Assembly: GCF_964199755.1 (NCBI RefSeq)
Contig: NC_133897.1
Span: 68,752,661-68,816,660, forward strand
DNA: 64,000 bases
Reading direction: 5' to 3'
DNA from: Larus michahellis
Taxonomy: Eukaryota; Chordata; Aves; Charadriiformes; Laridae
Under the pieces are notes generated by a model. The model ran no database searches, had not been told where the DNA came from, and saw only the letters and a program-made list of their open reading frames with translations. Of the stretch, positions 1-64,000 are shown piece by piece. The translations under genes were made by a program, and so were the position numbers. The first letter of the stretch is position 1, and every line of letters starts with the position of its first letter.

Positions 1-689
1 ACACAAAGAACGACCGATCCTTTTGGTGGCATCAAGCTGTCAGATTGTTTCCAGCCTTCTCAAACTGCTTCCTTAGTTCTTCCTCCACAACTTGGTAAGA
101 AAAATCAGCATTTTAAAAAATAGATGTGTGGAGTATCTTGTAAGTAGATCTATAAATTGAGCATTTATACTATACAAGTTACTCTGATTAAAAAAAACAA
201 CCAACGAAACAAAAGACCTGACTACCACATTAAACAATTTCTGAGCAGACACGTACCAAGTAATCACCACCACCATTAACTAATTCACACAATGAGACTC
301 ACTATCTTTTCCTTTAACTAGTCTTCTTCCCGACCCTTCCATGCCTGAATCACGTGCACTCCAGTGAGCACAATTTCCATGAATGAAAACACAATAAAAG
401 CGACTTGGAAAAACGTGGCAATTATTACAGCGTACCGATGGTATCTGAAGTGTACTCCAGTATTTGAAGTATCAGTAGCATCTAATAACTTAGAGTCTCT
501 TAGTTAAAAAGAGTTTCCAGAGTTTAATCCCACTATGGAGTACAAGCTGTGAAAGGGAATTTGAGTGGGGACTTTTTTCCCCCCTTTCCCCCCCTACCTT
601 TGCTTTGCTGCTGAAATAGCAAGTCCCATTACTTGCGAAAGCCCCTGGTATTTCTTCTCCATCCCCAATGCTGACATTAGGGCTCGTGG
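1..689. other. No gene recognised, AT-rich flank
   Basis: This stretch is AT-rich with scattered stops in all frames. I see no splice-flanked coding segment, LTR end or known repeat. It lies beyond the last recognisable integrase codons of ERV1, so it may include decayed 3' provirus sequence (env and 3' LTR), but nothing in it can be aligned by eye. Confidence 0.4.
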
Positions 690-1583
690 CTACACAGTCA
701 AGTCAAGCCTGCAAAGCAATGCAGCCGGAAACGGAATCAGAAAAAAAATAATCTTGCTCCTCTGTCTTTTTAATGTTTGATTCATTCTCCCTACTTGCCC
801 ACTCGATTGGCGTCTCCAAGGGGTATGCAAATCCCATTTTACCCCTAAAGCCCTTCCTAAAGTCCGAACCACTTCTGCCGCAAAATGTGGTCCCCTGTCT
901 GATGACATTCCCGTCGGGATTCCAAACCTCAGAATAATTTCCCTCAGTAACACCTTCACTACCTCCCGTGCCTGGCTGGTACGGCAGGGAAAAGCTTCAG
1001 GCCATCCAGAAAAAGTACCCACTAGAACCAACAAACACCGGTACCCGACTTGCCCGGGAAGCTCAGAAAAATCAATTTGCCAGTAATCCCCTGGTGTGTT
1101 TCCTTTCTTTATTGCTCCTGGTGGGGGTCTCGGCTCACTGCGGGGATTATTCTTCTGACATATTTCACACCTGTTTACAACACTGTTTGCAATACTAGTC
1201 ATTCCCACTCCCAAAGCTTACGTCTTAGTATTATCTACTAAAGCCTCCATTCCCCAATGGGTTTCTTTATGAGTTTTCTCTGAAATGTCTCTCACAAGAT
1301 TCTCAGGTGATATCACACGCTGATCCTTGGCCATCCACCATCCGTTGTCATCCTCACCGGACATTAACAACTTAGCTAATTGCTCGTCCCTTCCTGTAGA
1401 CTTGGGAGGCTGACTTAAATGTTGGGATCTTCCAGGCCACGTCCCGAGGATTTTCTTTTCTGCAGCTTGCCCAGCAGTCAGAGCCGCCTTTCGGTTTTCT
1501 GTAACGATGAAAGAGTTGCCAAATTGATGAGCCTTACAGTGCATCCCAGCAAGTTGTTTAGGCAATTGCACCACTTCTAACAA
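690..1583 (-). pseudogene. pol: ERV1 integrase remnant (pol 3' part)
   Basis: Two minus-strand open segments (1218-1583 and 690-1214) carry the integrase. The first ends in the N-terminal HHCC region (HKETHWGMEALVD). The second starts near the second Cys pair (CEICQK) and runs through the catalytic core. Of the DDE triad, the first Asp (IDFSEL) and second Asp (SSDRGPHF) are present, but the Glu expected in the SSGxVERMN context reads Gly (SSGQVGRMN). The two segments are in different frames with a stop between them, and the end runs into unrelated sequence near 786. This is a dead integrase. Confidence 0.85.
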
Positions 1584-1601
1584 CTTCTTTATTACATTTC
1601 C

Positions 1602-2696
1602 TTATTTAGCTGGTGTTCCTTGAGCAGACAGGAGACCTCTTTCCTTCCACAATGCTCCGTGTGCATGTAACACCCTGAAAGCACATCTCGAGTCAGTCCC
1701 TATGTTCGCAAGTTTCCCAGCTGCTATTCCCAGAGCTCTGATTAATGCAATTAATTCTGCTTTTTGTGCTGAAGTTCCTGGAGGGAGTGCTTCTGCCGCT
1801 ATAACTTCTTCTTCTAGGACTGCAGCATATCCTGCCTTTCTAGTTCTGTTAGCAACAAAACGACTCCCGTCCACAAATAGATTCATTTCTGCTGAGTCTA
1901 TAGGTTCATCCTTTAAATCCGCTCGACTAGAATAAACCTGTTCGATTGTTACCAGACAGTCACGTTCTAATTCTGTCTCACTCGCTAAAGGTAACAAGGT
2001 TGCTGGGTTCAGCACTGAAGTCACTTTTAATTCTACATCATCCTGTTCTAATAAAATAGCCTGATATTTCCTCATTCGGCGAGGGGACAACCAATGCCCC
2101 CCCTTTTGCTCTAAAACAGTAGCCGCCGCATGTGGTACCTGAACGACCAGCTTCTGTCCCAGGGTTAACTTCCGCGCCTCTTGGAGGAGCGTTACGGTCA
2201 CTGCCACCGCCCGCAAACAAGAAGCCAGCCTTGACTTACTTGGTCCAGCTGCTTGGAAAGATATCCTACCGGTCTTTTCCAGGATCCGGTCTTCTGAATC
2301 AGTACTCCCAAAGCAATACGGTGTTTCTCGTAAACAAATAACTCCAAAGGTTTTTCCAGGTTTGGCAGTCCAAGGCGCTAACAAGCCAAAATCAATGATC
2401 CACAGGCAACACCATCCGGCCATTCCCAAAAACGCTCTCAGCTCCTGCTTAGAGTTTGGTTCAGGCGTTGGACAGATTGCTTCTTTCCGCCCCATTCCCA
2501 GGCTCCGTTCTCCCTGCGTAACCGTAAAACCCAGACAAACAACGGTTTGTTGCACCACTTGAGCCGCCTTCTGAGATACTCCATATCCAGCTGCTCCTAG
2601 AAAATTCAAGGGATCAACCGTATGTTGCACACAATCAGGTTCTGTCTGTGTCCCCAGGAGAATATCGTCCACGTACTGTAACAAGGTTACTGCCAC
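1602..2696 (-). pseudogene. pol: ERV1 reverse transcriptase (palm onward) and RNase H
   Basis: A 364-codon open frame begins just before the polymerase active-site motif QYVDDILLG (about residues 7-15) and continues through thumb and connection into RNase H. The RNase H acidic residues are visible in FVDGS, AELIAL and GTDSRCAF. The part that should precede YVDD (fingers and first palm Asp) is absent from the adjoining 2700-3110 interval, so the enzyme is truncated. The open length shows slow decay or chance survival rather than function. Confidence 0.85.
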
Positions 2697-3113
2697 ATTT
2701 TAAACCATTGATCTCTTTCCTTTATAGTGGTCAGCAGAGTGTATGGATTAGCCACTACGGAGTAGTATTATATTCTGATTGTCGTTCCCGCAACAGTCTG
2801 TATTAAATAAACTTTTCTATCGATGGTTCAAGTCCTCTTTTTGCTTCTAATTTTACTGGATATTGTTTTCGTCTTACCGCTCGTGCATTCGGCTTTAAGT
2901 CAGTTTTTACCGGTTCTGCTGCTTTAGATCGTCCCGGGGTTCCCGCTTCCCATACGAGAGGATTCACTGCATTCATCACTCCTCCGGGACTGTAGATGTC
3001 TGCACATCTTGGTTTTGCTGGAATAAGGAAACTTGCACCTCCAACGCTTTTTCTTCTGGTATTTGCACATGGATATGATTATCTTCAAATGCAATCTGAG
3101 CATTAAGTTTACT
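2697..3113 (-). other. ERV1 interval without recognisable coding
   Basis: Between the protease remnant and the surviving reverse transcriptase lies about 400 bp where the RT fingers should be. The only open frames are short and show no RT motifs. I infer an internal deletion or replacement inside the provirus. Confidence 0.4.
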
Positions 3114-3380
3114 TCATAAATCCCTTCCCAATAACAGCATAGGGCAGTCGGGTACATACAGGAACGTATGCACACAGGCTCGAGATCCACATCCACATTT
3201 CATAGGCTGAAAGAAAAGCCTTATTTCTCTGTTCCCTCTGGCACCAATAATAGACATATTTTCACTGCTCAGTTTTCCTTTACAAGAATTCAAAACCGAG
3301 CACGCTGCTCCTGTTTCCACTAAAAGTTCTACCTTTTCATTCCCCAACTTCAGGGTAACCAGGGGTTCCGTTGAGGACAC
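3114..3380 (-). pseudogene. pro: ERV1 retroviral aspartic protease remnant
   Basis: An 88-codon frame has the retropepsin layout. A beta strand leads to the active-site loop, here LVETGAACSV, and a later flap and C-terminal GRDL follow (LLLGRDL at the end). The catalytic triplet, normally DTG or DSG, reads ETG, which would be expected to abolish activity. It lies between the gag nucleocapsid and pol remnants on the same strand, as expected for gag-pro-pol. Confidence 0.8.
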
Positions 3381-3465
3381 TTTCTGGTTTATTTTTCCTG
3401 GTCCCCGTCACTCGGAATCCTGGTCCAGAGTGAGCAACCCTGTTACCCTGGGATTGTTCCATGTT

Positions 3466-3846
3466 TTAGGGGAATCGTTTCTGAAATCTGTTCTGGGGAC
3501 ATTCTCTCTTCCAATGTCCCTTTCGTTTACCAAGCGCACACTGATTCTTTTCCAGAGCGGGGCAAAAATTCCCATCTATTCCCCCTACGTTTTGGTTCCT
3601 TCTGTTCCCATCCCATCTCCTGCCTCCTTGATTTCCTGCTGCAATAGCTGCTGTTAACAACCGACCATTCCTCACTTGCTCTCTGCCCTGTCTCTTTTCT
3701 GTTGTAGACCCTGAGCCGCCTTCTGCGCATATTCTCCATAAGTTCCCGACGTTTCCTTCCAAGCTTTTAAATCTGCCTTTTCCTGGAGCACCGCTCCCCC
3801 GCCTCGCCCAGTACCACCAGCCACAGCTCATCATCACGCTGCCCAT
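3466..3846 (-). pseudogene. gag: ERV1 gag, nucleocapsid end
   Basis: This 126-codon frame is Gly- and Arg-rich and ends in a damaged zinc knuckle: C-AL-G-KRKG-H-WKRE-C. The second Cys of the CX2CX4HX4C box is replaced by Gly. The asparagine/arginine-rich stretch before it matches a nucleocapsid tail. The capsid region expected between this and the matrix frame is missing or scrambled. Confidence 0.7.
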
Positions 3847-3860
3847 CCTCTATCCCTTCT

Positions 3861-4367
3861 TCAGCTTCTCCTTTCCTCTCTCGGTGCTGCCACCAGCGAC
3901 TGACTATCTTCCTCTTCCACTGCATCCTCCTCTTTATACTTATCACATCTTTTGTCAATACTACAAGCCGGACAACATCGCTTCAACAATCTTGATTTCA
4001 CAGTTTCCTGTTCTAATGCCAGCACATTAGTATCTTTAACTATTAACCCACAATCTTTTCTGCTCTTACAGTCATTTCTTAAGGTAAAAAAAATTAAAAA
4101 TAAATCAACATAGGGAACTTCATCCCATTTACCTTCCCTTCTACAAAACAACATTAATTGCAATATGGTATTATACTTTAACGTGCCATTCTTTGGCCAT
4201 TGTTCCTTATCTTCCAACACATTGGAAGGCCCCCATTGATTACAATATTCAATCAGTTTCTTCCGCATTAGGGGATCTTTCCCAAATTTTCCCCAATGTT
4301 TCAAAATACATCCTAAGGGAGAAGCCTTTGCAATTCCCCCTTCCCAGAATGATGAAACATTTCCCAT
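3861..4367 (-). pseudogene. gag: ERV1 gag, matrix end
   Basis: A 168-codon frame starts with MGNVSSFW, giving a Gly at position 2 as in myristoylated retroviral Gag. The early segment (LGCILKHWGKFG, then the LIEYCNQWGP region) resembles a gammaretroviral matrix fold. It lies about 330 bp downstream of the primer binding site, the expected leader length. The tail runs into charged, Glu-rich sequence and a frame change, so the gene is broken. Confidence 0.75.
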
Positions 4368-4699
4368 TATTCCAACCCTTTACCTGCTCCGGTCGCCACC
4401 GTACCAGCGCAGGAAAGGAACCAACCCAGCAGCTGCAAATAGCAATTCACCCACCGACACGTACCCCTTCTGGGATGATTTACTCGGGGGGGTTACCATG
4501 CAATTCTTAACCATACAATTTTCAATTTTTACCATGCAATATCTCAACTGGTTGCTCAGCTGGTTACTCACCACCCGACAGGGAATCAATCACCAGGGAA
4601 GTCCCCGGAGAAGAGAGGAGAGGTCCGGTGCGCGCTGGAGTTCCGCTTGTGATTCCCCGCAGCGATGAGAAGCCGTCAAACGCCAAGCCTATATGCAAA

Positions 4700-4717
4700 G
4701 TCCCATCTGGGTCGCCA
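4700..4717 (-). other. ERV1 primer binding site
   Basis: On the minus strand the LTR ends ...GGTAACA. After five bases comes TGGCGACCCAGATGGGAC, an 18-nt sequence starting TGG, complementary to a tRNA 3' CCA end. I could not assign the tRNA from memory. It is not the tRNA-Pro or tRNA-His site found in the other two proviruses. Confidence 0.7.
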
Positions 4718-4722
4718 AAAAC

Positions 4723-5000
4723 TGTTACCTGAAATAAAAGCTCTCAAAACCAAAAGTAGTTTAGAGAGGAGACATTGCTTTATTCGACGTCGGGTTTGAG
4801 AAAACCCGTAACAATTTAGTGTTGTTCAGACAATTATTCTTGAACCTGATGACCCTCCCCAACCGGGAAAGGGAATCGGGGAAAGCAAGGAAACACAAGG
4901 GCTGAAATATTAATAGATTTAATAGCATAGAACCAAATAATTGCCAATGACACTCAAGAAACACTGTTCATGCCCATATCAATATAAGATAAAGAAGAAG
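4723..5000 (-). repeat. ERV1 5' LTR (outer edge approximate)
   Basis: The LTR edge next to the primer binding site is TGTTACC on the plus strand (GGTAACA on the minus). The first 60 bp or so nearly match the edge of the solo LTR at 24939. A minus-strand AATAAA lies at about 4780. The outer (U3) edge is not defined because the other LTR is not present for comparison. Confidence 0.65.
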
Positions 5001-5029
5001 GATGCTCAGGCAATTTTATCGGCAGGAAG

Positions 5030-6400
5030 CCGTGCGCTCCCAACCGGGGACAGCAAATGTGGGACACCGCGAGCGCTGCGGCTTCGGGAGGAAGGGAAGG
5101 GCTCCATCGGAGCCAGACGGGGAGCACGTGTGCATCCGCACACACCGGTGGCACCCAGGAGTGCCGGAGGAGAAGAGCTCCGCCAGCAGCACCCGGCACA
5201 GGGGCAATGCCAAAAAGCCACGCTGGCCGTGCCCCACAGATAACCCCCAACCCGCCCTCCTCCAGGGACCGTGGCCGCGGGGTGGCACAGGCAGGGGGTC
5301 CCGGCCTGGGGCCGCACTCACCCACGGACTCGGTGCAACCCCTGCAGCTCCCCGCCATCCGCCTTCTCGTACGCGGCCACGGTTTCCCCCCGCTGGAGGA
5401 CGCAGTCCCAGACGCCTCGGAAAATGCCGGCATTTTGGTAAAAGCGGGCGGTGCCCGATGCCAGCAGCCCGGCCAGGTGCCCTGCCAGCTACCGACGGCG
5501 TCGGCGTGAGCGCCCAGACCTCGGGGGACAGAGCCCACCTCCCCCCCGGGCTCACCTGGGCACCCCGGGGCCACCACCGTGCCGGTGCCACCCGGGCACG
5601 GCGAGCTGCCCCTTCCACGCAGGACACGCACCAACCTCCCGCCGCCCCTCGCCCCTGCCCAGCCCCGCTGGCCTTTGCGGAGAGCCCGAAAGCGCCGCTC
5701 CGCCGGGGCAGGGAGCCCGTGCGAGGGCAGCCGGGGCACCCCGCAGCCAGCACCGGCACCCCCGGCCCGGGGGCCCGGGGCAGGGACAGCCGGGGGGACG
5801 CGGCCAGCTCGGCACCGGCAGCCGGCACCCACCGGCCGCACACGCACGGCCCCGACCCAGCCACAGCGAGAGGGGACCCGCATCGCCCCCCGCCTCCGCA
5901 CCCCGGGGAGCAGCCCCTCCCCAGCCCGGCACCCCACAGCCCCCCCGGGCAGCCCGCAGCCCGACCCCCGCCCGGGCAGCCTCCCCCAGGGCCAGCAGCA
6001 GCACGGCCCTGCCCCGCCGCCTCCCACCGGCACCGGGCTCCAGCCCCGCCGTTGCCGCTGCCCGCACCCCCGTGGCCGGCAGCGCTCCCCGCCCGCCTCC
6101 GGCTGCCGCTAAGGAGCGGCTGTGGCCGCGGCTAATGAAGGAGCGGGCGGGGCCGCCGCTCCCGAGCGCCCGGCTGCGGGGCAGCCCCGTGCCCGCAGCC
6201 CCGGCCCCCCGCGGCTCCCCGCATCCTGCACCCCCGGCCCGCACAGCATCGCCCCCCCTCGGCACTCTGCCAGCAGCCAGGGCTCCCCGCAGCCCGGCAC
6301 CCTGCGCCCACGGGCCCCGCGGCACCCCTGCACCAGCTCCCTCTCCCCAAAGCCCCCCGCAGCCGCCCCCCCGTTGCGTTGAAAGGACCGTAGTTTCCAT
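5030..6400. promoter_or_regulatory. CpG island
   Basis: About 1.4 kb is strongly GC-rich with dense CpG, unlike the flanks. Long overlapping frames on both strands here come from the lack of AT-rich stop codons and are not genes by themselves. The island suggests a promoter and first exons. The best coding candidate is the minus-strand exon at 5332-5481. Confidence 0.6.
5332..5481 (-). CDS. Candidate internal exon, protein not recognised
   Basis: On the minus strand an acceptor (GGTAGCTGGCAG) precedes 150 bp that stay open in one frame and end at a good donor (GTGAGT). The translation contains ARFYQNAGIFRGVWDCV followed by LQRGETVAAYEKADGG. It has balanced composition and reads like protein rather than GC-rich noise. 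A short GxW-x-C pattern faintly recalls the first loop of claudin/PMP22-type proteins, but this is weak. Joining exons were not established; another donor-like site lies near 5551. I would not name the gene. Confidence 0.35.
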
Positions 6401-6437
6401 ATTTCTCCATCAGGGTCCCAGGACTTTCCCTGATTTA

Positions 6438-6596
6438 CTGTCAGAGTCCCAGCAAAGGACTTTGACTGAGTCACATTCACAAATAATCAAAATTAGTCGA
6501 GCAAAATTAATGACAGTCCCGATATTTGTCTGTCAGAGTCCCACCAAAGAACGTTCACTGAGTCAGATTCAAAACCAATCGAAATCAGTTATTTTA
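6438..6596. repeat. Two-copy direct repeat with AP-1-like sites
   Basis: CTGTCAGAGTCCCA followed by about 50 similar bases occurs at 6438 and again at 6530, a 92-bp spacing. Both copies hold ACTGAGTCA, an AP-1-type core. A shorter related piece (ATCAGGGTCCCA) lies near 6409. This looks like a duplicated regulatory segment, possibly from an LTR, but no LTR ends are visible. Confidence 0.5.
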
Positions 6597-6709
6597 TTGA
6601 GAGCGACAGTTACAGATTCAAGATTGCCCTTGATAAATTCACTGACTACAATAGCACTAATTAAGGTTAATATTGCTAGCAAAAGTAACGATAGTACCTT
6701 AGACTTCAT
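6569..6709 (-). CDS. Possible 46-aa single-pass membrane ORF
   Basis: A minus-strand ATG at 6709 opens 46 codons beginning MKSKVLSLLLLAILTLISAI, a Lys-flanked hydrophobic helix followed by a polar tail ending DFDWF. The frame is open upstream too. It could be the signal/leader part of a decayed retroviral env or a small membrane protein. No neighbour or promoter settles this, and chance cannot be excluded. Confidence 0.2.
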   Translation of the reverse strand: MKSKVLSLLLLAILTLISAIVVSEFIKGNLESVTVALNKITDFDWF

Positions 6710-7283
6710 TCCTGTCTTAAGCAGCTCTTTCTTCGTCTCATCAAGACCTGGCAGTGTTTCAGGAAAGCATCCTCTGTCGGTGGCCGGTTTGACTGCACGG
6801 CAGCTCTGGGGCTGTGTCAGACGCTCACCTGGGGCTGCCCGGGAAAGTCCCAGGAGGTGACAGCCCATCTTTTCTATTCCCACTGCTGCTCCCCTCCATC
6901 CCTGGCAGAGGGAACACATCCCCACGTCTCAGGCCACTTTCTGCACAAGCTGCTACCGCTTTCCTCTTAAGAATGGGAGTTTTCCCTCTCTCCAGCCCCA
7001 CGGCACTGGGGGTGACGCGCACAAGGATGCTTGGAGTCTCCCTGTAGGGCTGCCCACATTTTCTGCATTTCCTCTCCAGTAAAACGGGTCCCCTTCTGGC
7101 TCTCTCATATCAGGGGACACTAAACCCAGGAATCAGCGCTCCGCAATTGGTTTTGCCACAGCCGTTTCATCCGCATGTTTCCAAGGCCAGGCCTGCAGCC
7201 TGAGAACACATCCAAGGTGACAAGGACACTCTCAAAGTTACACCATTGGAGCACCTGAGGAGAGGAAATTTGCCAGTTTTCAG

Positions 7284-8013
7284 AGAATCATAGAATGGTT
7301 TGGGTTTAGAAGGGACCTTAAAGATCATCCAGTTCCAGCCCCCCTGCCCTGGGCAGGGACACCTCCCACTAGACCAGGCTGCTCAAAGCCCCGTCCAACC
7401 AGGTCTTGATCACTTCCAGGGATGGGGCATCCACAGCCTCCCTGGGCAACCTGTTCCAGTGCCTCACCACCCTCACCGCAAAGAATTTCTTCCCAATAGC
7501 CAATCTAAATCTACCCTCCTTCAGTTTGAAACCGTTACCCCTCGTCCTATCACTACATTCCCTGATGAAGAGTCCCTCCCCATCCTTCCTGTAGGCCCCC
7601 GTTAGGTACTGGAAGCCTGCTCTAAGGTCTCCCCGGAGCCTTCTCTTCTCCAGGCTGAACAGCCCCAACTCTCTCAGCCTGTCCTCATAGCAGAGGTGTT
7701 CCAGCCCTCAGACCATCTTTGTGGCCCTCCGCTGGACCCATTCCAACAGGTCCGTGTCCTTCTTGTGCTGAGGACTCCAGAGCTGGACACAGTACTCCAG
7801 GTGGGGTCTCACCAGAGCGGAGCAGAGGGGCAGAATCCCCTCCCTCGCCCTGCTGGCCACGCTGCTTTTGATGCAGCCCAGGATGCGGTTGGCTTTCTGG
7901 GCTGGAGTGCACATTGCCGGCTCATGGTGAGCTTCTCGTCAACCAGCTCCCCCAAGGCCTTCTGCGCAGGGCTCTCTCAATCCATTCTCTGCCCAGCCTG
8001 TGTTTGTGCTTAG
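7284..8013 (-). mobile_element. CR1 LINE, 3' part
   Basis: The segment starts with the reverse complement of a CR1 3' tail (AATCATAGAATGGTTTGGG). It then shows on the minus strand the C-terminal CR1 ORF2 product, including [26 protein letters not shown] and [14 protein letters not shown]. The element is 5'-truncated, as most CR1 copies are, and has frameshifts, so it is a dead copy. Confidence 0.93.
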
Positions 8014-8647
8014 TCTGAGAAGAAAAAGTTTGCTGGTAATTCACCATTCACCTGCTAAAATGTTTTGTGTCAAGCCCCGCACTAATGAAAGAACTACGCA
8101 GCTTGCCGTTAAAATTAATGCGAGTCCAAAAGCTGGGGGTGGGCGATTGGTTCTCTCCTATCTAGGCAAGATTAACCAACACGTCGTGGCTGGGATTTGG
8201 CATGGAAAGGAAAGGGCACAGCTGACCAAACGAACCTACTAAACGTAGTAGAATTTTGTAAGGGGGGCTGAACAGCAGCGACACTGACGGTGCTTAGAGG
8301 ACGCTTTCAGAGGTGGAGATTTCTGAGCTCCAGCTTTTCCAGGGTATTAGAGAGAATGGAATCAGTACCGTTGGCTGGTCAGGTTGAAGGCTTCATTGCG
8401 CATTCAGGGTGTACTTGTGCAGCAGGGCAAAAAGCATGCAGGCAAACTTGTGTGGATTTCTCCAAGGTGACGTGGAGGAGGGCCCCTGGGGAGGGAGAGC
8501 GTTGTTTTGGTCTCTGAAGCAGGAGGAGAAGAAGGGACGTAGCACTGTCCGTTCCTTCGTGGTCACTCTCCCCGACGTGTCCATTCTGGCCCTTCTCTCC
8601 TTGATGTGGCACCAGCTCACATCGTCTCCTCTCTGAATCCCCGGCAG
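8014..8647. other. No gene recognised
   Basis: This interval lies between the CR1 and the first coiled-coil exon. It is probably intron of the plus-strand coiled-coil gene. An 80-codon frame at 8000-8242 has no recognisable motif or splice context. Confidence 0.35.
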
Positions 8648-9350
8648 GCCATTGCAGAAAGGCAGTGGCTGTCCTGGCTCTCAGAGAAGAGACTCCTGTC
8701 GCAGCGGCTGGAACGTCTGCAGCGAGCAGTTGCAAGGCTGGAGCAGGAGAAGACGGAGCTGAAGCAATACAGTGCTGAGGAGCTCAGGAGGACTCCTGAG
8801 GAGGTAAAACAGGCTTTCGCTGCCTCTGCACAGCCTCAGGGCCTCTGGAAGACAAGGCGTTTCCACAGCCAGCACCTTGGAGCCCTCAGCTGGTTTCCTT
8901 CCCTCTCCCACTGTCCCCTGTGGCCACACACTTTTGTCTTTTCTCTCTCTTCTGGCAGCCCGTTGCCTTCGCAAATGCACATTCACTGCGGTACCACCCT
9001 CCTTGCCCCAGTGTCGCCATACACACACGTTGGACACTCTTGGGTCAGGAACTCTTTCCTCCCGCTCGCTCTTTTCCATCGGCTACTTCGAGTGCCTTTT
9101 GGCTTTTTGGCCCCAGCGTCCTCTGGTGCAATTCACAGTCTCTGAGCAGCCGTCTCCTTGCCGTGATGTCCAGAGGTCCTTTTGCTCCTTGTTTGGTGGC
9201 AGGTTTCTGTGACCCTTTCTGCTATCCAACGTGCAGGTGGAACGTGAACGGAGGAGACTGAGGAGATATTGCAGAGGTCGGGCGCTGCCAGATGCGGGCG
9301 GATTTTCTCTCTCCGAGGCTGAGCAGCGCAAGATGCCGGCTTCTCGACAG
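8648..9350 (+). CDS. Coiled-coil protein, two exons (rootletin-like), partial
   Basis: Two exons are visible on the plus strand. Exon 8648-8803 (52 codons) follows CCCCGGCAG and ends before GTAAAA. Exon 9237-9350 (38 codons) follows CAACGTGCAG and ends before GTGAGA. Both are phase 0. The first encodes a charged helix with leucine heptads (LLSQRLERLQRAVARLEQEK). The second starts VERERRRLRRYC and ends FSLSEAEQRKMPASRQ. The style resembles the coiled coil of ciliary rootlet protein rootletin (CROCC family), but that is an inference. Earlier exons lie upstream and were not found. Reading through the last donor gives a stop after six codons, a possible alternative end. Confidence 0.6.
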
Positions 9351-9411
9351 GTGAGAACGGGACCTTAGTTACGGGAAGATGCCCAGACAGACGCAGATGG
9401 GGGAGTAAACT

Positions 9412-9417
9412 GTTTAT
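9412..9417 (-). terminator. Polyadenylation signal overlapping the stop codon
   Basis: On the minus strand the sequence reads GCAATAAAC, so the TAA stop is part of an AATAAA hexamer. This marks the 3' end of the three-exon gene and lies about 60 bp from the last plus-strand coiled-coil exon. Confidence 0.55.
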
Positions 9418-10871
9418 TGCAACACAAGCGGGTAAGGTCTGTCTCTGCTGCCCAGGGGCTCTACACCTCTCTTGCCACACACCTCCTCAGGACATCGTCC
9501 ACAAGCCTTCCCACGAACGCCCTCCTTTCTGACGCGGGCGGCTGGGGCTCGCCTCCGACAGGCTTTACATGCAGTGATCTGTGCCGGGCTCCTGTCTGGG
9601 CAAGGGGGCTTGGGACCCGCTGGAGGGACGGGCTGGCGGGACCACTGCGGGCCCATGGAGGAGAGGGCGTCCTTAGCGGGACAGCACTGCTTCGGATCTC
9701 GTGGTGTGTCTGGTTTTGTGACACCCCTCCCGGAACTCGGTTCGGGGGACAGTGCAGGCCCACGTTGACAGATCCGCTGCAATACAGAGTCGACTGTGCG
9801 ACGTGACCTGGTCCTTACACTCAAAGGGCTGTCTAAGGACGTGTCAGAGTCAGCGTCGCTACTGACCCTCCTGGGCAGCTTGGCACCTTCCTGTCCCCGC
9901 TCATGCTGGGGGAAGGTGTGGCCTTCCTCCAGATCTGATCCCGCTCTGCTGCATCGCCCTGATATCAGGGAGATCCTGGAGCTCTTGGGTGGAGGTGGGC
10001 AAGCTGGGCTTCGAGCCTGCAGCGGCGGCTGGGCCAGGCGAGAAGTGTTGATGGCCCCCGGCGGTTTGGGGGCATCCTTCAACTTGGTCAGGTGTTGCCG
10101 AAGCCTTTCCTGAGAAGGAGACACCAGGTTGTGGCTCGCTGTTGCCTAGACAAGCGCTCGCACCCCTGCGTGCCGAGGCTTCACGCGGGCGCAGGCCAGG
10201 GCTCTGCTTCAGCCGTGCCACGAGGGCAGAAGAGAAAGGCTTCCCTCGGGACTCTGCGTGGCTGCCCATGCCCACCCCAGCACCTCGCGCCAGCTCAGCT
10301 CCGAGCCCGGTAGTCCTTTCCCCGCCACACCGCCCGGCCCCCCCAGCACAGCCCTCGCCTCTGCTGCACCGACCGCCTCCCCAGCACGCAGCAAGTGAAG
10401 CCCCAGCCCTCGGCACCGTGCCGCTGACCGGTGCCCACCAACGCTCGGCTTTGCCTACCTCTTCTCGCCTGGACACTTGCTGGGCGCGCAGCTTGAGCGT
10501 GGTCAGGTACTGCCTGTACTCGTTGAACTCCTTCAGAGTGCAGACCACCTCTGGAGAGAGGAGGGGAGAAACCCCCAAGAACAGTCAAGCCAGCAGACTG
10601 CCTTCCCCGAAAGAGCCCCAGCCCAGCCGAGGGGAGCTGCTCCTCTGCAGGAGGGGGATCCCTGCTCCCAGGGAACCACTTCTATCAGCCCGATGACGTC
10701 CAAACTTACTCTGCCCTCACTGGTGACCAGGCCCTTTCTCTGCAGCCTCTGCAAGTTGTCTTTGCGGTTGTGATACTCCTGCAGATACGGGTCGTGCAGG
10801 CTGTTGTACTCCGTGCGCAGCAGGTGACAGTAGGGATCTCCCAGGTCGTAAAAGCCTGAGGGCCGTTGAAG
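9414..10871 (-). CDS. Three 3' exons of a gene with an ERICH3-like motif, name uncertain
   Basis: The minus-strand exons are 10710-10871 (54 codons), 10459-10548 (30 codons) and 9414-10109 (231 codons plus stop), all phase 0. Acceptors are TTCTTACAG, CTCTCCAGAG and CTTCTCAG; donors are GTAAGT and GTAGGC. Exon one contains FYDLGDPYCHLL and EYNSLHDPYLQEYHNRKD then GLVTSEGR, which continues as VVCTLKEFNEYRQYL. The spacing of YNSL-D-L-Y-N and GLVTSEGR recalls the N-terminal region of ERICH3 (a ciliary protein), but identity is not established. The last exon is long, Pro/Ser/Arg-rich and probably disordered. Its TAA stop lies inside the AATAAA at about 9412-9417, an extremely short 3' end. The 5' exons were not found. 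Confidence 0.65.
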
Positions 10872-11439
10872 CTGTAAGAACCATGTTCCAGAGCATGAAC
10901 AGGGCAGGAGAGAGCAGCAGGGACGAACGCCCTCCCGAGCTCCTCACGCACACAGGGTGGCATTGCCAAACCCGCGAGGTGTAGCCTAATTCCTGGCTTA
11001 CTTCCCACCCCGAGGAAACATCTCCCTACTTCGGAGAATCTCCAGCGCTCTTCTCCACCCAGCTCTGGGCAGCTCTGCTATGGGCAGCTCTCCTTTCTCT
11101 CGGCACCACGGCGCCAGGAGCTTCCCTTGACTCCCCAGCCCCGTCCGATTGAAGGGCTGCAGCCCCCGCTGTAGCGCAGGTGGCCACAAGGACTTCTCCG
11201 AACGATGGGGACCCCATAAAAAGGGAGAGCTTTTCTACCCTTTCCTGCTGCCTTTACCTTTTCCCCCAGCTTTGCTTGGCACTTTGCCTACTCGCTACCC
11301 TGAGCCAACATTTCGACAAATGTTGATGAAATGCTGTCCTTTGTGGGAACTTTGCTCGTTATAACGTACCAAAACACACCTCCATCCCAGAGGCTACCCG
11401 CCTCCAAGGTGCGACCACTCCTCCTTGAGCACACCAATC
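10872..11439. other. No gene recognised
   Basis: This is presumably intron or 5' region of the minus-strand three-exon gene. No further exon with matching phase was found. Confidence 0.3.
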
Positions 11440-12060
11440 ATAATAAAAGTATTCATGACTCAGGTCACTCAAACTCCACTTTGAAGATAAAAAATAGTAT
11501 AAAAATAGCCCGAGAGAGGGGGGATATCAGGGAAGTCACCATCGTGAACAAGGCGAGGAGGACTCCATCACCGACTTCCGGGATCAGTCGACGGGCTGAG
11601 CCTTCCTTCCTCCCCATAGGGACGCCTTTGGTAAGACTTGGACTATACCGAGTGCTTCCTCGGGAAACTTAGAAATCTCTCTAGAGAATCTCTCTCCTAC
11701 AGTTGTAGCCAGGCTGTACTGTTTATAACTTTGTCGCGCGTTTTGTATATTGAACAACACCTTTCTTCACACGTGCTTTGCAGACAGTGTGTTTATCACC
11801 GGCAGTCCTAAGAACCTATAGATGTGTTGTTTAAATAAACTGCACTGTTTAAGCAGCTAGTCGTTCCGGTTTCTCACTGAACGCGACCAAAGACTCGAGA
11901 GTGGCCGTGCTAGTTCATGAGCACGACTAGGCTGAAGGTGCAGTCCACTATTAGTGTTTCCAAATCGTAAGAGTTTAATACATATTAAACGCCACTGGAC
12001 TGCTAGTGGCGAATTGGGCATCACTCTGAATTTAAACCTGGCCGCACCTAGCCTCCCACC
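11440..12060 (+). repeat. LTR-like segment, family not recognised
   Basis: Read on the plus strand, this has the internal order of an LTR: a TATA box (AGTATAAAAATAG, near 11493), about 340 bp later AATAAAC (near 11836), and a short following segment. No matching second copy, clear TG/CA edge or primer binding site was identified, so an ordinary promoter-terminator pair in unique DNA remains possible. Confidence 0.35.
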
Positions 12061-13769
12061 TCGGTGAGGAGTGTTAGAACGCAAGGGGGTCTATTTTCTG
12101 CCAAAACCGCTTTGCGTCTTTCACGCAACACTCCCATATCAAAGGAGCCAACCTGCTGCAAGCTGCTCTGTCGCACCTACAGAGGATACAGAGCTAAACC
12201 AGCTTTCAGCTACCTTTTTGCCCAAGCAATTCAGTTTTAGACTTTTGGCTTCAGCAGTCCCCGGTCTGGCCCCTCTTTCAGCCTCCTCCAGGGACCCAAG
12301 AGTGGCCGCCAATGCGCTGAGGGTGAGGATGCTCATCAAGGCTGGCAGCCGGGAAAGCGGAGCAGGGAAGCATTGCTATCTGTCATCGAATTTAAAGTTA
12401 ACCATGGCTCTGTAGTTAATCAAGTTTTATGTACTGGCTCCATAGTGTGGTGGTGCAGCTCCCCACCCCCGCCATCCTTCAGGCCACTCGGTACTTGGCG
12501 TGATCTCCCTCCCAGCCTGGGCCGCAGAACGTGACACAACGGTGTAACATGAAAGAGAAGGTAGAGAGCCACAGAGCAGAGCACAGTAGTGTGCCCAGTC
12601 CCCACGGCTCCTACTGTTTGAAGATGATAACCTCAACAGATCGCTCCTGACACCATATGGATCGTGGCCACAGGGCGGGGAGTACCAGGACCCTGAAGGC
12701 CTACCAAGCTCTGGTGGTGCGTAACCATCGTCCGAGTCGGGCCGGAGTGGAAAAGTACCTGACAAAAGTCAATTGTCTCGGATCCTGTAGGTAGCGATTC
12801 TAGTAAAGACCCTTTGAGCTCTTCTGGATCGCAGCGGGCTGTGGCCAGTAACCGCCCTGAGTTGAGGTACCTCTCAGGCTGACACCTCGAGGCCGGGGCA
12901 GGAGAAGACCCTTCTCAAGCCTCAACTGTCACCCGTTGAGGAACGCCAAGGCATCGTGAGTATTTACCCTAAATCTGAGAAAGGGAAATTTTAGCTATAG
13001 GCTAGTCTCTCTCTCTCTCACCCACCTCTCCACCTGTATGCAGTGAGATACACATTAGCTGTATGGATGGGGATGCTCTTCTGTCCACCCATGCGTGTGC
13101 AGGACCTAAAAGCGGCACCTTTTGGCTCACTGGCCTTGCCTGCTATTAAGAAATTCCCGACGGCAGACCTGTACGTGTGTGTGCTTAGATATTATTCAAT
13201 TATTTTGTTTGCTCACTTTGTGAATCCCTAAGTCAGTTAATGGTTAAATGCTGCTAAAATTCAACCTCTCAATCTACCTTACATCATTAATAACTTTTGC
13301 TAAATCATAACCGTGTCAAGTATTTTCATCCGCGACACAATAGTTAAGGATGACTGTAGGTAGTTGCTAAGGAGAGGATCAAAGGGAATTGTTTGAAGGA
13401 ACATCTGTAGCCTAATTATTTGGTCTACCTGGGACACTAAGACCTTAACTGAACATCTAATCAAGATGTTTCTCCCAACAATGCCACTTTGGCAGTGAAT
13501 ACCCTAGTCCAGGCGTCCTTGACTGAACCGTCTTCACGATAATACTAAAAAACACAGCCGCAGGCCAAGAAGCCCCTTGCCCAGGTGAAGACCCTTCCTC
13601 CAGGCAGGAGCAGTGATTGAAGATATGAGACTGGTGTGTAAATTCCTGAGCAGCCCTTGTAACTGGGAGTGTACTGCCTTGTAACTTTGGTGTCTAAATA
13701 CATGGAGGAAACCAGCATGGGCTGTGCTTGATGTGTGGGGATCCACCGAGCACCGGGGCCTGAATAAAA
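12061..13769. other. No gene recognised
   Basis: Short frames only. There is a CT microsatellite near 13008-13019 and another AATAAA near 13764. Nothing could be assigned to a protein family or repeat. Confidence 0.3.
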
Positions 13770-14461
13770 TGCAGAGTCTGCATCAGTGGACAAGGGAAGA
13801 GCTACGGATATCATCTATCTGGACTTCTGCAAGGCCTTTGACATGGTCCCTGACAACATCCTTCTCTCTAAGTTGGAGAGATACGCATTTGATGGGCGGA
13901 CTGTTCAGTGGGTAAGGAACTGGCTGGGTGGTCGCATCCAGAGGGTGGTGGTCAATGGCTCGATGTCCAGATGGAGAGGAGTGACAGGCGGTGTCCCTCA
14001 GGGATCCGTACTGGGACCAGTGCTGTTTAATATCTTCATCAATGATTTAGACAGTGGGATCAAGTGCACCCTCAGCAAGTTTGCAGGTGACACCAAGCTG
14101 AGTGGTGCGGTCGACATGCCAGAGGGACGGGTTGTCATCCAGAGGGACCTGGACAAGCTAGAGAGGTGGGCCTGTGCAAACCTCATGAAGTTCAAGAAGG
14201 CCAAGTGCAAGGTCCTGCACTTGGGTCGGGACAATCCTCCTTATCAATACAGGCTGGGGGTTGATGTGATAGAGCAGCCCTGCGGAAAAGGACTTGGGGG
14301 TGTTGGTTGATGAAAAGCTGAACATGAGCCAACGATGTGCACTTGCAGCCCAGAAGGCCAATCGCATCCTGGGCTGCATCAAAAGAAGCGTGGCCAGCAG
14401 GTCGAGAGAGGTGATTCTCCCCCTCTACTCTGCTCTCGTGAGACCCCACCTGGAGTACTGC
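13770..14461 (+). mobile_element. CR1 LINE, internal part lacking its 3' end
   Basis: A plus-strand CR1 ORF2 segment contains [34 protein letters not shown] and then KFAGDTKL, where the usual FADD catalytic core reads FAGD. A shifted frame continues with [17 protein letters not shown]. It stops at 'GACCCCACCTGGAGTACTG' and has no CR1 3' tail, so its 3' end has been lost or replaced by TEKT3 3' flank. Confidence 0.9.
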
Positions 14462-14496
14462 CATTTAACCACAAATTTTAACACACCAAATGAGCG

Positions 14497-14502
14497 TTTA
14501 AT
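14497..14502 (-). terminator. Likely TEKT3 poly(A) signal (ATTAAA)
   Basis: On the minus strand ATTAAA occurs about 115 bp past the TEKT3 stop codon and just before the CR1 boundary at 14461. No canonical AATAAA lies nearer. It is a common variant hexamer, so the call is reasonable but unproven. Confidence 0.4.
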
Positions 14503-14616
14503 TTCTACTCGGGGCTTTCATCAGGAAGTGAAAATCTAATCATGGATTTTCAAAGCATCTTATCAACACTGGGGATCCCTCCCGCAACAGAGAACATGAG
14601 TTTGGCTGAGCCCAGC

Positions 14617-19782
<5,166 letters not shown>

Positions 19783-19859
19783 TCATATCTAGCATCAGGT
19801 CTTGAAATGGGGAGAAAACCAAATCATGGCTGCTCAAGAGAGTGACAGATATTGTGCCC

Positions 19860-21690
19860 TCATTTTCCTTCAGTCTGTCAGTCCCGTGAAACTGTAGCTG
19901 CTGATTCTCTGCTGTTCATCTGCTTCTTTTGGCTGGGTTTGGTATCTGCTGATCTTCTAGTACTCCACATGACATTTTCTCTTTCAAAGTGCCATTACCA
20001 GCCCCGAGAGCTGCGCCCCTTTGGACACACAGCTGCTACCAGCCCAGCGCGATTTGTGGGTGAGGGACTCCATCCTCATCCCCTCCATATTCACTTGCAT
20101 TAAATGCTCAAGTGAGCAGTCTGCAGGACTATATCCAAATTTGAACACACACACACACACACACACACCCCGCCCCCTCCCCCGGAATCTATTTCAGCCT
20201 CAAAAGAACAGCCATCTCTGTCTTGCAAAAGAAGAAAAATGTCCATGGCTCACCTGATGTAAAATCACTGCGCTTGGAAAGGAGATATCCCACCAAGTCC
20301 TTTCAGAGGGCTTTGTAAACACCAGCCTTGCAGTAGCCCTAGGAGGAATGGCCACACGTGAAGATTTTGATACCAAGAACTGTGGGTGCTATTGCTCTTT
20401 TCAGATTGAGGTTATCAGTCAGTTGTTATCAGAAACACGATGCAGAGGGCCACCAACTGCACCTAACACACCGAATGTGAGGACAAACACTCAGGAGGGT
20501 AAGTTATGCTCGGTGGGAAGCTCTTGTAAGGTTGCAAGTGTCACCCACGGGCAGGAATAAGTCCCTGTGGCTGCCGTAGCCAGCTGGACGTGCCCTTCTC
20601 CTAACACCATCCCATCCCCACTGCCCCCAGCCTGGCTCAGAGCCCCAGTGAAAGATTAGGACATAAGATCCCTGGATGGGAGTGGGGTAGGACATAAAAC
20701 TTGTGCTCAATCCTATTCGTAACAGCATGAAAGCCACTCCATTCCTTTAAAAATGGCGTGTTTGCAGGGAATAAACCTGCCCATAACGGTTTGATGCATT
20801 CAGAAGAACACTGTCTCCAAATGCAGCTACTAAATAAATGAACAGCGAATGCAGGAGAATAACGGGTCCTTTAGTTAGGGCAAATCCCAGGAAAATCAGG
20901 ATGAGTCAGAGGGCACAAGTGCACAGCCTGCAGCTGGGAAATCACGGAACTTTGAGGACTCCAGTTACAAGCCTTGCCCAGTTTTGGCCATGCTGGCATG
21001 GGCTGCCCCAGGGCCTGACTTGAGAGCAGCAGCAGAGCCGCGGGCACTGAGTCTCGCCCCAGGATCCAGCCTGGACGAAGAGGCTGTGGGACAGGCAGCG
21101 GGAAACTCTCACCCTCCAAGGAAAGCTAAAAAGCTTTCACAATCACGACCCTGCGAACCAGTTTGGCAGAACAGAGGGAGAAATGTCTGTGCTCAGGCCC
21201 AACAAAAACCACTGTGAGTGCCAGTTCCCTTTTGTTTAGGAAAGAGAGGAAAACCCCTTGGGAATGGACCACAGTCACCTTTCCCTGCATTTCCAGCTGA
21301 AGTAAAAGCCCCTGCATCCCCCTGGGGATAAGCCATCCCAGGGTGACACTTTCTGCCACCCCTGAACGATGGGACACACGATGGGAGCCCCCGACCACCT
21401 ACTTTGGGTACATCTGGGCAACAGAAGAGGTACTGGGGAGCATTAGGAGAAATGCTTACTTTTTCAGTCCTCCCCTCCCAGCCAAAGTACATACTCACCC
21501 TGAGCCTCCAGAGGCTTGTGGGTGCCTGGCGGGGGCTGCTACTCACTGTGGTGCTCTCGGATTCGGTGGCAGCACTGCCAGACACTGCAGCATCCCCAGT
21601 GCCGTCCGTGACACAGAACCAGGGCAGCGTTGCCAGGGGCACAGGGTGCTCAGTAACTGGGTTCTGTCTGGGCAACTCCCTGCAGCCGCT
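19860..21690. other. TEKT3 upstream region, no gene recognised
   Basis: It holds an (AC)n run at 20144-20169 and short frames without splice context. It should include the TEKT3 promoter and 5' untranslated exon, but I could not locate a convincing RFX X-box or TATA by eye. Confidence 0.35.
20144..20169. repeat. (AC)n microsatellite
   Basis: About 12 perfect AC dinucleotides are followed by a C-rich tract. Confidence 0.9.
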
Positions 21691-22150
21691 ATGGCAACCG
21701 GATGCAGCCACTGGGCAAGCCGGTGCTCTTGATGGGCAAGCCGGGGCCACACCTGGGCCAGAAAATACCCTCACATGGCATCTTTGTTCCTGCCCTGGAC
21801 AACCTATTGGCCCTCGCTGGGCAACCTGGTGCAGTCCCTGGGCAGCCAGGTGCAGCTGTTCGGCAACTGTCGAGCGGCTGGACAACCTTCTTAGTCATAT
21901 GATTCACTTTTAGGTAGTCCTGCAAGGAGCAGGGATGTGGATGCGATGATCCTTATGGTTCTCCTTCTCCTTGAGATGTTCTGTGATCCTATGAACTCAA
22001 TGCCCTCAGTGGGCAACCTAGTGCCACCCATGGGCAACTCAGTGCACACTCTGGGCAACCTAGTGCCCTTCCTGGGCAACTTGATCCCACCCTGGACAAC
22101 CCCCGGTGCCATCAGTGGGCAACCCAGTACAGCCCTCGGGCATCCGCTCT
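21690..22150. repeat. Degenerate 21-bp minisatellite
   Basis: TGGGCAACCTAGTGCCxxxCC-type units recur about every 21 bp, clearest at 22010-22145 and more diverged at 21700-21860, with about 100 bp of unrelated DNA between. Because 21 is a multiple of three, one plus-strand frame reads repeating seven-residue units such as LGNLVPP and MGNSVHT. I regard the frame as a by-product of the repeat. Confidence 0.75.
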
Positions 22151-24935
22151 GGCTAGCCTAAGGGGGTTTCTCTCCAATTTGGGAAAACACCCACCAGCTC
22201 TGCCGTGAGCACCTCTGTGGCCCACCGTATCCAGAGGAAATGTTTGCATTTGCTTCACCTTACCGCGTTAGATTAACTGTGAGCCCTGTGGATGGCTCAT
22301 CAAATACTCAGCGCATACATCTGTCTTCTCATTGCCTTTCTCGGCTTCCTCACCTTTTCCCATCTCCTGCGCTCTGTGCACACGCTCACATGGAGCTGGC
22401 CTCCATGAGAAAGCCATGCCTCTGCTGCCAAACATCTGGCATTAAAGGGAACTCCAACTCTTTCGTGTAGACACACAATTGATTTCACTTTAAAAGACAT
22501 GTCTTCCTTTAGCCAGGTGAAGAATCAACTTCATCAAACCGAAATGAAAAGTTCAGCACACACATTGCTTTTCTATAGCTAAACCAGAGAAAATAATTGC
22601 AATTAAAGCAAGCCGACCTCTGCCCCTCCACAGGACACGCGCACCCCCTCGGACCAGCCCTGCTCTCTGCTCCTTGCACGCTCCCAGCTCCATCTACGCC
22701 CGCTCTCGCTCCCTGCCCGGAGCCAACTGTGTTGAGGTGAATCACTGCATGACCAGGGACACCACTAATTGTTGCAGCAACCACACCCTTTTTGAAGTAG
22801 TTGCTAAATCCAGCAATAATCGTTAGATAATATTGTAAATGGCCCACGGGTGCTCTGCAGAGCACACAGAGCAGGACTTCCAGGGCAAGCACCCATGAGC
22901 ACCCTGATGCAGAGAGACAGCAGGGGACACCAAAATGGATGAAGCTTTGGTCCCACCAGAGCATCCGGAGCAGCTTTTCAGGTGAAGGACTCATGACGTA
23001 CCTAAAAGCTACAAAGTCGAGGAGAACTGGCCTGGGTAAAACAGGCAAATTCACACGCTCAGTGACCCTCAAGCAAGAAGTTATCAACTGCATGCAGTAG
23101 TAAGTGGTCCCCAAATCCCTCGTGCTCTGGGTACCACACCAAAGTAAGTAGGCTATTTCCATCATCTCCACTTCTTCAAGTGATTAAACTGGGTTCCCTA
23201 ATTGTGACTACAACTCCAAGCACCGCAAATTTACTAAAACTACAAAACTGCCATTCCTGGTTGTGCTGGGGCATATCCAGTTCTGACGGACACCTGAGAC
23301 ACAGTTTGTCCCAAAGCCTTGAGAATTTTAGCTCAGAATCAGAAAAGGAAAACCAGGGTGAAACCGTGAGGCTGATGTTAAGCAGGGGGGCAATTTCCCA
23401 CACGTCACCCAGGTTTGCCTAGTCGACTAAACTGCAATTTCAGGAGATACATTCAGATACCCAAGTACAAAAATATCCTGCCAAAAGCTGTCCATCTTTC
23501 TGTCGCAGCTCTACATTCTGGCTGTCTGTTAATCCAGCATTCCTCTGGATCGTAACCTGCCCGTCTGAAAATACCCAGATCCAGGTCTTTTACAGCAGCC
23601 GTCATGAGTCTACACGGACCCACAACCTTGCCCAGTCGCAGCAGTTTTACGCCGCTTTTGAATATTCCTCTCTCTCCTGTCAACACCGTACCTGCCCGAA
23701 AGGGATCCAGTGTCTAGTCAATCGCGGAATCATTTCCAGAAGTCACAGGAATTGATGGAGGATTAAAAGAAAATTAAGCTGTGTGTGGTGCGTCCCGTGC
23801 TGTCATGCCAAAGGACAAGGATGCTCACAGGCAGCGCAGGCTCCCGTCTGGCCCAGGGCTACTTGAGGGCTTCAAAGAGGCTACAAGACCTGATCTACAG
23901 CAGGCTCCATCTGGCCAGGAAACACAGGAGACTTTCCCGGGTTTTCCTGGGCTTCCTGCATTCTGGTGAAAATGATGAGTTGTCCATAAAGCATGGAGGG
24001 CCAAGGAGTCTGGAGGTGAGGCCTGGGCTGCTTTGAGCTCTGCACATGGCCAGTGGAAAAAGATGGTTATGGCCATGACTGAGCCCCCGGCTGCCAGAGC
24101 AGAGGCTGGGACTGGCTGGAGGAGGGCGGGGGGGTTGGGCACCAAAATTGGAGGAGAGGGAGAGGGAGAGGAGGCTGAGCAGACTGTCAAGGAGAAAGAG
24201 CCAGCTTTGGAGATGGGCAGCCACGGGAGATCATCTGGGGCTCCCCCTTTCTCTGCCAAGAGGGCCCCAAAGAGCTTGTGTCCTTTTCCCAAGCTTGGAG
24301 AAGCTCCAGTGTTTGTGCCGGCTCCTCCACAGCCCCGTGCAGCACCTGGAAGCACCACCATCCTGCTGCTTGGAACTCTACTAGAACACCAAGTCTGCTG
24401 GCAGGCACCTCTCTCTCATGTTCCACCTGATTTATATCCTTGAACCACTGTGGTCCACTTAGACCACTCCAGATGGAGTCCGCGGTGCCTGCTAATGAAA
24501 ATGAAAAAGCGGGGTAGAAGAGATGGGTTTCTTCCCCTGCAAGTGGCAAATATGTCCAGGCTGTTGCAGCAAAAGGCCTTTTCTGACTGTATCCTGAGCA
24601 GCCTTCAGAAAAAGGTTAATTCTGGCATGTTTTGGGGAGAGGAATGGTGCTCAGACTAACAGGCAAGAGGCGGAAAGTCGCTGGGGTCTCTGCACACTGA
24701 ACCTTCCCCAAGGTGTGCTCCAAAAGGCACCTACGGGCCATTTTGGTTTGGGGTTTGAGCCGGCGACAGCTGGGATTGTCACCTGCGTCCCCAACAGTGA
24801 TTGATGTGCCAGCCTCTCACTTTTCCCCAAAATCCCACGGCTTCTCCCTGACCTTTGCCTCACACAACTACAGCCCAAGGCACAATCGCTTTGCATCAGT
24901 CCTGGGAGATGGAGGGGGGTGAAGCGCAGTCAGGG
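22151..24935. other. No gene recognised
   Basis: There is a 220-codon minus-strand open frame at 22509-23171, but it has no start context, family motif or splice signals and is probably chance. The rest has only short frames. Confidence 0.35.
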
Positions 24936-24938
24936 AAT

Positions 24939-25561
24939 TGTTACCTGAAATAAAAGCTCTCGAAACCAAAAGTAGTTTAGAGGAGATAGTGCTTTGTTCC
25001 ATGTTGGGTGCCAGGGGGAAAACCCACAAATCTAGCACACCTTACCGGGGATATTCACCCATTATTTATACACAAAATAGTCTCAGAATTCCGCCTGCCT
25101 AATACATAAGCCACCTAGGCTTACATAGTCATCTTTTTGCACATGTGTGTGAAATTTTGCTGTGTCGGCAAAACACTTCTGCGCAAGCGTGAGCTTCTCG
25201 GTGGTCGTTTGGGTAAGGAGACCCTTCCTCACATTATCCTTTTGAGGTATTGAGTCGTCTCAGGACAGTAAAAGTCTACTGTAAGTTTGCCAACTTCTTG
25301 AGGATGCTAAGGATGTTCCTTGAAGTAGCCACGGCTCTGTCCTAATGGGTACAGGAGTACATACGTGATGCATAAAAGAGCCTTGAAGTGATTAACGACT
25401 TCTTGTTATCCCATCCTGGGTGACGTGCTACTTCTGTTTGTCTCCTCATTATCACTGTCTGTAACATCAGCTCAGCGACCAACTGTTTTCTCACACAGTC
25501 AGAAGGTCAGGAATTAGCTATTTTCTCACACAGTCAGAAGGTGGGTAAGAAACAAGCAACA
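24939..25561 (-). repeat. Solo LTR related to ERV1
   Basis: The left edge TGTTACCTGAAATAAAAGCTCTC nearly matches the ERV1 LTR edge at 4723 for about 60 bp. A minus-strand TATAAA is near 25057. The far end holds a tandem 35-bp duplication (TTTTCTCACACAGTCAGAAGGT at about 25489 and 25524), typical of U3 enhancer repeats. No internal retroviral sequence adjoins either side, hence a solo LTR. The right edge is approximate, and I found no target-site duplication. Confidence 0.7.
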
Positions 25562-25562
25562 T

Positions 25563-26405
25563 TTTAGTGAGCATACTGTTCTGAACAAAGCAGAGGCCTG
25601 TCTGCGGCCACAGGCGGAGGCTCGGGAGGGGCGGCGCGGCCTGTGCAGCCCCCGCCCGGGCAGCACCTTCCCCGCCCGAAGGCCTGTGAGGGCGGCGGCC
25701 CCCGGGCAGGCCGCTGCCGAGCCCGGCCCTCGCCTGCTCTCCGCCAGGCCCAGAGCGCTGCCCAGCGAGCCCTCCTCCTTCTCCGCAGGCCTCGGGCTGC
25801 CGGGCGGGCTTGCGGGGCCACCAGCCGGCTGGGGCGGCCGTCGGGGCTGCAGCCCCCGCTGCCCTTGCCGCGCCAGCGGCCGCTGCCGGGGGCCGGCGCT
25901 GCTCCGGGGCAGCTCGTCGGCGGCTTCCCGCCCCTGTCAGCCACCGCCGGGGAGCGCCGGCCCCCCCCGGCTCTCGGCCGCCCCTCGGGGGAGCCCAGCC
26001 GCCCGCCGGCCGGGCCCTCCGCAGGCACGGACCGCCCGAGGGTGCCGGGGGAGCGGACACCCCCTCAGGCAGCCGGCGGCCATGGGCAGAGGCGGGGGAA
26101 GGCGCCGGCCCTGGGCTGCGGGGCCGAAGGGGGAACGCGGCCCCCGGACACCCCCCGCCCGGCCCGGCCCGGAGCCGCCGGCAGCGGCGTCCTCTGGGGC
26201 AGCTGGTGCGGGAGCGTCGGGGCCGGGGCGGGAGCGGCTTTTCTCCGGAGGCAGCGCGGCTCCGCTGGGCCTGCTGCTGCGGTGGGTGACAGCCTCTGCT
26301 TTGCCGGGGTTTTGCCTTCTCCCCCGCTCCTTTCTCCTCCCTTGCTGCAGGCGGCACGGTTTGGATTGCTGCAGGCATTGCCCGGCGCCAGCTCGCCTTG
26401 TGCCG
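25563..26405. promoter_or_regulatory. CpG island with a plus-strand splice donor
   Basis: About 840 bp of very GC- and CpG-rich DNA starts directly next to the solo LTR. At the right edge TTGTGCCG is followed by GTAAGT (26406), an excellent plus-strand donor; an acceptor-like CTTGCTGCAG lies 55 bp before it. This is probably a promoter and first exon(s) of a plus-strand gene. The overlapping long frames on both strands are composition artefacts. Confidence 0.55.
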
Positions 26406-28670
26406 GTAAGTTATTCCCAAACAGCCCTTAATGCGAGGGGGAAATGGTACTTGAGAGGTAGCTCCTCTGGGGGTGGAGGATGGGAGGGTGTTTGGGTCCA
26501 TTTGTCAAAGAACTTGTCGCTTTCACGTCAAGGCAAAGAGAAATGACTGAGGAAACAAAGCCCGTTCTCAGGTAGACATCTCTTGAGCACATAAAAATGA
26601 AAAAAGCCCCCCAGCTCAATGCTTTTGCCTGCTTTTGTTAGCACGGATTATTTTCCCTTGAGCAAGCAATTCTTAGATAGATAAACATATTCTCTTGCTG
26701 TTGGAGAAGATCTGTCAAAGTCTGTTCCTGTCTTCTTCTGTTGACAGCAATATTTCTGGGCATGTTTCTGTGACTTGTTCTGAGAAGTTTCCTTTCTGTT
26801 CCTTCTCTCATTAGAAACAGGAGCAAATAGCCCTTTGTACATCTTTCTCAGATGCTAATTGTCTGTTTGTTTTCTCCAAGTAGTTTTATGTACTTCATTG
26901 ACATCTGCGAAGGTCTTCCTAAAGTCCACTGTTGTGAGTGAGAAGTGAATTGGAGTCTACGGAAATAGGCTTAGAGAAAAAAGTTGTCACTTCTTGAGTT
27001 AGTGTTAGGATGTGCTCTGAATTGGGAATTCCGTGGGTGATCTTATGAGAGCAAGGACGACAAATGTACTCCCTGAGACGTTCTTCGATTAGTGTATGGC
27101 ACAGCAGGCATCCACAAGTCCATTGAATTCTTTCTGCTGCTATTGTACGTGTTCTATGTAGAAACATAAGTTAGCAATTTGCAGGGCTTCCTGCAGACTA
27201 ACTTTGGCTAGATCTAAACTCAAGAGAGCAGAAATAATTTTAAAATTGTTTTTTAAATTTTTTTCTCTTGTTGTTTTTTTTTCGCTTTCCTGGGCTTTTA
27301 ATTGGGTTTTACTCCCTGCTGGGGCAGGGAAGGATGTGAGGAGGGACGAGGAGTTTTGGGACTGGTTGTTGGAGCAGTTTGAAGAGTGCAGTTTCTTGTT
27401 TGTGTGCAGTGTCTTAGGGCAAAGTGAGGCTTGTCAAAGGGGCAGGTGTCTGTGTGTTTTTCCAAGAGCCTTGCTGTGCCCAAGTGAAACTGGGAGGATT
27501 CCCTGCGCAGGCTGCTCTGCCCCAACTGCCTGTCTCCCTGGGCTCCATTCCGTCCATCCCTCTAGATGTTAGAAAGCAAGCCAGCTTCCATCCCATTTTA
27601 CTTTTTCCTTGAAATCCAAGAGAAAAAAGGTGGGTAATGTCTGTGTAACCATATGTTACAGATATGTATGTGTAACCATGCATGGATACAAATTGCCCTT
27701 GAGTACCTTTGAGGTGAGAGCGATTCTACTTCCTTGCCCTTGTGAAATGAGGAAAGTTTTTTGTGCTTTGTCCGAGTGTGCTTGGGTCACAGTTTCACCA
27801 ACTAAGGATGGCGACAAGCTTGTGATTGGTGTGGGAGGAAGTTCTTGTTTCTTGATTGCTCTGCTCTATGGAAAACTTGTTTTGCAATCCTTCACATGGT
27901 GGAAACATTAAACTTGCTGGGAAAACCTGGGAGGTGGAAATGTATGTTTGGCTGAAATCTCTTCCTGGAGGCACGTGTTCATGTGCATGTAGCGTTTTTA
28001 AGGTGAAAGTGCCAGGGAAATGCTGCTTTTCAAAGGTCTTTGTGTGATGGGAAGTGGCAGTCCCTGTGCAGGTTAAGCTGCCCCGTGCTCCCTTTGGAAC
28101 TCCCTGTCCTAATCTCTCTCCCTCTCAGCACCATTACCGATGGTTCTATTTGCTCAGTTTGTGTGCGTCTGGAGGAGAAACGTTTTTTTTTTGAGGCCAG
28201 GCACGTGATCCAAATAGGCTGATCATTTCTGACTGTGCCTAAGGATGGAGTTTGTCGATGAACAAAGCGAGAGGCTTGCTGTGATTGTTGCTCTGCATGT
28301 CTTTCTTGCTCCTTGTGCTCACAAACCCAGGAGAGCAGATTTTGTCTCCGAGGACTGAAGTTTAGAATTGCAGCTGCTTCTGTTTCTTCAGACAGTAGTT
28401 GCTCAGGAGTTCCTGTGCTCTTGTGCCGTAAGAAAATGCTGCTGTGGATTTCCTGTTCCTCTCTCTTGAAAGGTTGTCCATGAGGAGTGGAATAGAGAGG
28501 AGTGTTTTTTGAAAGTCATCTAGAAGGGAACCAGAGCAAGAGGAACAGTGTGGTGACTGGGTCCAGGCTGGCCACGGAAATGCAGTTGCCCTTTTGTGTA
28601 CTGCCTTTTGACCAGGGAAGTGTGTACCTTGTGGCAATGAACTGTTTTGTTCTTGTGTCTTGATTTTCAG

Positions 28671-28864
28671 CCTTGTGGGAGTTTGTCGTTCGTCGGAGAG
28701 CACCGGCAGCTTTGCAAGCCCCAAAAGAGGCAGGTCTCATCAGAAGACCTCAGCAGACACCCCACAAGCCCATGTATGGCACGTTTTCCTGGAGAGTGAC
28801 TTGGATTCTGCACTTAGTTGCTTCTAACCCGACCTGTCCTTCTGACTGCGAGCAGACTGTAATG
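28671..28864 (+). CDS. Candidate exon, protein not recognised
   Basis: A polypyrimidine tract and TTGATTTTCAG precede 194 bp that stay open in one frame (LWEFVVRRRAPAALQAPKEA near the start) and end at a strong donor ATG|GTAAGG. The segment is absent from the duplicated set B. No family was recognised and coding potential is moderate. Confidence 0.3.
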
Positions 28865-30615
28865 GTAAGGTGCTGAGACATCTCTGGCTAATTGTGCAGG
28901 TGCGTCACTGGTGGCCTTCTTTGAAAGGAGGTCTGGGAGAGGTGTCTGTGTGTGGGGCGAGTCTGCTTTTGGGGAGGGGAGAAGGTTTCTCTGCCTGCAC
29001 AAGAGCAATGTCCCTGGCGCAAAGGGTGCGGGGGGAATGCCTGAGCACCACTCCTGCTGTGGATTATAGCATCTCCTTGTCATTGTCCCTGAAGTCTGTC
29101 TGGTTTTTTTCAGGCTGTGAAATGAAACTCTCAAGTTCTGGGAGCTTTTTGCGCTCTCTCTTGATTGCAGAGTGGTGTTTTAGCTTGAGAGCTGTGTGCT
29201 CTCTGTCTGCTCTGCCTGAAAATGCACGTGAAAGGAGTCTGCCTGGTTTGTATGCCTATGGGTGAGGTGGCCAGCTGGCCCTTTCTGTGGGGTGGCTGGT
29301 GGTGGATGGGCAGAGTGATGGTCATCAGGAATTCCCGCTGTTGGTACTTGCCCTGTATCTGCTTGGGTCCAGGGGTGGAGATGGTGATTTCTGTGGCATC
29401 TCTGGGGTCTGGCTCTTGCCGCGAGACCTTTGATGTTGCAACGGCGGGCTGCTGTAAGCTAAGTAAGCAATCTCTGACAAGAGTGCCGTGCTAGTTCTTG
29501 TGTGGCCAAAAGCCTGGCAATGTTTTCATGGAGCGCTCCTCACTTGCTTCTGGGATGGTCTGCCTTGTCAGTGCTGCCTGCTGTTGACAGCTGTGCTCTG
29601 CTGCCTGTATCTTGGCATCCATAAAGACAAGGGGTGTTTGGGGCTGCCCCCCTCCTCTGTCAGAGTTATTTGGAGTGAGAGGTTGCCAAGCAGGGTTGCA
29701 CACCAGGTTCATGAGGAGCTCACAAAGCATGAGGTTCAGATTGCAGGTCCCTGTGGCAGGGTGACATCAAAAGTGCTGTTTTCCTTCCTCCTCTTAGTTT
29801 TGTTTCTCAGGGAAGCTGTGAATGGTACAGCTTTTGCAGTGTTAGATGTGAGTGAATAGGCATGCTGCTGCATGACCCTCTGCCTTCTTTCTGTTGATTT
29901 TGTGCCTCCTGCTGCACTTGTCACAGTGATGCCGAGTGATGAGTCCTGTCAAATTTCCCCTTGGGAAAGGGGAGAGAGTAGACAACTTGTTCAGCCCGTA
30001 CCACGTAATTCAGTTTCAACTCCAAGTGCCTCTTCTACCTTCCTTAGATATTTAGAGCTACTTTCTACTCATTGGAGGTGAAGGGGGAACGGTGTTTGCA
30101 ATAAAGCAATTGCTGTAAAGCAATCCTTCTTCACAAGTGCCACCTGGAAAGAAACATCCCAGATGTCTCCCCCAGCAGTGCTCTCCATCCCTGGCCTGGA
30201 CCAGTTGTGTCGAAAGGAGAAAATACTGTCATTTCTGTGTCTGCTCATTTCTTGATCTCTTCACTCTCCCTCCCACCCCCCACCCCTGCCCTCTCTCTTT
30301 TCTGAAAAAAGCAGGAGCTCCCTTGATTGTGGTCGGTGGCCTTGTGCAAAATGTCTGGCCAATGTTTTCAAAGCACACCTTGAGTGTAAGGAGCTCTTGA
30401 ATGTACTTGCTTCCTTCTTCTGTGGTGCTGCAGAGCTGTCTGTGAAAGGCAGGAGGAGAGGTGGGCAGGTGGGTGTGTGCAGAGGCCCATGTTTAGGTGT
30501 GCTTGCCCAGCAGGTGGTTGCCAGAGCAGTGGTGGCCCCTGAGCTCTAGGAGATGTGTGGAATGGATGTCTGGAAGCCTGCTGCCTTGAGTGGGCTTTCT
30601 TGACTTGAAAGGCAG

Positions 30616-30796
30616 TTGGTAGCTGAACGTCTGTGCAAACCTTTGGAGGTTGTCAGGGAAGTGTTGCAAAAGTATTTGAGAGCCGCCGTGGTCAAGGTTT
30701 TCTCTAAGCGTGATGCACTGAAGCATTTCCTAGAGAAGTCTTTAGAGCATCTGCAGTCTCTGGAGCCTTTGCCTGTGATGCGCTTGATTTGTGCAG
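30616..30796 (+). CDS. Candidate helical exon, protein not recognised
   Basis: After AAAGGCAG a 181-bp segment is open and ends at GCAG|GTGATT. It encodes an amphipathic helical stretch (LCKPLEVVREVLQKYLRA, then ALKHFLEKSLEHLQSLEPLP). The phase is compatible with the candidate exon ending at 28864. The polypyrimidine tract before the acceptor is weak. It could belong to a HEAT-like helical protein, but no name is justified. Confidence 0.3.
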
Positions 30797-31007
30797 GTGA
30801 TTTTCCCAGTTGCTGCTGGGGCAAGGAGTTGGGTGGAAAGTGCAGTGAAAAGCTTTCAGTCTCGCTGAGAGAAATGGAAATAACTGATGTGCTTTTTTCC
30901 ACTGCAGGGCAGGAAGAGAGGGCCCAGGGCCAGGAAGGGGGTGTTGCCTATTTGTTGGTTCTAGGTGGCTGCTTTTCCAGCACTTGCTCTAGCGTGTCTG
31001 TTGGAGG

Positions 31008-31372
31008 ATGGCAGATTGGATGGATCCTTGGTTTCATTCCTCTGAGAGTAACTCTTTTCAACTGCCCCTGTGCTTTTCATCTCAAAGGATGCCCAGCTGG
31101 TCTAGAAATGACATCCATGGCTTGCTCTCCGTGGCAGTGAAGTGCAGCCCCCAGAACTGCCTCCCAGTCTCCGTTGGTCCTGCCTGGCAGTGGAAGCCCA
31201 TCAAATGGAGTGCAGCTAAGAGTGATGTGGAGTGCCCTGCTTCCATCGGGGAGAGCAAGGCTGCTGCTGAAGGGCCAAGCTGTGAGGATGATGAGAGAGC
31301 CAAGGAGCAGAAAGGAAGGATTTCCCAAATGCTGGAGTGCTTGTCACGTGCCACTCCCAGGAAAGAGGTGGG
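31008..31372 (+). CDS. Candidate exon or terminal ORF, protein not recognised
   Basis: The frame is open from an ATG at 31008. Within it an acceptor-like CATCTCAAAG (31087) precedes MPSWSRNDIHGLL. The downstream part is charged (CEDDERAKEQKGRISQMLEC) and ends at GTAAGT (31373); reading through gives an immediate stop. The phase does not match the 30796 donor, so the exons may not be joined as listed. Confidence 0.25.
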
Positions 31373-33240
31373 GTAAGTGACTTCAGGTTTGTAAATTGCC
31401 AACAGTGCGGACTAAGGTGAGGTAAATCTCAAGGTCCATCTAGAACCATTTATTAGGTGCCCCAAATGATTAGTATAGGTCTTAACAAGTCCAGAGAATT
31501 GGTTAGGTATATGAGAAATGCTGGCAAATGGTGAGGTATGCATTGTGTTCCTTAGCACCAGGTATAGGAGAACTTATGGCAAGCGTTACTGAAGGTGGTC
31601 CTTAAAGTGGTTACTTAAGAACTCTAAGAGCAAAGAGAAAGTGGGGGATAGAGAAAGGCAAAGCCAGAGCAAAAGCCAGAGGTGAAGAGATGGCCGGTGC
31701 TGGTTGCAGCGTCTTTTTCAGGGAATCTTCCCAGGCATAATCTTCTTTCTTGGGAAGAATCTTGCCGGGCAGTATCTTCTTCTTTTGTTTCTCCTTTGTT
31801 CCCCGCTAGGGGCACTTATTTTCCCCTTTGATGTCTGCTGCAGTAGCATGGTCCACCCCCCTTGCCAAGGACAGCCTTGTGTCAGGTTTCTCCCTTCTCC
31901 CAGGTGATGTGTAGCATGATTTGGGTGGAGGGAGGAGTGCCATAGTCCTACATGTTGAGCATGATGTCTCTAATCTTCATCAGCATGTGCGGGGGTGTGC
32001 GCTTTCCTATGCATTTGGCAGCTAATGAAGCCAAGGTCACTTCCCGGACACAATGGCCTTGAGAACTAGCAAGCTCACCACACGAGTGGCAGAACTATCC
32101 TGTCTTCACAGGGCATGTCTCTTTTAGTTTTGACAATGAATGCTTGTTAGGAGTGAAAGCTTTCTAAAAATCAAATTTTACCCGTTTCTTCCCGGCATAC
32201 AGGGATAGCTGAAGTCCTTGCAGTTCCCCCCCGTGGCATGCCGATTGCTTTGTATGGAGTCACTTTTTCACCTTCTTTTTTTCTTTTCCTTTCTGGGTCT
32301 GGCATTCTTGAGCTGTGGTAATGGATCTAGTCCCCAAAGTTTGTACTATTGTTTTCCTCTTTACGCGTTACCCTTTTGCCCCTTTTGTTTTGCGCTTCAT
32401 GAAGGCTAGTGTGATTGGGTTAGAATCATGTCAACTGAAAGCTAAGCCTTCTTGCTTGAGTGCCACCACATAACTAAGTACAGACAGAAAATTGCCAGGT
32501 TTTGTTTTGGTTTTTCTTTTTATTGGTAGCTCAAGTAGAGCAAGTTATTAAACCGCTTTGGAAATAGACCTGAAGTCAAAATTACAAATATGTTAACTTT
32601 CTCTTAAACTACTTGCAGCACAGTGTTGCTCAGCTCAGAATATTGAGTTTGAGTTTTGGTATTTGATGATCCCTATAGCTACAGATGGATGCTTTACACA
32701 TAGCAGACAGGTACCCTGAAGAGAAACTCACAGGAGTTTTTCATGCAGGCTGTGGTTCTGCTGTTGGATGTGCACATGAAACCTTACTGAAGTCACAGGG
32801 TTTTTCAAACGGGTGGTTCTCAGTTAGTTGCAGGCTGAGGAGTTCTGTTGCGTAGCGATGAAAGCGTGCTCTGCGATTCAGTGAGAGCAACTGGTATTTC
32901 TGTCAAATACCAAGTGGGTAAAGTTGCAATCGTAACACTGTAGGGAGTGAGCAAGGAATGAAAACGCACGGGGAAAAAGGACTGTCTGAAATTTGTCAAT
33001 GCTAATGTCAGCTCTGCTGCACAAGGCAAAGTGTTGTTTTCCTCCCCCATGAAAACTGGCGCTCTGCGGGACAGGATGTTTTATGTGCTGCTGTGCGTGA
33101 TGTGAATAGCAGAATACTAAGCCCACTCAGTCGATATTGATTTCCCCCCACACTCCCAAAGCTATGATTATTGCTGGACATGGATGCTGTTGACAATCCC
33201 TGTTTCCCTTGAAACAGCAATACTACCAGTAAGGCAGTAT

Positions 33241-34113
33241 TATTTACATTTTTTCCTGCTCTTGATTTACCAATCTTTTTATTTTCCTTCACGTTTTAAG
33301 ATTGAGTTGTTAGATTGAGTTGTAGTTATGACAGTGATTTGGTTTAATGGTCTTTTTGATTTAGCTTCAGTACGCTTTGATTCGGGAGCATTCAGCTATT
33401 GAAATCTTCCCAGGAGGGATCACGTGGGGTCTGTGGAATGTCAGCATGTGCACGTGGGTGCAGACACCCACGCACACACATACACACCTTAACACTTCTG
33501 GGAACATGAGACAAGAGGTCATTTCCCAGGGACAAAACTGGCATGGTTCTGCAAAGCTTGTTCTATGCCAATAAAAACTGACACGACTAAATACTTGGTG
33601 AGATTTTGTTATTAGCTGTAGCAGAGAGTTGATACTGGAGGTGTGATTCTGTATTGGACACCAACAGGCTTCCCTCAAGAAGCGCTCAGTTCCTGCAGAG
33701 TTCTGATCAAAAAGGAATAATTCAGGCTGGCAGAGAGCTCTGTTCATCCCTCCTCCTGCTGAGCGCAGGGCGAACTTCAGAGTTAGGCCAGCTAACTTGA
33801 ACATTATTTGTTCTATCTTTATTTTGTTATTTATTGATTGATTATCAGGTGATTTTTTTCTATATTTATCAAATGATCTTTCTTTTCTGCTGCCTTGCAC
33901 CATTGTATGAATGATAAAGTTGCCAAAGTCCCTACTGGAGTCCGCCTGTGGTTTGTTTCTGGGTGCTGGTCTAAGGTGGAAGCCTGAGAAGGCATTTGGA
34001 TCCCGAAAGCATTTTGCGGCATCCGCTGGTGGTGACGAGACCAGGTGGGCTGTGAGAGAGGGGACTGAATCCCCATGGCCATTGTGTGAAACTTGAGGAA
34101 TTGTGGCAATTTA
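33241..34113. other. No gene recognised
   Basis: AT-rich flank of ERV2 with a short CA-rich run near 33465-33486. Confidence 0.3.
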
Positions 34114-34118
34114 TGGAG

Positions 34119-34654
34119 TGTAACAAATAGCCAGATCCCTTAAACAGAAATGGCACTTATTTTATGATAGGGACAAAGTCAATAAAGCAAAAGCACAGCG
34201 CTGGGTGCATGACTCAAGTCAGAGGCACACCAGCTAACACTTCAACCATGTCTTATGTACATTGAATATTGCATACGTATTCACTCGTTTAGACAGAGTA
34301 ATTGTTGATAATGATTGATTATTATTAGTCCTTTTTCCCTTCTATTTGTGTGTTTCCTTCTGAATCTTCAGTTCCCTTTTCCCATGCATCTGTTTCCTTC
34401 TGGTAGGATCAGCTCCCTTCTCCTGTGCATCTGTTTCCTTCTGTTAATCACTTGTGGAGTCTTTTGGAGAAGTTCTTTTTTGTTTCTCTTGGATGTTTTT
34501 CTTCATGATGTTTTTCTTCATAGTTGCTGTTAGTTGTTATCTTTGAGGTTTCTCATGTTTCCTAATTTACTAAAGGTTAGTTATCCTTATAAGTCAAAGA
34601 TTTATAGCCTTGTTATTATGGCGAAAGCCAACAATACCTTCACTATTTTTCACA
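34119..34654 (-). repeat. ERV2 3' LTR
   Basis: 536 bp, with plus-strand edges TGTAACAAATAG and TTTTTCACA. Next to it on the internal side is a minus-strand polypurine tract (AAAAAGGGGGAAT), which sets the U3 edge. It carries tandem copies of a CATCTGTTTCCTTCTG unit. The TATA position reads CATAAG where the other copies read TATAAG. Confidence 0.93.
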
Positions 34655-34677
34655 ATTCCCCCTTTTTGTCTTTTATA

Positions 34678-35628
34678 CTACGTTTGGCTTGAGCCATAAC
34701 TTTCATTTTGCTTAATCCATTTGTTTTGTTCATAGATCAATTCTGCTTCTTCCAATTGTTGTGGAGTATTTCTTATTTTCCTTAATACCATTATCTTTTT
34801 AGTTGAGCCTGAGGCTGCCAATTTTGGATTCTTGGGTATGGAAACTACTTGCGTGCTTTGGACTACTGTTATAATTAAGCGTATAAAACAAGGGATTAAG
34901 CAAGGAAGAAATAATAAACAAGCAATTGAACATAAGAGAACGTAGCCTAGTTTCTTCCACCAGGTTCCCCCAAAAACGTTATTCCACCAATTATCATTTA
35001 ACATAGATTCCCATTTTTGAACCGGTACATGCGCAATTTTCCGGATTTCTTCTGTTATTTCCAATATTGCATCCCCATTATCATCTATCTTTAAACAACA
35101 ATCTGAAGTGTTCCATTTTCCACAAATGCCCCCTTCTTCCACCAGTAAGTAGTCTAAGGCTAATTGGTTTTGGTAGATAGCAGTCCTCACTATTTTGGCT
35201 TTTATCATATCTTGTACCCCACCTCCATCTGATATGTCCCAATGCCCGGCTTTAGTAAAGCAGAGCCATTGCTCCCCTCTAGGACAATGTGCTCCTAGTC
35301 TTGTTCCAGCTATTCCTAAATTCTTCCCAACCCAATATTCATGTTGGTCATATTTGCACACTGTTAACTCATGGCAGTTATAACAGCGGCTGTTGATATG
35401 CGAATGCACTGTCATCGTGGAAACCATCTTCCTATTCCAGGAGACCTGCTGGTAACACTTCATGCATTCGTTACTGGATACTAAGGATACCGCTAATAAC
35501 AATATGAGGAGTGGAGGTCCAGTATGGCTTATACTCCTGCCTCTCATGCCTATTGGGGTGCTTCCAACAGCCGAGAAATCATTCTTCTTGGCAGCGAGTA
35601 CAGTGGCCAACCTGGTCTTGCCCTCCAT
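34678..35628 (-). CDS. env: ERV2 env, uninterrupted 316-codon ORF with short surface part
   Basis: This is the only undamaged frame in ERV2. A signal-peptide-like stretch (HTGPPLLILLLAVSLVSS, about residues 35-52) is followed by a short Cys-rich ectodomain with CYNCHELTVC. Then comes a transmembrane-subunit core with a C-x7-CC motif (CGKWNTSDCC) and a hydrophobic anchor (VLLCSIACLLFLPCLIPC) about 80 residues from the end. I see no basic cleavage site or hydrophobic fusion peptide. The surface region is only about 100 residues, much shorter than the 467-codon SU-bearing frame of ERV3. It may be an internally deleted envelope. Whether it is expressed is unknown. Confidence 0.75.
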   Translation of the reverse strand: MEGKTRLATVLAAKKNDFSAVGSTPIGMRGRSISHTGPPLLILLLAVSLVSSNECMKCYQQVSWNRKMVSTMTVHSHINSRCYNCHELTVCKYDQHEYWVGKNLGIAGTRLGAHCPRGEQWLCFTKAGHWDISDGGGVQDMIKAKIVRTAIYQNQLALDYLLVEEGGICGKWNTSDCCLKIDDNGDAILEITEEIRKIAHVPVQKWESMLNDNWWNNVFGGTWWKKLGYVLLCSIACLLFLPCLIPCFIRLIITVVQSTQVVSIPKNPKLAASGSTKKIMVLRKIRNTPQQLEEAELIYEQNKWIKQNESYGSSQT

Positions 35629-35689
35629 CCTCTTTTGATCTGGTATCCCTGGCTCTTGTAGCAGGTAGGGTTCTTATCTCTTTTTCCAA

Positions 35690-36232
35690 GCCAATCGGTT
35701 TTTACAGTTAGAGACCACTGTTTCCCACCATTCTTCAGGAATTTCCCACAAAACCAGCACTAGCAATTCCCACCCGCAAATTAGTGTTACGATATTGGTA
35801 TATCATATCCGAGTTTGAGCCAAACTCGAATTTTGCTTCCGGCAATTTAAACAGAAGGGATGTCTTCGGGATGAATGGTAATACCAATTTTGCTTACAAC
35901 CTAAGCATTCGCACTTCACCCAACTATGATGTCTAGCACAGGGATGTATCAGACAAGCTATACTACGGGGTACTGGAGGGGGCTGTAGTTCTTCCTCAAG
36001 GTTAGGATATAGCCGACTATCTTCTTTATATAAATCGCATGCAAGTGCAAACAGAGAGTTTTCAGTTTTATACAACCCTGACCCTCCTGTCTGTAACGGG
36101 AGTGCTCTTCCTCAAGGAGGATATTTAATTTTCCTTAAGGTTTGCCCCGGCCGTACCTGAAACCAACGATAAAGTTCTGGTTTCACTTCCCAAGTTTCTG
36201 TGATTTCTAAGTTGTTATTCAGTTCCTCTCCC
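35690..36232 (-). pseudogene. ERV2 accessory ORF between pol and env (decayed)
   Basis: An ATG at about 36232, three bases past the pol stop, opens a frame homologous to the ERV3 accessory gene. It has LYRWFQVRPGQTLRK (compare LYRWFQISPGNTLRK), then a TGA at about 36120. The core is in the open frame 35803-36075 with CLIHP, HHSWVKCECLGC and HPFCLNCRK. A further frame change precedes ICGWELLVLVLWE and a basic end. The Cys/His spacing agrees with ERV3. It is broken by one stop and at least one shift. Function is unknown. Confidence 0.75.
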
Positions 36233-36249
36233 ATACATCACCGCGTTGG

Positions 36250-36921
36250 TTGGCGTTTTAAGGTGAGTCTGGTGTCCCCGGCAGTTGAAGTCAGAGTCCA
36301 ATCTCTAGGTTCTTCTACTAGTCCTTTTGTTCTGCTGGCGTGAGTCCACCCTTTTTCCTTCGTCTGTACTGCAGCTTCCGTAGTCGACAGCACCTGAAAG
36401 GGACCCTCCTACTGGGGAGTTGAAGATTGCTCTCTCCATGTTTTACTAAAACCCGTTCTCCAATTTTAGTGTTATGGATCTTAAAATCCAACAGGGTAGC
36501 TTGTGGGAGCAACCCTTTATTTCCTAGTTGTTCCAAGTTCTTTGCAGTCTGCATTACATATTGTTTAATACTAGCCTCCCCTCCTTCATAAGTGAGTGAT
36601 TTGAGTTTTCGGAGGGGTGTGAAAAGATTGTAACAGCTCCTCCAGAGCCTGTCCAAACAGGTTGGGAGACTCTGTAAACCCTTGAGGTAGCTTTGTCCGT
36701 CTAAGCTGCTGTTTACGTCCGGTGTTTGGGTCCTCCTGTTCAAAAGAAAAGGTATCTCGACTTTCCTCAGCCAGGGGACATGCCCAAAATGCATCTTTTA
36801 AATCCACTACACTAAACGAGCTGTGTTCCAGGGGAACTTCGCTCAGAAGGATATAAGGGTTTTGTACAACAGGGTACCAAGTCAGAGTTCTCTTATTCAC
36901 CTCCCGTAAATCTTGCACCAA
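36250..36921 (-). pseudogene. pol: ERV2 pol remnant: RT start joined to integrase end
   Basis: The frame 36586-36921 has RT finger/palm motifs (VQDLREVNKRT, SVVDLKDAFWACPL, LPQGFTESPNLFGQALE) but stops before YVDD. The next sequence (36318-36794 frame) already reads the integrase C-terminal region, with TLLDFKIHNTKIGERVLVK-like and KGGLTPAEQKD ends. The rest of RT, RNase H and the integrase core are absent: an internal deletion of well over 2 kb compared with ERV3. The pol stop (TGA) lies just before the accessory ATG. Confidence 0.85.
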
Positions 36922-37338
36922 CCTGTGTGTCTCCTGCAGCCCAAACTTGCTGATTAATTTTGGATTCGTCCTCCTGACTTAATATTTTTGCAATCATTTT
37001 GCCCTCTTTGGGGATTACTCCAACCCCCAGCTGGATCTGCAAGTCTCTTCCCAACAGATTGCACCCAGCTCCAGGCACTAACAAGATATTCCCTACACCT
37101 ATTTTGTCATTACCTTCAAAAACCACCTGCTTGATCACCGGGGCTTTAAAACTTTCCCCCTTTGCTCCCATTACATTAATTACTTCTTTACTTATAACGC
37201 ATCCTTTAAGTATGTTACAAACGCAAGTTCGCTCAGCTCCTGTATCTACTAGACATTCTAATACTTCCTCCTGGGGCCCACTCTTAGGTTTATCAAGGGC
37301 TCAAGGTGATAGCTATCCTCCAGGAGGTCGAGCCCCTG
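36893..37338 (-). pseudogene. pro: ERV2 protease
   Basis: Downstream of the gag UAG the minus strand encodes a retropepsin. The active-site loop LVDTGAERTCV is intact, the flap region reads VMGAKGESFKAP, and the C-terminal LLGRDLQIQLG follows. The open frame noted (36893-37171) covers its second half. The frame merges into the front of RT. It matches ERV3 (LVDSGAERS). Confidence 0.8.
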
Positions 37339-37344
37339 ACACCC

Positions 37345-38858
37345 CTAATCCTCAATTTCTCTAAACATATTCTGATCTTTATCCCTTTGAGGACGTTCCT
37401 GCTTAAAATGCCCAAGTTTCCCACAATAGAAACATCCACTTCCTTCATTCCTTTTCTCAGTTCCCGATGGTCCCCTTCTGGGAGGGATCTGATTCCCTCT
37501 AAAAGTCTCCTCCCGCCTCTCAGGATTCCGTCCCATCCCCCCCATCACCCTGGGATTTTTCTGAATATTTCCTTCCCTCATGGTGGCTACTATGATTTTA
37601 GCTTTTGCTTTAGCCTTCTCCTCATCTCTTCGTACATATACTTTCTGAGCTTCCCTCAATAATTCGTTCAGGCCCCGATCCTGCCAGTCCTCTAGTTTCT
37701 CTTAATTTTCTTCGAATGTCTGGCCAGGCGTGTGTAACAAATGGAACTCTCAGTAATGTTTGCCCCGCGGGACTCTCTGAATCTCTTCCTGAGCGCTGTC
37801 TCATGTCAGGTCGCAGCGTTTCAGGCCATTCGGTCGGGGTTTCCTCCCTTCCCTGCTGCCCATCAAATGCTTCGGTTACATTCTGCCCTCTAGGAGCGGC
37901 TTCTTTTAAACCTTTAATAATTAAATTTCGATAATCACTCATGTTCCTGTGACCCTCTACATCATTTTGATTCCAATTTGGGTGTACTATTGGCATCTTC
38001 TGGTCCCCAGGTGGGCCTTGCTGATTTTCCCTTTCCCAAATTCTCATCCCAGCTGTTCTAATCATTTGCCGTTCTTCGGGAGAAAATATTATACTTATTA
38101 TTGACTGCATTTCCTCCCAAGTATAAATATTAGGGCCTAGGAATTGGTCTAATTTTTCTGATAGGCCTATTGGATCTTCCAGTAACCCTTTTAATTCCTT
38201 TTTAAAGTTCCTGACTTCAGTGGGCGTCAAAGGAACGTTTACAAATCCTATCCCCCCCTTGTGCTCCCCCTAGGGGTACTTCCCTTAAGGGGAATAAAGT
38301 AACTCCTGGTGTTTCCTGCACCGTGTCTTGGTCTTCCGATTCCTTGACTTTAACAGAAGTTTTCTGCCGTAACCTAGGAGAGTTTGTAAGTGATACTTTT
38401 TCAATTAACCTCTGAGACCTGTCCGACCTTCTCCTAGCACTAGGTGTCAGCTCTTTTCCAGGAGAAGGGGGGGCTGTTGGAGGGAGGCGGTAGGGAGGGG
38501 GCAAAACTTCCAGAGGATCCCACTGCTTCTCCTTTTCTTCCCTTGAGATCTCAGATATTTTAAAGGTACTAACTCCTTTTGGCCAAATCTCCCCTTTCCA
38601 GCAGGAGGCATATTCACTCTCCTCTGGGCTGAATGATTCTTTAAAGTTTACATAAAGGTCTAAAGCCTGGCACATCCACCCTTGAAAGGACCCATATCTA
38701 GGCCAATACAAATGGTCTGCTCGTATAGGTTCCTTTGTCCATTCTATCATATAATACTGAATCATTTTAACTTTATCCTTATTTTTAGCATCAGGATCAA
38801 TATTCCAATTAGCCAATTTTATCCCCAAAGGACTGTCTTGGGGTATATCTGCCGGCAC
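37345..38858 (-). pseudogene. gag: ERV2 gag, frameshifted
   Basis: Three overlapping minus-strand frames make up gag. The matrix part (38217-38858) contains DIPQDSPLG, and the late-domain motif PPPY is in LPPPYRLPPTAPPSP. The capsid part is 37622-38230 (FLGPNIYTWEEMQ, MIRTAGMRIWE). The nucleocapsid part is 37345-37659. The first shift lies in a C-run near 38260. The zinc knuckle reads C-FY-C-GKLG-H-FKQE-R, so the last Cys is replaced by Arg. The normal ATG and Gly2 are not visible at the 5' end. Gag ends in TAG followed by GGGTGTCAGG. Confidence 0.85.
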
Positions 38859-39322
38859 TTTCCCACTCCCCTTTTCCCTGGGGCTGTCTTCCGCTCACCA
38901 GAGCAGTCAAGCACCCAATTTTCCCGGGGCTGTCTTTCACTCAATCTCTGATGCTTCGTCTCTTCACTGGCCAATTCCCTCGTGGGAGATTGGAACCACG
39001 GTTAGAAAGACTCCACACTCGCTACCCAGATCTGGACTGTCCGGTCTGAGTTCCACACACACAGCAATCAAGCCCCAAACCCCCCCAACCAAGCAGTACT
39101 TACAGTCCTGTTTTCTTGCCTGGGTCTTCGTGCACAAGAATTATGGGCTACCGCGGTTTTTCCTGGGGAGACTTACCCCTTTTGCTTTATGAGTCCCTCC
39201 TCTCGTGGGATTATCAGCTTGGAGTCTCAACAGGTACCGGGAAGTCCTCCGAGCAGGCTGCCGAAATCGGTGGGGTGCACCTCCTGCTCGGGGTCTCGGA
39301 GCCCACTGGGACCAAGTGAATT

Positions 39323-39340
39323 ATCCTGGACGAGCCCCCA
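39323..39340 (-). other. ERV2 primer binding site (tRNA-Pro type)
   Basis: On the minus strand TGGGGGCTCGTCCAGGAT begins three bases after the LTR end. This is the known tRNA-Pro primer site of many gammaretroviruses with one mismatch. Confidence 0.9.
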
Positions 39341-39343
39341 AAT

Positions 39344-39852
39344 TGTAATAAATAGCCAGATCCCTTAAACAGAAATGGCACTTATTTTATGATAGGGACA
39401 AAGTCAATAAAGCAAAAGCACAGCGCTGGGTGTAACACTTCAACCATGTCTTATATACATTCAATATTGCATACGTATTCACTCGTTTAGACAGAGTAAT
39501 TGTTGATAATGATTGATTATTATTAGTCCTTTTTCCCTTCTATTTGTGTGTTTCCTTCTGAATCTTCAGTTCCCTTTTCCCATGCATCTGTTTCCTTCTG
39601 GTAGGATCAGCTCCCTTCTCCTATGCATCTGTTTCCTTCTGTTAATCACTTGTGGAGTCTTTTGGAGAAGTTCTTTTTTGTTTCTCTCGGATGTTTTTCT
39701 TCATGATGTTTTTCTTCATAGTTGCTGTTAGTTGTTATCTTTGAGGTTTCTCATGTTTCCTAATTTACTAAAGGTTAGTTATCCTTATAAGTCAAAGATT
39801 TATAGCCTTGTTATTGTGGCGAAAGCCAACAATACCTTCACTATTTTTCACA
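39344..39852 (-). repeat. ERV2 5' LTR with a 27-bp deletion
   Basis: 509 bp. It lacks 27 bp present in the 3' LTR and in the solo LTR at 42184, after GCTGGGTG near 39431. The missing piece holds TGACTCA, an AP-1 core. The TATA box (minus-strand TATATAAG, near 39454) is retained. Confidence 0.93.
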
Positions 39853-39857
39853 TGGAG

Positions 39858-42178
39858 ACATTTCCTTGTGGAGAGGGACAGAGTGGGAAGGGCAGCAGCC
39901 CCTGTGTTCCCATCACTTGGAGTCTGTACCACTGCGGAACCTCGCTGGCATCTGCCCCCTTTGCAGGATGTCTGGCTCTGCGGTTAAGCATACGTGCCCG
40001 CATCATCTAAAATGGCCTTTTTCTCCAAGGCCTGTTCTTTGAAGAGAAGTCGGTGAATTACTGCTTTAGGTCCCGAGTAATATGTAGCAATAGAATGACC
40101 TTATAAGAAAGACTAACTCCAGTAGGAAGCAGAAATTTGTGTTCTCTCCCCGGGGATCAAGCATGCATTATATCTTAAATAGAGTTGTTAGAGGGAAAGA
40201 CTTGTTTGCTTGTATTGTAGGGAATGTCCAATTGCATCCAATGAGCTTGTTTGCAATTTCTAGTCGTGTATATTGCCATGAAAATCAATGATTTTAACTG
40301 TTAAACACAGGAATTACACTTTGGGCTGGATTTCATTGAAACGTAGTCTGATGGCTTAGTTTTGCTGAGAGTGTGTCAAATTGCCATCAGTTCACTTTCT
40401 GAATAGGTTCCTGAGTTTTAGGAGCCCTAGACCAGAATAAAGTTAGGAGCTGCTTGGAGTATGGCTATACTGCCACCAAGTATTTCTCAGAAATGAGGTG
40501 GTAGGCAGTCAATCTGCTTTTTCCTGAGTCTAAAAGAGTATTTGAGAACAGGCTTTACCAGAAGAGCTGCTTTGATTGGTTGCATAAGAAGTTGGGAAAA
40601 AAGACTGATGAATTGCCTTGGAAATGAGAAGATAAACTTTGGCTTTCTAAGCAAGTTGTGCAAGCCCTGAGGATTCAGCTGTTCTCAGGGAATTCAAAAC
40701 TTTGCAGTAGGTGCTAATAGTTTGGAAAGTTAAGTCCCTTAAGTCAAGGCTTTCAGAGCCTTAGTTGGACAGGTCCTGAAAAGATCTTTATGGGCTCTTC
40801 CAGAGCCCTTCCCACTGCCCGATTGTGATTGAAGTTCTGAGTTGGAGCATTTCCTAATGACATATTTGGAAGGAGTCAGGCCCTGTATGTCTTAAGACCT
40901 GATCCAGACTGCCCGATTCTGATAGAAATTGTGTCAGTTGCTGCTGATGGTGTCTGAAGTAAAGAGGAGTTAGGTCAAATTTGCAACTCATACAGATGCA
41001 TACTCCAGACCTCCTGTGAGAAGCTCAACTGATCCCTGCTGCCCTGTTTTGGGCCATTAGTTAATGAAAATGCACTGAAGGCTGTAGTTAGTAGGAGTCC
41101 TGCAATGTTGAGTACTGGGAATGACATTCTAATGGTGAGCAAATGGATCCCCTTTTTCTCCGCAAATCGCTGAAGCAGGGCAGTTTTCTCTGACAAGTGA
41201 CTGGATGGAAAGAGCTGCCCAAGTGCAGCAGCCCTCCTGCCTGTGTGTGTTCAGAACTGCCTTTTTGCACCTTGCTGCTCCTCAGCCTGTTAGCAATTTA
41301 TCTGCAACTGCCTCAGCTGTGAATGAATGAGTGCTATTTCATTCTAGCCCCTATGGCCACGGTGCCGAATGGGGTTTCGTATTGTGTCTCTGAGCACAAT
41401 AAAGCTGGGAGAGTGTTAAAAAAGAGAGAACTGGAAGCATATGAAAATACAGGACTAAGCGATGGAACAGTGTGGCTTGTTTTGCTCTAAGAGGGAGAGA
41501 GGTGATGTAGCAAATAAAAGAAAAAAGCAACTCACCCCAAAATAACCCCCCAAAAGCAAACCCGACCCAAAAGCCCTGATGTTTTTACTTATGCATGGAG
41601 CAAACTTGCTATGAAGTCCCTGAGGTGGCCCAAGAGCGTGAGCTGAGTGTGTTCCCTGGTTTGCTGCAAGCCCTGGTCTCCAGGAGCCTGTGCTGGCTAC
41701 CTGCCAGTCCACTCCATGGCTCCAGGTGGGAGCAAGGCAAGGTGTGAAAAGAGAGTTGACAGCATGGCCCTCTCCCTGCTGGCTGTGGGCTTGAAGACCT
41801 TAAAGGCAGAGGGGCTCAGGAGCTCACAGAGGTATTCTTTTCTGTAGAACCAGTTTTCACAGTAAAGCTCCCCATGCATCTTTTATTCCTGCCATGAAGA
41901 CGAAGCTTTTTTCTCACGAACCAGAGATGTGATGCTGCTTCTGTGCACATTGGCAAAGAACACTCGCATTTGAAAGCTCTCATACTTCTTCTGTGATGAG
42001 GAAGACTCAGGAAGCAGGTAGAAGAGATGAGCCCAAGGCTTGTGTCATGCCAAAGAGAGTAGGGGTGGAAGCTGTGGGGAAACCAAGCTCTCCTTTGCTG
42101 CTGTGAATACCCACAGTAGCAGTAGTGAATTGGGTGTGGGAGTTAAGCAGGGTGATTTCCAAGGTGGTATTAGGGAAG
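39858..42178. other. No gene recognised
   Basis: Unique-looking sequence between ERV2 and the solo LTR. Short frames only, with no splice-flanked coding segment or known repeat seen. Confidence 0.35.
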
Positions 42179-42183
42179 GAAAG

Positions 42184-42749
42184 TGTAATAAACAGCCAGA
42201 TCCCTTAAACAGAAATGGCACTTATTTTATGATAGGGACAAAGTCAATAAAGCAAAAGCACAGTGCTGGGTGCATGACTCAAGTCAGAGGCACACCAGCT
42301 AACACTTCACCCACGTCTTATATACATTGAATATTGCATACGTATTCACTGTATTAGACAGAGTAATTGTTTATGATGATTGATTGTTATTAGTCCTTTT
42401 TCTCTTCTATTTGTGTGTTTCCTTCTGAATTGTTTCTGAGGATCGATGATCTTCAGTTCCCTTTTCCCATGCATGTGTTTCCTTCTGGTAGGATCAATTA
42501 TCATCAACTCCCTTCTCCTATGCATCTGTTTCCTTCTGTTAATCATTTGTGGGGTCTTTTGGAGAAGTTCTCTTTTGTTTCTCTCGGATGTTTTTCTTCA
42601 TGATGTTTTTCTTCATAGCTGCTGTTAGTTGTTATCTTTGAGGTTTCTCATGTTTCCTAATTTACTAAAGGTTAGTTATCCTTATAAGTCAAAGATTTAT
42701 AGCCTTGTTATTGTGGCGAAAGCCAACAATACCTTCACTATTTTTCACA
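42184..42749 (-). repeat. Solo LTR of the ERV2 family
   Basis: 566 bp, with edges TGTAATAAACAG and TTTTTCACA matching the ERV2 LTRs. It is flanked by a perfect 5-bp duplication GAAAG (42179-42183 and 42750-42754). No internal sequence remains, so it formed by LTR-LTR recombination after insertion. It keeps the 27-bp AP-1-containing piece. Confidence 0.95.
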
Positions 42750-42954
42750 GAAAGCAATGTCAGTGTTGTGGCAGATGAGCAGTGAGAGCCATACCTGAGG
42801 CTTCTCTTCTGCCAGCTGCACAGCGGCAGTTCCCTCAGCCTGCCCTTGTGTGCCCTGTGCCGCAGCCCCTCACCAGAAGGGGACACAGGAGTCTGCATGC
42901 AGCCTCCAAAGTGCCTAAGAAGAGAGGAGAGCATTTTTTTCACTTTTTAAGTCC

Positions 42955-45900
42955 CCACATTACCACTAGAGTTATTTCCTCAATTTGTGTCCGTGTGGAG
43001 GAGAAATGTTCCTTTTGAGCCCAGGCCCATGATCTGTAGATGCTAAACATTTCTGACTGTGCCTAAGGATTGAGTTTGTTGATGAACAAAGCGAGAGGCT
43101 TGCTCTGTTTGTTGCTCTGCATGTCTTTCTTGCTACTCGTGCTGACAAAGCAACTACAACAGGTTTTCCCTGGCCCTCCCTTCCCTCCTTCCCCTTCCCT
43201 CCTTCCCCTTCTCCTTGCTTCCCAATGAGTCAAATCATGATGTTTCTGAAATGCCAGAGATTTTTCAGCTCCAAAACCACTTGCAAAGCCAGAGCAAAAG
43301 CCAGAGATGAAAAGATGGCTGGTGCTGGTTGCAGTGTCTTTTTCAGGGAATCTTCCCAGGCATAATCTTCTTCTTTCTTGGAAAAATCTTCCCGGGTATG
43401 GTGTTCTTTCTTGGGAAGAATCTTGCCAGGCAGTATCTTCTTTTGTTTCTCCTTTGTTCCCCGCTAGGGGCACTTATTTTCCCCTTTGATGTCTGCTGCA
43501 GTAGCATGGTCCACCCCCCTTGCCAAGGACAGCCTTGTGTCAGGTTTCTCCCTTCTCCCAGGTGATGTGTAGCATGATTTGGGTGGAGAGAGGAGTGCCA
43601 TAGTCCTACATGTTGAGCATGATCTCTCTAATCTTCATCAGCATGTGCGGGGGTGTGCGCTTTCCTATGCATTTGGCGGCTAATGAAGCCAAGGTCACTT
43701 CTCGGACACAATGGCCTTGAGAACTAGCAAGCTCACCACACGAGTGGCAGAAGCATCCTGTCTTCGCAAGACAGGTCTGCCACGCTTTCAGGGGCCAGAA
43801 GCGTTAGCCTTCTGAGTTCTTTGAAGGTCAGGCCTGCATTATTTCTTTCCTTGTGGGTGTTTGAGGCCTTCCATTGAAGGCTTGGAGGGCCTTCTGCCCC
43901 TCGTCGGGGAATTTGCAGTCCGTCTCTTACAGTGCTCCCTTCAGCATGGGTGGCTATGGCTTTGCAATGGGTGAGCCTGATTTCCTTCCTCTTCTTCCCT
44001 TCCCTGTCTCCCTCCTCCTTCCTTCCTTCCTCTCTTTCCTTTCCTCCTCTTGGCAGGAAGGAGAGGGAAGAGACAGCTGTTGACAGCTGCCTTCTGTCAA
44101 GAGATGCCTTTCAACTGTGGAGATGCCCTGCAGCTCTTGTTGGGGTTTGTGTTGCATTCTGCCTCCTGTATTTTCTTCCGCCCCAGAAACTTGCCTTTGC
44201 TAGGCAGCCGCTCTCGATCCTTTTGCTGGGTTTCGGTACGAGTTGCCTGCGCACTTTGGTTTTGGAGCCTTCCGTCAGGCAATCGTGGGCATGAGGATGG
44301 CAGGTTTCCAAGTTGCCAGCTGCGCTTGCTTGGGATGAGCCCCGAACATAACCCTTGGGGAGCCTTGGCTTTGTTTCCAAGCTTTCTTGGTTGCCTTAGC
44401 ACGTGTTTTGCACTTTTCTGTCAGCTGTTGCCATTTCTGCGTTTGCATCAAAGCATCTGTAAGGGTTCTTGTTGCCTCTCCAAGAGAAAAAGTCAAACTG
44501 GTGGGGCAGGGAAGGAAGGCAGGGAATGGGTTCAAGCTGCAGCAGGGTAGGTTTAGGCTGGACATTAGGAAAAAATTCTTCAGAGAAAGAGTGGTTAGAC
44601 ACTGGAATAGGGTGCCCAGGGAGGTGGTGGAGTCACCATCCCTGAATGTGTGTAAGACTCGTTTAGATGTGGTGTTAAGGGATATGGTGTAAGGGAGAAC
44701 TTTGTAGAGTGGAGTTGGTGGTTGGACTCGATGATCCCAAGGGTCTTTTCCAAGCTAAATGATTCTATGATTTTATGTGGGGAGGGACGAGGAGTTTTGG
44801 GACTGGTTGTTGGAGCAGTTTGGAGAGTGCAGTTTCTTGTTTGTGTGCAGTGTCTTAGGGCAAAGTGAGGCTTGTCAAAGGGGCAGGTGTCTGTGTGTTT
44901 TTCCAAGGGCCTTGCTGTGCCCAAGTGAAACTGGGAGGATTCCCTGCGCAGGCTGCTCTGCCCCGACTGCCTGTCTCCCTGGGCTCCATTCCGTCCATCC
45001 CTCTAGATGTTAGAAAGCAAGCCAGCTTCCATCCCATTTTACTTTTTCCTTGAAATCCAAGAGAAAAAAGATGGCTAATGTATGTGTAACCATATGTTAC
45101 AGATATGTATGTGTAACCATGCATGGATACAAATTGCCCTTGAGTACCTTTGAGGTGAGAGCGATTCTACTTCCTTGCCCTTGTGAAATGAGGAAAGTTT
45201 TTTGTGCTTTGTCCGAGTGTGCTTGGGTCACAGTTTCACCAACTAAGGATGGCGACAAGCTTGTGATTGGTGTGGGAGGAAGTTCTTGTTTCTTGATTGC
45301 TCTGCTCTATGGAAAACTTGTTTTGCAATCCTTCACATGGTGGAAACATTAAACTTGCTGGGAAAACCTGGGAGGTGGAAATGTATGTTTGGCTGAAATC
45401 TCTTCCTGGAGGCACGTGTTCATGTGCATGTAGCGTTTTTAAGGTGAAAGTGCCAGGGAAATGCTGCTTTTCAAAGGTCTTTGTGTGATGGGAAGTGGCA
45501 GTCCCTGTGCAGGTTAAGCTGCCCCGTGCTCCCTTTGGAACTCCCTGTCCTAATCTCTCTCCCTCTCAGCACCATTATCTGTCTGGTTTTCCAGGCTGTG
45601 AAGTGAAACTCTCAAGTTCTGGGAGCTTTTTGTGCTCTCTCTTGATTGCAGAGTGGTGTTTTAGCTTGAGAGCTGTGTGCTCTCTGTCTGCTCTGCCTGA
45701 AAATGCACGTGAAAGGAGTCTGCCTGGTTTGTACGCCTATGGGTGAGGTGGCCAGCTGGCCCTTTCCGTGGGGTGGCTGGTGGTGGATGGCCAGAGTGAT
45801 GGTCATCAGGAATTCCTGCTGTTGGTACTTGCCCTGTATCTGCTTGGGTCCAGGGGTGGAGATGGTGATTTCTGTGGCATCTCTGGGGTCTGGCTCTTGC

Positions 45901-46340
45901 CGCGAGACCTTTGATGTTGCAGGGGTGGGCTGCTGTAAGCTAAGTAAGCAATCTCTGACGAGAGCGCAGTGCTAGTTTTTGCGTGGCCAAAAGCCTGGCA
46001 ATGTTTTTACCATGCAGGGTTGCACACCGGGTTCATGAGCACCTCCCAAAGGATGAGATTCAGATTGCAGGTCCCTTCCCTGTAGGAAGTGAGCAAAGAA
46101 TGAAAAGGCACGGAGAAAAAGGACACTCCGCAAGTTCTTCATGCGAATGTCAGCGCTGCTGCCAAATTAAAAGTGATGTTTTCCTCCCCCATTAAAGCTG
46201 GCGTTCCGTGGGAGACGATGTTTTACATGCCGCTGTGTGTAATGGGTAGAGGAGAATACTAAGCCCGCTTAGTTGATATTGATTCCGCCCCCCGACTCCC
46301 AAAGCTGTGATTATTACCGGGCCTGGATGCTGTTGCTAAT
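42955..46340. repeat. Duplicated blocks, set B (b-e-a-c-d-f)
   Basis: Partners of set A occur here in a different order: b 42955-43140, e 43290-43765, a 44773-45575, c 45580-45990, d 46005-46080, f 46080-46340. Blocks a and c are joined directly, without the 960 bp that separates them in set A. All are on the same strand as in set A. A CR1 3' fragment abuts block a. Confidence 0.85.
44520..44776 (+). mobile_element. CR1 LINE, short 3' fragment
   Basis: The plus strand encodes the C-terminal CR1 segment ([19 protein letters not shown]). It ends in the CR1 3' tail with GGTTGGACTCGATGATCCC and AAATGATTCTATGA. It directly abuts duplicated block a. Confidence 0.9.
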
Positions 46341-46689
46341 GGGCATTCCCTTGATATATACTCTGGAACGGGATCTCTGGGATTTTCAGATTTTTTAATT
46401 TGCCCTTATTTGCTGGCACTGTACCACATTTTATTAGTCTACAGGACTTCCCTTCCCCTCTTCCCTTCCCTCTTCCCCTTCTATTTCTTCTTCCCTTTCC
46501 TTCTGGCAAAAAAAGACATTGGAAAAGAGTTACAGAGGAAAGTTGCAACAAAATCGTGTCACCTCAGACAAATCTTACACGTTAACAGCGCTTGCAGGGG
46601 GCTTGGCCTGTGCAAATCCTCAGAAGTGAATGGTAGCAGGTGATAACATGGCCAAAGCCAAGAGGGTTCTGTCAATTGTAAAACAAATG

Positions 46690-47885
46690 TGTGAAGAGTC
46701 TTAGGATTGCTTTGATGGAATCAAGAGTTGTAATAGGGGGTCCTTTTGCCACGTTCTCCCACGGCATCCTCCAAAGGAAACGTAGGAAGTGTGGGTTAGA
46801 TGAACGGACAGTGGGGTGGCTTGAAAACTGGTTGAAAGCTAGAGCTCGGAGGGTCGCGTTTAGGGGCAGAGAGCCTAGTTGGAGGTCAGTGAGAAGTGGT
46901 GTTCCCCAGGGGTCAGTAGTGGGCGCAGTCCTGTTCAATCTCTTCCTCACTGACCTGGAGGAAGGGCTAGAGTGCAGCCTCAGCAAGTTTGCTGATGATC
47001 CAAAAGTGGGAGTGAGTGAGTGATGCTCCAAAAGTGTCTGACAGAGCAGAAGGCTGTGGCGCCATCCAGCGAGCCCTGGACAGGCTGGAGAGCTGGGCGG
47101 AGAGAACCGTTCTGAAATTGAAGAAGGGCAAGTGTAGGGTGCTGTCCCTGGGGAGGGATAAGCCCACATACGAGTAGAGGTTAGGGGCTGAGCTGCTGGA
47201 GAGCAGCTGTGTGGAAAGAGACGTGGGAGTCCTGGTGGACAAGAGGATGACCGTGAGGCAGCAATGTGCCCTTGTGTCCAAGGAGGCCAATGGCATGCTG
47301 GGGCGCATCCAGAAGAGCGTGGCAAGCAGATGGAGGGAGGTCATGCTCCCCCTCTACTCTGCCCTGGTGAAGCCCCATCTGGAGTGGTGTGTCCAGCTCT
47401 GGGCTTGCCGGTTGCAGAAGGACAGGGAACCGCTGGAGAGGGTACAGCAAAGGGCTACAAAGTTGATGAGGAGGCTGGACCATGTCTCTTATGAAGAAAG
47501 GCTGAGGGATTTGGGTCTTTTTAGTCTGGAAAAAAGACGACTGAGGGGGGATCTTTTCAATGCTTCTAAATACTTGAAAGGCGGGTGGTCAGGAGGATGG
47601 GGCCTGGCTCTTTTGAGTGGTGCCCAGTGAGAGGACAAGTGGTAACGGGCAGAGACTTGAGCACAGGAAGTTCCATGTAAAGATGAGGAGGAACTTCTTT
47701 CCTTTGAGGGTGTCAGAGCACTGGAAGAGGCTGCCCAGGGAGGTGGTGGAGTCTCCTTGTCTGGAGACACTGAAAACCCGCCTGGACGTGTTCCTGTGCA
47801 AGCTGCTCTAGTTGAACGTGCTTTGTCAGGGGGGTTGGACTAGCTGATCTCCAGAGGTGCCTTCCAAGCTTTCTCCTTCTGTGAA
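46690..47885 (+). mobile_element. CR1 LINE, 3' half of ORF2
   Basis: Plus-strand CR1 coding remnants: RSGVPQGSVVGAVLFNLFLTD, then SKFADDPKVG with the FADD core kept. A shifted frame follows with [32 protein letters not shown] and [14 protein letters not shown]. It ends near a CR1-type 3' end (CTTCTGTGAATGTG). There are several frameshifts. Confidence 0.93.
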
Positions 47886-48143
47886 TGTGTGGGACGAGGA
47901 GGGGGCTGGAGGTCAGGGGTGATGAGGGGAGCTGGAGGATGGTCACTGTCTCCAAGGGACAGCCTTTCTCCTGGGCAAGCATGATGGGAGAGCGGAGCAA
48001 GCCCCAGGGAAGGGGCCCTCAGCCCCATGGTCCCTCATCCTTCTGCCAGCATTTGGGCACGTTTCAGGCCACAGGCCCCCCATGCCCAAACCTGCCGTAT
48101 TTGGCCACAGGCATGAGTCAGAATCGACATCAGAGTGGCCTCC

Positions 48144-48190
48144 TGATGTCAGCAGCCACCTCACTGCCTGTTGCTGGGCACCTATAAAAG
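48144..48190 (+). promoter_or_regulatory. TATA promoter with CRE-like site
   Basis: TGATGTCA (48144-48151) resembles a cAMP-response element with one change. CTATAAAAG (48182-48190) is a strong TATA box about 50 bp upstream of the ATG at 48241. Close CRE and TATA spacing is known in promoters of post-meiotic germ-cell genes such as protamines and transition proteins. The link here is inference. Confidence 0.5.
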
Positions 48191-48240
48191 CAGGGGCCTA
48201 TGCAGCTGGCCCCCAGTTTGCTGAGCTTTCTGGCCCTGCG

Positions 48241-48693
48241 ATGCCAAGCATGGCTGGAAGGAAGAGGAGCAAGGCGGATGGCTGCCCACCTTGGCGTGGG
48301 ACGCCCCAGAGCTGCGCCCTGCAAGTGCGGAGGAGGAAGGCACCTGCCAGGAGCAGGAAGCGCAATCAGCGCCGGAGGAGGAGGAGGAAGAAGATCAGGC
48401 CTCATGGCATGAGCCCCATCCTCCTGGCTTCTGCCATCCACGGCATGCAGTGCCTGGCTCTAGGCCCAGCAGGTAACGGGGTGCAGCCAAAGCACGTCTG
48501 CCTGCCAGGGAATGGTGTGAGACCCAGGCATGGGCATCACCTGGCAGCATTGAAGAACAATGCGCAGGCCACGCGTGTCAATCCAGCAAGGTGTGGCGTG
48601 TGGCTAACGTCTGCCAATACAGCAGGGAGCAGCGTGGTGCCCGTGGCAGTGGCTCGACCTCAAGATCTAGAAGAAGCCATGGAGGTGGACTAA
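48241..48693 (+). CDS. Intronless Arg-rich 150-aa protein, not recognised
   Basis: The start ATG (GCGATGCC) is the first one about 50 bp downstream of a TATA box; the frame is open further upstream, but that part would lie in the promoter. The product opens MPSMAGRKRSKADG. It carries a basic cluster at about residues 30-53 (RSRKRNQRRRRRRKK) and an internal repeat GNGVQPKH / GNGVRPRH, and ends in an acidic EEAMEVD. A second near-copy (EEPMEVD) follows in frame after the stop. AATAAA lies at 48914. The basic block and compact promoter suggest a nuclear or nucleic-acid-binding protein, perhaps germ-line. I recognise no family. Decay of an older, longer gene is also possible. Confidence 0.45.
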   Translation: MPSMAGRKRSKADGCPPWRGTPQSCALQVRRRKAPARSRKRNQRRRRRRKKIRPHGMSPILLASAIHGMQCLALGPAGNGVQPKHVCLPGNGVRPRHGHHLAALKNNAQATRVNPARCGVWLTSANTAGSSVVPVAVARPQDLEEAMEVD

Positions 48694-48913
48694 CCTGGAG
48701 ACATGGAGGAACCCATGGAAGTGGATGCAGCTGCCCAGGGATGATGTGGCATGACAGCAGCACACCCTGGCTCCTTCCATGAGATGGCACCAATGGCCTC
48801 GCAGGAGCCACCGGGCCACCTCCCTACGGGCAGCCAAGCCTCTGCACCCAACTTAGGTGAGAGAAGAAAAACTCTATGGCCATCCTGCAGGGTCGCCTGC
48901 AACATCTCCCACC

Positions 48914-48919
48914 AATAAA
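48914..48919 (+). terminator. Poly(A) signal AATAAA
   Basis: CCAATAAACAC lies 220 bp past the stop of the Arg-rich ORF and is followed by a GT-rich stretch (CTTCTTTTGTTGATAG), the usual downstream element. Confidence 0.55.
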
Positions 48920-49480
48920 CACTTCTTTTGTTGATAGTCCAGGGTTGCATGGGCCCGTCTTTCCCATGCCCCTTCCACCAGCCCTCGGGAAGTGGTGCCA
49001 CCTCTTCTGCATGGGTAGATGCTGGCATCCCGTCCTGGTAGAGGTGGCTGACGAGGAGCTTGGCGGGGATGCTTTGGAGGAAGTTGTGCGATGGCAAGGG
49101 CTCCTGCTTTTTCTTGGGTTTGTTCTTGGCTTTTTAACTGGCTTTGATTGTTTGTGATTGGTTTTCGTTGGTTTTTGAGTGTTTTCTTGGCCAGCCTTGC
49201 CCAAACTTCCTTGTGTCAGTGCAGAACTCTTGTGCTTGCGCAAAGGAAGAGCTGTGTGTGCATCTTGAATGTTTCCAGGGCTGGGGCATCTTTGGTGCCC
49301 TGTTGCTATTGTGTGGGCACAGCCAGGGTGGGTCTGGCTTCTTCTTCAGCCACCCCTTGGTTAGCTGAGGGGAGGGCTAGCTGAGGACAGCCACCCCGCA
49401 CTGGCTTTCTCATCCTCAGAGTGAAACGCTGCCAAGTCCAGGCCCCAATAACCTGGGTGGCGCTGCAGGGGAGTCCGAGA

Positions 49481-49630
49481 GGCTGTGGTGGTCTGCAGTG
49501 GTCTGTGAGGGTCTCCGGTGGTTTCCAACGTTGTCTGGAGGTCTCTGGTGGTCTCCAGCGGTGTCTGGCCGTCTCCGGTGGTGTCCGATGGACTCTGGCG
49601 GTTTCCAGCGGACTGCAGTGGTCTCCAGTG
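49481..49630. repeat. 10-bp minisatellite, about 15 units
   Basis: Consecutive 10-mers such as GTCTCCGGTG, GTTTCCAACG, GTCTCTGGTG, GTCTCCAGCG, GTGTCCGATG and GTTTCCAGCG run in register with no length change. The consensus is close to GTCTCCRGYG. The array ends against the solo LTR to its right. Confidence 0.9.
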
Positions 49631-49653
49631 CAAGAGCACCGGAGACCGCCGGA

Positions 49654-49962
49654 TGAAGAGAAAAAACTGGACTCCAGATGATCCAATGTGAATCAACAGA
49701 AGCCGTTTATTAAGCACAGATCATCATCTTTTATACCCTGTGTTGTAGCCGTACACGCGACTCACTTATTTCTGATTAGCTAGTTACACTGTCCACGCGC
49801 TGTGCATGCAGTTCGTTCACACATCAGATTGGTTACAAGAATTCTCATAGTAAATTGCTTAGTCATTAGCACAACATGTTTTCTACCTTCTCAGTTCTCG
49901 TTTTTCCCATGTACTAATTCCATCTTCTACCACCTGTTTTGCTCTTAATCTAATCTCTCACA
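49654..49962 (-). repeat. Solo LTR of a third family (edges approximate)
   Basis: On the minus strand it starts TGTGAGAGATTAG and shows TATAAAAG (near 49731) and AATAAA (49706-49711) in LTR order. No PBS, internal sequence or target-site duplication was seen. A poly(T) run lies just outside near 50007-50022. Confidence 0.6.
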
Positions 49963-50079
49963 GTAGGGAGGCTGGCTCACATGGCCATTTTCTCTCAGAT
50001 ACATTCCTTTTTTTTTTTTTTCCCAGTTCCCCTTCCTGGGTGGGGAGGGGTCATCGGGTGAGAGAATAACTGTCTAAAC

Positions 50080-53000
50080 GACAATAAATTGTTGTGGGTT
50101 TCTCAGAGCAGAAGAGGGAGTTACGTTGGAGCAGTTACAGGAAGAACTTGCCACCCACAGAGGACCGCTGAGACATTCCCAAACAAGCAGGGCTTTCCCA
50201 GGAAACCCCCTGTGGCTGCCCTGAAGGTCCTCGCCCTTCCCTGCCTCGCACCACGCAGCAGGGGAGGGAGCAGAGCCCATCTCCAGGAGTGCTGACCACC
50301 TCTCTGGTGACACCGGGAGGACAGAACAGGGTCTCCGCACGCCTCCCCCAAACCCATCCTCCCAGCCCAGATCAGATGTGGACCAGACACTGCAGCCAGG
50401 CTTCGGTGAGATGATGTGCCACCTCCATGCAAGCCCCTGCCACGGCAATGGTGGCGGGAAGCTGAGGGACCCCTGCCCGGCACTCCTAGTTCTTCTCAGT
50501 CCACAAAGTGGTAGTGATGGCGGTGTCCCTTCCGAGCTGAGTGACAAACACCACCACGACAGCCCGTGGAGAAGGAGGAACGTCTGGGAGGGGTTGGTGG
50601 GCAGGGGAGAAGATGGGCAGCAATTCAGTTGTGCCCTGCTCAGCTCAGGCAGGAGCCGAGTTCACGGTCTGCGATTTTACACCCCAAGTAAGACCGCCCA
50701 GACCCATGCTTGGCCACGAGACGGAGTCTGCCTCCTGGAGTGCCCGTTTTGGGGTTGGAAGCAGGGACAAGCTGCAAGGTCCTCAAAGGAAAGTCATCTC
50801 TGCTCCCACGATGTGCCTTTAGGTGCCCTGTTGGCATGCGTGTGAGGTTCCCCAGCCCGGCACGCTGGAGACACGGTGCTTGGGTGAAATACAGCCCACC
50901 GGCTACGATGCACCATAAACGGGACAGAGAGGTGCTGAGAGCTGTTCCCGTCCCGAGCAGGAAACCAAAAGGGATAATCCACAGCGAAGCCGTGAACGTC
51001 ACCTGCAGCTCTGTAAATTACAGGGAACGAAAAATGCAACCAGTGTGAACCAGTATTATGAATGCACCTTAACTACAGGCGCCGCATTGTAACGCGTGAC
51101 CTTGCTGAACTGGGGCAGTGGGAAAGAGCGAGTGAGTGAGTTTCAGCCTCAGAGCTACCCGGTGTGAAATATAAGCTGTTTTTCCAACCGCTTCTGCTGC
51201 CGCGTGCGATCCCACTCCATAGAGAGCGACTGTACAGAACGGGCTGACCGGCTAAACACACACGAGTCATGAGGCAGCTTTGTTGACAAACTGACTCATA
51301 TTTAGGGGGAAGGTGCCCAAGGCAAAGAACCGCCAAGATTAGCCAGCGAAAGCCCCAGCAAAGGCGCGCTGTGGGGAGTCGCAGCGCTGGAGCCTGGGAT
51401 AGCGCTGTGCCACCCGGCATCATCCCGAACACATGCGAAATAAAGAGATTGAAATGCCAGGTTAAGTATATTACGCTTTCCATACCTAAAATTAGGGGTA
51501 TAGCTAAAATTACCAACCCTTCCTCCAGCCCCAAAGTTAATTGTTCAGTTTGTTGTGCCACTAATTTGAAATATGCAGCTTCAGCATCCAGGTGTGTGAA
51601 GCTGCTTTCACACTGAAGCTGCTCTAAAGGCACAGACTTTGGGTAACGCACAATTAATGAGCTCAGATTCTGGAATGATCTGCATTCACTATCGGATTAC
51701 TATCCAGTAATCCATGTAAACATGTCAATGTCTGGTAAAGGGATTCTGGATTTACATGCACCAAATATCCTAATTTTGAGTCATTACACATCAATGTACT
51801 GAGCAAGAAGCTCAAAGGCGCAGTAAGGAATTAAGTCCTGACCATCAGCTGCATAAATCACAGGCACTGAGAAGTGTAACTGATGTAAAACTGCACTGTA
51901 AAGACATGCCAGGAATTACGGCGTACAGCCTCAGGCACATCCAGCTGTTGTTGTATTTGCCTTTAGAAAAATGGGAATTTTTTGCCATATACAGGAGAGA
52001 GAGGAGGAAAAAACCCAAAACATTTAATGTAAGGTGCAACAAGAGACTCCACTCTAAAAAGAAAGACTCTCAGTCTGGTGGCATTAATTTAATGAAACTG
52101 TCACTTCTTTATGCGTTTGGTTATTGACGTCTAGAGATCACAACAGTCTCCACACCAAACACCACGCACAAAGGAATCCAATTGGGACAAAACCTTTGGA
52201 CGGGCACCGCAGCCACACTGACCCTGCCATCACTGTCAGGTACTTTTCCAGCACACACAAAGCCATTCACACAGGTGTTTTAAAATCATTTAACAGCATT
52301 AAAACCCCTGTCCTGGTGAGGACAAGGAAGTGGTGTTACCAGGAAGCACAGAGGAGCTGCTTTAGAATAACAAACACAGTTCCCAGAGAAGATTTCTCAT
52401 CTTTTTCTGAGAATTGTCCTGTGGTGGGTTCTGCTGCAGGGTGGGAGAAACTGCGGCTGGGGGGACATGCCTGGCAGAGGAATCCTGCAGCCCCAGGGCT
52501 GGCTCCACAGCTGTGCCCAGGGTAGGGGGTCCCAAGGCAGGAGAGAAGCCTCAGCATCACCCTGTGCCACAGGGCAGCTGTACGAGTCTCACGTGGGCCA
52601 CATCTGCCTTGGGGGCAGGGAAGACCCTTTCCCCAAAAGACCAGCCTTCCCCCTTTCCTAGAATATTGTCCGGTGGGTTCAGCGCTCTGGCTTTCTCTCT
52701 GCTGTGGACAGAAACAGGAGCGTTGCAGGTGAGTTTTGGCTTCACAGAGCTAAACCGAGAAAAACCTTGCATCTTTCCTTACCCAGGAACTCAAACAAGC
52801 GCCCCACGCCCCCTCCAGCTCTCAGCTGCAGGATTCAGCTAAGACACACGGGATGGGCAGAGGAGAGGGAGGGAGAAGGCAACTCATCTCCAAGTCGCAG
52901 GCCCTGTGTGGGGCTGCCCTGACCTCTGCCGGGCTGCTCCCACCACCCACCCTGCCTGCAGCCTGCCTGCAAGCCCTCTGCCACATCCACTTCTGCGTCC

Positions 53001-53480
53001 AGCGCTCAGGCATCTTCCTTAGTCAGAGCCCTGAAGCATAAGTGAAGCAGCAATTAAGTTCCTAAAGGAACGAGGAAGGTCGTTTTCATTAAACCAGACC
53101 CCACCATCACTTAAGACTCCCTGCAGGCATAAAAAGCTAGCGGGACCTTCTGTGACAAGGGCTGCCCCAAACGGCCATTCCTGCCCTGAGAGCTTTCATC
53201 TGCCCCCTTTGCTCCTCTTAGACTTCAAAATTCGTTTTCACACCTCATGTGCCTCTCCAGGAGAGAAAAGTCTCTCCAGGACGCGGCTGCAGCAACACAT
53301 GCACATTTCCACCCCAGAGGCAACAGCTGATAAAGCATTAGGAAGCACTGTATCAAAAAAAAACCCTTTAACAGCGGGGCAAGGCAAGGGATTGTCCCCG
53401 AGAGCCAGCCGAGGCCACCAGGAGCCAGCCCAGCACTCGCCAGCCTGCTTGCCAGCCCCACAGCGGCCGCTTTAGCCGGG
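50080..53480. other. No gene recognised
   Basis: Moderately GC-rich unique sequence with short frames. A 192-codon minus-strand frame at 51073-51651 has a hydrophobic stretch (EEGLVILAIPLILGM) but no motif that allows a call. Confidence 0.3.
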
Positions 53481-53527
53481 CTCCCTGCAGCGGGCCCTTG
53501 GCCGCCGCTACATCACGGTTCGTCACC

Positions 53528-53649
53528 ATGGTCGAACGCCGCATCCGCGTCCCTAGTTGCACCGCTGCCATGGCGGAGCCGGGCGCAGGCACCGCAGCTC
53601 CCCAGCGGATGGGCAAAAAGCGGTGGCTGCGCTACCTCGATAGCGCTGG
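53528..53649 (+). CDS. Candidate first coding exon in a CpG island
   Basis: Two in-frame ATGs with good Kozak context lie at 53528 (CACCATGG) and 53570 (GCCATGG). The frame continues through APQRMGKKRWLRYLDSAG and ends at a strong donor, CTGG|GTAAGC (53650). The surroundings are CpG-rich. The ERV3 LTR begins 10 bp past the exon end. The next exon was not found, so the product is unnamed; the basic-aromatic end KKRWLRYLD is its most searchable feature. Confidence 0.5.
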
Positions 53650-53659
53650 GTAAGCCCAG

Positions 53660-54094
53660 TGTTATAGTTGAATTTAAAATAAATCAAGTCCGAAATAGAT
53701 TCAATAAATATTTATTGAGGTAGGAAGGCAAAAGCAGCGCTGGGCGGCCGGGGAGTCGCAGCTCCACCAAAGGCTCGCAAATTCAAGCAAGCTGAGCAGC
53801 TCTTTTTATCTTCACGGAGGTCGGGTTTCGACATCTTCGGTACGCCCCTCCGTACCTTCTTGCTTGAGGTAGTTTAGATAAAATGTTGGTCACAGAATCA
53901 GCTCAAAACAATACATTCTGATAACATTGTGGTTAAGCTTTTTGTCAAACAGGAGTTCCCATGTTGGTGTAGCAAGATAACATTGTGGACATGTCTCTTC
54001 TGGTAAAACAGGGAGTTCTCAAGACTGCCACAATGGGTTCGTTCCTCTTGCTTAACTTGTTTGATCAGCAAATCACCTTTAGTTACTTATTACA
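53660..54094 (-). repeat. ERV3 3' LTR
   Basis: 435 bp from TGTTATAG to TTATTACA on the plus strand. The internal neighbour is a minus-strand polypurine tract (AAAAGAAGGGGGGGAT). A minus-strand AATAAA lies near 53709. Confidence 0.96.
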
Positions 54095-54108
54095 ATCCCC
54101 CCCTTCTT

Positions 54109-55947
54109 TTATTTATAAGTGATTTGCTGATCAAACCTAGACAATACCTCACAAGCTGCATCTAATTCAGGATTTTCGTTCGGTATAAGTTTCATTTCCA
54201 GTTCTGATTGCTTCATCACCATTAGCTGCACTTTTTCTAACCTGCTTTCAACAAAGGTTACAAATTTGTTAATGACACAGGGTCCAAAAGTCAGAGCCAA
54301 TAGCAACATCATGAGGGGTCCCGCCAAAGTAGAAATTAAGGTACTCAGCCATGGTGACTGATTAAACCAAGATTCATACCAGGAGGACTGAGCCTCTCGC
54401 TCTCGTTTTCTTTTCTCTAATCCCTCTCTCAGTTTAGCTAACGAATCTCTTACTACCCCTGTATGGTCAGCATAAAAGCAACATTCTTCACCTAGGGCAG
54501 CACATAATCCTCCGTTTTGCAAGAACAAAAGGTCCAATCCTCTTCAATTCTGTAAAACTACTTCCGACAATGAGGTCAATGATTTCTCTAAATAGGAAAT
54601 AGATTTTTCTATTCGGGCCAAATCTTCGTCTACTGCAGCTCTTAGAGATGTTAGACTCTGCTGTTGTTGCACCAAGGAGGTTATGCCAGTGGCGGTCCCA
54701 GCGACCCCTAAACCAAGTAGAGTAGCTATAGTAATTGTAGATATTGGCTCTCGTTTGTTGATTTTATGTCCTAAATTGCTCCAGTGTAAATACATAGTTT
54801 CTTCCCCATGTAAGAGGATTCTAGGTACCACAGTAACCTGTACACAAAATTCTGAGATACTTTTCTTGAGAACAGCAGTGGACAAACACGGTGTTAATCC
54901 GGTTATGGAGCAGACCCACCATGCCCCAGGACTGGGCAGAACCCATTTAGTATTAGATGTAAAGTTTTGAGTCTGGTTGGTACATAGAGTTCTTCTCTCG
55001 TTCGTTACCTTCCCTATACACCAACCACTCCCTCTGACCTGTTGGAGAGTAATCCCCGCCTTCCGTTCCTTCCAATTACATCTGGAGGGATTGTCCTCGG
55101 TAGAGGTATTAAAAGGAGATGACACAGCTATCCCCTCATAAAAAGGGGGCTTTATGTCATAACATAACCAACAGGAAATGGTAAAATTTGGATTTGTTGT
55201 ATTTAAAGCTTGATAGGCTGCCTGCATTACAGCCCATAAGGGTTCATTGTCTTTGGGTATTTTCTCCACTTTATTTGTAGAGGTTAGGTATGTCCCTGGG
55301 GTGACTGAGGCTGTGGAGTTTCCTGCCTTTGGCTTCTTCTTTTTCCCTTTTTGCTTTGTGATGACTCGATTGGGCCCTACTGCTTGTGGCATTTTAACTT
55401 CCCGTTTTTGAATGAATATTAGTCCTCCTCTATCAGTTCCAGATTCCCAATATCGCATTCCCCAGGTTCGTCCCAATAACCATCCGTGGTCATTAGGCTG
55501 CAGGATTTCTAGTATAACATGCTTACAGTTGCCAAGGTGGGGGCCCTCTATGTGTCCATCCCAGCTAGGAGCTGGCGGGTTGCATCCTCTGGGTCCCCAT
55601 GTTATAGTTAAAAATCTATCTTTAATGGCTACGTCCCAGTTTGAAGCTATGGTTTCACATCCCCAATATGCACAGTAATAGTGATTAGGGAAATTGCAAT
55701 AGCTTTTCCCTGGATTCAAACTGGGGCAGAGATAAAAAGGTTTTATTGCTCTTTCTCGTCGGCCAGGTGGGTCTAGTTCATAAAAGACTAAATCTTCCAA
55801 TTTAACTTGGAATTCTGGGGGCCCGGCTGTCACATTATACCGAACTTCCATTGAATCTTCCCATCGACCTAAGGTCCAATTGAAGGGTTGATGTTCATTT
55901 TCTAAAGTTATGTTAATCAATACCATTAATAGGATACCAGCTTTCAT
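54109..55947 (-). pseudogene. env: ERV3 env with one in-frame stop
   Basis: Frame 54544-55947 (467 codons) holds a short signal segment and a glycosylated surface subunit with the CWLC motif (residues 259-262) typical of gammaretroviral SU. It continues with a basic cleavage-type site (KINKRE, about 395-400), a hydrophobic fusion-peptide-like run (TIATLLGLGVAGTA) and a heptad region. A TGA at 54541-54543 interrupts it. The following 142 codons, in the same frame, carry the C-x6-CC motif (CAALGEECC), the anchor ([15 protein letters not shown]) and a cytoplasmic tail. With the stop, only a product without anchor would be made. The env ATG lies about 155 bp past the accessory stop, and expression would normally need a spliced RNA. 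Confidence 0.93.
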
Positions 55948-56102
55948 TTCCCCACTGTTTAGTACCTCTCTGCCTTCCTCGTCTACTCCTTTGCAGAGAG
56001 CAACGGGATATCAAGATCTTCTCGGCAGCAGCAGATAGTCTTCAGGGGAATTTTGCTGTTATCCTGTCAATAATTTCCAAGATCTAAAGAGTTAGTTATC
56101 TC

Positions 56103-56645
56103 TCAAATATATTTCCACCTATGTGGTTGTTGTGCCCGTTTCCAGGCGAATCTTATAGCACACTGTCTTAAAACTCTATACCAGTCTGTTTCATATACTT
56201 CCCAAAGTTCAGGTACTGACAGTTCCCACCCACAAAATAATTTACGAATTTCCACTGGATCCTCTGGTCCCCTGGCACGTATCAAATCATTGCGACATTT
56301 CATACAGTAGGGTTGTCTCTTAAATGAAACACAGGACCAATCTCTATTACAATTTAGACATCGGCAAACAACCCAACATAAATGTCCGGAAGTAGGGTGT
56401 TTTAAGCAGGGTATTCCCCAGAGATCTCCTATTCCGGTTGATTCGGGTATCTCCGTCTCTGTTTCGCAACAAAATGGAAAAACCTGGGGAGTTCCTGTTA
56501 GTTTGTATAATCCACCCCCCCCTGTTTGGTCCGGTATCCTTTCTTCACTCCAAGGTGCAAAATATACCTTTCGTAGAGTATTTCCTGGTGATATTTGGAA
56601 CCATCGATATAAACTATCTCTTACTTCCCTTCTGGAGTGGTTCAT
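56103..56645 (-). CDS. ERV3 accessory ORF between pol and env (180 aa, Cys/His-rich)
   Basis: An intact 180-codon frame fills the space between pol and env. Its ATG overlaps the pol stop (AAATGA). The N-terminal box is LYRWFQISPGNTLRK (residues 12-26). The core has C80-x2-H83, H88, C90, C94, C96-x2-C99 and C114-x2-C117, a pattern suited to one or two zinc sites. The C-terminal part has FCGWELSVPELWE (136-148) and a basic end. There is no signal peptide or membrane segment, so a cytoplasmic or nuclear protein is likely. ERV2 has a homologue at the same place. I know of no such gene in simple gammaretroviruses, and its function is unknown. Alternatives are a captured host exon or a divergent leader for env. 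Confidence 0.8.
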   Translation of the reverse strand: MNHSRREVRDSLYRWFQISPGNTLRKVYFAPWSEERIPDQTGGGGLYKLTGTPQVFPFCCETETEIPESTGIGDLWGIPCLKHPTSGHLCWVVCRCLNCNRDWSCVSFKRQPYCMKCRNDLIRARGPEDPVEIRKLFCGWELSVPELWEVYETDWYRVLRQCAIRFAWKRAQQPHRWKYI

Positions 56646-58790
56646 TTACCGGTCTCGCTTTTCCTTATCTTTACTCGAAGATCTCCTGGTTCCGACGTCA
56701 CAGTCCACTTCTCTGGGAAGATAGGTCCCTTAATCCTACTAGCGTGAGTCCATCCTTTTTCTGCTGTCCGTACAGCCGTATCTGTGGTAAGTAAAACAAC
56801 AAAGGGTCCTTCCCAACGGGGTGTTAGGGAGGTTTCTTTCCAGGTTTTGATTAGTACCTGGTCTCCGGGCTGGATTCGGTGTATGGAAATGTCCAAGGGA
56901 GGTCTTTGTACTACCAAGCCCTTCTTTCTTAGTTCCTGTCTTCTTTTTGTAAGTTCTAAAATATATTCTGTTAAAAGTTTATCCTCGACTTTTGGGTGTT
57001 CCACTAATAACCCAAAGTCATAAGGCATTCCATACAACATTTCAAAGGGGGATATACCAGTATCTGTTCTTGGCTGAGTTCTAATGTAAAGCAAAGCCAA
57101 TGGGAAACATTTAACCCAATTCATTTTTGTTTCCACCATAAGTTTGGTTAGGTGTTTCTTTATCTCCCCATTCATTCTTTCTACTTTCCCAGAACTCTGT
57201 GGGTGCCAGGGAGTATGGTATTCCCATTTTGTACCAAACAATTCAGTTGTCTCTTTAATTACTTTGGATGTGAAATGTGGACCTCGGTCTGAGTCAATTA
57301 CCACAACAGTCCCATATCTTGGAATAATTTCTTCCAAAAGAATCTTAATAACTGTCTTTGCAGTAGCTCTTACCACTGGAAAGGCTTCTACAAAGTGCGT
57401 AAGGTGATCAACGAAGACCAATAAATACTGATATCTCCCCACCTTTGGCAATTCGGTAAAATCCACCTGTATTTTCTCAAAGGGTCTTTTAGCCAATTCA
57501 CGACCTCCTTGAACCTTTTCCCTAAGTTGTCGTTTATTCACTTTGTGACAGGTTAAACATCCCTCTAAAATCCTTTTAGCTAGACCGTATATTCCGACAC
57601 AGGCATAGTTTGTCTCAAACTGATCCACTAAAGCTTGAATTCCCCAATGAGTTTTATGGTGTAATTTATTCAGTATTCCCCGAGCTAATCCTTTTGGAAG
57701 AATTTCCCTGCCATCTGGTAGCAGCCATTTATCGCCATCTCTCTTTGCTCCAATTTGTTGTAGCTTATCCAATTCTTGGAGAGTGAAAGTTTTATCTAAT
57801 TTTAGCCTTCCAGGTTCCTCTCTCAAGGTCTGAACCATTAATAATGCAGCCCGTTTTGCCTCCGCGTCGGCAAGATTGTTTCCTCTTACAGTATGGGTTA
57901 GTCCCTTCTGGTGTCCTTTTACATGGACTATGGCTATCTTTAGTGGACCTCTTAATGCCTTTAAAACTTCTAAGATTAGCTTTTCATGGACTAATCCTTT
58001 TCCCTGGGTGTTAATTAAGCCTCTCTCTTCCCAAATTTTTCCAAAAGTATGTACCACCCCAAAGGTATACTTTGAATCTGTATAAATAGTTCCAACTTTA
58101 TTTTCTAAGAGCTTTAATGCCCTTAGCATAGCATATAACTCACACGCTTGTGCGGACCAGGCTTTACTTAATGGTCCTGATTCTTTTATCTTAAAAGTAT
58201 ACCCATCCACAATAGCATAACCTGATTTCCGTTGTCCTTCAACCACTCGTGAGGAGCCGTCCACAAATAATTTTTCTCCTTCGTCTAATTCATTGTCTTC
58301 TAAGTCCTCCCTTATTTTAGTCTGCAAATTTATTAGTTGGAGGCAGTCATGTGTCAAATCTTCTTTAGGTTCTCCGTATAAAAATTGGGCAGGATTCTGA
58401 ATAGAAGTGGTTTCCATTTCTAGTCGAGGGGGGTTAATTAAAATTCCCTCATATTTTAGCAGTCGACTATCTGTAAGCCACTTATCAGCCCGTTGTTGCA
58501 ATACTCCTCGAATGTTATGGGGGGTGTATACTTTTAGTTCACCTCCCAAGGTGACTTTTCCAACTTCTTCCACTACTAATGCAGTGGCCACTATTGCTTG
58601 CAAGCAGGTGGGCCACCCGCGGCTTACAGGATCCAGTATTTTAGAATAATATCCTACAGGCTTTCTCTGCCCTGCCCATCCTTGGGTCAGAACCCCGTAA
58701 GCTGTCCCGTTATCTACATTGATAAAGAGTTGAAAGGGTTTACGGATATCGGGTAAACTGAGGACAGGTGCTTCTACCAGATCTTTTTAT
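56642..58790 (-). pseudogene. pol: ERV3 pol, second part: RNase H and integrase
   Basis: This frame continues pol after a frameshift near 58785; its first ATG is at 58603. RNase H acidic residues appear in LFVDGSSR, QACELYAML and IYTDSKY. Integrase has the HHCC pairs (HKTHWG with CLTCHK) and the DDE residues in IQVDFTEL, VIDSDRGPHF and SSGKVERMN, all intact. The C-terminal domain includes GDQVLIKTWK and RWEGPFVVLL. The stop TGA (56642-56644) overlaps the accessory ATG. Confidence 0.93.
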
Positions 58791-60131
58791 ATTTTCCCAA
58801 CGATTCTCATCTTCAGGGGACCATTTTACCAACCCGTTTTTAGTTAATTTTTCGTACAAGAATTTTACTTTACTGCTGTAATTTTCTATCCACTGTCGAC
58901 AATACCCTAATAATCCTAATAACTGTCTTATCTGTCTTTTATTAGTGGGAGCTGTTAGAGACAAAATTCCTTTTACTCTTTCGGGATCTAATTTCTTGTG
59001 TCCCTTTATGAGCCAATGCCCCAAATATTTTACCTCTTCTTCAGTAAACTGTAATTTGGATTTAGAGACCTTTAATCCCTTGAGGCCTAAAAAGTTCAAT
59101 AATTTGATGCTCTCATTTCTGACTTCTTCTTGAGTTCTTCCAGCGATCAATAAATCATCCACGTATTGTATTAGAATTAGTCCCTGACTTAATTCATAAG
59201 ATTCCAGTAACTGTTCCAGAGCTTGTCCAAACAAGTTCGGAGACTCTGTAAATCCCTGGGGCAAAACGGTCCACCGTAATTGTTGTTTTCTATGGGTCTT
59301 GGGGTTCTCCCACTCGAAAGCAAAATAGTCCCTACATTTTCCTTCTAAGGGACAAGCCCAAAAAGCATCTTTTAAATCTATAACACTATACCATTTATAA
59401 TCTGGACTTAACTGATTAAGTATAGTGTGCGGGTTAGCCACCACAGGGAACCGGGTAATGGTTCGTTCATTTACGGCTCTCAGATCTTGTACTAAACGAT
59501 AGGACCCATCCGGCTTCTTTACGGGCAATATGGGAGTATTGTGGGGAGACATACAGGGTTCCAAAAGCCCTTGGGCCAAAAGTCTCTCAATTACTGGCTG
59601 CAACCCTTCTCTCCCCTCCCTAGAGATGGGATACTGTTTTATCCTAATTGGCTGGTCTGGGTCTTTTATGGAGACCGTGATCGGTTTGATATTTAATTTT
59701 CCCACCGACCCTGGGCTATACCAAGTTTCTGGATTAATCTTGGCTTCATCTTCTGCAGTTAATAAGCATAATCTTACTTTTAATTTCTCTTGCTCTACTT
59801 CCAAATTGATTCCTAATTCCACCATCAGGTCTCGTCCCAAGAGGTTATACTCAGCTTCTGGGACCAATAAAAATGTTCCCACCCCATATTTATTTGGGGC
59901 TTCTATTGTTACATTCCTTATCGGGGGCACCTTAAAGGGTTCCCCCTTTGCACCAACTACTTGGAGTTTATCCTTTGATTCAACACATCCAGATGGTAAC
60001 TTTTGGACTGTTGATCTTTCGGCACCCGAGTCCACAAGGAACTCGAACACTTCGTGCTGAGGACCCAATTTCAATTTTATCAAGGGCTCAGTAACCTTTG
60101 GGGTCCCCAGCAAATAGAGCCCCTGACCCCC
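58740..60131 (-). pseudogene. pol: ERV3 pro-pol, first part: protease and reverse transcriptase
   Basis: The frame is in phase with gag, separated only by the TAG. Protease has the active loop LVDSGAERS and LLGRDLMVELG. RT has VQDLRAVNERT, SVIDLKDAFWACPL with its catalytic Asp, LPQGFTESPNLFGQALE and the active site QYVDDLLIAG (YVDD about residues 317-320 from 60113). The frame derails after LVKWSPEDENRWENIK into unrelated codons and stops at 58740. That single shift is the main lesion in pol. Confidence 0.93.
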
Positions 60132-61604
60132 CTAATCTTCCTTAAAAATCTCCTCATCCTGCCTTCTTTTCCGACAATTTCTCTGTAGATGTCCCTTCTT
60201 GCGACAATAAAAACATTCTATGTCCTGCGAACTAAATCTTCTTCTTCTCGGTTCTACTGGGCCCTTCCGGGGACTTTCTCCTCTCCTGCCCTGATTTTGT
60301 CCTTCCCTTACAGCTGCCATCAGGATTCTGGCTTGTTTCTTCTGATTTTCTTCCTCCCTTCTCACATACACCTTCTGAGCTTCTCGTAATAATTCATCTA
60401 ACCCCCTTCCCTGCCAGTCTTCTACTTTCTCTAACTTTCTCCTTATATCTGTCCAAGATTTAGCTACAAATTGAGTTTTCAGCAGGGCTTGACCCACTTG
60501 GCTATCGGGGTCTAACCCGGAATATAGCTGTAAACTTTTTCTCAATCTTTCCAGCCATTCAGTGGGGGTTTCATCTTTCTTTTGTTGTTCATTAAAGGCC
60601 TTATTAATATTTTGCCCTCTGGGTACAGAATCTCTAATCCCCTGAATTATTATATCCCGGAGATCAATCATGTTATTTCTATGTGCGGGGTCTTGATTGT
60701 CCCAATTGGGCCGCTGTAAGGGCCATTTTACATCTCCGGCGGGACCATGCTGATGCCTCTGATCCCAATGCCTCATGCCTGCCGTTCTGATCATTCCTCG
60801 TTCTTCGTTTGTGAACAAGATCTTTAAAATACACTCCATCTCGTCCCAAGTATAAATGTTAGGCCCGAGGAATTGATCAAAACGTTCTGCTACCCCTAAT
60901 GGGTCCTCTAACAAGTGTCCCATTTCTTTCTTAAATTCCCTCACATCCCCGGAGCTGAGGGGTACAGATACAAATCCAACTCCGGGTTGTGGTCCCCCCA
61001 TAGCAGTCTCCCTTAAGGGATACAACAAGTTTTCCTCCCTCCTTTCTCTAGTTTGACTTCTAGTTATTCTTTGATTAGAAGGAGGAGCCTCTTCCCCAGG
61101 TTCTGTGGGGGCTGTTGGAGGGACATCTTGCTCAGGACCTTGCGGAGGGGGGACATAGGGTGGGGGAGACGCTGGAGGTTCGTCTACATCCCACCTTTTC
61201 TTTCTATCATTTTTCTTTTCTTTTAATGGAAACAAATTAGCGGCCTGAGCCGTGCCCAGGATCCATAAAAAGGCGTATTCACTCTCCTCCTTATTAAATG
61301 GTCGTTTGTTGTTAACATATATGTTTAATTGTTGGCATATCCAATCCTCTAAGGATCCATGAATTGGCCAATATAAATCTTTTCTTATCTGTTTTCTTCC
61401 CCATACCTCCATACAATAATAGACCAATTTCTCCTTGGATTTCCCTTTTCGAGAAGGGGAACTATCCCAATATCTAATCATTAGGCCTAACGGGCTATCT
61501 TGGGGTATATCGGGGAGCCCACCCCCACCCCGTATCTCCTGCATGGAACCAGAAGTCCTACTTTTCTTCTGTCCCATCTTCCGAAAGTGCCTTCTTTCAC
61601 TCAA
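60132..61604 (-). CDS. gag: ERV3 gag, intact 490-codon frame
   Basis: Gag is the structural polyprotein. The frame opens at 61604, but the likely start is the second Met (MGQKKSRTS, residue 10), which gives Gly2 for myristoylation. Visible parts are matrix (GLPDIPQDSPLG, WPIHGSLEDWIC) and a Pro-rich linker with the PPPY late motif (residues 147-150). Capsid follows (FLGPNIYTWDEME and the major homology-like DETPTEWLERLRKSLQLY). Nucleocapsid has a single CX2CX4HX4C knuckle (CFYCRKKGHLQRNC). It ends in TAG followed by GGGGGTCAGG, which suits readthrough into pro-pol. Confidence 0.94.
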   Translation of the reverse strand: MSERRHFRKMGQKKSRTSGSMQEIRGGGGLPDIPQDSPLGLMIRYWDSSPSRKGKSKEKLVYYCMEVWGRKQIRKDLYWPIHGSLEDWICQQLNIYVNNKRPFNKEESEYAFLWILGTAQAANLFPLKEKKNDRKKRWDVDEPPASPPPYVPPPQGPEQDVPPTAPTEPGEEAPPSNQRITRSQTRERREENLLYPLRETAMGGPQPGVGFVSVPLSSGDVREFKKEMGHLLEDPLGVAERFDQFLGPNIYTWDEMECILKILFTNEERGMIRTAGMRHWDQRHQHGPAGDVKWPLQRPNWDNQDPAHRNNMIDLRDIIIQGIRDSVPRGQNINKAFNEQQKKDETPTEWLERLRKSLQLYSGLDPDSQVGQALLKTQFVAKSWTDIRRKLEKVEDWQGRGLDELLREAQKVYVRREEENQKKQARILMAAVREGQNQGRRGESPRKGPVEPRRRRFSSQDIECFYCRKKGHLQRNCRKRRQDEEIFKED

Positions 61605-61963
61605 AATTCACTCACTTCCCTCCGTTCGTGGCCCACACCCTCGCGGACAATGGGAACCGCACTATTAGGAGGTCCACACTCACTTCGTCCGGTGGGCTAC
61701 TAAGCCCAGTGGACGTCTCAGTCACTCGCACCTGGGTACCCAATCCCCGACCGAACGGAACCGCAATATACTTACTCACTCCCGAGTCTTCGTCCGGCTC
61801 TTCGTGCACAAAAATTACGGGGAACTGCAGTATCTCCTTTCTCTTTTCTTTTTGCTTTCCTATCTCAGTTCGGAAAATCCAGGTGAGCTAAGTCGGAATC
61901 TCCTTTGGGACCATCCAAAGATGGGGCGCCCTCCCAGAGTTGAATTCCGAGTCGGCTGTCTGG

Positions 61964-61981
61964 ATCCGAGTCACGGCACCA
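61964..61981 (-). other. ERV3 primer binding site (tRNA-His type)
   Basis: Four bases after the LTR, the minus strand reads TGGTGCCGTGACTCGGAT. This is complementary to the 3' end of vertebrate tRNA-His, the primer class that gave HERV-H its name. Confidence 0.92.
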
Positions 61982-61985
61982 AATT

Positions 61986-62420
61986 TGTTATAGTTGAATT
62001 TAAAATAAATCAAGTCCGAAATAGATTCAATAAATATTTATTGAGGTAGGAAGGCAAAAGCAGCGCTGGGCGGCCGGGGAGTCGCAGCTCCACCAAAGGC
62101 TCGCAAATTCAAGCAAGCTGAGCAGCTCTTTTTATCTTCACGGAGGTCGGGTTTCGACATCTTCGGTATGCCCCTCCGTACCTTCTTGCTTGAGGTAGTT
62201 TAGATAAAATGTTGGTCACAGAATCAGCTCAAAACAATACATTCTGATAACATTGTGGTTAAGCTTTTTGTCAAACAAGAGTTCCCATTTTGGTGTAGCA
62301 AGATAATATTGTGGACATGTCTCTTCTGGTAAAACAGGGAGTTCTCAAGACTGCCACAATGGGTCCGTTCCTCTTGCTTAACTTGTTCGATCAGCAAATC
62401 ACCTTTAGTTACTTATTACA
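61986..62420 (-). repeat. ERV3 5' LTR
   Basis: 435 bp, the same length as the 3' LTR. The edges TGTTATAG and TTATTACA are identical. Differences from the 3' LTR include a C/T near 62168 and a few changes at 62279-62391. Confidence 0.96.
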
Positions 62421-62429
62421 CCAACAATG

Positions 62430-63430
62430 CCATTCCCTCACCGCCGGGGAGCACAGGAGGCAGCAGGGGGCGCGCAAGGACCCGTGATGCCCGCCTCCGT
62501 CCTGCGGGAGGCGGAACGGCTTCTCCAGCCTCTGGGTCCTCCGTGGGGGCCCCCGGGCCTCCGACGGGCACCCCGGGCCTCTGTGGGTCCCCCGCGAGGT
62601 CCCTCCGGCCTCTGTTGAGCCCCTGCGGCCGCCCCTCCGGCCTCTGCGGGGCCTCTCCCTAAAGGGAGACGAGCCCGTCCCCCTCCACGGCCGTCCAGGG
62701 CTCGGCTCGGGGCTTTCTGGGAGGGAAAGCTCCCCGCCTGGACGGGGGCGGGCCGGCACAGGCCCGGCCCAAGCCGGGAGGAGGCGGCGGAGGGCTGGGC
62801 GGCTGCTACCGCCTCCCTCAGGCAGCGCCAAGATGACACAGCGCATGCGCGCGCCCCACCACCTCCCCGTCCCTCCCCTCCATTTCGCAGGGGCGGGGGG
62901 CGCTCCCCGGCAGCCAATAGGGAGGCGGTGCTGGGTGCGCGGGCCGGGCGCCCTTCCGCTGCGTGCCGGCGCGAGGCCTCTGTGGCCATGGCTGCTGGGG
63001 GCCCTCGGCGCCCTCCTCGCCGCCGCCCCGCGCCGCCCGAGGGTCTCGCCGCCGCCCAAGAGGCCGCCACCCAGCTCAGCGAGCCGCCCCGTCGCCTCCG
63101 GGCTGCCCGAGGGCCTCGCCCCGTCCCATCGCCCCGTCCCATCGCCCCATCGTCCAAGCCCGTTGCCCGCGGCCTGCCCCGGCTGTGGGGGCTGCGGAAC
63201 CCCCCCGGGGCCTGCTTGCGGGGAGCGGGAGCCTCGGCCCCACCGCCTCGGCCTGAGGGGCTTGAGCCGTTAGCCGCTCTGCGGGCTGGGGCGCAGTGGG
63301 GTGTCTCGCCCTGGGGTTCTGGCCACGCTGCTGGGCTGGGCTCGGCCTCTCTGCCCGCCCAGAGCCCCCCCTGCGGGGCGGCAGGGCTCGGCGTGGGCTC
63401 GCAGGGGTTCCAGCAGGGTTCGGGGGCATA
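62430..63430. promoter_or_regulatory. CpG island with NRF1 site and CCAAT box
   Basis: About 1 kb of very GC- and CpG-rich DNA holds the palindrome GCGCATGCGC (62841-62850), an NRF1 consensus, and CCAAT (62914-62918). This is a typical housekeeping promoter. An ATG in Kozak context (GTGGCCATGGC, near 62988) starts an Arg/Pro-rich frame downstream, but competing open frames make the coding choice unsafe. Transcription is probably rightward. Confidence 0.65.
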
Positions 63431-64000
63431 ACAGTTTAAAAGAAATTACTTTGTTTAAGAAAGACCAAAGAATTCTTGCAAGAATCCTTGCCGTCTGTCA
63501 TGGCATTTTGGGAGGCAAGCAGAGGAAAAAACCAACCGGGAACAACCTTTGTGCTCCATTCCCAAAGTAAAAAGTTTTACTGGATTTTATCGTTGTTATC
63601 AACTGATCTAGTATGTGGACTTAGGCTTAATAAGAAAAGGTGCAGCCGAGAATCGTTTCAAGACCTAGTTCACGGGCACTGCTTTAGCCGTGAGTTATTG
63701 AAGTGGGTGTATGCATGAGTTGCTTTCCCACCTTTTCTTTCCTGTCCTACTTAGTCTTTTCTTTGCAACTCAGTGTAGTGACTGATGAACTCGCATGGCT
63801 TAGGAATCGCTGGTACGCTGCTTTCCTTGAGGAAAGGGAAACGTGACATATTAACTTCCGCGAGTTTTTGGTGATGGGAACAAATGTCAAAGGTTAGAAA
63901 GCGTTAACAGAATGAGGCAGAGAGGCCTAATATGCTGTAGTGGGATAATTAGCTCTGTGTGAGCGGTCCGTTTGGGGGGTGTTGGTGGGGGATGCTCAGC
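63431..64000. other. No gene recognised, probably intron
   Basis: AT-richer sequence following the CpG island. Short frames only. Confidence 0.35.

What the first reader, a model, noticed from the sequence alone, without database searches (positions are those of the whole stretch)
56103..56645. Undescribed accessory gene between pol and env, conserved in two related proviruses
ERV3 has an intact 180-codon ORF and ERV2 has a decayed copy (35690-36232), both exactly between pol and env. Despite different LTRs and primer sites they share LYRWFQ..PG.TLRK, CL.HP...H, WV.C.CL.C, P(Y/F)C(M/L).CR and CGWEL. Conservation of paired Cys/His spacing in two diverged elements implies it was kept while the viruses replicated. 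Simple gammaretrovirus-like elements are not known to me to carry a gene here, the position of vif-like genes in complex retroviruses. No function is claimed.
Basis: partly seen in the sequence, partly recalled or inferred. Interest (0 to 1): 0.88.

Follow-up and report, generated by a model that had tools for sequence, protein, structure and literature searches.

The report
Extra gene in bird endogenous retroviruses
Two distantly related, MLV-like retroviruses buried in what looks like a bird genome carry the same unnamed extra gene between their polymerase and envelope genes, and its pattern of change indicates that it was kept as a protein while the viruses were spreading.

Summary
The ORF at 56645-56103 (-), 180 aa, starts on the pol stop (ATGA) and ends 155 nt before the env start. 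ERV2 has a 37%-identical decayed copy in the same place (E 1e-30). The protein matches no Pfam or NCBIfam family; its best PDB match is E 0.055 and judged chance. Relatives exist elsewhere: five at 58-85% identity and two at 39-40%, 179-186 aa. The host genome gives 127 matching rows, mostly two families. Open frames: 21 of 48 ERV3-family copies, 8 of 37 ERV2-family copies. Within-family dN/dS is near neutral for this gene, pol and env alike, so it decides nothing. Between families it is about 0.25-0.39, and neutral simulation gave neither an open frame nor the observed identity. Eight Cys/His residues keep fixed spacing, four as in a zinc ribbon. Best reading: a new family of retroviral accessory protein, soluble, basic and probably zinc-binding, in gammaretrovirus-like elements. 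Splicing, zinc and function are inferred. It is not Vif by sequence or motif. Unnamed genes between pol and env are on record in fish foamy-like ERVs (PMC5512871). No usable structure (pLDDT 43).

The parts
56103..56645 (-). accessory ORF of ERV3, 180 aa, start codon overlapping the pol stop (ATGA)
   Evidence: full-length relatives
35674..36234 (-). decayed copy of the same gene in ERV2 (186 codons and a stop; two internal stops, no frameshift); its ATG begins six bases after the pol TGA begins, in the pol frame
56642..58786 (-). ERV3 pol 3' part: RNase H, integrase, MLV-type integrase C-terminal domain; the frame differs from that of the RT part, the two ORFs overlapping at 58740-58786
58740..60113 (-). 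ERV3 protease and reverse transcriptase, best PDB matches MLV-type RT
60132..61604 (-). ERV3 gag (Gag_p30; zinc knuckle below its cut-off)
54109..55947 (-). ERV3 env (TLV_coat), interrupted by one in-frame stop at 54546-54544
53660..54094 (-). ERV3 3' LTR, 98.6% identical to the 5' LTR (K2P 0.014)
61986..62420 (-). ERV3 5' LTR, followed by a tRNA-His-like primer-binding site (assignment recalled)
34117..34654 (-). ERV2 3' LTR
39340..39852 (-). ERV2 5' LTR, followed by a tRNA-Pro-like primer-binding site (assignment recalled); both outer flanks of the element read CTCCA
34678..35673 (-). ERV2 env remnant: TLV_coat match below cut-off, TM end 24% identical to ERV3 TM; much of SU appears to be missing
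56782..56806 (-). candidate 3' splice site, its last G 137 nt before the accessory ATG; the AG kept in 48 of 54 aligned copies, the region missing or divergent in 6; inferred, no RNA data

Best explanation
This is a genuine retroviral accessory gene, kept by selection while these gammaretrovirus-like viruses replicated. SHOWN: it encodes a roughly 180-186 aa protein in at least two deeply separated element families, between pol and env, with constraint on the protein between the families. SUPPORTED BY SEQUENCE, not measured: the middle of the protein binds zinc through eight Cys/His residues (C-x2-H-x4-H-x5-C-x-C-x2-C-x14-C-x2-C), the last four with zinc-ribbon spacing; no strongly hydrophobic segment, a basic pI and, in the ERV3 branch, a basic C-terminus suggest a soluble protein inside the cell. 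INFERRED: it is made from a spliced mRNA using a 3' splice site in the end of pol, or by reinitiation after the pol stop. It most likely acts through protein or RNA contacts, as an antagonist of or adaptor to a host factor (about 0.45) or as an RNA-binding regulator of the virus (about 0.35).
For: ERV2 copy by tblastn, E 1e-30. Five relatives of 179-181 aa at 58-85% identity, P0006 of 186 aa, P0007 of 186 aa. P0010, named as Hirundo rustica, carries what reads as the pol end followed by the start of this gene. 127 matching rows in the host genome, some copies giving two rows. Open frames in 21 of 48 ERV3-family copies and 8 of 37 ERV2-family copies. Between families, five pairs: dN 0.58-0.61, dS 1.58-2.31, ratio 0.25-0.39. 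In 300 neutral simulations of one pair (ERV3, L045) to the same nucleotide divergence, 0 were free of stops, amino-acid identity reached at most 0.35 against 0.43 observed (0.40-0.44 over the five pairs), and pN/pS was never below 0.62 against 0.59. Neutral survival of the open frame to 85, 77, 72, 65, 58 and 40% identity was 32, 11, 1, 1, 0 and 0 of 400 (all). Trp and Cys are the two most conserved residue types; C80, H83, H88, C99, C114 and C138 are invariant in 10 of 10 representatives. P0007 matches the ribosomal S27a zinc-ribbon model at E 0.003, below its cut-off. Candidate 3' splice site.
Against: Within the ERV3 family the gene decays about like its neighbours: omega for shared variants is 0.78-0.90 for this gene, 0.65-0.75 for pol and 0.97-1.13 for env, and stop-making variants (7 singletons, 4 shared) are as many as neutrality predicts, against 1 and 2 in pol. 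20 of 48 ERV3-family copies are out of frame at a G-run. dS between families is near saturation, so the ratio is rough; the ERV2-family copies compared were chosen for being open, and one of the five (L046, pN/pS 0.64) lies inside the neutral range simulated for L045. Databases of predicted proteins favour open frames. P0007 lacks C94, P0001 lacks C96 and C117. Other top rows of the weak PDB searches are unrelated to zinc ribbons. AlphaFold2 gave pLDDT 36 and 43, Foldseek nothing below E 1.8. The same splice-site rule finds no site between this start and the env start, so how env would be expressed is unexplained. There is no RNA or protein evidence.
Confidence: 0.74

Rival explanations
1. It is the N-terminal part or a leader exon of env, or a leftover of an older env, and not a separate gene.
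For: It lies directly upstream of env, and in 4 of 37 ERV2-family copies (L049, L050, L052, L057) its frame runs on into downstream sequence as a 232-aa frame. No separate env splice site was found by the simple rule.
Against: No TLV_coat match in 0 of 7 members at E 10. ERV3 env has its own start at 55947 with a signal-peptide-like N-terminus (by eye) and a TLV_coat match of E 2e-66. The env start lies 155 nt after this ORF's stop.
Confidence: 0.05
2. It is a C-terminal extension of Pol, reached by reading through the pol stop, and works as a Pol domain.
For: In the ERV2 window copy, and by frame in most of its family, pol and this gene share a frame with one TGA between. In L060 and L095 the stop is lost. 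P0008 runs from an integrase C-terminal match into this gene without a stop, and P0010 and P0011 appear to do so by eye.
Against: In the ERV3 family the frames differ and overlap by ATGA. The seven full-length relatives begin with their own Met at or near the equivalent place, though a database of predicted proteins would show that anyway.
Confidence: 0.1
3. It is a captured host gene kept for its cellular function, as crocodilian ERVs captured KIT ligand between pol and env.
For: Position and Cys-rich make-up; gene capture at this place is on record (PMC4299795, passages seen).
Against: No host family in Pfam-A above cut-off and no PDB chain below E 0.05. The weak N-terminal similarity to antibody light chains (E 0.056 and 0.055) was not seen with P0005 or P0006 alone.
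Confidence: 0.12
4. It is an untranslated or regulatory stretch that stays open by chance because the elements are young.
For: ERV3 LTRs differ by only 1.4%, within-family omega is near 1 and stops arise at the neutral rate.
Against: Open frames at 58-72% and 39-40% identity in sequences from other sources and the neutral simulations.
Confidence: 0.03

Closest known systems
Gammaretroviruses (MLV group) and ERV1-type endogenous elements
   Same: Gag_p30, MLV-like RT, MLV-type integrase C-terminus, TLV_coat env.
   Different: [quoted passage not shown] this one has an ORF between pol and env.
acc3 and acc4 of ray-finned-fish foamy-like ERVs (PMC5512871)
   Same: ORFs of unknown function and without known domains between pol and env of endogenous retroviruses, found in several elements (passages seen).
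   Different: 465 and 334 aa in a foamy-like lineage; this one is 180-186 aa in a gammaretrovirus-like lineage. The sequences were not compared.
Vif of lentiviruses
   Same: Gene position between pol and env, about 180-190 aa, conserved Cys/His, basic (Vif features recalled).
   Different: No Vif chain among PDB matches at E 10 or below. The HCCH spacing (recalled) is not met: no His follows C114 at the right distance. The APOBEC3 target is described as mammalian-specific (PMC3761234, abstract start seen in the listing).
Zinc-ribbon proteins such as ribosomal S27a and S27e
   Same: CxxC ... CxxC unit; P0007 matches PF01599 at E 0.003; PDB rows S27e at E 0.74 and aS34 at E 0.28.
   Different: Below cut-off or not significant; the profile match covers about 30 residues; no shared function implied.
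CrocERV29 with captured KIT ligand
   Same: Extra ORF between pol and env of an ERV, under purifying selection (PMC4299795, passages).
   Different: That ORF is a recognisable host gene; this one matches no host family above cut-off.
JSRV orf-x and XtERV-S Orf-x2; snakehead retrovirus 3'ORF
   Same: Extra ORFs in retroviruses (PMC8278194, passages; PMC12193657, abstract start).
   Different: orf-x and Orf-x2 lie inside pol in another frame; the 3'ORF is at another place. The sequences were not compared.

Membership tests
Gammaretrovirus-like (class I) endogenous retrovirus | Gag_p30, MLV-type RT and integrase C-terminus, TLV_coat env | tested here: met
Retroviral accessory gene | Conserved ORF outside gag, pro, pol and env | tested here: met
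Retroviral accessory gene | Expressed from its own spliced mRNA | not testable with these tools
   only a candidate 3' splice site and donor-like sites
Retroviral accessory gene | Regulatory or host-directed function in infected cells | not testable with these tools
   no functional data
Vif | H-x5-C-x17-18-C-x3-5-H zinc motif (recalled) | tested here: not met
   H88-x5-C94-x19-C114 with no His 3-5 residues later (read from the alignments)
Vif | Sequence relation to Vif chains of the PDB | tested here: not met
   no Vif chain among matches at E 10 or below
TLV_coat envelope | Match to the env profile | tested here: not met
   0 of 7 members match TLV_coat at E 10
Zinc ribbon | Two CxxC pairs at suitable spacing | tested here: met
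   C96-x2-C99-x14-C114-x2-C117; C99 and C114 in 10 of 10, C96 and C117 in 9 of 10 representatives
Zinc ribbon | Profile or fold match above threshold | tested here: inconclusive
   PF01599 E 0.003 for P0007 only, below cut-off; pLDDT 43, Foldseek E 1.8 at best
Captured host gene | Recognisable host homologue | tested here: inconclusive
   none in Pfam-A or PDB; the further search of this genome did not complete

The most novel reading that the evidence does not exclude
A lineage of MLV-like viruses of birds was complex and not simple: it carried a dedicated, fast-evolving zinc protein between pol and env, present before the ERV2 and ERV3 families split, which works against a bird defence factor or steers viral RNA, and which belongs to no known protein family.
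Probability: 0.5. Interest if true: 0.77.

Novelty: new variant of a known kind. Interest (0 to 1): 0.64.

Why it matters
Gammaretroviruses are the textbook simple retroviruses. A protein of their own in the vif position, kept across deeply separated families, would show that accessory genes arose there too, and would give a handle on which bird defence or RNA-processing steps these viruses had to deal with. Fish foamy-like ERVs already show unnamed genes at this place (PMC5512871), so the surprise is the gammaretrovirus-like setting and the conserved Cys/His core. Young copies with open frames make it testable by RNA-seq, expression of the protein and proteomics.

Tried and rejected
Antibody light-chain similarity of the N-terminus (E 0.055-0.056): not seen with P0005 or P0006 alone, taken as chance. 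IMG/VR scans found no relative. Within-family dN/dS as a test: no power, since pol and env look alike. A first reading that 19 of 48 ERV3-family copies had a second env type was wrong: the two translated (L018, L023) show an env deletion. A first statement that the two envs do not match was also wrong: that query lacked the TM end, and the TM ends match at 24%, E 2e-8. The ERV1 fragment at the left end of the window was extended; by eye the ORF list shows no env there and no profile scan was made, so it is uninformative. Structure models were too poor to use; the Foldseek search on the second is reported as not significant. A genome search for further lineages with P0006, and one with the MLV integrase C-terminal family, did not complete. 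Literature: eight searches aimed at this gene, one mixed (82), one on the W chromosome (83). No listed title or abstract start describes it; several lists were cut (14 of 16, 20 of 42, 20 of 189, 6 of 33). Passages of six papers were looked at. Subscription papers are not covered.

Full report
What is there. The ORF is at the stated place: 56645-56103 on the minus strand, 180 aa, no internal stop. Its start codon overlaps the pol stop as ATGA. The provirus around it (ERV3) is bounded by LTRs 53660-54094 and 61986-62420, 98.6% identical. It reads gag with Gag_p30, protease and RT, RNase H and integrase with the MLV-type C-terminal domain, then this ORF, then a TLV_coat env. The best PDB row for the RT is a p80 RT/RNase H chain at E 5e-79 (XMRV, recalled), with Moloney MLV RT named at 1e-63. 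Pol changes frame in the overlap of two ORFs at 58740-58786, and env is cut by one in-frame stop. So the accessory ORF is open inside a provirus that is otherwise broken.

The second copy. tblastn finds the gene again in ERV2, 37% identical, E 1.3e-30. ERV2 is the element between LTRs 34117-34654 and 39340-39852: the primer-binding site follows the second, and both outer flanks read CTCCA. The LTR at 42180-42749 is a solo LTR between CTTTC flanks. ERV2 LTRs differ by K2P 0.0139, ERV3 by 0.014. The primer-binding sites differ; their tRNA names (His-like, Pro-like) are recalled. The envelopes are distant relatives: TM ends 24% identical, E 2e-8.

Not chance, not local. A search of 5.8 billion proteins gave five relatives of 179-181 aa at 58-85% identity. 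A profile of these added P0006, 186 aa, 40%, and a second profile added P0007, 186 aa, 39%, and partial matches P0008-P0011, the last at E 6. P0010 is named by its source as Hirundo rustica; by eye it shows the pol end running into the start of this gene. The seven full-length relatives have no Pfam-A match above cut-off. IMG/VR had none.

Copies in the same genome. The assembly (1.4055 Gb, 616 contigs) gives 127 matching rows, some copies split over two rows; 150 of 182 candidates were scored, so this is a lower bound. By hand count 76 of 127 rows lie on contig C38, 26.9 Mb, which may be the W chromosome; that is an inference from the known crowding of ERVs there (PMC8310711, abstract start seen). 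I fetched 91 stretches around matches, not every row: a copy near C38:4417109, a copy split by an insertion near C38:13966523 and short fragments were left. For the ERV3 family 54 distinct sequences, window copy included, were aligned (L076 dropped as identical to L067), and 48 were analysed. Six were dropped: L069, L070, L084, L091 and L092 as partial or divergent, L036 because its frame is broken over a long stretch. 21 of 48 have an open frame of 178-182 aa from the start codon. Of the 27 broken, 20 are out of frame at a G-run of variable length and 7 carry stops. For the ERV2 family 37 distinct copies were examined, window copy included (L093 dropped as identical to L043): 8 have an open 186-aa frame, 4 have a 232-aa frame running into downstream sequence, and the rest are broken or lack the start.

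Selection. Within the ERV3 family omega for variants shared by two or more copies is 0.78-0.90 for this gene, 0.65-0.75 for the pol end and 0.97-1.13 for the env start, by transition weight; singletons are 0.82-1.06 for all three, and stop-making variants in this gene (7 singletons, 4 shared) come at about the neutral rate. Between families it is informative. ERV3 against five ERV2-family copies, chosen for being open, gives dN 0.58-0.61, dS 1.58-2.31 and a ratio of 0.25-0.39; the pol end gives pN 0.28-0.29 against 0.41-0.42 for this gene, with pol dS saturated, so this gene evolves faster than pol. In 300 neutral simulations of one pair (ERV3, L045) to the same nucleotide divergence none was free of stops, identity reached 0.35 at most against 0.43 observed, and pN/pS had a minimum of 0.62 against 0.59. 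Over the five pairs pN/pS is 0.57-0.64, so that measure alone overlaps the neutral range for one pair. Neutral survival of the open frame was 32, 11, 1, 1, 0 and 0 of 400 at 85, 77, 72, 65, 58 and 40% identity.

The protein. In 10 representatives C80, H83, H88, C99, C114 and C138 are invariant; C94, C96 and C117 are each kept in 9. The eight candidate ligands C80, H83, H88, C94, C96, C99, C114 and C117 keep their spacing without a gap in the 12 rows shown. The last four have zinc-ribbon spacing, and three weak matches point the same way (S27a with P0007, E 0.003, below cut-off; S27e with P0006, E 0.74; aS34 with P0005, E 0.28), beside unrelated rows of similar E-value. pI is 8.2-9.0 in the 10 representatives. 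The highest 19-residue hydropathy is 0.45-1.63, so a membrane segment is unlikely; no signal-peptide program was run. AlphaFold2 reached only pLDDT 36 and 43; Foldseek's best E was 1.8, with several zinc proteins (recalled as such) among the rows, none significant.

How it might be expressed. In the end of pol a pyrimidine-rich AG, last G at 56782, lies 137 nt before the start codon; the AG is kept in 48 of 54 aligned copies, the others lacking or differing in that region. A simple scan found 2 such sites in 1,958 bases against a mean of 0.39 in 500 shuffles. A similar AG at 36394 in ERV2 was picked by eye, and its nine-base string occurs in 34 of 37 copies. Donor-like sites exist in the leader. 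One short upstream ATG precedes this start and seven ATGs lie between it and the env start, so env made by scanning past this gene is unlikely; yet the same rule finds no splice site between the two starts, so env expression is unexplained. In the ERV2 family pol and this gene share a frame with one stop between, so read-through is possible there, but not in ERV3, where the frames differ.

Function. Shown: a protein kept by selection across two families. Inferred: zinc binding, a place inside the cell, spliced expression. Most likely it is a host-factor antagonist or a regulator of viral RNA. A Vif-like action on APOBEC3 is unlikely: the motif (recalled) is not met and that target is described as mammalian-specific (PMC3761234, abstract start seen). 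[quoted passage not shown] The nearest precedent seen is acc3 and acc4, domain-less ORFs between pol and env of ray-finned-fish foamy-like ERVs (PMC5512871, passages seen). I found no paper describing this gene in the searches listed under Tried and rejected, which cover open-licence papers only and cut lists.

Noticed in passing
window 56515-56522 (minus strand) and ERV3-family copies: A run of eight G inside the gene; the longest run there varies from 3 to 15 among 48 copies and 20 of 48 are out of frame there. Reverse-transcription slippage or assembly error could explain it.
   Followed up: partly
ERV3-family copies such as L018 and L023: 19 of 48 copies match only the start of env; in the two translated, the signal peptide is joined to the end of TM, an env deletion. 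10 of these 19 keep the accessory ORF open, against 11 of the other 29.
   Followed up: partly
G000 contig C38: 76 of 127 matching rows (hand count) lie on one 26.9 Mb contig, perhaps the W chromosome.
   Followed up: no
window 34117-39852 and 42180-42749: ERV2 and a related solo LTR are flanked by 5-base repeats (CTCCA, CTTTC), where one bird-repeat paper gives 4 bases for ERV1.
   Followed up: no
L060, L095, P0008, P0010, P0011: Sequences in which pol appears to run into this gene without a stop.
   Followed up: partly
window 714-2216: A third, fragmentary pol (ERV1), 37% identical to ERV3 pol; no copy of the gene was matched near it.
   Followed up: partly
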